From: Promethearchaeota archaeon
Lineage (GTDB): Archaea; Asgardarchaeota; Lokiarchaeia; Sigyniarchaeales; SOKP01
Assembly: GCA_016926735.1 (NCBI GenBank)
Contig: JAFGOA010000105.1
Coordinates: 1-50,103, forward strand
Length of the DNA: 50,103 bases
Direction of reading: 5' to 3'
The notes beneath the pieces are model-generated. The model saw only the letters and a list, made by a program, of their open reading frames with translations, did not search any database and was not told the DNA's origin. Shown piece by piece: positions 1-50,103 of this stretch. The first letter of the stretch is position 1. Every line of letters starts with the position of its first letter. Made by a program: the position numbers and the translations under genes.

Positions 1-2
1 TC

Positions 3-74
3 ATGATAATATTTTTCATTGGAATTATAGGAACTTCTTATATTTCTAAGAAAAGATTAATTTTTAACCCATAA
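3..74 (+). CDS. C-terminal end of a membrane-anchored (surface?) protein, partial
   Basis: The frame is open from the left edge of the window to a TAA at 72-74. The visible 23 residues are a hydrophobic stretch (MIIFFIGIIGTSYI) followed by a basic tail (SKKRLIFNP). This is the usual shape of a C-terminal transmembrane anchor in archaeal surface proteins, like the tail of the gene at 7409-8233. The rest of the gene lies outside the window. So short a frame could be fortuitous; the hydrophobic-then-basic pattern is the only support. Confidence 0.35.
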   Translation: MIIFFIGIIGTSYISKKRLIFNP

Positions 75-909
75 TCTAAAATCTTCTAATATTTTTTTTT
101 TAATAGATTAATCTAATTACCCCATTTAAAATTTAATTTTAATAGATAAAATAACTTCTATTTTGTGCTTTTATTTAATGATATTATAAACAGGAAATAT
201 CTCTTTCAATATCCATGATTCTCCAACTCATATATAATTTACTTATTTATTTTTTTGGTAATTTTAATATTAGATCAAACTCATTGTGTTAATATTTTTA
301 ATATAAAATTATCAAAACTAATGATAGAATTGTAACTAAAAATAAAAAAAATAACAAATAATTGAGGGTATTTTTGGTTTTTTCATTTTGATTAAAATTT
401 AAGTATTTCTAATTTTAAATCAACAACAATTTTGACTATATCACTTCTTTTATTGTCGGACGAATGGGATCACTACATTTTAAATGAAAATCGTCTATTT
501 GTCCATTTTTGATGAAAAAATTGCTGTTCTTAATCATTTTTGAACACACTTTTCTTTTCGACAGATTTTAAGGTGATACAGATGAGAATTTTGTCGTTCT
601 TATTTGATAGATCTTAAATTTTCGATTTATTATTTAAATTCTAAAATTCACTCAATTAATTTTAGACTTTTCTATTCTCCTTATATCACTTAGTTTTTCT
701 AAGAATTTAAATTATGATACTTAAAGAATAAAATCCAAATATTTTATAAGGGTATAAGGGGTACTTTTTAAACTTTTTTTGAAAAATTTATTCCTTCTGA
801 GAATTTTGATATTTAAATTATAGATTTGTTTTATTGAGTTGATAATTTCTGAAATGAATATAGAAAAAAAGAAAATCGAAAATTAAAAAATTTAAATAAA
901 ATATTAACA
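75..909. other. Gene-free AT-rich stretch
   Basis: About 835 bases with no convincing reading frame on either strand. The composition is uniformly AT-rich with many short A and T runs. I looked for tRNA-like arms, tandem repeats, CRISPR-type repeats and box C/D motifs and saw nothing I would defend. Around 440-600 the sequence is a little less AT-rich (for example TTGTCGGACGAATGGGATC) but has no recognisable structure. Confidence 0.5.
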
Positions 910-1074
910 TTACTCTTCAAAGATTATAGAGGATATATAGCCTGCTGTTGGTGTATGATATTGATTAATAAATTGAATCTTGACATTGGAATGATTTGAA
1001 AACCAAGTATTAAGATCTGCATCAATATCCTTCGATTTTTTACTAACGATTATTTCACATCTCATTTTATACAT
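910..1074 (-). CDS. Small Cse60-like beta-alpha-beta protein
   Basis: A 54-residue protein (51 if it starts at the second ATG, 1065). An upstream in-frame extension to 1218 is low-complexity and hydrophobic and is probably not translated. The order is a short strand (MRCEIIVSK), a helix (KDIDADLNTWFSN), a strand (VKIQFINQY), then a final strand (YISSIIFEE). This layout resembles the small single-domain family that includes the Bacillus sporulation protein Cse60, whose function is unknown. The similarity is by pattern only. It stands alone, with no clear Shine-Dalgarno before either ATG. Confidence 0.45.
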   Translation of the reverse strand: MYKMRCEIIVSKKSKDIDADLNTWFSNHSNVKIQFINQYHTPTAGYISSIIFEE

Positions 1075-1440
1075 TGTTTTCTTTTTTTTTAAGTATTGAT
1101 TTATGATAAAGATATAAATTAACCTATGATATTTAAATATGATTTTTATCAAAATATCAGATATTTGTTGGTTAGAATTTATTAAAATAGAGATTATAAA
1201 ATATTCAATAAATTTCATTCCCTAATTCTTGATTATCTTTATGAAATAAAAGAATGAGATCGAATAATAGGTTTAATCAAATTTTATCATAAAAAAACAA
1301 GCTAAATTAGATGTATAACAACCAGATATTATATAATGAAAATTAATTTCTCAGAACTATTTCTTTTATAAATTTCATATTCTATATAATCACAAATCTA
1401 TCGATAATTATGATTTAAAAATAAGTAAAAAAAAAGGATT

Positions 1441-2684
1441 TTATTCTTGATATGGAAAAGATGTTATGATTCCAACATAAAATTGAGCAACAAGTAAAGA
1501 ATCCACAATATTAATCATTCCATCACCATTTACATCCGAATTTTCTAGATGAAATCCCTCAAGATTCCACCCAACATAATATTGGGCAATCATTAATGAG
1601 TCAACGATATTAATAATACCATCATTATTAGCATCACCCAAATTTAATGGTGGAACCCCAACAATTATTTGAAGCGTTTTTTCAGATGTTCCTCCGATAG
1701 AATCTGATACAATCATAGTAAAATTATGAACCCCCGGAGAAAGTTCTGAACGATTCACTAATATTTCTATAGGTATATTAGATATCCAAGCTCCTTCTTG
1801 AAAAAGGTCTCCATCCACTTAAATTGAAATGCATCGATACAAAAAGTTACTGGAGTTCCACTTTCTAATAGACTTTTAATCAACTCAATTGTAGAATCTC
1901 CATTATAGGTTATAAAAGTATAGTCTAAAGGTTTATGATAGGGCGCTTCACGCCAAGCTGCTTCATTTCCCCATTTATCAATATTAGAATCATCATAGGG
2001 AAGATTAGAAAATGTACATACACCCCAATCCATTATTAATTCAGCATTATAAAACGGTATTGTTCCAAGATCTTCAGAAACTAATTTATTATAAGCCCAT
2101 GCTGGACTAAGTAAATAATCAAGATTTCCAGAGCTAGCGTCCCAACCATTATCTCTTGCTTCTAAATATCCATAAGCATAATAGGTATTAGCCCATGCTA
2201 CACATGATCCTTGTTTTCTTTGATCTCCTACGATAGGAAAATATATATCTTTTGAAAGATCTATAGAGGATGCATATGAAGTTTTTATTGAATTCCTTTC
2301 TATTACATTTTTAACAATAGTTTTTCCTTTTAATATATCCAAATCCTCTTTTAAAGGGATTCTATAACCAGTGCCATGACCATCAATGATAATAGGTTCA
2401 TGATCTCTTTCCGTTACAGTAGAATTAATTGAATACTTTAGAGACCCCAAATTTTTATCTGTAATTATTTCTGCAATATAATCTTGTCCATTTAAAGTAT
2501 ATATAAATTCATTTGAATTAATTAAATCATCCATATTTTTTTCCTTACCTAAAGGAACAGAAATTTCATTAGGATTAAGTAGGATTGAAAATAAATTAAA
2601 AGATACAATTATTGATATAGAAAAACAAATTAGTAAAAATAATGATCTGAATTTTATTGTAGTTGATTGTTTAATGTTTTTCAC
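1441..2684 (-). pseudogene. Broken secreted papain-like (C1A) peptidase with Ig-like and dockerin domains
   Basis: Two overlapping frames make one decayed gene. The upstream frame (2684 to 1767, 305 aa) has a signal peptide/membrane segment at residues ~13-37 and the first half of a C1A peptidase, with catalytic Gln and Cys in QRKQGSCVAWA. The expected His and Asn half is missing. After IDAFQF the reading passes into the -1/+1 frame (1818 to 1441), which holds the end of an Ig-like strand domain and a type I dockerin with two Ca-binding repeats (DANNDGIINIVDS and DVNGDGMINIVDS). The dockerin would dock the enzyme to a cohesin. The join near 1800-1820 looks like an internal deletion that also shifted the frame. 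The product cannot be a working peptidase as written; an assembly error is the alternative. Confidence 0.75.
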
Positions 2685-2734
2685 ACTCTAATTTAATAAA
2701 TATTTATATTTAAAAAAGAGGAGTTATTATAATA

Positions 2735-2760
2735 ATAGATCTGGTACGAAATTGAAATAC
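2735..2760. repeat. Copy 1 of a 25-bp motif shared with 5547-5571
   Basis: ATAGATCTGGTACGAAATTG followed by AAATA occurs here, about 50-75 bp upstream of the peptidase start. A copy with 21 of 25 bases identical lies at 5547-5571, upstream of the beta-propeller gene. Both copies have the same orientation relative to a leftward surface-protein gene. A shared regulatory site is possible, but two copies in AT-rich DNA are weak evidence. Confidence 0.3.
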
Positions 2761-2840
2761 ATTATATTTGGTTTTTTTCTGACATAAAAGAGTAAAAATA
2801 ACTATTATTTGATTTTTCTACTATTTTTGATTAAATAGGT

Positions 2841-3479
2841 TCATTCTAAATTAAACTTATATTTTATTTTATCATAAACCATTAGATCCAAAAAATATAC
2901 AATATTTCTGGATTTTTGTTTTTTTATCAAAAGAGAATAATCTTCTAATTTTTCAATATATTTCTTTAGAGTATTGTAATGCATATTAAGTGCTTCAGCT
3001 AATCTAGTTTTTGAAATACCTTTATTTTCAGCTTTAAGGTAATTAATAATATCAATGCTTTTTCTTATATAATGATGTTTTTCAGCATCTATACTTCTAA
3101 CAAATGAACAATAATAAATTGCATGATTTTCTATCATCTTTTTTCTAATTAATTTAAATTTTCTTAAAATATTTAGATGCCAAACTAGCACTTGATTACA
3201 TATATTTAGGTTTCTTTTTAATTCATTAAAGAAAATACCCGGATAATCTTGTATATATTCATAAATCTCTTTTCTTTTTTCATTATTGAATATATTATCT
3301 CTGCTTAATGTTGAGCGCTCAACTATACAATTTTTCCTGATTAATGTTTTTAGAACAGTCTCAATTCCATTTAAATTAATATTAACGTCCATCAATTTAA
3401 ATCTTGAATGAATTAGAGACAATACCTTTTTCATTCTAAATTGTTTATTCTTATCAAGATATTTTTGAATAATATCCAA
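2841..3479 (-). CDS. Transcriptional regulator with tandem winged-helix domains
   Basis: A 212-residue soluble protein. A first winged helix covers roughly residues 68-125 (KEIYEYIQDYPGIFFNELKR ... NQVLVWHLNILRKFKLIRKK). A second covers ~140-205 (IINYLKAENKGISKTRLAEA ... HYNTLKKYIEKLEDYSLLIKK). Each has the helix-turn-helix followed by basic residues and a wing strand. Such two-HTH proteins are common in archaea, and their effectors are mostly unknown. It lies between two surface-protein genes on the same strand, 61 bp from the end of the propeller gene, so it may control them. That role is inferred from position only. Confidence 0.65.
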   Translation of the reverse strand: MDIIQKYLDKNKQFRMKKVLSLIHSRFKLMDVNINLNGIETVLKTLIRKNCIVERSTLSRDNIFNNEKRKEIYEYIQDYPGIFFNELKRNLNICNQVLVWHLNILRKFKLIRKKMIENHAIYYCSFVRSIDAEKHHYIRKSIDIINYLKAENKGISKTRLAEALNMHYNTLKKYIEKLEDYSLLIKKQKSRNIVYFLDLMVYDKIKYKFNLE

Positions 3480-3540
3480 TATTATTTTTCTATTTTCTAT
3501 TAAATCATTATACAGTTAAGCATCAGCTCGAATTAATTTA

Positions 3541-5379
3541 TTATAAATCCATCATCTTTTCATTTATTTCTCTGATCATTTTACTTCGTTCTTTTGGTTT
3601 TAGAGAAGCTAATTCTCTTAGAAACTCAACTTTTTCATTATAATCCCATCTAAGTTTATCAATATTATCAATAAAACTTTCATTAAAAGCAGTCCAATTT
3701 AATCCTTTCTTATCTATAAGATATTCTATTAAATTTTCTTTTTTACAAAGTTCTAACAATTCATTATGATTGTATGAATCACCAATAGACATATCCTTTA
3801 TTTTGTTCATTTTCCCACTTAAAGAGACTCTGAACCTTCCTTTTTTAAATATAAAATATATTATAATTGTTGTTAGACCACCTAACCCTATTCCTATACC
3901 TATAATTAATAAAAAATCATTTTGAAAAATATTTTTATCTTGAATGAGTAAAATATACATTATCTCTGAATCAATACCCCATATACCATCTGTATTATCA
4001 TCCCAAACAATATGAACATTATCATAATTATCTATGAAAATTTCAGGATAAGCACTAAAGCCATTATTCCAATCAGTCACATCATCAGAAATTATAGTAA
4101 TATTTGAACACCACTCACTCTCTACGTATGAAACATACATTATTTCTGAGTCTACACCCCATATACCATCTGTATGATCCTCCCATACAACATGTATTCT
4201 TCCAAAGCTATCGATAGCAATAGAAGGATCGATGCTAGTGTCGTTATTCCAATATTCTCCATTATATCCATCAGATATGATGGTAGCATTTGACCAAGAT
4301 ATTCCATCTGTAGATGATGCATACATTATTTCTGTGTCTACACCCCATATACCATCTGTATAATCTTCCCACACAACATGAATCTTTCCAGAAGTATCAA
4401 TCTTAATGGAAGGATCTGCGCTAGTGTCGTTATTCCAATATTCACCATTAAAGCCATCAGATATGATGGTAGCATTCGACCAAGAGATTCCATCTGTAGA
4501 TGAAGCATACATAATTTCCGTATCAAATAATCCTCCGCCCCAGAATCCTATTGTATCATCTTCCCATACAACATATATCTTACCAGAACCATCAACTGTG
4601 ATTGAAGGATCATAACTGGATCCATTATTCCAATTAGTTATATCATCAGAAATAACTATGGGATTTGTCCATTCTACCCCATTTATAGAAGAGATATACA
4701 TTATTTCAGGATCTGTTCCCCATATACCATTAGTATAATCTAACCATACAACATGTATCTTTCCAGAAGTATCGAGTGCAATTTTAGGAGAAACACTATT
4801 ATCATTATTCCAATTTGTCTCATTGTCAGAGAGAATAGTAATATTTGACCACCCTATACTCTCTGTATAGGATACATACATTATTTCTGAATCTACACCC
4901 CATATACCATTTGTATAATCCTCCCATACAACATGTATCTTACCAGAAGGATCAACCCCAATGGAAGGAGAAGAACTTGTATCGTTATTCCAATATTCAC
5001 TATTATATCCATCAGAAATCACTGTAACGTTTGACCAACCGAATCCCTTTGTATAAGAACAATACATAATTTCTGTATCAAAGGGAGCTTCTCCCCAAAT
5101 ACCCTCTGTAAAATCTTCCCATACAATGTGTATCTTTCCTGAATTTTCCACCACAATCGAAGGAGTGGTACTAGTATTATTATTCCAATATTTTTCCATA
5201 AAACCATCTGAGACGATAGATATATTCATCATTCTCATACTATTCAGATTTATATTATGTAAATTCATACTGTTATTTTGATCAGATAAATTTAATAAAT
5301 GAAATTGACAGAATGGTATAAGCAACAAAATCATCAGAAATGCTTTTTTAATTATTTTGGATCCCAACATTTTTTGCAT
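3541..5379 (-). CDS. Seven-repeat beta-propeller surface protein with membrane anchor
   Basis: About 612 residues. I prefer the ATG at 5379 over the TTG just before it. An N-terminal signal/anchor (FLMILLLIPFCQF) is followed by seven repeats of ~65-70 residues, each carrying WNN, an Asp-rich turn, (S/D)GKIHVVWED, GIWG and EIMY(A/V)S. These are typical BNR/sialidase-like propeller blades. One transmembrane helix at ~485-505 (LLIIGIGIGLGGLTTIIIYF) precedes a cytoplasmic tail of ~105 charged residues. The blades face outward and could bind glycans or proteins; no sialidase catalytic set is recognisable. Neighbouring repeats are close to identical in DNA (4240-4350 and 4430-4520), which indicates recent duplication. 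Confidence 0.75.
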   Translation of the reverse strand: MQKMLGSKIIKKAFLMILLLIPFCQFHLLNLSDQNNSMNLHNINLNSMRMMNISIVSDGFMEKYWNNNTSTTPSIVVENSGKIHIVWEDFTEGIWGEAPFDTEIMYCSYTKGFGWSNVTVISDGYNSEYWNNDTSSSPSIGVDPSGKIHVVWEDYTNGIWGVDSEIMYVSYTESIGWSNITILSDNETNWNNDNSVSPKIALDTSGKIHVVWLDYTNGIWGTDPEIMYISSINGVEWTNPIVISDDITNWNNGSSYDPSITVDGSGKIYVVWEDDTIGFWGGGLFDTEIMYASSTDGISWSNATIISDGFNGEYWNNDTSADPSIKIDTSGKIHVVWEDYTDGIWGVDTEIMYASSTDGISWSNATIISDGYNGEYWNNDTSIDPSIAIDSFGRIHVVWEDHTDGIWGVDSEIMYVSYVESEWCSNITIISDDVTDWNNGFSAYPEIFIDNYDNVHIVWDDNTDGIWGIDSEIMYILLIQDKNIFQNDFLLIIGIGIGLGGLTTIIIYFIFKKGRFRVSLSGKMNKIKDMSIGDSYNHNELLELCKKENLIEYLIDKKGLNWTAFNESFIDNIDKLRWDYNEKVEFLRELASLKPKERSKMIREINEKMMDL

Positions 5380-5546
5380 CAAGTATGTAATAATTAGGTT
5401 AATATTATTTTAATTTTTAAATGATCTTTTAATAGATAGCATTATATAAATCTACTAATTTACCTAAAGTTGAAATTATAAATATATTCTTTTTAACAAT
5501 TATTATCGACCATCTTCTAGGTATTAAAATAAAAATTACCTTATAT

Positions 5547-5571
5547 ATAGGTCTAGTACAAAACTGAAATA
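5547..5571. repeat. Copy 2 of a 25-bp motif shared with 2735-2760
   Basis: ATAGGTCTAGTACAAAACTG followed by AAATA, 21 of 25 positions identical to the copy at 2735. It lies about 170 bp upstream of the propeller gene start. See the other copy for interpretation. Confidence 0.3.
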
Positions 5572-5674
5572 TGAACTAAAAGTGATCCATAGGTTGTATG
5601 TAGTTTACCTTATAATCCTATTTATATCATTTAAAATTATTCAGAGTTCTTTTATATATAATTATTTCTATTAT

Positions 5675-6070
5675 TCATTTCCATAACTCTGAATTGTGGG
5701 TGTCTTTAACATTTATCTCTCTGAATTTTAAAAATTCTTCTGATGCATCTTCTTTTGATAGCATTTTTAATCCAAGAGCCTTCTTTAATTCCATATTACC
5801 TTCTCTATCATTTTTAATAAGAAAATTCGAACCGTAAACTTGTCTGAAGATACTGGTTAAAACTTTATCTTTCTTACCTTTTTTATCGAAAATTTTCTTT
5901 AGTTCTAAGTTTAATTTGGAGATACATCCAGGGCATACAGCTTTATCACTGCATTTACTACATACAAATTCCCCACACACTTTACACATAGGAATATGAT
6001 CATTAGATTTTTTAGTCTTTAGACAATATGGACAATTATATGAATAATTTACAACTTTAATCGTTGGCAT
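5675..6070 (-). CDS. Zinc-ribbon/treble-clef protein of unknown function
   Basis: 131 residues. The N-terminal 50 contain four CxxC pairs (CPYC, CKVC, CSKC, CPGC) that probably bind two zinc ions. The rest is a charged helical region (LELKKIFDKKGKKDKV ... ELKKALGLKMLSKEDASEEF) with no family I recognise. Proteins of this form in archaea are often nucleic-acid or ubiquitin-pathway adaptors, but nothing here decides that. It is transcribed alone and divergently from the flavodoxin gene at 6264. Confidence 0.6.
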   Translation of the reverse strand: MPTIKVVNYSYNCPYCLKTKKSNDHIPMCKVCGEFVCSKCSDKAVCPGCISKLNLELKKIFDKKGKKDKVLTSIFRQVYGSNFLIKNDREGNMELKKALGLKMLSKEDASEEFLKFREINVKDTHNSELWK

Positions 6071-6263
6071 AATATTTCTTAAATTATATTATTCAATTAT
6101 AATTATTTATATATTGTATTTAGCTTTAAAAAGATTTAGGGTTCATTTTAGAATTTTAATAATTTACTTCCACCTTTCGATTATGATTTTTTATCATATT
6201 GACAAAACTAAAATAAAATTTGGACTAGATCAGTTTAAATAATCATTCTTTATTATTAATTTT

Positions 6264-6833
6264 ATGTCAAAAAAAATATTAATAGTATATGGCTCTCGTT
6301 GGGGCAGTACGGAAGAAATTTCAAATAAATTAAAACAACAATTGGAAGAAAAAAAATATGAAGTTGATATAATAGATTTAAAATCAAAACAAAAACAAAT
6401 ATCAAATTTTAATGATTATTCAGGAATCCTAATAGGAACTGGTATTTCTATTGGTAAATGGACAAAACACGTTAAGAAATTTGTAACAAAAAATATGAAT
6501 GTAATTAATAATAACAAGAATTTCATAGTAGGAATTTTCTTAAGTTCGGGCTTGGCCTCAGAACAAGAAAAAAGGGATGAGGCTATTGAAAAATTTATAC
6601 TAAATAAATTTGAGAAAATGGGTATAAATTTAGGAGATAATATCATGTATGATGCTTTTGGTGGAGTATACGATCTATCTGAAACAACAAAGTTAAGCGG
6701 ATTAATGCAAAAAATGCTAAAGATGGCAGGTAAAGAAGATCCAGAACATATTGTTGTAGGTGAAAGAAAAGATTTTCGTGATTGGGATCAAATTAATAAT
6801 TTTCTTGAAAAATTTGTTTCTAAAATTCAATAA
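6264..6833 (+). CDS. Flavodoxin-domain protein (HemG-like)
   Basis: 189 residues. The N-terminal strand and phosphate loop (ILIVYGSRWGSTEEISNKL) match the FMN-binding T/S-x-T/S-G-x-T/S region of flavodoxins. Further FMN-shell elements follow: LIGTGISIGKWTKHVKKFV and VGIFLSSGLAS. The length and the GTGISIGKW segment resemble the flavodoxin-like protoporphyrinogen oxidase HemG/YfjA group more than small electron-carrier flavodoxins. A specific substrate cannot be assigned. It stands alone; the ATG follows an AT-rich upstream region without a clear Shine-Dalgarno. Confidence 0.7.
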   Translation: MSKKILIVYGSRWGSTEEISNKLKQQLEEKKYEVDIIDLKSKQKQISNFNDYSGILIGTGISIGKWTKHVKKFVTKNMNVINNNKNFIVGIFLSSGLASEQEKRDEAIEKFILNKFEKMGINLGDNIMYDAFGGVYDLSETTKLSGLMQKMLKMAGKEDPEHIVVGERKDFRDWDQINNFLEKFVSKIQ

Positions 6834-6926
6834 TTCGTAATGTAAAAGAAGATGGTATATTTTAGAGAAAATTTCGAGTAAATTTATGATAAAAGAAAAT
6901 GAAATTGCTATTCTATAATTGAATAA

Positions 6927-7031
6927 TGGGCCTGGCAGGATTCGAACCTGCGACATCGGGTTCTATAGAATATCTCTATAAAAAATCCCAGTCCGAAGCC
7001 GGGTACCCTATCCAGACTAGATTACAAGCCC
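6927..7031 (-). tRNA. tRNA-Arg (anticodon TCG) with a 30-nt intron in the variable loop
   Basis: Read on the minus strand from 7031. The acceptor is GGGCTTG paired with CAGGCCC, with discriminator A at 6927 and no CCA. The D-stem is ATCT/GGGT. The anticodon arm is CCCGG-CTTCGGA-CTGGG (anticodon TCG at 6994-6996), and the T-arm is GCAGG-TTCGAAT-CCTGC. Between the anticodon stem and the T-stem lie 35 nt instead of 5. Removing 6955-6984 leaves the normal variable loop ATGTC. There is no intron at the canonical 37/38 site. Confidence 0.93.
6955..6984 (-). other. Non-canonical tRNA intron (position ~45/46) with a bulge-helix-bulge
   Basis: The RNA folds into a textbook archaeal splice site. A 4-bp central helix UGGG/CCCG is flanked by two 3-nt bulges (AUU and AUG). 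Beyond the first bulge there is a 9-bp intron stem UUUUAUAGA/UCUAUAGAA closed by GAUAU. Cutting after the second nucleotide of each bulge yields a 30-nt intron and a 5-nt variable loop. Confidence 0.85.
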
Positions 7032-7236
7032 ATGAGTTTAGTTAATAAGTATTTATTATTAAAACAAACTAGGATCTATAATTATAAGATACCTTATCTC
7101 TAAAAAATTTATTGGAAAAAAAGGAATTTTTTGTACTAAACTAATCAAACCTAAAAAGAGATAAAATTTTTATATTTTATTTTATTTCTTATCATACTAT
7201 TGTAATTGAAAAAATCATTTTTACAATAAATACTCT

Positions 7237-7341
7237 GCCCACATAGTGTAGCCCGGTCCAGCATTCGGGACTGTCACTCCTGCGACGCGGGTTCAAAACA
7301 ATATGTATTTTCTACATGTGATGAGAATCCCGCTGTGGGCG
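7237..7341 (+). tRNA. tRNA-Asp (anticodon GTC) with a 30-nt intron in the T-loop
   Basis: The acceptor is GCCCACA/TGTGGGC, with discriminator G at 7341 and no CCA. The D-stem is GTGT/GCAT. The anticodon arm is CGGGA-CTGTCAC-TCCTG (GTC at 7273-7275), and the T-stem is GCGGG/CCCGC. The T-loop region holds 37 nt rather than 7. Removing 7298-7327 restores the standard loop TTCAAAT. The anticodon loop itself is uninterrupted. It lies 205 bp from the oppositely oriented tRNA-Arg and has the same gene length, 105 bp. Confidence 0.93.
7298..7327 (+). other. Non-canonical tRNA intron (T-loop, position 59/60) with a bulge-helix-bulge
   Basis: A central helix UUCA/UGAG has 3-nt bulges AAA and AAU, lies directly inside the T-stem, and is followed by an intron stem AUAUGUA/UACAUGU closed by UUUUC. 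Cutting after the second base of each bulge gives a 30-nt intron. Position 59/60 introns are known from Thermoproteales. Confidence 0.8.
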
Positions 7342-7389
7342 TTTTATAAGTAAAATCTTTTTTATTTATCTGTTATTTTAAAATTCTTT

Positions 7390-7401
7390 AAAAAAAAAAA
7401 A
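7390..7401 (-). terminator. T-tract terminator of the 7409-8233 gene
   Basis: A run of about twelve T on the minus strand a few bases beyond the stop codon, the usual archaeal intrinsic termination signal. Confidence 0.4.
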
Positions 7402-7408
7402 GGATGAT

Positions 7409-8233
7409 TTAATTATTAATTTTAAATCTTTTTTTATACATTATCAAAGTTATTCCTATTGAGAAAATGCCTAATCCTATGAGTATATTCATATCATATC
7501 CAGGTATTCCTCCACTTTGGTTTGGAGTCAACCCAATAGCATTACCTAAAATTATAGAAGCCTCAGTTATCACATCAAAAAAATCAATACCCATAAGAAC
7601 AATATGTCCTTTACCCATTGATTTATGTATAATAACGGGATTTGAGTTATATTCCACAACTGATCTAATTTCATTTGTAACATAACAATTTGAACCATTA
7701 GGTAGAGTAAAATTTCCATTAATACCTATTGTAAGAGGACTATTTTGATTTATATAAGTTGTATCCTCATCTGTGCAATCAACATAATCCATAATTATCA
7801 TTAATTCTGATGAATTATATATGTTATACGTCTCTCCACCATAATCTAATAAAATAACAATTCCACCACTATTTATAAAACTCTTAAGCGTGTTTGACCA
7901 ATTAAGTCCAATTGTCTGACATGTTGAGAAATCAGAGTCTTCTTGTTCGGGAATAAGAAAAATATCTATTCCAGATAATTGCATTGTTAAATTTGTATAA
8001 TCTGTAAGATATTCATAATTACATTCACCCTAAGTCTGGTTAATAGCATCTAATGTATTAGGAAGTTCACGCGACAGATCAGTATATTGGGTATAAACTA
8101 AAATATTTTTAGGAGCTGCTGTTTTAAGCATTTTACCCGAATTAGTAAATAAAGGATTTATTAGAAAACCAATAGACATCAAACATAAAAATATTGAAAT
8201 TATCAGAAATTTGTAATTTTTTTTTTCTTTCAT
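7409..8233 (-). pseudogene. Secreted, C-terminally anchored surface protein interrupted by an in-frame UAG
   Basis: One continuous frame runs from ATG 8233 to TAA 7409 and is broken only by TAG at 8030-8032; the 15 codons between it and the next ATG (7984) are open. The N-terminus is a signal peptide (FLIISIFLCLMSIGFLINPL). The middle contains alternating strands and Asp/Gly loops like a class-I-glutaminase-type fold of surface proteins (ILVYTQYTD, IVILLDYGG, HIVLMGIDFFD). The C-terminus has IPGY, a hydrophobic helix and a basic end (YKKRFK), an archaeal C-terminal sorting-type anchor. TAG is an ordinary stop elsewhere here (18445, 11714, 47582, 49994), so a nonsense mutation is likelier than recoding. 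Confidence 0.6.
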
Positions 8234-8452
8234 AAAATTTAATCCTCTATTGTAAGAATAAAATTCTTAATAATAATTATAGAGTCTAGATTATTTAAAT
8301 TATTTGAGGTCTAATTTTGTACAATTTTATTTTAAATATAAAAAATAAATTATGGTCTTTTAGGAATCAAGTAATCCAAGAAAAAGAAAAAATAAGTTTT
8401 TATCTTTAACGTATATTATATTTCCTTATTTGTTAAAATTAAAGAAGATTTA

Positions 8453-9691
8453 CTATAGATTGAATTTAATCTTTTTATTGATAAAAAAAAAAATAGTAAG
8501 ACCAAATCCTAAGATCAACACAAAAAGGAGATAAAACATAATGTCAATTTGAATATCAATAAAAAACCCAGAGATTATTGTTGATAAAAGAAAGTTAAAT
8601 CCTATAAAACCCTCAAAATTTGAAGAATATCTTGAAGTGTTATTTTTCAAATTAAGGTTTAAAATCAGTTTTAATGCCATTCCATAAATAAATCCTATAC
8701 AACATCCTATGAAGATTAAAAGAATAATAAATATAATATAATTTGAATTTAAACCCATAAAAAGAAATAAAGCACCTAAAATAGGGATTGATAAAGTATT
8801 ATATTTTTTAAGAGATTTAAGGGAAAGAAAACTTATCAAAGTCATTGATATACATTGTGATATTGATAAGAAGAAATTTGCTAAATAAATTAAATATATT
8901 TGAAAATCCAATAATTCCGATTTTAATGGAAATATTATATTAATAACACCTCGAGTGAAGCAAAAAATTATAATAAGCAAAATAGGATATAGTATAGGGA
9001 AATCCATCATATTAAATTCATGTTGTTCATCATTTTGGATGTTTTCAATATTCAAAATTTGTTTATTATTTTGATGTTTTTGATGAACAATTGATTCACC
9101 TGTATTCATATGATTATTAACTTTACTGGGCTCTCGAAATAATAATATCGAAATAATAACATTAAAAATAATAAAAACTGGAGAAATAACAAATAAAAAG
9201 GATATATCATAGATATTTAGAGAAATTATAGCTCCAAATATAAATCCAAAAACGGCTCCCATATTCCATGCTAGATTGTAGAGGACAGTTAGTTTTTTAT
9301 GATCATGAAAAATATTATCAGAAATACTAGATTGAATATTTGTCCAAAAAAAACCTATAAAAAAACCCTCTATCATTCTCGCTATTAAAAAGAAAAGCGG
9401 ATTCAAACTAATAAAATATGTTAATTGAGCACCTAAAGTACCTCCCATTGCAATAATTATACTAGTTTTTCTTTTCCATCTTTGAGATATTTTATTTAGC
9501 AATCGAGGGGAAAAAATATATGTAATAGTAAAACCGGAAGATATAATGGCTATATATATGGAAGCAATACCTAACCTATCATAATAAATAGGAATGACTA
9601 ATCCAAGGATATTTACATTAGCAAGATAATTAAATGCTAATAAAAAAACTGGCCAAAATCGCCATTTATCGATTCTTTTAATTTTATTCAT
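8453..9691 (-). CDS. Major facilitator superfamily transporter
   Basis: 412 residues with twelve predicted membrane helices in two halves, separated by a charged cytoplasmic loop (residues ~200-235, GESIVHQKHQNNKQILNIEN). The loop between helices 2 and 3 (SPRLLNKISQRWKRKTSII) matches the MFS signature region between those helices. A conserved first-helix Tyr-Asp-Arg (YYDRLG) is also seen. The substrate cannot be told from sequence. The gene is monocistronic, between a broken surface protein and a long intergenic region. Confidence 0.8.
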   Translation of the reverse strand: MNKIKRIDKWRFWPVFLLAFNYLANVNILGLVIPIYYDRLGIASIYIAIISSGFTITYIFSPRLLNKISQRWKRKTSIIIAMGGTLGAQLTYFISLNPLFFLIARMIEGFFIGFFWTNIQSSISDNIFHDHKKLTVLYNLAWNMGAVFGFIFGAIISLNIYDISFLFVISPVFIIFNVIISILLFREPSKVNNHMNTGESIVHQKHQNNKQILNIENIQNDEQHEFNMMDFPILYPILLIIIFCFTRGVINIIFPLKSELLDFQIYLIYLANFFLSISQCISMTLISFLSLKSLKKYNTLSIPILGALFLFMGLNSNYIIFIILLIFIGCCIGFIYGMALKLILNLNLKNNTSRYSSNFEGFIGFNFLLSTIISGFFIDIQIDIMFYLLFVLILGFGLTIFFFINKKIKFNL

Positions 9692-10178
9692 AAATTTCTA
9701 TTTATTACTTAATTAAATTGATTATTATTTAATCAAAATGTAAGAGAGAAATAAAATCTTCCGTTTTTTTTACAATAAATTATAAATAAAAGAAGAAGAA
9801 GATAGAGTGGAGTTATTTATTCAATATATTATAGTATTATAAATCCAGTTGGAATAGTTGTATTTATATCTATATTATAATAATAAGATTAATACTTATC
9901 AAAGATTTGAAAATTTCTTTTATCAAAATCAAAAAAGATTTATTTATATGAAATTTTTATTTAAAATTAAGAAATATATTAGTGTATTTTGAGAATAAAC
10001 GATAAAAAGGATATATTATACCTATTTTTTAAATTTAATTAATAAATTTTATGATCTTTAATTGATCCTTTAAATACTGATAATTAAAAGGTTTTTATAT
10101 ATTCTTAAACTATTATAAATTACGATCAAGTTACATGATATTGATTGTAAAATATTGCTAAATAGGTAGAAGTTTAAA
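9692..10178. other. Gene-free region between divergent genes
   Basis: 487 bases with no supported gene. It must carry promoters for the MFS gene (leftward) and the SCP-2 gene (rightward). The best TATA-like element for the latter is TTTTTATATATTC near 10091-10103, preceded by AAAAGG as a possible BRE. I see no RNA gene or repeat here. Confidence 0.45.
10091..10103 (+). promoter_or_regulatory. Probable TATA/BRE promoter of the SCP-2 gene
   Basis: AAAAGG followed by TTTTTATATATTC, about 80 bp before the ATG at 10179, implying a 5' leader of ~50 nt. The assignment rests on consensus only. Confidence 0.3.
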
Positions 10179-10613
10179 ATGGTCGATGAAGCATTAATTA
10201 ATGAACTAAAAGAAAAATTAGATGCTGGTGCAGCTTCCGCTGAGCCAGAAGATGCTTTAAAATGCTTTGAGTTATACAATCAAATTGCTGAGGAAATGGA
10301 AGATTTGAAGGAAGAACTCGAAGATATGGAAATTTCTGTACAAATTATTTTAACCGACGTTGATAAAAAGTATTGGATTAAAGCTGTAGAAGGTAAACTT
10401 TCTTATGGTGATGGTGAAGTAGATAATCCTTCTTTTACATTCTCTGCGACAAAAGAAATCGGAATAGGAATGTTATTTGGTGAAGTTGATGCTACAAGTG
10501 CTTATATGGCAGGAGATATAACTGTTGAAGGAAATCTTCAAGATGCTATGGCTTTTCAAGAGATTATTGAACTCGCAATGGAAGGGTTCGAAGATATAAT
10601 TGATGAGATGTAA
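10179..10613 (+). CDS. SCP-2 (sterol carrier protein 2) fold protein
   Basis: 144 residues, acidic. An N-terminal helical segment of ~45 residues (rich in E, K and L) precedes a complete SCP-2 domain. The domain contains SVQIILTDVDKKYWIKAVEG, DNPSFTFSATKEIGIGMLFG, the family's AYMAGDITVEGNLQDAMAFQ signature, and a closing helix. SCP-2 domains form a hydrophobic tunnel that binds lipids or acyl chains. A role in membrane-lipid handling is likely, but the ligand is unknown. It is a single-gene unit followed by T-tracts, and codon use suggests good expression. Confidence 0.85.
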   Translation: MVDEALINELKEKLDAGAASAEPEDALKCFELYNQIAEEMEDLKEELEDMEISVQIILTDVDKKYWIKAVEGKLSYGDGEVDNPSFTFSATKEIGIGMLFGEVDATSAYMAGDITVEGNLQDAMAFQEIIELAMEGFEDIIDEM

Positions 10614-10654
10614 GCTTTACTTTATATTTTTTTATTAAGAACGTTACCTTAAAA

Positions 10655-10684
10655 ATTTTTTTTAATCTTTTTTTTGTTTTTTCT
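10655..10684 (+). terminator. T-rich terminator after the SCP-2 gene
   Basis: Clustered T-runs (8-9 T, then TTTTTT) 40-70 bp after the stop codon. Confidence 0.4.
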
Positions 10685-10739
10685 TAGTTAATTATTTACA
10701 TGAGAAAAAAGAATTTTCCAAAAGGATAAAAATTAATTA

Positions 10740-11564
10740 TTATAAAATTCCTACCATCAATAATATCATCAAAACACCGGTATAAAAAGCAATCCCGGCT
10801 AATCCTTTTTGGATAAATTGACTCTTTACTTTGTTACTAAGAACAGGGCCTATCTGGGCACCAATTATTCCCCCTATTGCGAATGTAAGAGGCCATATCC
10901 ATGAATAAATATAAGTACCGTATAGAAAATGTGTGATAATTCCAAAAAAGGATGTTGATGCCATAGCAAATTCACTTGTTGCAGCTGCTTTTTTTGCATC
11001 GAGTCCAAGTAATATCATCGATGTTGTATCAGTAGTTCCCCCTCCAAGGCCTACTAAACCTGTTATCATTCCTCCTGAAAATGAGCTAAATGAGGCAAGA
11101 TAAGGATTATTAACTCCTATTTTTGAATTATTTTCTTCTATATTTGTATAACAGGAAATTTGGTTTTGTTTAGCGGTATTTTTTAATTTGATTTCTTTTT
11201 TTTGGAAAAGAATAATGCTTAAAACTATAATAATAAATCCACAAATTCCAGCTAGAACATTTTCTAACAATATTAATGTTAAATAGCCCCCAATTAATAC
11301 TCCAGGAATATCAAAAATATTATAAAGCATTGCAAGCCTAAAATTAACTAAACCCATTTTAATATATCGAATTGAAGCGCTAATTGTAAGACATGTCATA
11401 TAGAATAATGAAATAACAATGGCGGACTCAGGAGGAAAATTAAATATAAAAATACTCGTTGGTATTATTAATATTCCTCCACCTAATCCAACAGAAGAAG
11501 AAACACATCCAATTAAAAATCCGAATACGAATGCAAGTATCAAATATTCTTCTCCTATCGGCAT
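10740..11564 (-). CDS. TauE/SafE-family anion exporter
   Basis: 274 residues with about eight membrane helices in two homologous halves. The glycine-rich repeats of the family are clear: GCVSSSVGLGGGILIIPTSI near the N-terminus and GGMITGLVGLGGGTTDTTSM in the second half. The family exports sulfite, sulfoacetate or related organosulfur anions. That would fit the sulfur-handling genes further right, but no local partner fixes the substrate. It starts at ATG 11564 and shares direction with the methyltransferase and ArsR genes upstream, separated from them by 149 bp. Confidence 0.85.
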   Translation of the reverse strand: MPIGEEYLILAFVFGFLIGCVSSSVGLGGGILIIPTSIFIFNFPPESAIVISLFYMTCLTISASIRYIKMGLVNFRLAMLYNIFDIPGVLIGGYLTLILLENVLAGICGFIIIVLSIILFQKKEIKLKNTAKQNQISCYTNIEENNSKIGVNNPYLASFSSFSGGMITGLVGLGGGTTDTTSMILLGLDAKKAAATSEFAMASTSFFGIITHFLYGTYIYSWIWPLTFAIGGIIGAQIGPVLSNKVKSQFIQKGLAGIAFYTGVLMILLMVGIL

Positions 11565-11713
11565 CTCAATATATGATAAATTTGTATTCTTTTTGAATTT
11601 TGAGTTTATTATTTAAATACTTTTTAAATCCTTAAAATATAAAAAAAAAGATTATAGATATAATCTTAAATCTCTGAAATATATTTTATAATATCAATAT
11701 CTCTTTAGTCTGA

Positions 11714-12253
11714 CTATGTATTTTTTATAAAATTATATGTATCATCAATTTTTTCGAATAATTTGAACAATCCGGAATCAGTTATTTTAGAAATAATTGT
11801 ATCTTCTTTCATATGATGACAATCAAAAGAAAGTATTGATTGATCTTTTAGAACTCTATAAAATTCTTTTAATAATTCATCTTGATTTTTTATCATATGG
11901 AACATATCAAGACATAAAACAACATCAATAGAGTTATTTTCTAATCCTGTATCACAATCAGATGTGATGGTTTTTATATTTGTCAATCCTTCTTTAGAAG
12001 CTTTCTTTTTTATTACTGAACCAGACAGAGGTTGTATATCAACAGAATAAATTTTTCCCAAATCACCAACAACCTTAGCTGCAGCAATAGAATAGGCTCC
12101 AGGACCCGCACCATAATCTAAAACATGATCTCCTAAATTTATTTTGGCCTTTTTTATTTTTTTCATTGGATCTGAGAATTTATCACGCATAGCAAAAAAT
12201 GCCGACATCATTTTAAAAGAAATATTATTCATTGGTTTATTTACTTTACTCAT
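11714..12253 (-). CDS. Class I SAM-dependent methyltransferase (ArsR-controlled)
   Basis: 179 residues. Motif I is DHVLDYGAGPGAYSIAAAKV, the ribose-binding acidic residue is in KIYSVDIQP, motif IV is VVLCLDMFHMI, and a C-terminal LKDQSILSF strand completes a UbiE-like Rossmann fold. The substrate is not evident; the Cys set of arsenite methyltransferase ArsM is absent. A strong Shine-Dalgarno (GGAGGT, 12262-12267) precedes ATG 12253. Two 20-bp palindromes at 12278 and 12310 lie over the promoter and match the palindrome before the arsR-type gene at 12605, so the ArsR protein very probably represses it. Small methyltransferases of this kind are often paired with ArsR in archaea. Confidence 0.8.
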   Translation of the reverse strand: MSKVNKPMNNISFKMMSAFFAMRDKFSDPMKKIKKAKINLGDHVLDYGAGPGAYSIAAAKVVGDLGKIYSVDIQPLSGSVIKKKASKEGLTNIKTITSDCDTGLENNSIDVVLCLDMFHMIKNQDELLKEFYRVLKDQSILSFDCHHMKEDTIISKITDSGLFKLFEKIDDTYNFIKNT

Positions 12254-12277
12254 TATATTTTTACCTCCTTTTTATAA

Positions 12278-12297
12278 ATATAAGTAAGTACTTATAT
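12278..12297. promoter_or_regulatory. ArsR-type operator 1 (palindrome)
   Basis: ATATAAGTAAGTACTTATAT: 9-bp arms ATATAAGTA/TACTTATAT around a 2-bp centre, 25 bp upstream of the methyltransferase ATG. It has the same arms as the sites at 12310 and 12981. Confidence 0.8.
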
Positions 12298-12309
12298 AAT
12301 CCTATACTT

Positions 12310-12329
12310 ATATAAGTAAATACTTATAT
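12310..12329. promoter_or_regulatory. ArsR-type operator 2 (palindrome)
   Basis: ATATAAGTAAATACTTATAT, identical arms to operator 1. Centre-to-centre spacing is 32 bp, close to three helical turns, so two dimers could bind the same face. Confidence 0.8.
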
Positions 12330-12525
12330 ATAAACTATTCGGATTTTTAACAGGATTTAGAGATTTTATTTTCTTATAAGATATATTCAGAGAAAATTTT
12401 TGACTTTTTCGTATAAAAATATATGTTATTTAACATATTTGAACTACTCACCCCTAAACAGTACCGAGTATTTTTTTTTGTTTTTAAATAATGAGAGGTT
12501 AAAGATTTAGAAGAGCAAAATTCAT

Positions 12526-12549
12526 CACCCCCCAAAAGGAGGGTGTTTT
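12526..12549 (-). terminator. C/G-rich hairpin between methyltransferase and ArsR genes
   Basis: CACCCCCC-AAAA-GGAGGGTG forms an 8-bp stem with one mismatch, next to TTTT on the plus strand. It lies 56-80 bp downstream of the leftward ArsR stop codon, so it could end that transcript or protect its 3' end. GC-rich hairpins are rare in this DNA, which makes it stand out. A role as an RNA element in the leader of the methyltransferase transcript is excluded if that transcript starts near the operators. Confidence 0.4.
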
Positions 12550-12604
12550 CTTTTGCTGTAATTGATAAAATCTGTTATTATTTTAGAAATAGAAATATAA
12601 TAAA

Positions 12605-12958
12605 TTATTTCATAGTATTTTGATTATTAGGACAATCAGAACATTTACCTTCAAATGAACATCTCATAAATGGTTCTTCTAATGCTTTATTAAGGATCTT
12701 TTTATATGATTCAAACACTTTTTTATTGATAAAGTAAAATTTTTTATTCTGTTCTCGTCTAGCTTTCACAAGATTTACATCTTTTAATATTTTGATATGT
12801 TGAGTAATTGCTGGTTGAGATATTCCAATCTTTTCAGCTAAGTCAATTACTCTACGCTTATCTTCATCATTAAACATTAATAAACTAATTAATTTTAGTC
12901 TTGTTGGATCTGCTAGAGCCTTTAATATTGTAGAGAGATTTTCAAGATGTTCACTCAC
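12605..12958 (-). CDS. ArsR-family repressor
   Basis: 117 residues from a GTG start at 12958. A winged-helix domain covers residues ~8-90: LKALADPTRLKLISLL, then the recognition helix region IGISQPAITQHIKILKDVNL and wing KARREQNKKFYFI. The C-terminal tail is Cys-rich (CSFEGKCSDCPNN) and may form a metal or redox sensing site together with no other obvious Cys. A perfect 20-bp palindrome lies 23 bp upstream of the start, and matching sites lie before the methyltransferase gene. Autorepression plus control of that gene is therefore likely. The inducer is unknown; a soft metal, arsenic or sulfur species would suit the Cys tail. Confidence 0.9.
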   Translation of the reverse strand: MSEHLENLSTILKALADPTRLKLISLLMFNDEDKRRVIDLAEKIGISQPAITQHIKILKDVNLVKARREQNKKFYFINKKVFESYKKILNKALEEPFMRCSFEGKCSDCPNNQNTMK

Positions 12959-12980
12959 AAATATATAATAGTTTTTAAGA

Positions 12981-13000
12981 ATATAAGTAATTACTTATAT
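12981..13000. promoter_or_regulatory. ArsR-type operator 3 (perfect 20-bp palindrome)
   Basis: ATATAAGTAATTACTTATAT is its own reverse complement and lies 23 bp upstream of the arsR-type GTG start, where an archaeal promoter would be. The arms are the same as operators 1 and 2. Confidence 0.85.
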
Positions 13001-13076
13001 TTTTATTTATTTATTATATTACAAAAAAGCTATTGGTTTATTGATATACAATTTCAAATATATACACGCTGATTTT

Positions 13077-13104
13077 AAAAAAAAAGAAAAAAGAAAAAAA
13101 AATT
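13077..13104 (-). terminator. T-tract terminator after the M48 peptidase gene
   Basis: Three consecutive T-runs on the minus strand within 35 bp of the stop codon at 13111. Confidence 0.4.
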
Positions 13105-13110
13105 TTAAAA

Positions 13111-14829
13111 TTAGAATGGATTAAGCCAGAAATAGAAGAATGCAATACCTACTAAGAAGCATATCACAGCTAAGATATAAGTTAATGGTTTAACATAATT
13201 TTTAAATCTTTTTCCGTAAGTTGTTTCAATAGTATGCACTTGAAAATAGGGATTAGGACCTCTCCTATACCATCCTATTATTCTCACTTTTTCCCCAATT
13301 AACCTATTTACTCTTGCTAATGCAAAGAATAAATCAACAATTTTTAAACCAAATCTATAATCAATGTAAAGTAATCCTGTTTTATCTTTAAAATAAAGGT
13401 CCTCACTAAGCCAATAACCAGGTACGCCTTTTCCAATGATTTCTCCTTCTATAATTGCAGGAATACCACGAATAGGTGATACTTTTACATTTGTAATTAG
13501 CTGTACTATTGTTCTTGGTTCAAAACCACTTCGATATTTAAATCCTGTTTTTGCAATAAATCCAAAACCAATAATGTAAAATCCAACACCCCAAATGAGA
13601 AATATTTGTGGAATTGATATCGTGTTAAAGAGTGGTAAAGTAAATGCGGTGAAATATGTTACTGCCCATACAATTGTAAATATTAAGAATAATATAAAAA
13701 CAATCAACGGGAGATATTTAAAGAATAGATCTGTTAGAAATTCACCTGCCATAGATTTACCAGCTTGAGCCTCCTTAATCTTTTTAGCTTGTGATAAATC
13801 TATTTCTGGTTTTTTACTATAAATTGGACATTGTTGATTTAATCTCTGAATTCTTTTTGCTGGCAATGGATGTGTACTATATAGTTGATAATATTTAGCC
13901 CAAGGATTGTATAAATCCCAAGCAGCAGCAGCAGCAATTGTTTCATTTGAATAACTTCCAGAGGGAGTGAGTCCTCCAGATGCGAAATACTTTGCCGTGT
14001 TAGGATCAAAAATACCTAATCCTCTTAGTGCTCTAGTCTTTGATCTATTTCTCTCTTCATAGCTAACACCATGATCCGCAACTAAACCATATGCTATTTT
14101 AACTAAGCCCGAGGATAAAGCATTAGGGTTTTGTAAAACTTCTGCTGCGTGTTCATCAGCATAATATTCTCGAATTCTACTTATAAAAAGAGAAATTAGA
14201 TATCCAAAGTAATATGTAATATAAGAAGCTACAGCGACTGCAAAAAGAGCAATAACAAAAGCACCTCTATCTTTACTATCACCACTTCCCCTTCCAGAGT
14301 AAACTGCAGTATAATAAGCCCATCGAGCTATTGTTAAAAGAACGAGAGGAATTGCAAATACAACTGTCATTAAAATAAAATCAGAATGAATAACATGTCC
14401 CAATTCATGAGATAATACTGCTTGTTGTTCCTCTTCATTAAGAAATTCTAAAATACCAGTTGTAAGTACAACTCTAGCATTATTTTTAGTATGACCAAAA
14501 GTAAAAGCATTTGGATTTAAATCATTAACAATGCCAAGACGAGGCATTTTAATCTTATTAACAGATAGCACTTTATCTAATGTTTCAGCTAAATGAGGAT
14601 ATCTTGCTTTATACTCATTATATGATAACCAATCAATTGCATAAAGCCATTGAACCAAGTATGGTGAAATTGCATATTGAATCAACACAATAACAAGAGT
14701 AAATGAAAGCATTATTAGAAGACCAACAATTGAAAAAGGTAAAAACCATATAGAGATAATGAATACTAATGCATAAGTTAAAGCAAAAAGGCTTGTTATC
14801 GCTAAACTAGATGCTATTTTTAGTCCCAT
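13111..14829 (-). CDS. htpX: HtpX-like M48 membrane metalloprotease with extra C-terminal domain
   Basis: 572 residues, about twice the usual HtpX length. Two N-terminal membrane helices precede the peptidase domain. That domain has the zinc site HELGH (in AVLSHELGHVIHSDF) and the downstream Glu ligand in REYYADEHAAEVL. A second membrane pair at ~365-430 (YLPLIVFILFLIFTIVWAV; IFLIWGVGFYIIGFGFIAK) leads to a beta-rich domain (IIEGEIIGKGVPGYWLSEDL ... VRIIGWYRRGPNPYFQVHTI) and a last hydrophobic helix. HtpX degrades misfolded membrane proteins. The C-terminal domain resembles the GIDE/OB-type module of some membrane proteins, with moderate confidence. Monocistronic. Confidence 0.85.
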   Translation of the reverse strand: MGLKIASSLAITSLFALTYALVFIISIWFLPFSIVGLLIMLSFTLVIVLIQYAISPYLVQWLYAIDWLSYNEYKARYPHLAETLDKVLSVNKIKMPRLGIVNDLNPNAFTFGHTKNNARVVLTTGILEFLNEEEQQAVLSHELGHVIHSDFILMTVVFAIPLVLLTIARWAYYTAVYSGRGSGDSKDRGAFVIALFAVAVASYITYYFGYLISLFISRIREYYADEHAAEVLQNPNALSSGLVKIAYGLVADHGVSYEERNRSKTRALRGLGIFDPNTAKYFASGGLTPSGSYSNETIAAAAAWDLYNPWAKYYQLYSTHPLPAKRIQRLNQQCPIYSKKPEIDLSQAKKIKEAQAGKSMAGEFLTDLFFKYLPLIVFILFLIFTIVWAVTYFTAFTLPLFNTISIPQIFLIWGVGFYIIGFGFIAKTGFKYRSGFEPRTIVQLITNVKVSPIRGIPAIIEGEIIGKGVPGYWLSEDLYFKDKTGLLYIDYRFGLKIVDLFFALARVNRLIGEKVRIIGWYRRGPNPYFQVHTIETTYGKRFKNYVKPLTYILAVICFLVGIAFFYFWLNPF

Positions 14830-15012
14830 TCAATTCACTTCGTATTTGTTATGAAATTAATTTATATATTAAAAATATTATTTATGTAAATGAATTCTTA
14901 TGTTTTATTAGACTTTTTAGCATTTTAAATCTTATTATTTAAGTTTTTAACTTTTAAATCTATAGCATTAATTTATTATTTCCTAACATTTTTTATTCAT
15001 TAAATCAAATTT

Positions 15013-15882
15013 TTGAGGTTTTTAAAGATTCTTATTTCTCAATTTCATAAGTTATATAAAGTTAATGGAATAAATGATGAAATTAAAAATATATTCCAAA
15101 GACTGATCCATGAATATTATAATAAATTTGGACGGGATTTTCCCTTCAGACGACAAATTAATCCATATTATGTTTTAGTTTCAGAAGTTATGCTACAACA
15201 GACACAAACAAATAGAGTATCTTTAAAATTTTTAGAATTTATTAAGAGATTTCCTGATTTTGAATCATTAGCGATGGCAAACAACAATGATATTTTAGAA
15301 ACATGGCAAGGTTTAGGGTACAATCGTAGAGCGCTTGCATTAAAAAAAATAGCGAATATAATAATACAGGAATATAATGGCGAACTTCCTAATTCAATTG
15401 AGATATTAAAAACATTTCCTCAAATTGGCCATAATACTGCATCATCAATCCTAACTTTTGCTTATAACAAACCTACATTTTTCATTGAAACAAATATAAG
15501 AAGAGTATATATTTATTATTTCTTTCCTGGAAGAACGAATATTGATGATAAAGAGATTCTAGAAATCCTCAAAAAAACTATTGATGCTAAAAATCCTAGA
15601 AAATGGTATTATGCTCTTATGGACTATGGTGTAATGCTAAAGAAAAATCATCCTGATCTTTATAAAAGATCAAAACATTACAAGAAACAGCCTAAGTTTA
15701 AAGGTTCAGATCGAGAAATTCGTGGACACATTTTAAAATTATTAATAAAGAAAAAAGAATTTCCAATTGAAGAAATGATAAGAATAATAGGATTAAGTAA
15801 AATAAGAGTAAAAAAAATTATAGATCAGCTTGAAAAAGAAGAGTTTTTGAAAAAGGTAGAGAATCTTATTAAATTAGTATAA
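15013..15882 (+). CDS. HhH-GPD DNA glycosylase, MutY-like, without iron-sulfur cluster
   Basis: 289 residues, starting at TTG 15013 because no ATG precedes the conserved region. The HhH-GPD core is clear: VSEVMLQQTQTNRV with the MutY-type catalytic Glu (E58), the WQGLGYNRRA loop, the helix-hairpin-helix LKTFPQIGHNTASSILTFAY, and FIETNIRRV where MutY has DGNVKRV. The general-base Asp position is thus Glu or Thr. There is no Cys-x6-Cys-x2-Cys-x5-Cys cluster and no NUDIX-like domain. A short winged-helix-like tail (ILKLLIKKKEFPIEEMIRII) ends the protein. A role in removing a mispaired base is likely; adenine specificity is unproven. Confidence 0.75.
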   Translation: MRFLKILISQFHKLYKVNGINDEIKNIFQRLIHEYYNKFGRDFPFRRQINPYYVLVSEVMLQQTQTNRVSLKFLEFIKRFPDFESLAMANNNDILETWQGLGYNRRALALKKIANIIIQEYNGELPNSIEILKTFPQIGHNTASSILTFAYNKPTFFIETNIRRVYIYYFFPGRTNIDDKEILEILKKTIDAKNPRKWYYALMDYGVMLKKNHPDLYKRSKHYKKQPKFKGSDREIRGHILKLLIKKKEFPIEEMIRIIGLSKIRVKKIIDQLEKEEFLKKVENLIKLV

Positions 15883-15962
15883 TGAATCTTTTTCCTTCAG
15901 AATAATAACTTCAATATCTATTTTATTTCCATCTATTCTTTAAAATTTTAAAAAAAATAAAA

Positions 15963-16625
15963 TTACTTTTTTATTAATTTTCGTGTAAATGGATTTAGAG
16001 ATTGATCAATAAACTGCTTTCTTAATTGAATTATATAAATAAAATCATAAACAAAACATCCAATTCCCAAAACTAAAACAATTGGACTCTCAAGGATAAT
16101 AGTAAATAAAATAGTAGGGGTAAGGGTACCAATCGTTTTAAAAATAGCAATATATATTGATTGTCCTTCCAAATTTCCTCTTTTTTGTAGCATATCAAGA
16201 AATAATATTGACATTATGAAATTCTGTATAAAAGCAGCATATGCGGCTCCTAAAGTACCTCCAATTTCAATTATGAAAGCATATTGAATAAAAAAGGCAA
16301 AAGTAAATCCTAAAGTAGACCATACATAAAAATCACGTTTATTGGAATTTTGATCAAAATCTTTCTTTCCATATTTGAAATATGTATATATAATGAGAAT
16401 ATCAAAGGTAAGCCATATAACATTTATCATTCTCTGTAATGTTATTGAATAAAAATCTTCAATATTTATTGAATATAATAATTCCCACATAAAATTTAGA
16501 GCTAATGCATAAAATGGCATTCCATATGTTTTATCTTTAAGTCCTCGAATAATTAAAACAAGATATACGATTGTCCAGCAAATTGCACTAATTGCTTGCA
16601 ATATAATTATAATATATTCATCCAT
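15963..16625 (-). CDS. Seven-helix membrane protein resembling PaxB/Pyr4-type terpene cyclases
   Basis: 220 residues, about seven membrane helices, no soluble domain. The first two helices carry CWTIVYLVLIIRGLKDKTYG, then MPFYALALNFMWELLYS. This recalls the fungal and bacterial transmembrane terpene cyclase family (PaxB, AtmB, Pyr4), where a Tyr-Gly-Met-Pro stretch and a Trp-Glu in helix 2 are conserved. E48 and D194 (in CFVYDFIYIIQL) would correspond to the acid pair shown to be catalytic in Pyr4. If so, it would protonate and cyclise an isoprenoid in the membrane. The assignment is from remembered motifs, not alignment. No prenyltransferase is adjacent. Confidence 0.5.
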   Translation of the reverse strand: MDEYIIIILQAISAICWTIVYLVLIIRGLKDKTYGMPFYALALNFMWELLYSINIEDFYSITLQRMINVIWLTFDILIIYTYFKYGKKDFDQNSNKRDFYVWSTLGFTFAFFIQYAFIIEIGGTLGAAYAAFIQNFIMSILFLDMLQKRGNLEGQSIYIAIFKTIGTLTPTILFTIILESPIVLVLGIGCFVYDFIYIIQLRKQFIDQSLNPFTRKLIKK

Positions 16626-16818
16626 TCTTTTATTTCACACATATTTTCTTATCTAATATATATATTAACCGAATAATTTAAAATAAAATATAAATATTTC
16701 CTTTTATTATCTGTGGTAATCTAAATCTCTTATTTAAGAAAAAATTCTTTTTTTAAGGATATTCTTAAATATCAAAAAAAACTCTATGATGATTAGAATA
16801 AAATAAGTTAGTTATAGA

Positions 16819-18090
16819 TTATAAAAATAGCTCTTTTTTTAGTTTAATCAATATTTTTTCTTGTTTTCTCCAATTCCCCAATATTTTTCCTTTAGAATTA
16901 TATTCCATTAGAAAATTTCTTGTTTTTTCGCTAATTTTATTTAATTGAAATCTAAAAAATGGGGTTTGAGGGAGAGGTGTAAATATATGAGCATTTATAA
17001 CAGCTCCAATATCAAATAATTTCTTTATTACATCTAAAGTTTCTTTTAAATCATTTTTTGTTTCATAAGGTAAACCAAAAATAAAATCTACATAAGCTTT
17101 AAATCCCATATCAATAGTAAGTCTAGTTGATTGCAAAATATCATCAACTGAATGACCACGATTACAAATATCTAAGATTTTTTGACTTCCTGATTGAGCT
17201 CCTATGATAATATTATCATTATTTGCATATTTCTCAACTAAACCTAATGTTATCTTATTTACATGTTCTGGCCTAACTTCTGAAGGGAAAGATCCAAAGA
17301 AAATTTTACCTTCTTTTCCAATTATCTTTCTCACATTGGATAATAATTCTTCCAATTTAGAATAATTTATAGTTAATCCATCTTTTGATCCATAAGAAAA
17401 AGCATTTGGAGTTATGAATCGAATATCAATTAAGTTTTCTTTTTTTAAAATTTCAATGTATTTACAAATTGAATCTACAGATCTATGTCGAATATTGTCT
17501 CCCATCATAAAGGAAGTCTGACAAAAATAACATTTATAGGGACATCCACGAGTGATTTCAATAGAACCATATTTTGTATTTTTTAATGGAAATGGAGGAT
17601 ATTTATTGAGATATATATTATATTTTTTTTTATTTATACATAGTAGTTTATCTTTGTTATAATATGCAATACCTTGGATCTTATCAAAAGATTGTTGATT
17701 TTTTATAGATATTAGAAATTCTACAATAGAGAATTCACTTTCGCCTATAAAAACTATATCAAATCTAATTTTGAGAGTTCCTTCGGGATCTCCTGAAGGA
17801 TGCGCTCCACCAGCGATTAAAAATATCTTATTATTATATTTTATTCTTAGTTTTTTGATTATATTTGAAATATTCCAACGCTGAACAGTAAAAAATGAAA
17901 ATCCAATAATAACAAACTCATATTTTTCCAAAATTATTGGTATTCTTTCGAATAATTCTCCTTCATTCTTTAAAAAGATAATTGTAATATTGTTTAATTG
18001 CTCATTTGTCTCTAAAGCTGCAACGATAGCATTTAGACTAAAGATATTTTTCTTATGATAATATACAATAAATACCATTTTTTTTCGCAT
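16819..18090 (-). CDS. B12-binding domain/radical SAM protein (MJ_0865/MJ_1487-like)
   Basis: 423 residues. The N-terminal ~140 residues form a Rossmann-like cobalamin-binding-type domain (FVIIGFSFFTVQRWNI, IFLIAGGAHPSGDPEGTL), apparently without the DxHxxG base-off motif. The radical SAM domain has the cluster motif CxxxCxxC in GCPYKCYFCQTSFM, followed by GSQKILDICNRGHSVDDIL and the GG-type FIFGLPYETKNDLKETLDVI. The order and length match archaeal proteins named after MJ_0865 and MJ_1487, whose reaction is not known. It is a single gene, divergent from the MoaD-like gene (133 bp apart). Confidence 0.8.
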   Translation of the reverse strand: MRKKMVFIVYYHKKNIFSLNAIVAALETNEQLNNITIIFLKNEGELFERIPIILEKYEFVIIGFSFFTVQRWNISNIIKKLRIKYNNKIFLIAGGAHPSGDPEGTLKIRFDIVFIGESEFSIVEFLISIKNQQSFDKIQGIAYYNKDKLLCINKKKYNIYLNKYPPFPLKNTKYGSIEITRGCPYKCYFCQTSFMMGDNIRHRSVDSICKYIEILKKENLIDIRFITPNAFSYGSKDGLTINYSKLEELLSNVRKIIGKEGKIFFGSFPSEVRPEHVNKITLGLVEKYANNDNIIIGAQSGSQKILDICNRGHSVDDILQSTRLTIDMGFKAYVDFIFGLPYETKNDLKETLDVIKKLFDIGAVINAHIFTPLPQTPFFRFQLNKISEKTRNFLMEYNSKGKILGNWRKQEKILIKLKKELFL

Positions 18091-18222
18091 AAGCTTAGAG
18101 AATATAATTTTTCATTAGAATTAAGTTAGATATATAAAATAAAATTATAAAATACCTTTTGAATTTAAAGATTAATTATAAATACCAATTTAAATATTAT
18201 TATTGTAACTGTTAATTAACAA

Positions 18223-18447
18223 TTGAGGTTTTATAAAATTCGACAAATAAATGAGCTTCTTGAAAGCGGTATTTATGAGACTTTTAACCCAGATAAAGCA
18301 ATGACCGTTGCTGATCTTCTTAAAGAACTTAACTTAGAAGATAAATATTTTGGTATTTTAGTAAATGGGAAAAAGGCCAGCCCAGATACTAAAATTGGTC
18401 CAACTGATGAGGTTGTTGTTTTACCACACATTGCCGGCGGTATCTAG
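18223..18447 (+). CDS. MoaD/ThiS-like sulfur-carrier or ubiquitin-like protein
   Basis: 74 residues, from TTG 18223, ending at TAG. The beta-grasp pattern is clear: TVADLLKELNLEDKYFGILV, then NGKKASPDTKIGPTDEVVVL, and the C-terminal PHIAGGI. MoaD, ThiS and SAMP proteins are activated by adenylation of the final Gly-Gly carboxylate. Here one extra Ile follows the Gly-Gly, so a peptidase would have to trim it, or the protein is not activated. No E1-like, MoaE or JAMM peptidase gene is next to it. A molybdopterin, thiamin, tRNA-thiolation or protein-modifier role cannot be separated on sequence. Confidence 0.8.
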   Translation: MRFYKIRQINELLESGIYETFNPDKAMTVADLLKELNLEDKYFGILVNGKKASPDTKIGPTDEVVVLPHIAGGI

Positions 18448-18451
18448 GTTA

Positions 18452-18490
18452 AAAAGATTTTTTTTCTTTTTTTTTATTTTTTTTTTGTAT
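18452..18490 (+). terminator. T-rich terminator after the MoaD/ThiS-like gene
   Basis: Successive T-runs of eight to eleven bases begin within 15 bp of the stop codon. Confidence 0.5.
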
Positions 18491-18520
18491 TTATCTAAAT
18501 TCAATTAGAATATTAATTAA

Positions 18521-19501
18521 TTATTTAACTTCTAATCTTAGCAAATCTTCAGCTAAGACGGAGTTTTGAAAAATTTTTTTTGCTTCTTCCAATAATTCCA
18601 GAGCATCTTTATGATATCGAGAAGATATATGAGTTAATACTAATAATTTCGCATTCATATCTTTTGCATCATTCGCAGCATCTACAGAAGTTGAATGTTT
18701 TTTCTCTTTAGCAATTTCTGATAACTCATTAGAAAAGGTTGCTTCATGTATAATGATATCCGAATCTTTTCCTAATTCAATTAAAGATTTACATGGAGTT
18801 GTATCTCCAGAATAAGTTACTTTTCTTCCAGGATTTCTTGAATCAACTATTCCTTCCTTATAGGGATCGATAACTTTACTATTAAAAGTTATTTTTTCAC
18901 CATTTTGTAATTTTTTCCAGAGATTGCTCTCGGGAATTCCTAATTTTTTTGCTTTTTCAGGATGGAATTTACCATATCGATCATTTTCAATAAAAGAATA
19001 AGCATATGTTTCAATTGAATGATCTACTTTGCAATATTGAATGAAAAATTTGTTCTTTTTAAAAACAACATTTTCTTTTATTGGTATCTGGTTTTTAGGT
19101 CGTTCTGATGCTAATCCTTCATATTCTAAAATTATTTTATTTTCATGGTCAATTTCATAGATTTTTAAGGGATATTTTGCCCATAATCCCAATATTTTAC
19201 TATGCATAACTAAATATATGTTAAGATTCTTTGGTCCAATTATATTTAGAGGAGCAGTACGATCAATCAAATTAAATCGAAATAATAATCCAGGAAGTCC
19301 AATAATATGATCTCCATGAAAATGAGAAATCAATATTGTCAAAGGCTTATTAAATTTTAATTTAGCTTCATTGAATTTCCGCTGAAGATCTTCTCCACAA
19401 TCAAATAATATAATATTTGAATTGTAAGTTAGAGCGACTGAAGAGAGATTTCTATTATTAACAGGTATGGCTGCTGATGAACCTAAAATTATTAATTCCA
19501 T
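18521..19501 (-). CDS. rnz: Ribonuclease Z (tRNA 3'-end endonuclease)
   Basis: 326 residues, typical of the short form. It has the metallo-beta-lactamase motif HFHGDHIIGLPGLLFRF, the PGRKVTYSGDTTPC segment with its Asp, the exosite-following HEATFSNELSEIAKEKKHST, and the last His in LVLTHISSRY. The enzyme cuts the 3' trailer of tRNA precursors; neither tRNA gene here encodes CCA, so cleavage would occur after the discriminator. The start is ATG 19501. It follows the coiled-coil gene by 10 bp and is almost certainly co-transcribed with it. Confidence 0.93.
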   Translation of the reverse strand: MELIILGSSAAIPVNNRNLSSVALTYNSNIILFDCGEDLQRKFNEAKLKFNKPLTILISHFHGDHIIGLPGLLFRFNLIDRTAPLNIIGPKNLNIYLVMHSKILGLWAKYPLKIYEIDHENKIILEYEGLASERPKNQIPIKENVVFKKNKFFIQYCKVDHSIETYAYSFIENDRYGKFHPEKAKKLGIPESNLWKKLQNGEKITFNSKVIDPYKEGIVDSRNPGRKVTYSGDTTPCKSLIELGKDSDIIIHEATFSNELSEIAKEKKHSTSVDAANDAKDMNAKLLVLTHISSRYHKDALELLEEAKKIFQNSVLAEDLLRLEVK

Positions 19502-19511
19502 GAAAATTAGT

Positions 19512-20774
19512 TTATGATTTTCTTAATTGCATTATTTCTAATCTTTGTTCAGCATTTAATTTTTCGAGATCTTTTATCATAATTTTTAGTTCTTTAAATC
19601 TTAAATCCATATCTGAGCTTAATTTTGGAGGCTCTTCGACTTTCTTTTGTTCCGGTACTGCATCTATATAATTTTTTAATTTCTTAATTTCTTCTTTACT
19701 CTTTGTAGCTTCAATTTTAATCATATCAATTGTTTTTTCTTTTTCCTTTAATATAAGATCTTGAGTTTCAAGCTTGGTTTTGAGATTTTCCAAATCATTT
19801 TCTAATTTTGAACTATTTTGATACTTTTCGAGTTTTGTTTCTAAAGCCCTGATATGATATTTTGACTTATTTAGCTGACGTTGGAGTTCATCCGTTAGAG
19901 AAGATATAATTCCCGTACCAAGATCATTCGCAATTTTTGATTGTGCTTCTTCTAAGTCAGAAATGGTCTTTTTTAAGGTTTTGATACTATCTTCTTTTTG
20001 TTCTAACTTGTTCTGTAATTGAGAATTTTTAGCATTTAATTCAGATATGATATTATCTCTCCCAGATAGATCTGAGTTATTATTATTTTTTTGTTTCTCG
20101 AAATCTTTTAATTTATTCTCAAGTATTTCTACTTGTCTCCTTGTTTTATTTAATTTATCTTGTAACATTTCAGTTAAATCATTTGAAAAAGAGCTCGTAA
20201 CTTTTTTTTTTGACTGAGAAGGAATAGGAATATTATGAGGTTTATTCTTAAGATTTTTTATTTCTATATTTAAATTATCAATGATTTTATTTTTTTCTTT
20301 GAGAGTTTTTTCAAAATCTAAATTTTGAATTTTATTACTTGAAGTACTGTTTTTTAAACTACTTATTTCTGTTTGTTGTTTATTTATTTTTGTTTGTAAT
20401 TCTTTTATTAATGCATGGAGGGGTTCATTATCCACGTCTTTTTGCATAACAGAATATGTATGAGTTTCTCCTTTTTGTATGGTTTCTATCTCTTTTTTAA
20501 GGCTCATATTTTCTTTTCGTAAAAACCCTAGATTATTTTTTAGTACTCTTATTTCCTTTTCTTTTTCTTCAAGGCCTATTTTCAATTGTGTGTTTTGAAA
20601 TTTTTCAGAATCTATTTTACCTTCAGATTCTGCCTCTTTTATAAGAGCTTCTAATTGCAGAATATTATTTTCTAAGTATTCGATTCGATCTAAATGATTA
20701 TTGATTTCTTCTTCTTTTTCTCTTAATTCATTTTCAAGTTTAGATATTTGAATCTTATTAGCATCATTTGACAT
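19512..20774 (-). CDS. Long coiled-coil protein of unknown function
   Basis: 420 residues, nearly all of it heptad-repeat coiled coil rich in E, K, L, N and Q. There is no membrane segment and no recognised globular domain. Short Pro/Ser-rich breaks occur near 195-205 (HNIPIPSQSKKKVTSSF) and 375-390 (AVPEQKKVEEPPKLSS), and a recurring element with ELQRQLNKSKYHIRALETKL and MLQDKLNKTRRQVEILENKL marks an internal duplication. It lies directly upstream of rnz in one operon. A scaffold or cytoskeleton-like role is possible, but nothing shows a link with tRNA processing. Confidence 0.6.
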   Translation of the reverse strand: MSNDANKIQISKLENELREKEEEINNHLDRIEYLENNILQLEALIKEAESEGKIDSEKFQNTQLKIGLEEKEKEIRVLKNNLGFLRKENMSLKKEIETIQKGETHTYSVMQKDVDNEPLHALIKELQTKINKQQTEISSLKNSTSSNKIQNLDFEKTLKEKNKIIDNLNIEIKNLKNKPHNIPIPSQSKKKVTSSFSNDLTEMLQDKLNKTRRQVEILENKLKDFEKQKNNNNSDLSGRDNIISELNAKNSQLQNKLEQKEDSIKTLKKTISDLEEAQSKIANDLGTGIISSLTDELQRQLNKSKYHIRALETKLEKYQNSSKLENDLENLKTKLETQDLILKEKEKTIDMIKIEATKSKEEIKKLKNYIDAVPEQKKVEEPPKLSSDMDLRFKELKIMIKDLEKLNAEQRLEIMQLRKS

Positions 20775-20892
20775 GGTATTAAATCATAAAATAGAGAGAT
20801 ATTCATAATAAATGTGAAATATATATAAAAAAAAGCAACTATACTATTAAATAATTTGCTTTAAATTCTTTTTTTTTATTATCTTTTAGGTA

Positions 20893-22827
20893 TTAAAAAA
20901 GTGTAGCAACTCTAAATGATAATTTTTTTATATTTTTAGTCAAAGGGATTATTACAATATAATTTAAAATTATAAATAAAATAAAAATAAATCCTATCAA
21001 TATTAATGGGATATTTATTGAAGGTAAATAAATACGATCTGTAAGAAATAACGAGGTTAAAATCATTCCTCCCGCAAAACTCGTTAAAATAGAAGGAATT
21101 AAAGCAATAATACCTTCAATAAATAAAATTCTTCTTATATTTTTAATTTTTGAGCCTATTGCTCTCATTATAGTAAGGTCTTTTAGTTTTTCTGTCAAGT
21201 CTCCCTTTTGTAAATCAAATAATGAAAACACAAAAACTATAAACACAAATATGATAATTATAAGGTTATATATTCCTAATTTATCTATGAAATTTAAATT
21301 TTCATTAAAAACATTGTTAAGATCTTTACTGATGAAATTACTACCCAAATTGTTTGCTAAAATCAGATCTAATTCTTCCTTTATATCATTATAACAACTA
21401 CTATTTGTTTTTAATAGAAGGAGATTAATTTGATTATCAGAAACATTTAACATATCTCTAAATTTATCAATATCAATATAAGCAGTATGTCCGGAATAGA
21501 AAGAATCAATAACAACACCTTTTATTCCAAATTGTTCACCTAGATTCGGAAAATTCATTTTTTGAATTAATGGAGCATCAAAATAATTATAGGCTAATCC
21601 ATCTGAAATTGTTAGATTAACGTTAGCATCACTTTCATCAAAAAAACTTCCTTCAATCTCAAAATTTTGAATAATATTACTTGAATTTATTCCTATAATA
21701 GGGAAATTTCCTTCTCTATCTTTTCCTATAGTTTGATATCCTCCTACAGGATTTTCTTCACTTGGTGGAATTAAGATCGTTATACTTTTTTCTTTAATAT
21801 CACAAAAACTTATTAATCGTTGATCTATTTTTTCAATTTCTGGGATATTTTCAATATCATTAATTTGAGACCAATTAAAAAGATAATTTTCATCAGTAAA
21901 GTTGATATCATTGGTATCGACTAAAACATTAGGATTTGAATACATTTCATACATTAATGAATAATTACCAACTACATCTTTATGACCAATAACTATGATA
22001 TTTTCATTTTGTGAATGATTAATCCATGTTTTTGAAGTATTATTTAGAACAATAGAACTTAAACTTAAAGTAAAAATTAAGAGGGAAATGATAGAAAATG
22101 TAATAAAATAATGGTATAATCGATTTTTTTTTCTTAAAATATTTGAAATTGCATATTTTAGATTTAATCCAAAGGAAGAAATCCATCTAGGTATTCTCTT
22201 AAGACGATATATCGATTCATAATCTTGTTTAATATCCTCTGAAAAAGTTTTAATGATATTTTTCTTTCCGATTTTTTTTAATTTTAATCCAGATATTATA
22301 TAAACACAAATTAAACAGACAAAAAATAAAACGGGTGTAAAAATTACATCAAAAAAAAGAAAAGTGGAGATATTTAAAAAATCAATAGAAACAACTACAA
22401 TTAAATAGAAAATCATTCCAAAAATATACCCTAAAATATATCCAATAATAAATAAAATGAGTGATTCAACGAGATAAAAACTATATAGCATTTGAGGAAG
22501 TGTTCCTAAAGCTTTCATTATAGAAATATCTTTTTTCTTACTATTTATGAATGAAGAAAATATCAGAGATAATATCACTATTATAAAAATAATAATCATT
22601 ATTAGTATTATCATGTTGAATTGAGAATATATAATATTGATAACACCAGAAAAGAAATATGAGTTTAAGTAATCTCCTGTTTTATCAGTAAAAGAGTTTA
22701 AATTAAATGATATTGAAAAATGAATTAAAAAGGTAGCGAGAGCAATCATTAATGCTATTGTAAAAAGATATGGATATGTTTGTTTTTTTTTTCGATAAAA
22801 ATCTTTTATTGCAAAATCAAGCGACAT
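20893..22827 (-). CDS. ABC transporter permease, FtsX/MacB type
   Basis: 644 residues. The layout is one N-terminal helix, three helices (~55-175), a second copy of the first helix (~235-260), a large extracytoplasmic domain (~265-515) with Asn-rich putative glycosylation sites, and a final three-helix FtsX domain. The IMKALGTLPQMLYSF and IMRAIGSKIKNIRRILFIEG segments are the paired coupling motifs of this family. These transporters move lipoproteins or lipids or drive periplasmic complexes mechanically. The gene is 14 bp downstream of its ATPase gene. Substrate unknown. Confidence 0.85.
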   Translation of the reverse strand: MSLDFAIKDFYRKKKQTYPYLFTIALMIALATFLIHFSISFNLNSFTDKTGDYLNSYFFSGVINIIYSQFNMIILIMIIIFIIVILSLIFSSFINSKKKDISIMKALGTLPQMLYSFYLVESLILFIIGYILGYIFGMIFYLIVVVSIDFLNISTFLFFDVIFTPVLFFVCLICVYIISGLKLKKIGKKNIIKTFSEDIKQDYESIYRLKRIPRWISSFGLNLKYAISNILRKKNRLYHYFITFSIISLLIFTLSLSSIVLNNTSKTWINHSQNENIIVIGHKDVVGNYSLMYEMYSNPNVLVDTNDINFTDENYLFNWSQINDIENIPEIEKIDQRLISFCDIKEKSITILIPPSEENPVGGYQTIGKDREGNFPIIGINSSNIIQNFEIEGSFFDESDANVNLTISDGLAYNYFDAPLIQKMNFPNLGEQFGIKGVVIDSFYSGHTAYIDIDKFRDMLNVSDNQINLLLLKTNSSCYNDIKEELDLILANNLGSNFISKDLNNVFNENLNFIDKLGIYNLIIIIFVFIVFVFSLFDLQKGDLTEKLKDLTIMRAIGSKIKNIRRILFIEGIIALIPSILTSFAGGMILTSLFLTDRIYLPSINIPLILIGFIFILFIILNYIVIIPLTKNIKKLSFRVATLF

Positions 22828-22841
22828 AAGTAGAACACCAT

Positions 22842-23582
22842 TTATTTTATTAAAGTTTCATTTATTATTTTTCCATCCTCGAACGATATGATTTTATCAG
22901 CAAGTTCAATGAGAAAATCATCATGAGTCGCTATAATAATTGTTTTTTTATTTTGTTTTAATTCTTTAAATAAATTCCTAATAAAAGAACTCGTTTCTTT
23001 GTCTAAGTTCGCTGTTGGCTCATCTGCTAATATTAGGGGAGGATCATTTGCTAATGCCCTAGCAATTGCTACTCTTTGTTGCTCTCCAGAAGATAATTGA
23101 AATGGAAAATGCTCTCGTCTATCAGGTAAATTTACTTTTTTTAATAACTCAACTGCTATTCTTCGTTGATCTTCTAATTTTTCTCCAATTAAATTAATTG
23201 GAAACATTACATTTTCTTCAGCAGTTAAAGTACTTATGAGATAATAACTCTGAAAAATAAACCCAGAATTCATTAATCTAAAAATTGCTAAAGATTCATG
23301 ATCCATATCAGATATTTTCACACCATAAGAAAATACTTCTCCCTCAGTAGGTTTATCTAAAGCACCTAAAAGATTAAGTAATGTTGTTTTACCAGCTCCA
23401 GAAGGGCCCTTTATAACAACAAATTCTCCTTCTAATATTTCAAGACTTATATTATCTACTGCTCTAACAATAAAATCTCCAATCTCATAATCTTTAGTTA
23501 AATTGGTTACTTTAATAGCAATTGTTAATTCTTTTTTTTTTGTTGAAATTTGGTTGTTATTTATATTATTTTCAATAGACAT
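22842..23582 (-). CDS. ABC transporter ATPase, LolD/MacB type
   Basis: 246 residues. Walker A is GPSGAGKTTLLNLLG, the Q-loop is FIFQSYYLI, the signature is LSSGEQQRVAIARAL, Walker B is LILADEPTANLD and the H-loop is IIATHDD. The spacing and sequence place it in the MacB/LolD/FtsE group, which pairs with FtsX-fold permeases such as the one encoded immediately downstream. The N-terminal ~20 residues are a polar Asn-rich extension. It is the first gene of a two-gene operon. Confidence 0.9.
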   Translation of the reverse strand: MSIENNINNNQISTKKKELTIAIKVTNLTKDYEIGDFIVRAVDNISLEILEGEFVVIKGPSGAGKTTLLNLLGALDKPTEGEVFSYGVKISDMDHESLAIFRLMNSGFIFQSYYLISTLTAEENVMFPINLIGEKLEDQRRIAVELLKKVNLPDRREHFPFQLSSGEQQRVAIARALANDPPLILADEPTANLDKETSSFIRNLFKELKQNKKTIIIATHDDFLIELADKIISFEDGKIINETLIK

Positions 23583-24140
23583 TTAATTAAAAGAGTGTTT
23601 TTATTAGCATCTAATCTAGTTAGGGGTGTACTCTATTTAAAATTATCATAAAAAAGTAAGAATAATAGATTTTCTTTAAATACATTTTCTTAAAAGACAA
23701 TGCTATTAGATTTATATCTGATTTTTTAATTAATTTTTACAATTAAATTGATTAATAAGAGTATTTTATATATATTTTAAACGAAAATATTGCCTTAATA
23801 GGGATAATCATCTAAAATTATTATGCGTTTAAGAAAATATTTGAATATTAAAAAGATATGAAAAGATATACAAATGAGTAATATTTATATATGTTATATT
23901 TCCTAATATAAATATAGAGAGCTAAGTGTAAAATTCATATTCGTCAAATATCCCTTTATTTCTTAATTATTTGATATCTTTGTGAATATCCGATAGAATT
24001 TATTATTTATAATTTTTCACGATTCTCTCATTCTCTTTCTTTTTTTAAAGAAATATAAAATTGATATATTATTATTCATTATTAAAATAGAATTATTTTA
24101 AATCAAAGTCTTATTCTTAGGGAATATAAGTGATGGGATT
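23583..24140. other. Gene-free region between divergent genes
   Basis: 558 bases without a supported gene. It must hold the promoters of the ABC operon (leftward) and the corrinoid gene (rightward). TATA-like elements are too many to choose among (for example TTTATATATGTTATATTTCC at 23885). No RNA gene or repeat is evident. Confidence 0.45.
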
Positions 24141-24779
24141 ATGGAATCTGATAAATTAAAAAAATTAACTGAATATGTTATAGAACTTGAAGTGGATGAT
24201 ATTTATGATTTAGTTTTAAAATATTTAGATGAAGGTGAAGATCCTTTTGAAATATTAAATGCATTATCTCAAGGAATGGATGAGGTAGGTAGATTATATG
24301 AAGAGAAAGAATATTATTTAACAGAATTAGTTTTAGCAGGTGAAGTAATGAAAGAAGCAATGAAAGCATTAAATCCAGCTTTAGCTGCTTCGGATAAATC
24401 AGATGATAAAATAAAAATAATATTAGCTACTGTTAAAGGAGATAACCATGATATTGGTAAAAATATTTTAGGATCACTTCTATTGAGTGCTGGTTTTGAA
24501 ATATATGATCTGGGAATGGATGTTGATGAAAATAAAATTGTAGAAAAAATAAAAGAAACAGGTGCAAAAATAATAGGATTAAGTACACTTCTAACAACCA
24601 CAATAGAAAATATTAAAGACGTACATAATGCATTAGAAAAAGCAGGTTTGAGAGACAAAGTTAAAATCATTGTTGGTGGAGCATCTTTAAATATGGACCT
24701 AGCAAAACAAGTGTGTGCTGATGATTATGGTGCCGATGCGATTGAAGGAGTGAAACAAATTAAAAAATTAATAAAATAA
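24141..24779 (+). CDS. Methyltransferase corrinoid protein (MttC/MtbC/MtaC-like)
   Basis: 212 residues. The N-terminal four-helix cap (residues ~1-85, ... ALSQGMDEVGRLYEEKEYYL, TELVLAGEVMKEAMKALNP) is followed by a Rossmann B12-binding domain with the lower-axial His motif DNHDIGKN, then LGMDVDENKIV, STLLTTTIENI and VGGASLN. Such proteins carry a methyl group on cobalt between a substrate methyltransferase and a tetrahydromethanopterin or CoM methyltransferase. No MttB/MtaB-type partner, RamA-type activator or acceptor methyltransferase is adjacent, so the methyl donor is open. It stands alone between two long gene-free stretches. Confidence 0.9.
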   Translation: MESDKLKKLTEYVIELEVDDIYDLVLKYLDEGEDPFEILNALSQGMDEVGRLYEEKEYYLTELVLAGEVMKEAMKALNPALAASDKSDDKIKIILATVKGDNHDIGKNILGSLLLSAGFEIYDLGMDVDENKIVEKIKETGAKIIGLSTLLTTTIENIKDVHNALEKAGLRDKVKIIVGGASLNMDLAKQVCADDYGADAIEGVKQIKKLIK

Positions 24780-25371
24780 ATCTTTTAATGATTTCAAGAA
24801 TCAATTAGTTTAAATCAAGGATTTAAATACTGCTTTTTATAATTATTGTTTAAAAAAATATTTTTTTGTAAGAATGTGATGAATTGAGCATAATAATCGA
24901 TAAATCATTATAAAATTATCATTTTAAAGATACATGACCTATTAATCTGATAATCAATACAATATGATTAATTCAAAAATAAAAGGAAGGAGTATTCTTA
25001 AAACGTAAATGTGATATACTTGTTATCAACAAAACATTTATACGGTTTCCTATTGTATAAATACTCAATAGATGATGAATCATTCTTAATTTGATGGAAT
25101 AATTTTTTACGAGATACAACCCAAATATTAGTAAAAACCATTATGCACTCGTAGGAAGCAAACGTTTTTGGATCGCATATAGCTCACTCAATTAATAATT
25201 TATAATTCTTTTTATGTTTGTTATTTCCCTTTCTTCGTAGAGAGAACTAAAATTAACTAAATTATAATAGATGTATTTTTCTGAAAATAAAACAATTTAC
25301 TACTTAGAAATTAGATTAAAAAATTTTTAAAAGAACATTAAAAATTCTTTAGAATCTAGGAGGTTAAAAAA
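24780..25371. other. Gene-free region before the sulfur-relay operon
   Basis: 592 bases with no gene I can support. Two weak box C/D-like matches (GTGATGA at about 24874; GATGATGA at about 25070) lack proper D'/C' partners and terminal stems. A less AT-rich patch at 25135-25195 (CACTCGTAGGAAGCAAACG, GGATCGCATATAGCTCACTC) stands out and could be RNA or regulatory, but I cannot name it. Confidence 0.4.
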
Positions 25372-25629
25372 TTGTCAGAACACGAAAAAATTAATGAAGA
25401 AGATTTTAAATCTGTATTAGATACAAGGGGATTATATTGTCCAGAACCGTTATTTGAAATTCGAAATTTTTCAGAAGACATTGAAATAGGAAAGTGTTTT
25501 AAGGTTTTTGCTGATGATCCTGCTGCAGAAGAGGATTTTAAAAGGTGGGCAAAAAGGACGGGACAAGAAATCTTAAGATTCGAAAAGAATGGTGAAGATC
25601 TTGTTTTTTATTTTAAAAAAAAAAAATAA
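25372..25629 (+). CDS. tusA: TusA-family sulfur carrier
   Basis: 85 residues, from a TTG start preceded by a strong Shine-Dalgarno (AGGAGGT, 25359-25365). The family motif is DTRGLYCPEPLFEIRN, whose Cys carries the persulfide. FKVFADDPAAEEDFKRWAKR and a final amphipathic helix complete the fold. TusA proteins relay sulfane sulfur between desulfurases, rhodaneses and acceptors. It opens a tight gene string (15 bp, 32 bp and 2 bp gaps) with DsrE, IscS-like and IscU-fusion genes, so delivery of persulfide sulfur to Fe-S assembly is a reasonable inference. Confidence 0.9.
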   Translation: MSEHEKINEEDFKSVLDTRGLYCPEPLFEIRNFSEDIEIGKCFKVFADDPAAEEDFKRWAKRTGQEILRFEKNGEDLVFYFKKKK

Positions 25630-25644
25630 ATTGGTGAGAATAAA

Positions 25645-26004
25645 ATGGATAAAAATTTTATATTGTATGTTCAAACCTCTGATGCTCCAGAAAGACAATA
25701 TTCTCCTTTGGTTTTAGCTCAAACTGCAAAGGCAATGGATATAAAAGCTATAGTTTATTATCTAGGTCAAGGATTAAGGATTCTTAAACCAGGAGAAGCA
25801 GAAAAAATAAAATTAGGTGATTTTCCTAGTGTTAAAGAAATGATTGATAAGACTCTAAAAGCAGGTGTAGAAATATTAGTATGTGAAGCATCAAAAAGAA
25901 TGTTAAATTGGGATAAAGTAGAATTAATTCCAGGTACTAAAATAGTTGGAGCAGCTACATTAAATGATTTAGTACTTGAAGCAGGAGGAACCATGTGGTT
26001 TTAA
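25645..26004 (+). CDS. DsrE-family sulfurtransferase subunit
   Basis: 119 residues with a single DsrE/F-like fold (YVQTSDAPERQYSPLVLAQT ... AIVYYLGQGLRILKPGEAEK) and one conserved Cys in ILVCEASKRML at the position that takes up sulfur in DsrE/TusD. Such proteins act with TusA-like carriers as persulfide exchange modules. The gene lies 15 bp after tusA and 32 bp before the IscS-like gene. Confidence 0.85.
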   Translation: MDKNFILYVQTSDAPERQYSPLVLAQTAKAMDIKAIVYYLGQGLRILKPGEAEKIKLGDFPSVKEMIDKTLKAGVEILVCEASKRMLNWDKVELIPGTKIVGAATLNDLVLEAGGTMWF

Positions 26005-26036
26005 TTTTTATTTAAATAATAAAAAGGTGTTAAAAA

Positions 26037-27233
26037 ATGAATGAAATATATTTAGATTATCAAGCAGCAAAACCAGTAGACAAACAAGTTTTAGAATATA
26101 TGATGCCATATTTCAGTGAAATTTTTAGTAATCCCGCATCTTTACATAATTCTGGAGATATAGCAACTGAAAAACTTGAAGAATCAAGAAAGAAAATTGC
26201 TCAATTTATAAATGCACCTGAAATTTCCTCAATTATTTTCACTTCAAGTGCTACTGAATCAAATAATTTGGCAATAATAGGGGCAGCTCAAAGATATCAT
26301 AAAAAAGGAAATCATATTATAATTTCGGAGATAGAACATATTTCAATTTTTAATATTTGTAAATATCTGGAAAGAAATGGGTTTCAAATTAGCAAAGTCC
26401 CTGTAGATCAATATGGTATTGTTAAAATTGATAAATTAAAAAGGTTAATACAAGAAAACACAATACTTATTTCTATAGCAACTGCTAGTAATGAGGTAGG
26501 ATCATTACAACCAATAGAACAAATAAGTAAGATTGCTCAAGAGAAGGAGATATTATTTCATACAGATGCAATTGCTAGCGAATCAGTAATTCCTATAGAC
26601 GTTCAAACGATTCCTGTAGATTTTTTATCATTATCATCAAATGATATTTATGGTCCTAAAGGTGTTGCCGCTTTGTATATTAAAAAAGGGATAAGAGTAA
26701 ATCCAATCATATTAGGAGGAGGTCAAGAAAATGGCTTTAGATCGGGTTCACATAATCTCCATGGAATAATAGGATTTGGTAAGGCTGCAGAAATTATGAA
26801 AAAAGAGATTAATCAAGAAGCAAAAAGATTAGAATTTTTAAGAGATAAATTGATTAAAGGTATATTAAATTCTATTCCAAATTCATATTTAAATGGTCAT
26901 CCAACTAATAGATTACCAAATAATGCTCATTTTAGGTTTGATTTCATTGAAGGGGAGTCGTTAATCTTAGGATTGAAAGATCAAGGGATTGCTGCAGCTA
27001 CAGGATCAGCATGCAGTTCTAAAACTCTAGAACCCTCACATACTTTGATTTCTTGTGGATTACTTCATGAAGAAGCTCATGGTAGTTTATTAATATCATT
27101 AGGTAGATACTCAAAAGAAGAAGAAATCGATAAATTATTAGAAGGATTACCAAAAATAATAAAAAGATTAAGACTTCTATCACCATTAACTCCTCAAGAA
27201 TTAATAAAACAGTATAATGAGGTGAATAATTAA
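26037..27233 (+). CDS. iscS: IscS/NifS-like protein lacking the PLP lysine
   Basis: 398 residues, full-length class V aminotransferase fold. It keeps the substrate-loop Cys (GSACSSKTLEPS, C326), the conserved EH pair (ISEIEHISIF), the PLP-ring Asp (HTDAIAS) and the GGGQENGFRSG motif. But where IscS has SGHK (the Schiff-base lysine) this protein has SSND at residues 200-203, just before IYGPKG. The same Lys-to-Asp change was described for Archaeoglobus fulgidus IscS, which lacks bound PLP. As written it should not desulfurate cysteine by the usual route. Inference: it may act as a scaffold or persulfide donor fed by TusA/DsrE. It ends 2 bp before the IscU gene. Confidence 0.9.
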   Translation: MNEIYLDYQAAKPVDKQVLEYMMPYFSEIFSNPASLHNSGDIATEKLEESRKKIAQFINAPEISSIIFTSSATESNNLAIIGAAQRYHKKGNHIIISEIEHISIFNICKYLERNGFQISKVPVDQYGIVKIDKLKRLIQENTILISIATASNEVGSLQPIEQISKIAQEKEILFHTDAIASESVIPIDVQTIPVDFLSLSSNDIYGPKGVAALYIKKGIRVNPIILGGGQENGFRSGSHNLHGIIGFGKAAEIMKKEINQEAKRLEFLRDKLIKGILNSIPNSYLNGHPTNRLPNNAHFRFDFIEGESLILGLKDQGIAAATGSACSSKTLEPSHTLISCGLLHEEAHGSLLISLGRYSKEEEIDKLLEGLPKIIKRLRLLSPLTPQELIKQYNEVNN

Positions 27234-27235
27234 AA

Positions 27236-28030
27236 ATGAAATCAACTCAATATTCAGAAAAAGTTTTAGATCATTTCCGAAATCCTAGGAATGTTGGGGT
27301 AATAGAAAATCCAGATGGATATGGAAAAGTTGGAAATCCCGTCTGTGGTGATCTAATGGAAATTTTCATTAGAGTTGGTAAAAACAAAAATGATGAGGAT
27401 ATTTTAACAGACATTAAATTTAGAACTTTTGGATGTGGTTCAGCTGTAGCAACATCTTCGATGATTACAGAGTTAGCAAAGGGGAAAACAGTAAGTGAAG
27501 CATACAAAATTACAAGGGGCGATGTTGCTGATGAATTAGGTGGACTTCCTCCGATAAAAATGCATTGTTCCAATCTAGCTGCAGATGCCCTTCAAGCAGC
27601 AATTAGAAATTATAGAGAAGGTACAAGACCTGATGTTGAAGTAATAACTTCGTGTCAAATAGAAATTAAAGTGATTTTAGGATTTGATGAACTTCTTGGT
27701 AAAGGTGCATATAAAAGTGTTGATAATATTCAAGAGTTTACTGATAAAAGAGTATTAGTTGTAGACAATGGAGATAATTCAATAGAATTAGCAATAAAAT
27801 TAACTGAGATTACTGGCAGAGTTATTTTAGTTACCTCTGGAAAGTTTTTACCAGGTAAAAAAGAATTGCAGGAAGCTTTAAAAAAATCTGATGTTAAAAT
27901 CCTTTATGAATCAGAATTAATAGAAGTAAAAGGTATAGAAGACGTAGAAAAAGTAATTATCCATGATTTTGATGAAGATAATAATTATGAATTATTCGTT
28001 GATAGCGTAATAAATTTAGACGATAGATAA
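27236..28030 (+). CDS. iscU: IscU scaffold fused to a thioredoxin-reductase-like NAD domain
   Basis: 264 residues, twice the usual IscU. Residues 1-~140 are complete IscU, with the three cluster ligands in NPVCGDLMEI, RTFGCGSAVATSS and KMHCSNLAADAL and the conserved Asp after the first Cys. Residues ~165-264 (RVLVVDNGDNSIELAIKLTE, GRVILVTSGKFLPGKKELQE, VKILYESELIEVKGIEDVEK) follow the pattern of the nucleotide-binding half of thioredoxin reductase, though the Gly loop is degenerate. It is coupled to the IscS-like gene and followed by a T-tract. The extra domain might supply electrons or only dock a partner. Confidence 0.88.
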   Translation: MKSTQYSEKVLDHFRNPRNVGVIENPDGYGKVGNPVCGDLMEIFIRVGKNKNDEDILTDIKFRTFGCGSAVATSSMITELAKGKTVSEAYKITRGDVADELGGLPPIKMHCSNLAADALQAAIRNYREGTRPDVEVITSCQIEIKVILGFDELLGKGAYKSVDNIQEFTDKRVLVVDNGDNSIELAIKLTEITGRVILVTSGKFLPGKKELQEALKKSDVKILYESELIEVKGIEDVEKVIIHDFDEDNNYELFVDSVINLDDR

Positions 28031-28046
28031 TTTTTTTTTTCTTTTT
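28031..28046 (+). terminator. T-tract terminator after the tusA-iscU string
   Basis: Ten T, C, then five T directly after the iscU stop codon. Confidence 0.5.
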
Positions 28047-28178
28047 GCAAATATTGCTTTTTTTAAAAATTTTGATAAAAAAAAATTTATAATTTATATA
28101 AATCTACCTTTTAAACCTTATAACGTAATAAATATTTAAATATAGGATTTTCACTTTAAAAATTAAATTTCAGAAAAA

Positions 28179-30539
28179 ATGAAAAAAATTATAATTATAG
28201 GTGGTGTAGCAGGAGGAGCTACAGCAGCAGCACGGTTGAGAAGATTAAGAGAAGATTTTGAAATAATTATTTTAGAAAGGGGGCATTTTGTTTCTTTTGC
28301 AAATTGTGGACTCCCATATTATATTGGAAAGGTCATTAAAGACCAATCTCAATTAGAATTAATGACTCCAGAGGAATTTTTTCAAAGGTTTAATATAGAT
28401 GTAAGAATTCAACATGAAGCTATTAAGATTGATAGAGAAAATAAAAATATAACAATTAAAAATAAAATAATTGGTAAAGAGTATGTTTTAGATTATGATT
28501 ATATCATTCTTTCACCAGGAGCAAGTCCAATTATCCCTAATTTTAAAGGATTAGATAGTGTACCAACATTTACATTAAGAACAATCCCAGATTCTGTCAA
28601 AATTAGAAATTATATCAAAGAAAATCAAGTAAAACATGCAACAATTATTGGAGGAGGATATATTGGTCTAGAAATGGCTGAGAATCTGCATAATCATGGT
28701 ATTAAAGTTAAGATCGTAGAAATGCTAGAACAAGTATTAGCTCCAATAGATAGGGAAATGGCTCAATTTATACATCAAGAATTGATTTTAAACGGTATTT
28801 GTTTACAATTAGGAGATGCGGTTGATTTTTTTCAATGTGAAAATCAATGTAATTATGTTATTCCCAGAAGTGGTAATAAGATAAAAACAGATATAATAAT
28901 ATTAGCAATAGGAGTAAAACCTGAAAATAATCTTGCAAAAAATACTGATCTTCAATTAGGTGAGCGTGGTCATATAATTGTAAATCATAATATGCAAACA
29001 TCAGATCCTTCTATATATGCCATTGGTGATGTAGTTCAAGTCAAAAATTTTATTGATAAAAAACCAGTAGCAATTCCTTTAGCCGGTCCTGCAAATAAGC
29101 AGGGAAGAATTGCTGCTGATAACATTGCCGGACGAAAATCAAAATATAAGGGAATTCTTGGAACATCAGTGCTAAAGATATTTGATTTAACTGTAGCATT
29201 TGTGGGATTAAATGAAAAACAAATAAAAAGTACTAATATTCAATACGATAAAGTGTATATTCATCCAAATAATCATGCAGAATATTATCCAAGAGCAATT
29301 CCTATAAGTATAAAATTACTATTTGAAATCCCAAGTGGTAAAATTTTAGGAGCCCAAGCAATTGGAGGTCCTGGAGCAGAAAAAAGAATAGATATCATTT
29401 CAACCGTTATACATTTTGGGGGAACTGTATTTGATTTAGAAGATTTGGAATTATCTTATGCACCACCTTATGGTTCTGCAAAAGATCCTGTTAATATGGT
29501 AGGATATGTAGCATCAAACGTAATTAAAGGAGACCATCCTATATGGCATTGGAATATGGAAGATGTAATTAAATCTTCGGAAAATATAATTCTCGATGTG
29601 AGAACATCTGAGGAATTTCAAGTTGGTACAATTAAAGGAGCAATAAATATTAGTGATTTAGAATTAAGAGATAGATATAAAGAAATTCCACCAAATAAAA
29701 ATATTTATGTATTTTGTGAAGTAGGTTTTAGAGGATATTTAGCTACAAAATTTCTAATGCAAAAAGGGTATAATATAAAAAATCTAACTGGAGGGTATAA
29801 ATTATATAAAACTGCAAGAGCAACTATAGAAGAAATCGCTCAAGAATGTGGTACATCTGAAGAATATATAACCCAAATGATAGAAAATAAATCTTCTATT
29901 AGTGATGATTATGTTATAATAGATGCATCTGGGCTCCCTTGTCCAGGTCCTTTAAATTCTATGATTAGAGCATTAGAAAACTTACCAAATAACAAGAAGT
30001 TAATGATATATGCAACCGATCCTGGATTTAAATCAAGTGTCGAAGCATATGTACAACTAAATAATAAAGTCAAACTTCTTTTTATAGGGAAGGAAGAAGG
30101 AAAAATGGTAGTTAAATTGGAAAAATCCGATTCATCAATCGAAGATGTTAAAAGTCCTATTCAAATTAAAAAGAAAACTCGAAAAGAATTAAGGGAAAAA
30201 AAGGCTGCACCTATATCAGAAATTAGTGTTGATGAGCTTTATAATAGATTAGACACAGAAGATTCTCCAAAAACATTAGTAGATGTACGAACTCCGCAGG
30301 AGTTTTATGCTTCAGGTGGCCATATTAAAGGAAGTCAATTACTTCCATTAGGAGATTTAATTACAAATTTAGATCAATTAGAACGATATAAAAATGATGA
30401 GGTTGTTATTATTTGTCATAGTGGATCACGTTCAATGATGGCGGCTCAACTCTTAGAAAGAACTGGATTCAAGGATATAAGAAATCTAACTGGTGGTATG
30501 TTAAATTGGCATAAAAAAGGATTCCCAACAGAAAAATAA
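28179..30539 (+). CDS. CoA-disulfide reductase-like flavoprotein fused to rhodanese-TusA-rhodanese
   Basis: 786 residues, four modules. (1) ~1-450: FAD/NAD oxidoreductase (GGVAGGATAAARL; IIGGGYIGLEMAENL; YAIGDVVQV), with the single active-site Cys43 in SFANCGLPYY as in CoA-disulfide reductase/NADH-polysulfide reductase. (2) ~455-560: rhodanese, loop CEVGFRG (Cys ~512). (3) ~578-655: TusA domain, DASGLPCPGPL (Cys ~586). (4) ~690-786: second rhodanese, loop CHSGSRS. All three carrier Cys are present, so persulfide sulfur could pass from domain to domain. CoADR-rhodanese fusions reduce polysulfide or CoA persulfide with NAD(P)H; the internal TusA and second rhodanese extend that scheme. It lies 148 bp after iscU. 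Confidence 0.9.
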   Translation: MKKIIIIGGVAGGATAAARLRRLREDFEIIILERGHFVSFANCGLPYYIGKVIKDQSQLELMTPEEFFQRFNIDVRIQHEAIKIDRENKNITIKNKIIGKEYVLDYDYIILSPGASPIIPNFKGLDSVPTFTLRTIPDSVKIRNYIKENQVKHATIIGGGYIGLEMAENLHNHGIKVKIVEMLEQVLAPIDREMAQFIHQELILNGICLQLGDAVDFFQCENQCNYVIPRSGNKIKTDIIILAIGVKPENNLAKNTDLQLGERGHIIVNHNMQTSDPSIYAIGDVVQVKNFIDKKPVAIPLAGPANKQGRIAADNIAGRKSKYKGILGTSVLKIFDLTVAFVGLNEKQIKSTNIQYDKVYIHPNNHAEYYPRAIPISIKLLFEIPSGKILGAQAIGGPGAEKRIDIISTVIHFGGTVFDLEDLELSYAPPYGSAKDPVNMVGYVASNVIKGDHPIWHWNMEDVIKSSENIILDVRTSEEFQVGTIKGAINISDLELRDRYKEIPPNKNIYVFCEVGFRGYLATKFLMQKGYNIKNLTGGYKLYKTARATIEEIAQECGTSEEYITQMIENKSSISDDYVIIDASGLPCPGPLNSMIRALENLPNNKKLMIYATDPGFKSSVEAYVQLNNKVKLLFIGKEEGKMVVKLEKSDSSIEDVKSPIQIKKKTRKELREKKAAPISEISVDELYNRLDTEDSPKTLVDVRTPQEFYASGGHIKGSQLLPLGDLITNLDQLERYKNDEVVIICHSGSRSMMAAQLLERTGFKDIRNLTGGMLNWHKKGFPTEK

Positions 30540-30639
30540 TATTTATTTTCCAATATTTTAGCTTAAAAGAGTAATTATTAAATATTAATACAACTTGATT
30601 TGAAATAATATGTCAATTAAATATAAAAGATAGAATAAT

Positions 30640-31029
30640 ATGAAACAAAAAGAAATTTATAAATGCAACGTATGTGGTAAAGTGATAGAGATTCTGAATC
30701 CGGGTGCTAAAAAAACCATTTGTTGTGGTCAAGAAATGGAATTACAAGAAGGCCAAACAGCAGATTGGCAAGGGGAAAAACATGTTCCTAAAATTTCAAT
30801 TGATGGAAATACTGTTACTGTAGATATTGGAATTTCAATGGGAACACCACATCCTATGACAAAAGAGCATTGGATTATGTGGATCGAGATTATATGCAAA
30901 AATGATTGTTATAAACGAAAATTCCTAAATCCGGGGGATGAACCAAAAGCAACATTTGTTGTAAAGGACACAGAAGGAATAACTGCTCGAGAATATTGTA
31001 ATCTACATGGATTGTGGATTTCAAGTTAA
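30640..31029 (+). CDS. dfx: Desulfoferrodoxin (2Fe superoxide reductase)
   Basis: 129 residues. The N-terminal desulforedoxin site is complete (YKCNVCGKV ... KTICCGQEM). The superoxide-reducing centre has Glu-Lys-His in GEKHVPKI, His residues in TPHPMTKEHW, and the Cys/His pair in REYCNLHGLW. It reduces superoxide to peroxide without releasing O2, using rubredoxin as electron donor; rubredoxin genes lie at 34180 and 34481. It is followed by an encapsulated-ferritin-like gene, in keeping with oxidative-stress and iron control. Confidence 0.93.
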   Translation: MKQKEIYKCNVCGKVIEILNPGAKKTICCGQEMELQEGQTADWQGEKHVPKISIDGNTVTVDIGISMGTPHPMTKEHWIMWIEIICKNDCYKRKFLNPGDEPKATFVVKDTEGITAREYCNLHGLWISS

Positions 31030-31176
31030 AATTAGTCTTTTTTTATTTTCTTTTATTTTCTTATATTTTAAGATTCAACTAATGAAAATTATTGATATAT
31101 CTTAATGTTGAGACTTGATTAAGATTAATTTAAAATAAAATAAAATCTAGTATTTTATCAAATAAAAAAAAAGGAA

Positions 31177-31476
31177 GTGATTAAAATTACTTTAGGAATG
31201 ATACCTATAGATCTAAAAAAAATTAAAAATACTAATTTAGAAAAACAAATATTAAGAACTGGTATTTTAGCAGAATTAGATGCTATCAATTTATATGAAC
31301 AAATGGCAGATATGACTGAAAATAAGATAATTAAACAACTATTATTAGATATTGCTAAAGAAGAAAAAACTCATGTAGGAGAGTTCCAATATTTGTTATT
31401 AGATATGGATAAACAACAAAAAAATGAATTAAAAGAAGGAGAAGAAGAAGTTAAAGAGTTAATGGAAAAACAATAA
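31177..31476 (+). CDS. Half-ferritin resembling encapsulated ferritin (EncFtn)
   Basis: 99 residues from GTG 31177, with GGAAG a few bases upstream. Two helices carry the iron-ligand pattern: AELDAINLYEQMAD, then AKEEKTHVGEFQYLLLDMDK, followed by an acidic tail. This is half of a four-helix bundle, as in EncFtn, which forms its ferroxidase site between two subunits and works inside an encapsulin shell. No encapsulin gene is in the window. A related rubrerythrin/COQ7-type half-ferritin is the alternative. Confidence 0.75.
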   Translation: MIKITLGMIPIDLKKIKNTNLEKQILRTGILAELDAINLYEQMADMTENKIIKQLLLDIAKEEKTHVGEFQYLLLDMDKQQKNELKEGEEEVKELMEKQ

Positions 31477-31508
31477 ATAATTCTAAAATTCGGTTCATAA
31501 AATGTATC

Positions 31509-32057
31509 ATGATGCAAAAAAAAGCGATTATATTAGATCGGGACGGTACATTAAATGAAGATCAAGGATATATACATAAAATCGAGGATTTTAAGTTATT
31601 ACCTGGAGTGATTGAGGGTTTAAATTTAGTAAAAGATAAATTTCTATTTTTTATTATAAGCAATCAATCTGGTATAGGTCGAGGATTTTATACTGTTGAT
31701 GATTTTTGGAAATTTAATAATCATCTAATTTCTAAATTAAAACAAAATAATATAAAAATCGAAAAAACCTATTTTTGTCCTCACAAAATTGAAATTAATT
31801 GTGATTGTAGAAAACCAAAATTAAAATTTATTAAAGATATTGTATCCGAATATAAAATAAATCTTAAAGAATCGTGGGTTATAGGAGATCATCCATCTGA
31901 TGCACAACTTGGAATTAATAGTGGATCTAAATCTATTTATCTTTTAACAGGTCATGGTAAGAGTCATTTAAAGGATCTTAACAAAAAAGAGATAGAACCT
32001 ACTTTTATTGCTAAAGATTTTTTAACAGCGATGAAGTATATCCTTTCAAATTTATAA
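31509..32057 (+). CDS. HAD phosphatase, GmhB-like (heptose or sugar bisphosphate)
   Basis: 182 residues. HAD motifs I-IV are present: LDRDGTLNED, ISNQSGIGRG, CRKPKLKF with the motif III Lys, and VIGDHPSDAQLG. A zinc loop CPH...CDC (YFCPHKIEINCDCRKP) is the hallmark of the GmhB/HisB-N group, which removes the C7 phosphate of heptose bisphosphate or a similar phosphate. In an archaeon the substrate may be another sugar phosphate. There is no sugar-nucleotide gene nearby to decide. Confidence 0.85.
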   Translation: MMQKKAIILDRDGTLNEDQGYIHKIEDFKLLPGVIEGLNLVKDKFLFFIISNQSGIGRGFYTVDDFWKFNNHLISKLKQNNIKIEKTYFCPHKIEINCDCRKPKLKFIKDIVSEYKINLKESWVIGDHPSDAQLGINSGSKSIYLLTGHGKSHLKDLNKKEIEPTFIAKDFLTAMKYILSNL

Positions 32058-32146
32058 TTCAAAACTCTTTTTTTATTCATATTAATAAGAATTTTATATT
32101 TATACCATCATCACTATTATAATTTAAATTACGGTATATTTGAAGG

Positions 32147-32615
32147 GTGTTAAAGAATATTTTACAGAAAATTAAATAATGCGGATTTATGGAATAAAAT
32201 AAAGAAGATTAGAAATCTAATTCAAGCATCAAAAGAATTTAAAAAAAGAACTTGTTGGCAATGTGGTAAAGATCTTAATATATATGATTTTCTAAGTGAT
32301 AATTTAGAATATACTGCTGAAGAAATATTTATTATGTGGCAAAATAATATTCTTGAATTTCATTGTTGTGGGTGTTTTAAATCACTAAAAATAAAAGAAA
32401 TTCAGGACATAGAGAGGATAATGAAAACTCAAAGTTGTTCTTATTGTAATCGGGACATTTCTCTTTTTGAATTTAGCAATAAAAATAATTATCTTAAAAT
32501 TCACGAATTAAAAGATATATGGATAGATAAAAGGAGAAATATTTTTTGTAATCCTATCTGTCGTAGAAAATATAATAATGAATTAAAAAATAATTTTATT
32601 TTTTTAAATAAATGA
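32147..32615 (+). pseudogene. Cys-rich zinc-binding protein, probably frameshifted near its start
   Basis: The clear part is in the frame ending at TAA 32615. It has four Cys pairs or clusters: CWQCGKDL, HCCGCFKSL, CSYCNRDIS and CNPICRRKY. The first ATG in frame is 32334, but the first Cys pair and an open, charged region (NADLWNKIKKIRNLIQASKE) lie upstream of it without ATG, GTG or TTG, back to a TAA at 32151. A GTG at 32147 in the neighbouring frame gives MLKNILQK. A one-base slip in the A/T run near 32168-32180 would join the two into one ~155-residue protein. So it is either a frameshifted gene, a sequencing error, or a shorter protein from 32334. Confidence 0.5.
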
Positions 32616-32654
32616 GCTAAAAAATAAAAAAATTCCTTGTATTTTAAAATTTAG

Positions 32655-33896
32655 TTAATAATTTTCATCCTTTTTTTTCGATGGTATATTTTTTACTTGG
32701 GAAGCAAGTTCCCTTCCAAGTTCTTCTCCTTTTTTAAGCTCTTCAGACGTAGGATGTCCTTTAAATGTAAGAGGATTTAATGTATCCCATTTCATTTTTT
32801 CAGATAATGATTCAAAATCTTTTAAAGCACCACCACTCCATCCATAAGAACCAAAGAAAGCTACCTTTTTATACCATAAATGTTTTTTTTGAAATAATTC
32901 CAAATTGTATTTCATAGGGGGAAACATTCCATATTCATAAGTTGGAGCCCCAATTACTAATCCAGCAGATTTGTATGCATCAGAAAGAACAAAAGAAGGA
33001 TCAACATTTGGAACTCTATGCACATAAACAGGGACTTTTTCCATAGCAATACCTTTTAAAACAGCATTTAGCATTATTTCAGTATTTCCATACATACTAC
33101 CCCATACAACACATATCTCAGGTTCTGCAAAATCTTTATTATAATTTGCATATCTTAAATATTTATTAATAACAGCCTTAGGATTACCCCGCCATACTAA
33201 TCCATGTGAAGGAGCAATCATTTTTATATCTACCCCCGATAAGGAGTCAATAGCTTTTAAAACCATAGGAGAAAATGTAGCTACAATGTTTGCATAATAA
33301 CGTAGCATCTCGTCTTCCCAATATTGCTTATTTATATCAGGTGTTTGATCATCAAAAAGACATCCTTTATGAACTCCAAATGACCCAAAAGCATCACTCG
33401 AAAAAAGAATTTTAGAATCTTCTTCATATGTTACCATTGTTTCTGGCCAATGGACATTTGGAATTTCCGTGAATTTTAGTTTTTTTCCCTTACCGAGATC
33501 AAGTTCATCTCCAGTTTTAACAACCTGAATATTATCCTTAATTCCAAAGAATCCCTCAACTAAGGCAGCACCTTTTTGAGTTGTTATAATTTTTACATCT
33601 GGTGCAAGTAATTTTAGCATATAAGTAAACCCCGTGTGATCAGGTTCGAGATGATTTAAAACAATATAATCAATATCTTTAAAACTAATTGAAAGGGACT
33701 CTAAATTATTTATAAGTGTTTGAGCTGCCCCACCCCACTCTCGGACTAATTCTATTAAGGCAATTTTCTCACCTTTAACAACATAAGCATTTAAGGCAAC
33801 TCCCTTTGGAATAGGCCAAATTCCCTCAAATAAATCTTCAGTATGAATATTTGCTCCAATCCAATAAATATCTTTACTTAATTCTATTATTGTTAT
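32655..33896 (-). CDS. Flavodiiron protein (FprA-type O2/NO reductase) with non-standard start
   Basis: About 414 residues when read in frame upstream of the first ATG (33620). The metallo-beta-lactamase domain carries all diiron ligands: HLEPDHTG (upstream of 33620), NVHWPETMVTY, SSDAFGSFG and APSHGLVWR. The C-terminal flavodoxin domain has VVWGSMYGNTEIMLNAV and IGAPTYEYGMFPPM. Starting at 33620 would delete the HxExDH motif, so the true start is upstream. The open frame reaches back to TAA at 33909 but has no ATG, GTG or TTG; AUA at 33896, 5 bp after an AGGTG, is the best candidate. The enzyme reduces O2 to water with electrons from rubredoxin (34180). Confidence 0.88.
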   Translation of the reverse strand: MTIIELSKDIYWIGANIHTEDLFEGIWPIPKGVALNAYVVKGEKIALIELVREWGGAAQTLINNLESLSISFKDIDYIVLNHLEPDHTGFTYMLKLLAPDVKIITTQKGAALVEGFFGIKDNIQVVKTGDELDLGKGKKLKFTEIPNVHWPETMVTYEEDSKILFSSDAFGSFGVHKGCLFDDQTPDINKQYWEDEMLRYYANIVATFSPMVLKAIDSLSGVDIKMIAPSHGLVWRGNPKAVINKYLRYANYNKDFAEPEICVVWGSMYGNTEIMLNAVLKGIAMEKVPVYVHRVPNVDPSFVLSDAYKSAGLVIGAPTYEYGMFPPMKYNLELFQKKHLWYKKVAFFGSYGWSGGALKDFESLSEKMKWDTLNPLTFKGHPTSEELKKGEELGRELASQVKNIPSKKKDENY

Positions 33897-34179
33897 TTTT
33901 AGACACCTTTAGGAAAATTATTACAGTATTTATTCTATTTATTTATTTTAAATTAAATATTTAGTGTATATGAAATATAAACTTCATTTTATTGAAAATT
34001 ATATAGTTTATAGATATTTTATATTATTAACAGGTTATGTTAATATACGAATGTATTTGAAATTTAAATTGTTTGTAATTGATAATGACTTAAATTTAGC
34101 GATTGTATAAAATATTTAAAAGATATTTCTTACTAGAAAAAATTTAAAATAAAAGAAAAAGATTTATGAATAAAATATA

Positions 34180-34317
34180 TTATTCTATTTTTTCAAACAT
34201 GTCCTTTCCTACACCACATACAGGACATAACCAAGAATCAGGTAATTTTTCAAAGGGAGTTCCCTCATCTTCTTCATCATAAATATATCCACATGCAGTG
34301 CATTCCCATTTTGCCAT
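34180..34317 (-). CDS. Rubredoxin
   Basis: 45 residues, complete. The Fe(SCys)4 pairs are [11 protein letters not shown] and [11 protein letters not shown], with the aromatic residues and [11 protein letters not shown] segment typical of rubredoxin. It carries single electrons from the rubredoxin reductase (34481) to the flavodiiron protein (32655) and the desulfoferrodoxin (30640). It starts at ATG 34317 and lies 283 bp upstream of the flavodiiron gene. Confidence 0.95.
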
Positions 34318-34480
34318 ATTTTAAACCTCAATTCTTATTTTTTTTCTATTATTTAATTAGAAAAAGTTTGAGTAATTTTAAAATTATTAAGATTATATTT
34401 TATAAAACCTAATAATACTTATAACATTAATCTTATATTTTTAAAAATTTGGATTTATATTTGATTGTTAAGTTCTTTAT

Positions 34481-35836
34481 TTAATTAAGATTTTTATTTT
34501 TATATTCACTTTTAGAGGCCCCACAAACACATTTCCAATCTTTAGGTAAATCTTTGAAAAGAATTTCTTCTTTTGCTTCGTCGTATATATTTCCACATAT
34601 TTGACAAATCCATTCATATAGGTTGATTGCTTTTCTAAGTTCTTTATCTTCAACTTCCTTTTCGATATTCTTGTTAATATAAGGAATAGCATTTTTTTCT
34701 CCAAAAAGTATTGCACCTTTCAATTTATTATCTTTTAAAATAATTTTTTTATAACAATTACTTTTTTCATCGATATTTTTTAATATTTGCCAACCTGCAC
34801 CGATTAGATCTTTATCTTCAGGATCAAATATTCCAATTGAAGTTAGATCAATTCCTATAATTTTAAGTGTATTTTTAGGAATAGTCCCCTTATATTTTAC
34901 ATTTTTATTACCTAAAATAGAAGAAGCAACGATATTTGCTTGGTCAATACAAGCAGGAATTATTCCCCAAATTTGATTATTATATTCAATGCAATCGCCA
35001 ACAGCATAAATATCTTTTTGATTTGTTTCTAAATATTCATTTACAATAATTCCACGATTTGTATTTAATTCTGCTGATTTTGCTAGATCTATAGTTGGTG
35101 TAATCCCAGCTTGAATTAAAATCATATCTGCTTCAATTTGGCGTCCATCTTTAATTTTTATACCTTTAATAGAATTATTATCATTTAAAAGAATCTCCTC
35201 TGTCGTGGCGTTTAACTCAACTTTAATTCCAAGATTTTCAATTATTTCTCTTAACATTCCACCACAATCTATATCTAACTGCCGAGGTAACAATCTTGGA
35301 AAGAATTCAACAACAGTTGTATTTAAATTATAATCTTTAATTTGTTTTGCTAATTCCAATCCAAGTAATCCTCCTCCAATAATAACTACCTTTTTAATAC
35401 TATTATTTTTGATAAATTCTTGTATTTCTATAGCATTATCAATATTTCGAAGAGTGAAAACGCCATTTCCTAACATTTGATTTGCATTTTTAATAGATGG
35501 GATACTTGGCATACTTCCCGTAGCCAGAACAAGTTTATCATATGGAACTTTCTCTGTTTCACCCTTAATAATTAATTTTTTATTAATATGATCTATTTTT
35601 TCAACCTTTTTATTTAGAAAGGATTTAATATTATTTGATTTATACCAATCATCTTTAAAAATTATAAGATCATTAAAATTAAGCTTTTCATTAATTAATT
35701 CGGGAAGTTTTATCCGAGAATAGTATGGATAATTCTCTTGAGCATATATAATAATTTCTAAGTCTTTATCCAATGCACGTAAGTTCTTTGCAGTAAAGGT
35801 TCCAGCAATTCCATTCCCAATAATAACAATTCTCAT
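34481..35836 (-). CDS. NAD(P)H:rubredoxin oxidoreductase fused to a C-terminal rubredoxin domain
   Basis: About 451 residues from ATG 35836 (MRIVIIGNGIAGTFTAKNL); the in-frame extension to 35929 is hydrophobic and lacks homology sense. The FAD motif is near the N-terminus, the NAD motif is VVIIGGGLLGLELAKQI, and the second FAD site is IYAVGDCIEY, as in NirB-N/rubredoxin reductase proteins. Residues ~410-451 are a rubredoxin domain: WICQICGNIYDE, then LPKDWKCVCGASKSEY. The second Cys pair is C-x-C, not C-x2-C, because the usual Pro is missing, so iron binding may be altered. It probably feeds the free rubredoxin and flavodiiron protein encoded next to it. Confidence 0.88.
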   Translation of the reverse strand: MRIVIIGNGIAGTFTAKNLRALDKDLEIIIYAQENYPYYSRIKLPELINEKLNFNDLIIFKDDWYKSNNIKSFLNKKVEKIDHINKKLIIKGETEKVPYDKLVLATGSMPSIPSIKNANQMLGNGVFTLRNIDNAIEIQEFIKNNSIKKVVIIGGGLLGLELAKQIKDYNLNTTVVEFFPRLLPRQLDIDCGGMLREIIENLGIKVELNATTEEILLNDNNSIKGIKIKDGRQIEADMILIQAGITPTIDLAKSAELNTNRGIIVNEYLETNQKDIYAVGDCIEYNNQIWGIIPACIDQANIVASSILGNKNVKYKGTIPKNTLKIIGIDLTSIGIFDPEDKDLIGAGWQILKNIDEKSNCYKKIILKDNKLKGAILFGEKNAIPYINKNIEKEVEDKELRKAINLYEWICQICGNIYDEAKEEILFKDLPKDWKCVCGASKSEYKNKNLN

Positions 35837-36127
35837 ATTTCTATTTGGTCTTTTATAATATTTTAAGATTTTGATTATAGAAAAGAAGAGAATATAGATA
35901 AGATATATATAGTTGAAATAGGCCTTCAAATCTAATTATATCATAATTATAAAATAAACATAATTTTTGCTTTTATATTATTTATGGAAGAAAAATATGA
36001 TATTTTGAACATGTTCTGATTAATTAATATATAATCTAAAAGATTCTATTTTCTATAATTTAAAAAAAATATATTTTTTAATTCGAAATAATAAATTAAA
36101 AATTAACAAGGAATAATTGAAATAATC

Positions 36128-38032
36128 ATGGAAAAAGAAAGAATTTCTCATCATAAATCTGTACAAAAGATTTATGAAAGAATTAAAAAAGATAATATGA
36201 ACAATATTTGGGACCGTTATGAAGCACAAGGGATGGGTGGAGATCCTGATAAACGATGTCCATTTTGTTTAAAAGGTGCCAGATGTGATTTATGCTCTAA
36301 TGGTCCCTGTAGAGCAGACTCATCTATCGACAAACGGGGCGTATGTGGGATAACAGCAGATGGTATGGCTATGCGTATGATGCTTCTTAGAAATGTGATG
36401 GGAGCTTCAACATATCATTATCATACTGAAATGACTTTAAAAACCCTTAAGGCTACGATTAATGGAGAAACTCCATTTAAAATTAGTGACCCAGATAAAT
36501 TAAAAACTTTTGCGAATCGCCTTGGAATTAACACAAGTGGAAATGATAAAGAGATAGCACACAGATTATATAATTTTGTTCAAGAGGATTTTAAACGTTC
36601 TATTGATGAAATGAGCATTATAGTAGAATTGTTAGCACCAGAAGAAAGAAAAACGTTATGGAAAAAGCTAGGAATCTTTCCTGGAGGCATATATGGAGAG
36701 ATGATGTTATCTACAAGTTCCTGCTTAACAAATGTTGATGGAGATTATGTAAGTCTTGCTTTAAAGGCAATGCGTCTGGGGATTGCAATGGCATATCAAA
36801 GTCAAATAATAAATGAATATATTCAAGATATTCTATTTAATGTCCCTAAACCTCATAATTTCAGAGTTAATTTGGGAGTATTAGATCCTAACTATATTAA
36901 TATATTACCAAATGGACATGAACCATTCTTAGGTTTTGCGATGGTTCAATTAGCTCGTAAGCCAGAATGGCAGGAGAAAGCAAAATCTGTGGGAGCTAAA
37001 GGACTAAGAATTATCGCAAATATCGAAACCGGACAAGAAATGATCCAAAGATGGGAAATGGATGATGTTTTTTATGGATTTACTGGAAATTGGATCATGC
37101 AAGAAGCTGTATTAGCAAGTGGTTGTATTGATGTATTTGTTTGCGATATGAATTGTTCAATGCCTATAGATCCAAGATATTCAGAGAAATACAAATTTAA
37201 ATTAATTCCTGTTTCAGAATTAGTCTCATTTCAAGGGGTTAAAGAGCGATTGAATTATATCCCTAATAAAGCAGAAGAACAAGCTTCGAAATTATTACAA
37301 ATGGGAATTGATAATTTTAAAGAAAGACATGATAAAATAGAACCTATTATTGGATTAGATATGAATGAGGCAATGGTTGGTTTTTCTACAGAGAGTATAT
37401 TAGAAGCTTTAGGAGGAAAACTAGATCCATTATTAGATGCAATAAAAAAGGGTACTATACGAGGTGTTGCTGGTTTAGTTTCTTGTACAACATTACGAGA
37501 TTTTGGTCAAGATGTACATACAGTGAATATTGCAAAAGAATTAATTAAAAAAGATGTCTTAATACTTTCATTAGGTTGTGGTAATGGTGCTTTACAAGTC
37601 GCGGGATTATGTTCTCCAGAAGCGAAAAATTTAGCTGGACCAGGACTTAAAAATTTATGTGAAACACTTGGTGTTCCTCCTGTTTTAAGTTATGGAACGT
37701 GTACAGATACAGGACGATTGGCAGATTTAATTAATGCAATTTCGAGAGCATTAGGGGACGTTCCAATCCCAGATCTGCCTGTTATTGCAGCTGCTCCAGA
37801 ATATATGGAACAAAAAGCAACTATTGATGCAATTTTTGCTTTAGCATTTGGTCTTTATACATATGTTAATCCAATACCTACAGTTACAGGTGGTTCTGAT
37901 CTGGTTAAATTGCTTACAGTTGATTGTAAGGATATAACTGGAGGTATACTTCATGTGGAAATAGATGCAAAATTAGCTGTTGAAGCGATGTTGGATCATA
38001 TAGAGACTAATAGAAAAAAATTGGGAATTTAA
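36128..38032 (+). CDS. cooS: Anaerobic Ni-Fe carbon monoxide dehydrogenase catalytic subunit
   Basis: 634 residues, full length. The N-terminal Cys-rich region for clusters B and D is CPFCLKGARCDLCSNGPCRAD and RGVCGITADGMAMRMML. C-cluster ligands are seen in LPNGHEPFLG (His), FVCDMNCSMP, GLVSCTTLRDFG, SLGCGNGALQVAG and SYGTCTDTGRL; the catalytic Lys follows in GGSDLVKLL. It oxidises CO or reduces CO2 with ferredoxin. No acetyl-CoA synthase or hydrogenase gene is adjacent; the gene 90 bp downstream encodes a ferredoxin-type partner. Monofunctional CooS suggests CO detoxification or electron input rather than a complete Cdh complex. Confidence 0.95.
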   Translation: MEKERISHHKSVQKIYERIKKDNMNNIWDRYEAQGMGGDPDKRCPFCLKGARCDLCSNGPCRADSSIDKRGVCGITADGMAMRMMLLRNVMGASTYHYHTEMTLKTLKATINGETPFKISDPDKLKTFANRLGINTSGNDKEIAHRLYNFVQEDFKRSIDEMSIIVELLAPEERKTLWKKLGIFPGGIYGEMMLSTSSCLTNVDGDYVSLALKAMRLGIAMAYQSQIINEYIQDILFNVPKPHNFRVNLGVLDPNYINILPNGHEPFLGFAMVQLARKPEWQEKAKSVGAKGLRIIANIETGQEMIQRWEMDDVFYGFTGNWIMQEAVLASGCIDVFVCDMNCSMPIDPRYSEKYKFKLIPVSELVSFQGVKERLNYIPNKAEEQASKLLQMGIDNFKERHDKIEPIIGLDMNEAMVGFSTESILEALGGKLDPLLDAIKKGTIRGVAGLVSCTTLRDFGQDVHTVNIAKELIKKDVLILSLGCGNGALQVAGLCSPEAKNLAGPGLKNLCETLGVPPVLSYGTCTDTGRLADLINAISRALGDVPIPDLPVIAAAPEYMEQKATIDAIFALAFGLYTYVNPIPTVTGGSDLVKLLTVDCKDITGGILHVEIDAKLAVEAMLDHIETNRKKLGI

Positions 38033-38046
38033 TTTTTTTTTTTTTT
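38033..38046 (+). terminator. T-run after cooS
   Basis: About fourteen consecutive T directly after the stop codon; the downstream ferredoxin gene may therefore have its own promoter or depend on read-through. Confidence 0.45.
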
Positions 38047-38121
38047 AACATGTTCGCAGTTATGAATATAACATAATAAAGATGTTATAAAATTAAGAGT
38101 GTTATATGAGGTTTTATATAA

Positions 38122-38904
38122 ATGAGTATAGCAAATAAAAGTAAAAATATTAAAAGGAAAATAATTGAAATTAATGAGGATCTCTGCACTGGATGTGGAA
38201 ATTGTGTAGTTTCTTGTGCAGAGGGTGCACTGGAAATTATTGATGGAAAAGCTAAGGTAATAAATGATATTTTTTGCGATGGTCTTGGAGCCTGTATAGG
38301 AGAGTGCCCAGAAGGAGCTTTAGAAATAATTGAAAGAGAAGCTCCAGAATTTGATGAAAAAGCAGTAGAAGAGCATCTTGAAAACCAAAATATTATTGAA
38401 AAAAAAACAGATTTATTTGCAAATGAACCGGGAAATATTCCCTGTGGGTGTCCTGGATCTCAAACAATGAGTTTTAATAAATGTAATGATGATCAAGAGC
38501 AGATAACAGAAGGAAATATAAGCTCTCAATTAAGGAATTGGCCAATACAATTACACTTAATAAACCCTACAGCCCCATACTTTGAAAAAGCAGATGTTTT
38601 GATATCCGCAGATTGTGTTGCCTTTTCTTTAGGAGGATTTCACCCAGAATATCTTAAAGCAAAAGTGCTATCAATTGCTTGTCCAAAACTAGATCAAGCA
38701 CAAGAAAGCTATATCAATAAAATAACATCTTTAGTAGATGGTAGTAGTGTAAATACTCTAACTGTTATGACCATGGAAGTACCATGTTGTTCAGGATTAG
38801 TTCACCTTGTGAAAGAGGGTCTATCTCGAGCAAAAAGGAAGGTACCTATCAAATCAATTAAGGTTAGTTTGCAAGGTGAGATATTGCACGAAACTTGGCT
38901 TTAA
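38122..38904 (+). CDS. Ferredoxin-domain iron-sulfur protein, CooS partner
   Basis: 260 residues. The N-terminus holds two 4Fe-4S motifs, CTGCGNCVVSC and CDGLGACIGEC followed by PEGALEI. A linker with CGCPGS and a C-terminal ~120-residue domain with further Cys (ADCVAFSLGGFHPEY, SIACPKLDQA, EVPCCSGLV) follow. This arrangement is a known stand-alone electron-transfer protein found next to hydrogenases and CO dehydrogenases in anaerobes. It probably takes electrons from CooS. The exact partner is an inference from position (90 bp downstream). Confidence 0.85.
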   Translation: MSIANKSKNIKRKIIEINEDLCTGCGNCVVSCAEGALEIIDGKAKVINDIFCDGLGACIGECPEGALEIIEREAPEFDEKAVEEHLENQNIIEKKTDLFANEPGNIPCGCPGSQTMSFNKCNDDQEQITEGNISSQLRNWPIQLHLINPTAPYFEKADVLISADCVAFSLGGFHPEYLKAKVLSIACPKLDQAQESYINKITSLVDGSSVNTLTVMTMEVPCCSGLVHLVKEGLSRAKRKVPIKSIKVSLQGEILHETWL

Positions 38905-39051
38905 TGACCAAATAATTTTTTCAATAATATTAAAATATAAAAAATAATTATTTTATCAACTTATTTTTAAGAAATTACTAAAATCAAGCTTAAAACAAGA
39001 AAAATGATTAAATTTTAGATATAAATTTTATTATCATTTTTATATTATGGG

Positions 39052-39687
39052 TTATAATATTGAAATCGAGGATAATAACAAATCCAAAGAGAATTCGGTA
39101 AATACCTTCTCACTCATTGATATAAATTCTGTAAAAGATTCTCCGGATTGTGAAAGTTGTTGGAAAAATCCAGTTATTAAAAAAATAAGTGTATAGGTGG
39201 TTTTTTTAGGATCGATATTTGGGCGGATAGTTCCATCTTTTTGACCTATTTTAATTAATTCTGATAATTGGTTAAACATAAAAGTATCAAATTTACGGAA
39301 TTCTTTATAACTAATACTCTTTCCTCTATTCCTTTTTACATAACCAATATAAGTCATTAATTTGAAAATTTTTGGATTATTTTTATAAAAATCATAATAG
39401 GCTAAACATACATGATATATTTTATTAAATCCTGTATCACCCTTACTTAATGCTTTTTGACAATAATTATAAAGATTTTTAAATCCTTCTAAAGTAACAG
39501 CAAAATAGATATCTTCTTTACTTGGAAAATATTGATAGAGTGTTCTTTTTGTAAATTCAGACTCCTTAGCAATTTCATTCATGGTAACTTCATTATAATT
39601 TTTTTCTGAAAATAATTTTTCAGCTGCTAGAATCATCTCATTTTTTCTTACTTTTTTTTCTCGTTCTCTTCGTGTTAATTTTGACAT
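39052..39687 (-). CDS. TetR-family transcriptional regulator
   Basis: 211 residues. The N-terminal helix-turn-helix (ILAAEKLFSEKNYNEVTMNE, AKESEFTKRTLYQYFPSKED) is a strong TetR match; residues ~60-211 are an all-helical ligand domain. It is divergent from the flavoprotein operon at 39782 with 94 bp between, which contains an inverted repeat GTATAC-N5-GTATAC. It probably represses itself and that operon; the ligand is unknown. Confidence 0.9.
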   Translation of the reverse strand: MSKLTRREREKKVRKNEMILAAEKLFSEKNYNEVTMNEIAKESEFTKRTLYQYFPSKEDIYFAVTLEGFKNLYNYCQKALSKGDTGFNKIYHVCLAYYDFYKNNPKIFKLMTYIGYVKRNRGKSISYKEFRKFDTFMFNQLSELIKIGQKDGTIRPNIDPKKTTYTLIFLITGFFQQLSQSGESFTEFISMSEKVFTEFSLDLLLSSISIL

Positions 39688-39740
39688 TTTTCCTCATAAA
39701 ATATAATGATAGAAATGTTTATATACTTTGCGTTGCTTTT

Positions 39741-39757
39741 GTATACTATGGGTATAC
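39741..39757. promoter_or_regulatory. Candidate TetR operator (inverted repeat)
   Basis: GTATAC-TATGG-GTATAC lies between the divergent TetR and flavoprotein genes, 25 bp upstream of the ATG at 39782. A further half site ATATAC is at 39721. Confidence 0.55.
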
Positions 39758-39781
39758 TTAACACAAAAAGGTGAAAAAAAT

Positions 39782-40492
39782 ATGAAAATTGTTGGTATTA
39801 TCAGTAGTCCAAATAAATATGGGAACACAGCAACATTAGTAAGAACTGCTCTAAAAGCAGCTGAAGAAGAAGGATTGAAAACTGAAGAGATTTTCCTTGA
39901 TAAATATAATATAAAATATTGTAGAGGATGTCTTAGTTGTATGTCAACAGGAAAATGTATAATCTCTGATGATGATTTTAAGAAATTATATAATATTATA
40001 TTGAATGCAGATGGAGTAATTTTGGGGGCTCCAAATTATGGATATTCGATGAATGCAATTATGAGAACTTTTTTAGAAAGATTTGGTCTTTTTGAATTCA
40101 TGACCTCTAATTCCTTTGGAGGTAAATATGTTGCTGGGATTGCAACTTCAGGAGGGAAAAAAGGCGTTATTAAAGTTGCAAAATCGACAATAAACATAGC
40201 TAAATCAGCAATGTTTAAAAGAGGATTTGTTTCAGGATATTTGGGTGTAGCAACAAGAGGAGAACATATCAAAAATAATAAGAAATCTTTATATAAAGCA
40301 ATGAAACTGGGATTAAAGATTGCTTTAGATATCAAAGGAAAACAAAAATACAAATATCAAAATATTTCAGGAAGATTCATGAACAAAATACTGATAAAAC
40401 CTATGTTCAAAAAAGTTATATTAAAAAATAAAGAGAGAAATATGAAAGCAATTTATGAAAACTTGAAAGAAAGGGGTTTAATTGAAGCATAA
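39782..40492 (+). CDS. Iron-sulfur flavoprotein (NADPH-dependent FMN reductase fold)
   Basis: 236 residues from ATG 39782, preceded by AAAGGTG; an upstream in-frame start at 39728 would overlap the promoter and is rejected. The flavodoxin-like fold starts with VGIISSPNKYGNTATLVRTA. The cluster motif is C-x2-C-x2-C-x5-C (CRGCLSCMSTGKC), that of archaeal iron-sulfur flavoprotein (Isf), which reduces O2 and peroxide. FMN contacts in GAPNYGYSMNAIMRTFLER and GIATSGGKKG follow. It is likely controlled by the adjacent TetR, and is 15 bp upstream of a membrane protein gene. Confidence 0.85.
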   Translation: MKIVGIISSPNKYGNTATLVRTALKAAEEEGLKTEEIFLDKYNIKYCRGCLSCMSTGKCIISDDDFKKLYNIILNADGVILGAPNYGYSMNAIMRTFLERFGLFEFMTSNSFGGKYVAGIATSGGKKGVIKVAKSTINIAKSAMFKRGFVSGYLGVATRGEHIKNNKKSLYKAMKLGLKIALDIKGKQKYKYQNISGRFMNKILIKPMFKKVILKNKERNMKAIYENLKERGLIEA

Positions 40493-40507
40493 GTTAGGAG
40501 TGAAACC

Positions 40508-41059
40508 ATGATAATAATAAATAATTCTTTTTATCTATCTCAAAAATCGTTAAAATACATGACAATCATTGGTTTTTTGATTTTTCTTGTTGTTACACCA
40601 ATTATGATGTATTTCTATGAAATATCAAATTATCCAGTTAATTTTTTTGAAAGTCAATTATCATTTGATGGAAACATAATAAAAGCTCATTATACTTTAA
40701 TGAATAGAAATGAAATAAATCTCTATAAACTCGCAAATATATTTGATTATTTTTTTTTGATTTCTATGGGCGTTATTCGTTTTTCTGTATGTATAAGAAT
40801 CAAAAGGAGATTCGATAATAACTCCATGTTGAAAAAGATTGGCAATCTTTTTATCATTTTGGGCATTTTAAGCACAATTTTCGATGGTTTAGAAAATATT
40901 TTTATTCTTTTAATGGCTAATGATCCAATAGCTTTTCCTAATTGGTATGCATTGATTCATTCTTGGTTTGCATTTTTAAAATATATATTAATGTTTGGAG
41001 TCATGGTTTGGATACCAATAGGATTGATATTTAGTTCAATATATTTTAAAAATAAATAA
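40508..41059 (+). CDS. Four-helix membrane protein of unknown function
   Basis: 183 residues preceded by a good Shine-Dalgarno (AGGAGTG). Helices lie at ~20-38, ~75-93, ~108-128 and ~145-175. A soluble loop of ~35 residues (EISNYPVNFFESQLSFDGNI) follows helix 1. I do not recognise the family; the loop/helix pattern, with NFFESQLSFDG before a conserved-looking YTLMNRNEINLYKLANIFDY, recalls small proteins encoded beside TetR regulators. It is co-transcribed with the iron-sulfur flavoprotein. Confidence 0.65.
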   Translation: MIIINNSFYLSQKSLKYMTIIGFLIFLVVTPIMMYFYEISNYPVNFFESQLSFDGNIIKAHYTLMNRNEINLYKLANIFDYFFLISMGVIRFSVCIRIKRRFDNNSMLKKIGNLFIILGILSTIFDGLENIFILLMANDPIAFPNWYALIHSWFAFLKYILMFGVMVWIPIGLIFSSIYFKNK

Positions 41060-41064
41060 TTTTT

Positions 41065-41718
41065 TTAAATATCCAACATAATTTTTTTTTTAATTATTTT
41101 TCTCAACATAACAGATAAAGCAGATTTAGATTTACCAAGTTTATTAGCTAAATTTTCTAAAGAAATTTCACGTGGAATTTCAAAAAAACCTTCATTAATT
41201 GCAGTATTTAGGACTTTTAATTCATCAAAATTTAGTTTATTTTCTTCTTTCTCAAGAGTATAGGGAGAATTACCTATTTTTAATAAGATATACTCCATTT
41301 TTTTTTCTTCAAAAAGATTTAGTAAATTATTAATTCTATCTCTTGTAGAAATTAATCTCCAATATGCATAACCTTCTTTTACATTAATTGGAAAATCAAC
41401 AAGTACACCGCATTTGATTACTGCATATAATAGATATGGATCTTTTGTTTTTACATTAAATTTTATAAAATTTTCATTTTTCTCTATAAGATTAAATTCA
41501 TAAACAGAATCATGATTCTGAATAACTTTAATAATAGAATCTATATCATAATAGATAATATTAATTAGTGCATTGCCAATTGACCTTTCCAAATCATAAG
41601 GAAGAAAATTTATAATTTCCATCCTAATATCTTTAAATTTTTTGAAAATTTCAGAAATCCATATTTTATCTGGAAATTTTATTTTTATTCTTGCAAGAGC
41701 AGGTTTTTTTGTATCCAT
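41065..41718 (-). CDS. HTH_10-type (bacterio-opsin-activator-like) transcriptional regulator
   Basis: 217 residues. A ~155-residue N-terminal sensor region precedes a C-terminal HTH_10 domain: LNTAINEGFFEIPREISLEN, then LANKLGKSKSALSVMLRKII. This domain is characteristic of archaea. The gene is divergent from the Isf-like gene at 41795 (76 bp gap), which it may control; it also ends 6 bp from the membrane protein gene, convergently. The ligand is unknown. Confidence 0.85.
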   Translation of the reverse strand: MDTKKPALARIKIKFPDKIWISEIFKKFKDIRMEIINFLPYDLERSIGNALINIIYYDIDSIIKVIQNHDSVYEFNLIEKNENFIKFNVKTKDPYLLYAVIKCGVLVDFPINVKEGYAYWRLISTRDRINNLLNLFEEKKMEYILLKIGNSPYTLEKEENKLNFDELKVLNTAINEGFFEIPREISLENLANKLGKSKSALSVMLRKIIKKKIMLDI

Positions 41719-41794
41719 CTTTTATGTCTAAATTAAAATGATTTTTAATATTTTATTTGTATTAATTATAAAAAAAAAGAGTTTTTGATAAAAT

Positions 41795-42388
41795 TTGTCT
41801 AATGATGATTATTTATTAGGAATTTGTGGAAGTCCACGATCACAAGGTACAGAATATGCAATAAAATATGCTATTAATTATTTAAAAGAGAAATATGATT
41901 ATACATCGGAGTTTTGGACTGTTAAAAATAAAGATATCAAGTTTTGTATTCATTGTGACTACTGTATAAAAGAAAAGAAAGGATGTATTCATAAAGATGA
42001 TATGCAAGAATTATATATAAAATTAGAGCACGCAAAGGTTATCCTTATTGGAACTCCAGTATTTCAAGGGACAATCTCAGGTCAAATAAAAGTTATCATG
42101 GATAGATGCCGTGCAATTGTGGCAAAGAATCCCAAAATTTTTAAAAATAAAATTGGAATAGCATTAGCCGTTGGGGGAGATAGAAATGGAGGACAAGAAA
42201 TTGCTATAAGAACAATCTTAGATTTCTATCAACAAAATCATATGATCTGCGTTTCTGGAGGTGCTTTTGGTGCTAATTTAGGAGCATGTTTATGGAGTAA
42301 TGATGAAGGTAAGAAAGGTATTGAGAGTGATAAAGAGGGATTAAGATCAATAAGGAAAGTACTTAAAAGAATGATAGAATTTGTATAG
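41795..42388 (+). CDS. Iron-sulfur flavoprotein (FMN reductase fold), second copy
   Basis: 197 residues from TTG 41795 (no ATG fits before the fold). The flavin loop is GICGSPRSQGTEYAIKYAI; the cluster motif is C-x2-C-x2-C-x6-C (CIHCDYCIKEKKGC). GTPVFQGTISGQIKVIMDR and LAVGGDRNGGQEIAIRTIL are further FMN-reductase features. Only ~30% similar by eye to the copy at 39782. A probable oxidative-stress or electron-carrier flavoprotein, perhaps under the adjacent HTH_10 regulator. Confidence 0.85.
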   Translation: MSNDDYLLGICGSPRSQGTEYAIKYAINYLKEKYDYTSEFWTVKNKDIKFCIHCDYCIKEKKGCIHKDDMQELYIKLEHAKVILIGTPVFQGTISGQIKVIMDRCRAIVAKNPKIFKNKIGIALAVGGDRNGGQEIAIRTILDFYQQNHMICVSGGAFGANLGACLWSNDEGKKGIESDKEGLRSIRKVLKRMIEFV

Positions 42389-42425
42389 AATTAACCAAAA
42401 ATTTAAGATTATATTTTAAAAAAAA

Positions 42426-42722
42426 CTATTTATCTAAAAATAATTCTTTTGCTTTCTTCTCTCTTAATCCAGAGATACCCCAAAGTTCTTTAAAATAATA
42501 TTTTCCTTGATATATTACTACTGGAGTATTAACTACACAACTATCTTTATCACAGAATGTTTTTATAAAATTAACGTCTTGTACTAATTGATGGACAAAT
42601 TCCTCATCCTCAAGATCTTTTTCTATATATTTTACACTATTTTTGTTCATCCATTCTTTTAATTCATGACATCGGTTGCAACCCTTCTTAGTAATTACTA
42701 TCGGAACTTTCATTTCAGTCAT
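42426..42722 (-). CDS. Glutaredoxin-like protein with CNRC site
   Basis: 98 residues. A thioredoxin-fold start (VPIVITKKGCNRCHELKEWM) with redox motif C-x-x-C = CNRC, a cis-Pro strand (VVNTPVVIYQGKYY) and a closing helix. An inserted FCDKDSCVV adds two more Cys that may form a second disulfide. It is opposite in strand to the next glutaredoxin-like gene, 184 bp away. Confidence 0.75.
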   Translation of the reverse strand: MTEMKVPIVITKKGCNRCHELKEWMNKNSVKYIEKDLEDEEFVHQLVQDVNFIKTFCDKDSCVVNTPVVIYQGKYYFKELWGISGLREKKAKELFLDK

Positions 42723-42906
42723 AATACATGTTTATTGTAAAAAGCTTAAAAATCTGTCTTTTTGTAATTATAAAATAAAAAAATATGTAAATATAAATTT
42801 AAATTGATATAAAAATGAATAAATAAATTATAAAGAATAGATATAATTAATTTATTAATCTTACAATTACAAAAAAGATATATTTCAAAAAAAAAGGATT
42901 TTACAT

Positions 42907-43233
42907 ATGGATAAAAAGGAGATTCCAGATTTTATTGAGCAATTCACCAAACATGTCGAAGGAAAGAATGATAAAAAAAATATTTTAGCATTTACATTAT
43001 CTACTTGCCAGTGGTGTAAAAAATGTAAGAGATATTTGGATGATAAAAACATTAAATATAGATACATAGATGTTGATCAAATAAGTTCTGAGAATAAAGG
43101 TAAAATATTGGAATTCTTAAAAGAAAATTATGATACTCGAATTTCATACCCTTTTATTGTCTGCGATGATAAATTTATCGTAGGATATGATCCAAATAAA
43201 TATGATGAAATGTTTGATGTAGGAGAAAAATAA
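42907..43233 (+). CDS. Glutaredoxin-like protein paired with ferredoxin:thioredoxin reductase
   Basis: 108 residues. After a charged N-terminus, the fold has ILAFTLSTCQWCKKCKRYLD with active motif CQWC plus a nearby third Cys, DVDQISSENKGKILEFLKEN, and cis-Pro in RISYPFIVCDDKFIVGYDPN. It ends 1 bp before the start of the FTR catalytic-chain gene, so it is very likely the reductase's direct substrate. Analogous Grx-FTR pairs occur in methanogens. Start ATG 42907. Confidence 0.85.
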   Translation: MDKKEIPDFIEQFTKHVEGKNDKKNILAFTLSTCQWCKKCKRYLDDKNIKYRYIDVDQISSENKGKILEFLKENYDTRISYPFIVCDDKFIVGYDPNKYDEMFDVGEK

Positions 43234-43234
43234 T

Positions 43235-43618
43235 ATGAGTTTTAATTTAGATACAAAAGAAGGTATGAAGGATTATTGCAAAAAGATTTGTGAAATAAAT
43301 GGTTGGATATTGCAAAAAGATAAAGAAACCCTAAATGATTTATTGGAGGGGCTTGTTGAGAATAAAAAACGTTATGGATATCAATCTTGTCCTTGTCGGT
43401 TTACAAGTGGGAATAGAAAATTAGATAGGGATTTAATATGTCCATGTGATTATGCCCCACCAGATATAAAAGAATTTGACACATGTTATTGTAATCTATA
43501 TTTAGATCGATATTTTTATAAGAAACACAAAGAAAAATTTATCCAAATAATCGAGAGAAGACCAGTTGAAAAAGAGTCTGCAATTTTGGAATTTCTTAAA
43601 GAAAAAAATAAAAAATAA
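43235..43618 (+). CDS. Ferredoxin:thioredoxin reductase catalytic subunit
   Basis: 127 residues. All catalytic-chain Cys motifs are present: YQSCPCRFTSG, DLICPCDYAPPD and DTCYCNLYLDR, i.e. the CPC...CPC...CxC set that binds the 4Fe-4S cluster beside the active disulfide. It passes electrons from ferredoxin to a thioredoxin or glutaredoxin. The variable (beta) chain of plants is absent, as usual in archaea. Translationally coupled to the glutaredoxin-like gene; ferredoxins could come from the CooS system. Confidence 0.92.
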   Translation: MSFNLDTKEGMKDYCKKICEINGWILQKDKETLNDLLEGLVENKKRYGYQSCPCRFTSGNRKLDRDLICPCDYAPPDIKEFDTCYCNLYLDRYFYKKHKEKFIQIIERRPVEKESAILEFLKEKNKK

Positions 43619-43635
43619 AAAAAAAAGAATTTATC

Positions 43636-43794
43636 ATGGTAAATGAAGATATTAGCGATGAAGAATTGGAAGATTTGTTAGATAGAGATTTTAAAGAAAA
43701 TGAATCAAAAAGAGACAAATGTGGTAAACCCATTCCTTTAAATGAAGAGATAGGAATTCAAAGAACCAATATTAAAACAAAAAAAGGAAAATAA
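43636..43794 (+). CDS. Small charged protein downstream of ferredoxin:thioredoxin reductase
   Basis: 52 residues from ATG 43636, 17 bp after the reductase stop codon. Very acidic N-terminal half (EDISDEELEDLLDRDFKENE), one Cys, basic C-terminus (RTNIKTKKGK). No recognised domain. It fits the gap up to the convergent gene exactly, the stop codon abutting it. It could be a genuine third gene of this operon; short length leaves doubt. Confidence 0.45.
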   Translation: MVNEDISDEELEDLLDRDFKENESKRDKCGKPIPLNEEIGIQRTNIKTKKGK

Positions 43795-44907
43795 TTAGAG
43801 CTGTTCATAAATTGCCATACATAATTTCTGAAGTTCTTGAAAATTATTTAGATTTGTAGTATTTCCAAGTAATATTAAAGCAAAATTTCTAAAATTCATA
43901 CAAATAGTAGTAGTTTTTTGTCCGCATATTATTGAAATTAACATTATTCTTTTAAATATTTCCTCACTCGATTTTTTAGAAGACGTTATAAAACTTATAG
44001 TTTCAGGTATTAAATTATTATAATTGAAAGAATCATCGATAATTTTCTTATAAAAGATCTTACCTAATAAATCCACCAAAAATAATTGTTGAATATTAGG
44101 AGGGGGTTTAATATTTTTAAATTTATCAATAATTTTTTGTGGCTTTTTTATATATACATTACCAGTTTTTTCATTAAAGTATGGTAAATCCAGAATTTCC
44201 TGGGTTCTTAAAATAAATTGACTTTTATATATTCGTGCTAAAATGATTCTATATCTAATATCAATAAGCAATATCTCATTTTCGACAGTGCTTAATGTTA
44301 ACCAATTGATTTCTTGATTTAATTTGTCTTTATATAATAATTTCGAAGAATTAACTAATAATGGAACTAAAAAACTCATTTTTTCTTTATTGACATATTC
44401 ATTAGCCTTAATATAAAAAATATTTCCTCCCTTAGAATCTATAAATAATAAAGCTTTAAGAAAGTCTCCTTTGTTAAATTCCTTATTTAATTGTTCTAAA
44501 GTATCTAATCCATAGTAATTTAGGATTTGGGTAATATTTTGGTCAAATTTTCTGAATGGAGTTATATTCCCGCTAAATTCCTTATTTAAAGTTCCTTTAA
44601 ACAAAAATATAAATTGATCCATTACTTCATGAACAACAGCATGAAGTAACTCGACAATTTCTTCATTTTTTGTAGTTATAACAAAGGTAAGTTTGTTAAA
44701 TAATTCTTCATATTTTTCAAAAAGGATTAATGTTTCCTTTAATCTTAATGATTTAATATCTTCACCCCTCTCTATAGTAGCAAAACTATTTAGAGCAGTA
44801 AGAAATCCACTAACTAAATCATCATTAAAATCTTTATTGTTTCCTTTTTGATGCCAGCCATAGATTGCTTGACCGGCTTCAGTTATAACTAATAAATCTT
44901 CAATCAT
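43795..44907 (-). CDS. Longin/roadblock-like regulator of the Asgard type
   Basis: 370 residues without membrane segments. The N-terminal ~125 residues (LLVITEAGQAIYGW, LVSGFLTALNSFATIERGED, LTFVITTKNEEIVELLHAVV) follow a longin/roadblock alpha-beta pattern. The C-terminal ~110 (LFLVDLLGKIFYKKI, SFITSSKKSSEEIFKRIMLI, TTTICMNFRNFALILLGNTT) follow a second such fold. Longin and roadblock domains bind small GTPases and are greatly expanded in Asgard archaea. No GTPase gene is in the window. The assignment is by pattern and recollection of similar lokiarchaeal proteins; it is not certain. Confidence 0.55.
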   Translation of the reverse strand: MIEDLLVITEAGQAIYGWHQKGNNKDFNDDLVSGFLTALNSFATIERGEDIKSLRLKETLILFEKYEELFNKLTFVITTKNEEIVELLHAVVHEVMDQFIFLFKGTLNKEFSGNITPFRKFDQNITQILNYYGLDTLEQLNKEFNKGDFLKALLFIDSKGGNIFYIKANEYVNKEKMSFLVPLLVNSSKLLYKDKLNQEINWLTLSTVENEILLIDIRYRIILARIYKSQFILRTQEILDLPYFNEKTGNVYIKKPQKIIDKFKNIKPPPNIQQLFLVDLLGKIFYKKIIDDSFNYNNLIPETISFITSSKKSSEEIFKRIMLISIICGQKTTTICMNFRNFALILLGNTTNLNNFQELQKLCMAIYEQL

Positions 44908-45063
44908 ATTTTTTCTGGTTGATATCTTATATATTAATTAATCAAATCGATTATAAAATCTTTGATTTTAATTTTAAAAAAAAATAATAATTATTCAATT
45001 ATATCTTGTTTATTATTGAAAAATTTAAATCAAATCTCTATTTCTTCTCAATTGGTGTAATTT

Positions 45064-46047
45064 TTGAAAAAAAGGATTAAAAACCGTTTTAATTATCCCA
45101 CAAAGGAAGTTGATCCAAATAATTTTATATCAGATCAAGAAGTTAGAGAATTAGTATCAAATTTAGAAAAGATTGATTTTATACAAAAAGATTTTGAACA
45201 TCTTTACAATTGTGTTCATTGCGGTGAATGCCCTACTGAAGAACAAAGAATTAAGTTAAAACAACAATTTTTGAAACAAGGTCATATTTTTAATGGATGG
45301 AAAGAAATGGTTAAAAATTTCATTGAATTTAGAACCCCATATCCTTCAAATCAAATGCGTATAGAAATCCCAGAAGGAATTTCTAAAACTTCAGAAACCC
45401 TTTTTTTTATGGGATGCTTTTCAACAATACGTATCCCTCGATATACAGAACATGCGCTCATTTATTTATTAGAAAAAGGAATTGATTTTACAATTTTGGA
45501 TAAAGAAATCTGTTGTGGATGGCCTTGGTATGTTTCGGGTTCATTAAAAGAACTTGAAATATGTATAAAAGAAAATATAGAAATATTTGATAGATATAAA
45601 AAAATAATTTGTCTATGTCCTGCTTGCTATCACTTATTCAGGACAATTTATAAGGAAAAATTCAAACATACCATTAATATTGAATATATTTCAGAATATC
45701 TAAAACCCACGAAAGAAAAAAAAAAAGGTTCTGTTGCAATTCAACATTTATGCCAATTGATATTTCGGGGAAAAGAAAAGGTAAATAATTATATTGAAAA
45801 AATTCTAAAGAAGAGTGGATATAATGTTATAGATATTCCTCATTGGTGTTGTGGACATGGATTAGGGCGAATGCATAGAATTGATATTATAGATAAAATT
45901 GGTGAAAAAAGGATAAAAGACTTTGATCATGAAAAAATAGATTATGTTACAACATATTGTGTCAGTTGTTGGTCATGGCTTTATAGATTTAGTAAAAAAT
46001 ATAGAATTAAACCAAAAATACGGGATATATTTGAATTATTATTATAA
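45064..46047 (+). CDS. HdrB/GlpC-like CCG-domain iron-sulfur oxidoreductase
   Basis: 327 residues from TTG 45064. An N-terminal Cys motif (YNCVHCGECPTEEQ) is followed by two CCG domains: FFMGCFSTIRI ... KEICCGWPWY ... CLCPACYHLF, and HLCQLIF ... HWCCGHGLGRM ... TYCVSCWSWL. These bind non-cubane or 4Fe-4S clusters and in HdrB reduce CoM-S-S-CoB. Here, surrounded by thiol-disulfide proteins, it probably acts on another disulfide or as an electron-transfer unit. No HdrA or HdrC gene is beside it. Confidence 0.85.
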   Translation: MKKRIKNRFNYPTKEVDPNNFISDQEVRELVSNLEKIDFIQKDFEHLYNCVHCGECPTEEQRIKLKQQFLKQGHIFNGWKEMVKNFIEFRTPYPSNQMRIEIPEGISKTSETLFFMGCFSTIRIPRYTEHALIYLLEKGIDFTILDKEICCGWPWYVSGSLKELEICIKENIEIFDRYKKIICLCPACYHLFRTIYKEKFKHTINIEYISEYLKPTKEKKKGSVAIQHLCQLIFRGKEKVNNYIEKILKKSGYNVIDIPHWCCGHGLGRMHRIDIIDKIGEKRIKDFDHEKIDYVTTYCVSCWSWLYRFSKKYRIKPKIRDIFELLL

Positions 46048-46175
46048 TTTTTATCAATATACATAAAAATCTTAATATCTTTAAAAAAAAATTTTTATTT
46101 TTTATTAGGAAAATAAATAATAACGGTTAGAATTTAGAATAAATCAAGAGATATTATATTGGAACTTGAATAACA

Positions 46176-46865
46176 TTGAAAATAGATATAAACGAGAAAA
46201 TAATAAAAAAAGAAATTGCAAATTTAAAAAATAAAAGAACTCTTTTTCTATTTACAGATTTCAATACAAATAAGAATCATGATATAAAAAGATCTATTGA
46301 ATCAGAGAAATTATTGAAGGTATTGAAGAATATTGAAGAATTATCTAATGGAAAACTAACTATTGAAGAATTTTCAATAGTAGAAAATACAGATAAGATT
46401 AAAAAATATGATATTAAAGCTATTCCAACTATTATTTTTCAAACAGAGGATAAATACAAAGAAATCATCAGATTTACTGCTAATTTAGAAGGAAATCAAC
46501 TGATACCCTTTCTTAAAACCATTCAATATTATTCTGGAATAAATCCATTTTATAAAGATCAGATAATCACCAACTTAAAAAATATTGAAGAATCTAACTT
46601 AACTTTATTTATAACTCAGAGTTGTCCGTATTGTCCACAAGTAATTCCAATTGTAAATTCATTTGCAATTATATCTAATGGAAAAATTAGAGTTGAAATA
46701 ATAGATATTGTTGTACATCCCTATATAGCTGAAAAATATAATATTTCTGGAGTTCCTCATTTAATAATTAATAATAAAAAACATCTTTATGGATCATTTT
46801 CACCACAAGATTTATTGGATAAATTAACAATGGGAAAAAGGGATTTTAGTGGTATGTATTCATAA
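46176..46865 (+). CDS. Protein disulfide oxidoreductase-like protein with one inactive thioredoxin unit
   Basis: 229 residues from TTG 46176. Two thioredoxin folds in tandem, as in archaeal Pdo. The second has active motif CPYC (C150, C153) and cis-Pro (SGVPHLII). In the first, the CxxC of its paralog is replaced by S-x-x-S (residues 40-43 in RSIESEKL), though the cis-Pro strand (KAIPTIIF) remains. It lies 33 bp before its paralog and was presumably produced by duplication. Probably a protein disulfide reductase/isomerase with altered partner range. Confidence 0.8.
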   Translation: MKIDINEKIIKKEIANLKNKRTLFLFTDFNTNKNHDIKRSIESEKLLKVLKNIEELSNGKLTIEEFSIVENTDKIKKYDIKAIPTIIFQTEDKYKEIIRFTANLEGNQLIPFLKTIQYYSGINPFYKDQIITNLKNIEESNLTLFITQSCPYCPQVIPIVNSFAIISNGKIRVEIIDIVVHPYIAEKYNISGVPHLIINNKKHLYGSFSPQDLLDKLTMGKRDFSGMYS

Positions 46866-46897
46866 TATAATAACAAATAAAAGGTGGTTATATAAAT

Positions 46898-47584
46898 TTG
46901 AGTTCTGAAGAACAATATAAAAAAATAATTCAACAAGAAATGAAAAAACTCAATAAAAAAGTTATTTTAAAGGTATTTACGTCTTTGAAGACAGAGAAAG
47001 ATGGAACTAAAGCAAGGAAGTGCATTGAATGTGAACAAACTATGCAATTATTGAGAATTTATGAAGAAAATTCTAATGGATTATTAAAAATTGATGAAAG
47101 CTCCATTTATGATGACCCTGATTATGCAAAAATGCATGATATACAAAGAGTCCCCACTATCTTATTTATTGATGAAAATGGAAAAGAAATTATTCGATAT
47201 TTAGCTAATCCGATGGGGCAGGAGGTAGGACCTTTCGTAAAAGCGATATTTGCTGTAGGTGGTGGACCAAATTATTATGAAAATATTATTAGTCAAAATC
47301 GTGAAAGAATTCCGCAATCCACAATTAAAGTAATGATAACAATGCAATGTCCATATTGTCCTTCTTTAGTTGAGGTGTCAAATTTATTTGCAATTGCATC
47401 AAAAGGAAAAATTAGAACTGTAATAGTCGACATTCAAGGAAATCCGGATATAGGACAATATTATAATGCAGCAGGAGTTCCATACACGATTATTAATGAA
47501 CGCCCAGCAATACAAGGAATGATTCCTGCTCATGAATTACTACGTGAATTGATGGGGTCTGATATTAATATTCAATATCGTTAG
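46898..47584 (+). CDS. Protein disulfide oxidoreductase (tandem thioredoxin folds)
   Basis: 228 residues from TTG 46898, with AAAGGTGG upstream. Both units carry a redox motif: CIEC (C42, C45) in KCIECEQTMQ and CPYC (C151, C154) in MQCPYCPSLV, and both have cis-Pro (RVPTILF, GVPYTII). This is the archaeal Pdo architecture, an intracellular dithiol oxidoreductase reduced by thioredoxin reductase, whose gene lies at 49058. Adjacent to the degenerate paralog at 46176. Confidence 0.88.
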   Translation: MSSEEQYKKIIQQEMKKLNKKVILKVFTSLKTEKDGTKARKCIECEQTMQLLRIYEENSNGLLKIDESSIYDDPDYAKMHDIQRVPTILFIDENGKEIIRYLANPMGQEVGPFVKAIFAVGGGPNYYENIISQNRERIPQSTIKVMITMQCPYCPSLVEVSNLFAIASKGKIRTVIVDIQGNPDIGQYYNAAGVPYTIINERPAIQGMIPAHELLRELMGSDINIQYR

Positions 47585-47585
47585 A

Positions 47586-47596
47586 TTTTTTTTTTT
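47586..47596 (+). terminator. T-tract terminator after the Pdo pair
   Basis: An eleven-base T-run starting two bases after the stop codon. Confidence 0.45.
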
Positions 47597-47663
47597 CTAT
47601 TTTTACATTTCAATATTATTCGAACCTAATGCAAAAGATAAAAGATCATAGAAGAAGAATAAT

Positions 47664-48809
47664 TTATTTATCTCTTTGACCTAAAGGAATAATCAAATAA
47701 AATGTTGTTCCCTCTTGTTTTGAAGTTTTAAAATCTACTTCAGCATTGAGAAAAGAGCTTAGAAGTTTCATACTATATGTACCTAAACCTCTATTAAAAC
47801 CTTTTGTAGAAAAAGATCTTTGAAATAATTGAAGTTGTATATCTTTAGAGATAAATCCAGGATTATTAACGTAAAAAATAACATTTTGATTATCAATGTT
47901 AGCTCCAATCGTTATTAACTCATTTTCTGAAGTAGCTTCAATTGCATTTATAACCATATTTTTAATTATTCTTCTCAATAGTGATATATCGGAATTAAAA
48001 GTTATATTTGCGGATTCAATATCAACTTGAATTTTTTTATTGTTAGACTGAATTGGATATTCATAAAGATCAAGAATTTCTTTTAATAATTCTAGTGTAT
48101 TAATTTTTTCATATTTCAATAAGAGTTTATTAACTTCTGCTGCATTTATTATTTGTTGAGATCGAATTTCATCAACTAAATGCTTAATAAAATATTCAAG
48201 TCTTTCAAATATAATTTTTTTTTTGGCAATATTTTCTTTTCTAAGCATTTGAATATTTAAATTTAATCCTGTAATAGTATTGAGTAAATCATGAAAAAAA
48301 ATCCTCTCATAAATTGCTGTTCTTTTTTCATGTTTAATATCTTGAATAGTTACTAAATAAAATTGGTTATTTTCAAATATAAAAGGGGATGACCAAATAC
48401 GAAGATCAAAAGCATTTTTTTTTTTACCAAGAATAAATCGTCCATCTTCTACAGCAGATACTCCATCTTGACTTTTTAAAATAACATTTAGAGCACCGCA
48501 ATAACTGCAGGCTTCTGTGGTTCCACACCCGCCCTCAGTCTCATAAGAATGGATACAATCCATAGCTTCTCCTGGTCTTTTTCCCAAAACTTCAGAAATC
48601 TCGTCTATCTTAGAAAATTCTAACGCAACTTTATTCATATAAATTATCTGTCTATATTGATTGATAATTAAAGTTATTGAAGGTATTTTTTCTAAGAATA
48701 TACTCAAATATTCAATATTTTTAATTAGTTCATTTTGTTTTAAAATATATTCCTTTGAGGCTCTTCCAAGCTCTATAATATTCTTTTCTTCTTTCAAGTT
48801 TTCAGTCAT
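47664..48809 (-). CDS. Histidine kinase with Cys-containing PAS domain
   Basis: 381 residues, no membrane helix. The PAS domain (~35-160) contains four Cys: RPGEAMDCIHSYE, then GGCGTTEACSYCGA (C85, C95, C101, C104), a metal- or redox-sensing type of PAS found also in bacteria. The phosphoacceptor His is H173 (FFHDLLNTITGLNLNIQ). The ATPase domain has the N box (NMVINAIEATSE) and a Gly-rich FNRGLGTYSMKLLSSF. No response regulator is adjacent, so the partner is unknown. The setting suggests it senses redox state or a metal. Confidence 0.85.
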   Translation of the reverse strand: MTENLKEEKNIIELGRASKEYILKQNELIKNIEYLSIFLEKIPSITLIINQYRQIIYMNKVALEFSKIDEISEVLGKRPGEAMDCIHSYETEGGCGTTEACSYCGALNVILKSQDGVSAVEDGRFILGKKKNAFDLRIWSSPFIFENNQFYLVTIQDIKHEKRTAIYERIFFHDLLNTITGLNLNIQMLRKENIAKKKIIFERLEYFIKHLVDEIRSQQIINAAEVNKLLLKYEKINTLELLKEILDLYEYPIQSNNKKIQVDIESANITFNSDISLLRRIIKNMVINAIEATSENELITIGANIDNQNVIFYVNNPGFISKDIQLQLFQRSFSTKGFNRGLGTYSMKLLSSFLNAEVDFKTSKQEGTTFYLIIPLGQRDK

Positions 48810-49057
48810 TTTTATAACAAAATTAAATTTTTAAAAGTGAGGATTCTTACTAAATCCCTAAATTCTTTATAATTATAGTCTTTTTTTTTTCTTTTAATGT
48901 TATTGATAATAAAAAATTATGTTCTTGCTGAAAGATAATTGATCAAAATTGGCATGGATTTAATTTGTTTTTTTTTTAATAAGGTTCTTTGTTAGAAATA
49001 TATTTATAAAATAATAAACAAAATTAGATATTAAAAATCACTTAGAATTGTTTTTTT

Positions 49058-49996
49058 ATGTATAATATAGATAATATAGACCCTAAGAAGATCTATGATT
49101 TGATTATCATAGGTACGGGGCCATCTGGTTTAGGATGTGCAATATATGCTGCTCGATTCGCATTAGATATACTTATTATTGGGAATCTATATGGAGGATT
49201 AATAACCACTACTCATATTGTTGAAAATTATCCAGGTATTCCATCTATTAGTGGTCCTGAATTAATGGAAAAATTTCGAGATCATATAAATTCCTTGGAT
49301 ATACCATATATTATTGATGAAATAAGAACAGTTAAAAAAGAAAATAATATCTTTGAATTAAAATCTTTTTTTAATAGTTTTAAAGCAAAAACAATTTGTT
49401 TCGCAATGGGTTCAAATCATAAAAAATTAGAAATTCCCGGAGAAGAGGAATTTGGGGGAAGAGGAGTATCATATTGTGCAACTTGTGATGGTCCCTTTTA
49501 TAAAAATAAGATTGTTGCTGTAATTGGAGGAAGTGATTCAGCTGCAAAAGAAGCATTATATCTCACCCAACATGCAAAAAAAGTTATAATAATCTACAGA
49601 AAAGATGAAATAAGAGCAGAACCAATTAATAAACAACGGGTATTAGAAAATGATAAAATCGAAATTATATACAATACGAACATCAAAGAGATTAAGGGAA
49701 ATGAAAAAGTATCTTCATTAGTACTTGATAATAACAATGAAATAAAATTAGATGCTGTCTTTATTGAAATAGGTGTTTTACCAAATTCAAATCTAGCCAA
49801 AATAATAGGTGTACAGACAAATGAAAAAGGAGAAATAATAATAAATAAAAAATCTGAGACAAATATTCCTGGAGTTTTTGCTGTTGGAGATGTAGCAGAC
49901 TCTCAATTCAAACAAGCAATTACAGGAGTATCTGAAGGCGTTATAGCAGCATATTCTGCTTTTGACTATTTAAAAAAAAAAAAAATAATCTATTAG
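49058..49996 (+). CDS. trxB: Thioredoxin reductase
   Basis: 312 residues, complete and of the low-Mr type. FAD motif LIIGTGPSGLGCAIYAARF; active-site CATC in VSYCATCDGPFYKNK; NAD(P) motif VIGGSDSAAKEAL; second FAD site PGVFAVGDVADSQFKQAITG. The NADP-selective HRRxxxR motif appears as YRKDEIRAE, so coenzyme use is unclear. It likely reduces the Pdo proteins and glutaredoxin-like proteins of this island. Ends at TAG. Confidence 0.95.
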   Translation: MYNIDNIDPKKIYDLIIIGTGPSGLGCAIYAARFALDILIIGNLYGGLITTTHIVENYPGIPSISGPELMEKFRDHINSLDIPYIIDEIRTVKKENNIFELKSFFNSFKAKTICFAMGSNHKKLEIPGEEEFGGRGVSYCATCDGPFYKNKIVAVIGGSDSAAKEALYLTQHAKKVIIIYRKDEIRAEPINKQRVLENDKIEIIYNTNIKEIKGNEKVSSLVLDNNNEIKLDAVFIEIGVLPNSNLAKIIGVQTNEKGEIIINKKSETNIPGVFAVGDVADSQFKQAITGVSEGVIAAYSAFDYLKKKKIIY

Positions 49997-50029
49997 ATTA
50001 TCATAACTAATTTTTAACAGTTACTTAAA

Positions 50030-50103
50030 ATCTGGACATCTGCAGACATCCTCTTTTTGGCCTGTAACTGACGGCCGTGACCCCTCCCTATAGAAGAGGT
50101 CAA
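50030..50103. other. GC-rich, foldable segment at the window edge (unidentified RNA?)
   Basis: By hand count about half of the last 73 bases are G or C, far above the rest of the window. A 10-bp hairpin with a 3-base loop occupies 50079-50101 (GACCCCTCCC-TAT-AGAAGAGGTC, with G-U pairs). CAGTTAC near 50018 pairs with GTAACTG near 50055. I cannot match it to tRNA, 5S, 16S, 23S, SRP or RNase P RNA. It runs off the window. Confidence 0.4.

Follow-up and report, generated by a model that had tools for sequence, protein, structure and literature searches.

The window, a stretch of 50,103 nucleotides from a Promethearchaeota archaeon of the Lokiarchaeia, carries a cassette of four genes in which an IscS without the lysine that forms the Schiff base with pyridoxal phosphate (PLP) stands between the sulfur carriers TusA and DsrE and the scaffold IscU. 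We favour, with modest confidence, the reading that this cassette is an Fe-S assembly module fed by sulfane sulfur, not by cysteine, through a persulfide relay. The sulfur source and the role of lysine-less IscS in cluster assembly have been a standing question since the work on Archaeoglobus fulgidus; the near-exclusive linkage of the lysine-less form to TusA and DsrE points to these two as the probable sulfur donors, and the question is testable with four small proteins.

The four genes (Table 1) are arranged as an earlier note on this DNA had described them, in the order TusA-DsrE-IscS-IscU, all on the forward strand and separated by gaps of 15, 32 and 2 bases. The TusA gene starts with TTG, preceded by an AGGAGG-like ribosome-binding site; its product has the CPxP motif of TusA proteins, of which Cys23, Pro24 and Pro26 were kept in 71/71 TusA sequences encoded upstream of lysine-less IscS. 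The DsrE product matches the DsrE/TusD family profiles and has a single conserved cysteine, Cys80, present in 96% of 54 upstream DsrE sequences, some of them truncated. Comparison with the sister species gave dN/dS values of 0.07 for IscS, 0.11 for TusA, 0.03 for DsrE and 0.08 for IscU, indicating strong purifying selection on all four genes.

Table 1. Features of the window, with the basis of each assignment.
Feature	Coordinates	Strand	Basis
tRNA gene, likely with an intron	6927..7031	-	105 bases in Rfam match; ARAGORN: tRNA-Tyr, anticodon ATA
TusA, 85 aa, persulfide carrier, CPEP motif at 23-26 (Cys23)	25372..25629	+	Pfam PF01206 61.5 bits
DsrE/DsrF-family sulfurtransferase, 119 aa, candidate persulfide Cys80	25645..26004	+	PF02635 48.3 bits, PF13686 49.1 bits; PDB 3mc3
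IscS, lysine-less, 398 aa	26037..27233	+	Intact ORF; Pfam, NCBIfam and PDB matches; alignment
Ala180 codon, replaces E. coli Gln183	26574..26576	+	Alignment; Gln183 role from PMC9978102
Asp203 codon, replaces PLP-lysine (E. coli Lys206)	26643..26645	+	Alignment to E. coli IscS
Cys326 codon, mobile-loop Cys (E. coli Cys328, A. fulgidus Cys321)	27012..27014	+	C in 78/78 of lineage
Leu352 codon, replaces E. coli Arg354	27090..27092	+	Alignment; Arg354 role from PMC9978102
IscU scaffold (residues 1-128) with C-terminal domain (about 147-260)	27236..28030	+	NifU_N 155.9 bits; Pyr_redox 24.4 bits; AlphaFold/Foldseek
CoA-disulfide-reductase-like flavoprotein, 786 aa, rhodanese + TusA + rhodanese domains	28179..30539	+	Pfam, NCBIfam

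The window IscS matched the Pfam family Aminotran_5 at 255 bits, as an IscS/NifS-like protein, and its top NCBIfam model was NifS at 473 bits, below the cut-off of 531; no equivalog cut-off was reached. Residues S200-S201-N202-D203 align on S203-G204-H205-K206 of E. coli IscS (L176), so that Asp203 occupies the Schiff-base position. This alignment bears out the earlier note, which had seen SSND in place of SGHK before IYGPKG, with the loop cysteine Cys326 kept, and had named another lysine at the Schiff-base position as what would overturn it; none was found there. The lysine of IYGPKG itself lies downstream of the site and is shared with lysine-bearing IscS. Among the marks of a cysteine desulfurase, the Schiff-base lysine, Arg354 and Gln183 (E. 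coli numbering) are absent, while the loop cysteine and membership of the sequence family are present. In E. coli IscS, Gln183 and Asp180 bond PLP, Gln183 through a hydrogen bond to its phenolate oxygen, His104 stacks on PLP, and the alpha-carboxylate of the substrate is reportedly bound by Arg354 (PMC9978102).

Sequencing error was rejected as the cause of the missing lysine, which is also absent from a separate metagenome-assembled genome (MAG; 89% identical, L040/L080) and from all 78 aligned sequences of the lineage. A pseudogene was likewise rejected on the dN/dS of IscS and the absence of the lysine in independent MAGs. That the gene is a decaying paralogue without function is a reading to which we give next to no credence: the loss of catalytic residues would fit it, but it is contradicted by the low dN/dS, the intact operon and the conservation of the clade across Asgard archaea, Archaeoglobi and other archaea.

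The active site was compared between 78 sequences of the lineage and 56 lysine-bearing homologues. In the lineage the Lys206 column held 75 D, 2 E and 1 S, the His205 column N throughout (78), the Gln183 column 76 A and 2 P, and the Arg354 column L, E, V or Q; further lineage-specific losses fell at T12, T13, G75 and A106, nearly all at or beside the active site. Retained were Thr76 (78/78), His104 (78/78), Asp180 (76/78), Ser203 (78/78) and Cys328 (78/78). The parts that form the Schiff base and hold the substrate are thus gone, and the non-covalent PLP pocket is kept. The earlier note had correctly stated that A. fulgidus IscS has Asp at this place, but its further statement that the protein has no PLP is doubtful, since a figure legend in PMC9769115 gives the A. 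fulgidus IscS-IscU structure 4EB5 with PLP; continued presence of PLP in the lineage would fit both this legend and the nearly invariant pocket. If bound, PLP would have a structural role in the lysine-less protein.

A kept pocket could also mean that IscS still takes sulfur from cysteine by means of non-covalent PLP, with the part of the lysine played by His104 or Asp203, and then charges TusA and DsrE in the E. coli direction. The near-invariance of T76, H104, D180 and S203, the PLP of 4EB5 as described in that legend and the very low rate discussed for the K206A variant of E. coli IscS (PMC9978102) speak for this. We nevertheless consider it improbable: the residues aligned with Arg354 and Gln183 make cysteine desulfuration unlikely, and A. 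fulgidus IscS is reported, as cited in PMC7585200, to lack this activity.

The exact motif SSNDIYGPKG was found in 88/393 genomes searched, nearly all of the same phylum, with three other archaea. It also occurred in Archaeoglobi and in further families of the phylum of genome G316, as well as in 1/97 genomes from the phylum to which a Thermoplasmatota locus belongs, and was absent from 52 genomes of one bacterial phylum. In trees built after removal of the active-site columns, all sequences with Asn-Asp at the site (ND type) formed one clade (SH-aLRT 99 in one tree; bootstrap 100 and SH-aLRT 99 in a more careful tree) that includes A. fulgidus and spans Asgard archaea, Archaeoglobi and other archaea. 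Judged by its sequence, the window IscS is a further member of this A. fulgidus type, having Asn-Asp at the position of the PLP-lysine, Ala for Gln183 and no Arg354. One variant (L073, genome G056) reads SANS where the lysine would be and GASCAS in its loop motif, with TusA, DsrE and IscU genes still adjoining.

Carrier genes were sought with TusA and DsrE profiles within 2.6 kb upstream of 77 ND loci and 63 lysine-bearing IscS loci. TusA and/or DsrE lay directly upstream at 73/77 ND loci (both at 50, TusA only at 21, DsrE only at 2, neither at 4), against 0/63 lysine-bearing loci. Among the four without a profile match, tblastn found DsrE at L119 and L135, and L154 has both carriers about 4.6-5 kb away. 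After clustering at 80% identity the contrast was 46/47 against 0/57; Fisher's test gave p of about 1e-26 with phylogeny ignored, and such values, computed as if loci were independent, exaggerate the linkage, because the trees need two to three changes and one origin stays statistically acceptable. The linkage may thus trace to few events, and an independent-pairs test, with only 2-3 pairs, had no power. When the neighbours at 74 loci were clustered, no families other than IscS, IscU/TusA and DsrE recurred at most loci, and the gaps between the genes were short. Pairwise distances of the four cassette proteins correlate (r 0.49-0.75), as is expected if the four genes travel together and as a shared species tree would also produce.

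A second lysine-less group, the Methanosarcina-type IscS1 (L169, L195-L203), has SAHT at the site. TusA and a DrsE_2-type DsrE lie directly upstream in 6/10 of these loci (L169, L195-L198, L202), in a cassette that includes IscU, and are absent from the other 4/10; at L169 IscU bears an FeS_assembly_P domain. The carriers are divergent here, and tblastn with the window TusA and DsrE missed them where profiles recovered them. In the SAHT active site His104 is replaced by Asp, Asn155 by Gln and Gln183 by His, and Arg354 is kept. The careful tree placed the group among lysine-bearing sequences, a topology with two changes, and 0/200 bootstrap trees had a single one; AU tests were compatible with one origin shared by all lysine-less forms (p 0.80 for a quick tree, 0.38 for the careful tree), so that a repeated association of lysine loss with the carriers is suggested by these sequences rather than established. 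Two further lysine-less sequences, L075 (DAHR) and L210 (SGNQ), had no TusA or DsrE within the stretch read. In L199 and L203 a gene for a Thi4-like thiazole synthase, rather than TusA-DsrE, lies upstream of the SAHT IscS.

Other sulfur-mobilising genes were sought in the same genomes. G496, taken as A. fulgidus, carries two copies of ND IscS, at about 165 and 512 kb; its remaining inspected Aminotran_5 matches comprised SepCysS, a transaminase and an MfnA-like decarboxylase, without any lysine-bearing IscS/NifS or SufS. The SepCysS paralogue (L136:2991-4163) lies downstream of iscS1; an HTH gene and a second DsrE-like gene (5187-5585) separate the two. By strong Aminotran_5 matches, the ND type was the only IscS/NifS found in the Archaeoglobi genomes searched; one of them, G476, had a weak SufS-like match. 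The window genome has, elsewhere, a lysine-bearing IscS with the motif SAHK (L078:8251-9465), a SufS-like gene and a second IscU, so that cysteine sulfur is available in that cell. The cassette therefore serves in cells that have a normal desulfurase as well as in cells that lack one. Both IscS types occur together in many Lokiarchaeal relatives, as in the window genome, and lysine-less and lysine-bearing subunits might work in one cell as a mixed dimer or relay. This appears very improbable to us: in the window genome the two types lie apart, each with its own IscU nearby, and since no lysine-bearing copy was found in A. fulgidus or the other Archaeoglobi genomes searched, a partner copy that desulfurates cysteine would not explain all cases.

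The window IscU has the expected Cys37, Asp39, Cys67, His110-Cys111 and LPPIK, and its ligand residues were invariant in 41 homologues. The residues that a partner of the A. fulgidus type would need, three cysteines, an aspartate and a histidine in IscU, are all present, as is the IscS loop cysteine, a putative cluster ligand. The protein continues into a C-terminal domain (27680-28030) of the NAD(P)-binding type known from thioredoxin reductase (TrxR), in degenerate form; cassette IscU proteins are 255-276 aa long in Asgard archaea and mostly 124-155 aa elsewhere. An AlphaFold model of the window protein (mean pLDDT 84.8, pTM 0.49) was matched by Foldseek to the IscU structures 4eb5_C and 7c8m and, in separate hits, to the TrxR NAD(P)-binding domain (e.g. 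2zbw, 3f8d). There is no FAD domain and no cysteine beyond residue 140, hence no CxxC pair, and the added domain is probably a binding module. At another locus (L123, downstream of IscS 6143-7306) an intein-like insertion apparently splits Cys37 of IscU (VGNPVC-LIPETLIHMNS...) in an ORF of 527 aa.

The flavoprotein gene follows IscU after 148 bases and is possibly co-transcribed with the cassette; its product is a possible sulfane-sulfur source, persulfide reductase or feeder of the cassette. Most members of the Lokiarchaeal family have such a gene no more than about 5 kb away; other families do not, and it stands outside the conserved core. The proposal of the earlier note that cluster sulfur comes from persulfide carriers (TusA, DsrE, rhodaneses) is much strengthened by the linkage of lysine loss to TusA and DsrE; its rhodanese part is plausible for the Lokiarchaeal family alone.

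The elements of a relay are in place at the level of sequence: the IscS fold, the remaining PLP pocket and the loop cysteine are kept, as are the functional cysteines of TusA, DsrE and IscU, and the four genes stay together in deeply diverging archaea. We infer its sulfur-transfer steps, that from TusA or DsrE to IscS included, as follows. Sulfur from sulfide, polysulfide or a rhodanese-type protein would be carried as persulfide on DsrE Cys80 and TusA Cys23 and handed to the loop Cys326 of IscS, or straight to IscS-bound IscU; Cys326 would then deliver sulfur to IscU, serve for a time as the fourth ligand of the forming [2Fe-2S] cluster, as has been described for A. fulgidus IscS-IscU, or both. 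The occurrence of TusA without an adjacent DsrE at 21/77 ND loci counts against this relay, as do the few ND loci and the 4/10 SAHT loci with neither carrier and the supply of cysteine sulfur in the cell of the window genome. More tentatively, we extend it to many archaea, including Asgard relatives of the eukaryote ancestor, in which lysine-less IscS would be a persulfide acceptor from DsrE/TusA on the way to IscS-IscU, a state that would have come about as the carriers were recruited, on one or perhaps several occasions.

An alternative that we consider unlikely is that IscS is purely a scaffold and ligand partner, holding IscU and ligating the cluster through Cys326, with free sulfide supplying the sulfur; TusA and DsrE would merely be co-regulated and serve, for example, tRNA thiolation, SepCysS or thiazole synthase. 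Many such archaea are anaerobes in which sulfide is probably available, and the SepCysS paralogue near A. fulgidus iscS1 and the Thi4-like gene beside two SAHT loci would fit such uses. It is also the published reading for A. fulgidus IscS, as PMC7585200 cites it; in the passages of PMC7585200 and PMC9769115 that refer to this work, the protein has no desulfurase activity and provides a cysteine ligand to the cluster. The linkage of the carriers to lysine-less loci, and to none of the 63 lysine-bearing ones, is, however, hard to explain if they work elsewhere, and the mobile-loop cysteine and its motif are fully kept. Such genes in Asgard and other archaeal genomes should not be annotated as cysteine desulfurases.

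The missing lysine of A. fulgidus and Methanosarcina acetivorans IscS is already known; our literature search found no report of an archaeal TusA-DsrE-IscS operon or of the carrier linkage. Compared with E. coli, the IscS, IscU and TusA of the window are homologous to their counterparts and the loop cysteine is common to both, whereas the E. coli IscS works as a PLP enzyme, and the window IscS is without the desulfurase residues and has tusA inside its operon. In E. coli IscS charges TusA; in the proposed relay sulfur would flow the opposite way, from TusA to the IscS fold. In Metallosphaera cuprina, TusA and DsrE-family partners exchange sulfur groups on cysteines, but the group there is a thiosulfonate and the genes stand beside Hdr-like genes (PMC4175335), while those of the window stand beside IscS-IscU. 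The minimal ISC system (MIS) and SMS are minimal Fe-S systems of archaea, with SMS reported to use sulfide without a desulfurase and MIS to have an active desulfurase (PMC12192291); the window cassette differs from the latter in its missing desulfurase residues and added carriers. M. acetivorans IscS1/IscU1 (MA0808/MA0807) likewise has an IscS without the lysine (PMC7585200), but its type differs from the window in having SAHT at the site, loss of His104 and Asn155, a kept Arg354, a DrsE_2-type DsrE and IscU with FeS_assembly_P. The closest known system is that of A. fulgidus, whose IscS structures 4eb5, 4eb7 and 4hvk were the best PDB matches of the window IscS (455 bits) and which is about 54-55% identical to it; PDB 4r5f is a variant of the A. 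fulgidus protein with Lys at the site (SSNK). The motif SSNDIYGPKG is identical in the two, the equivalents of Gln183 and Arg354 are lost, the loop cysteine is kept and IscU adjoins in both, and at the presumed A. fulgidus loci (L136, L137) DsrE lies upstream of both iscS copies and TusA upstream of one. Unlike A. fulgidus, the window has an IscU with the extra C-terminal domain and belongs to a genome with a lysine-bearing IscS.
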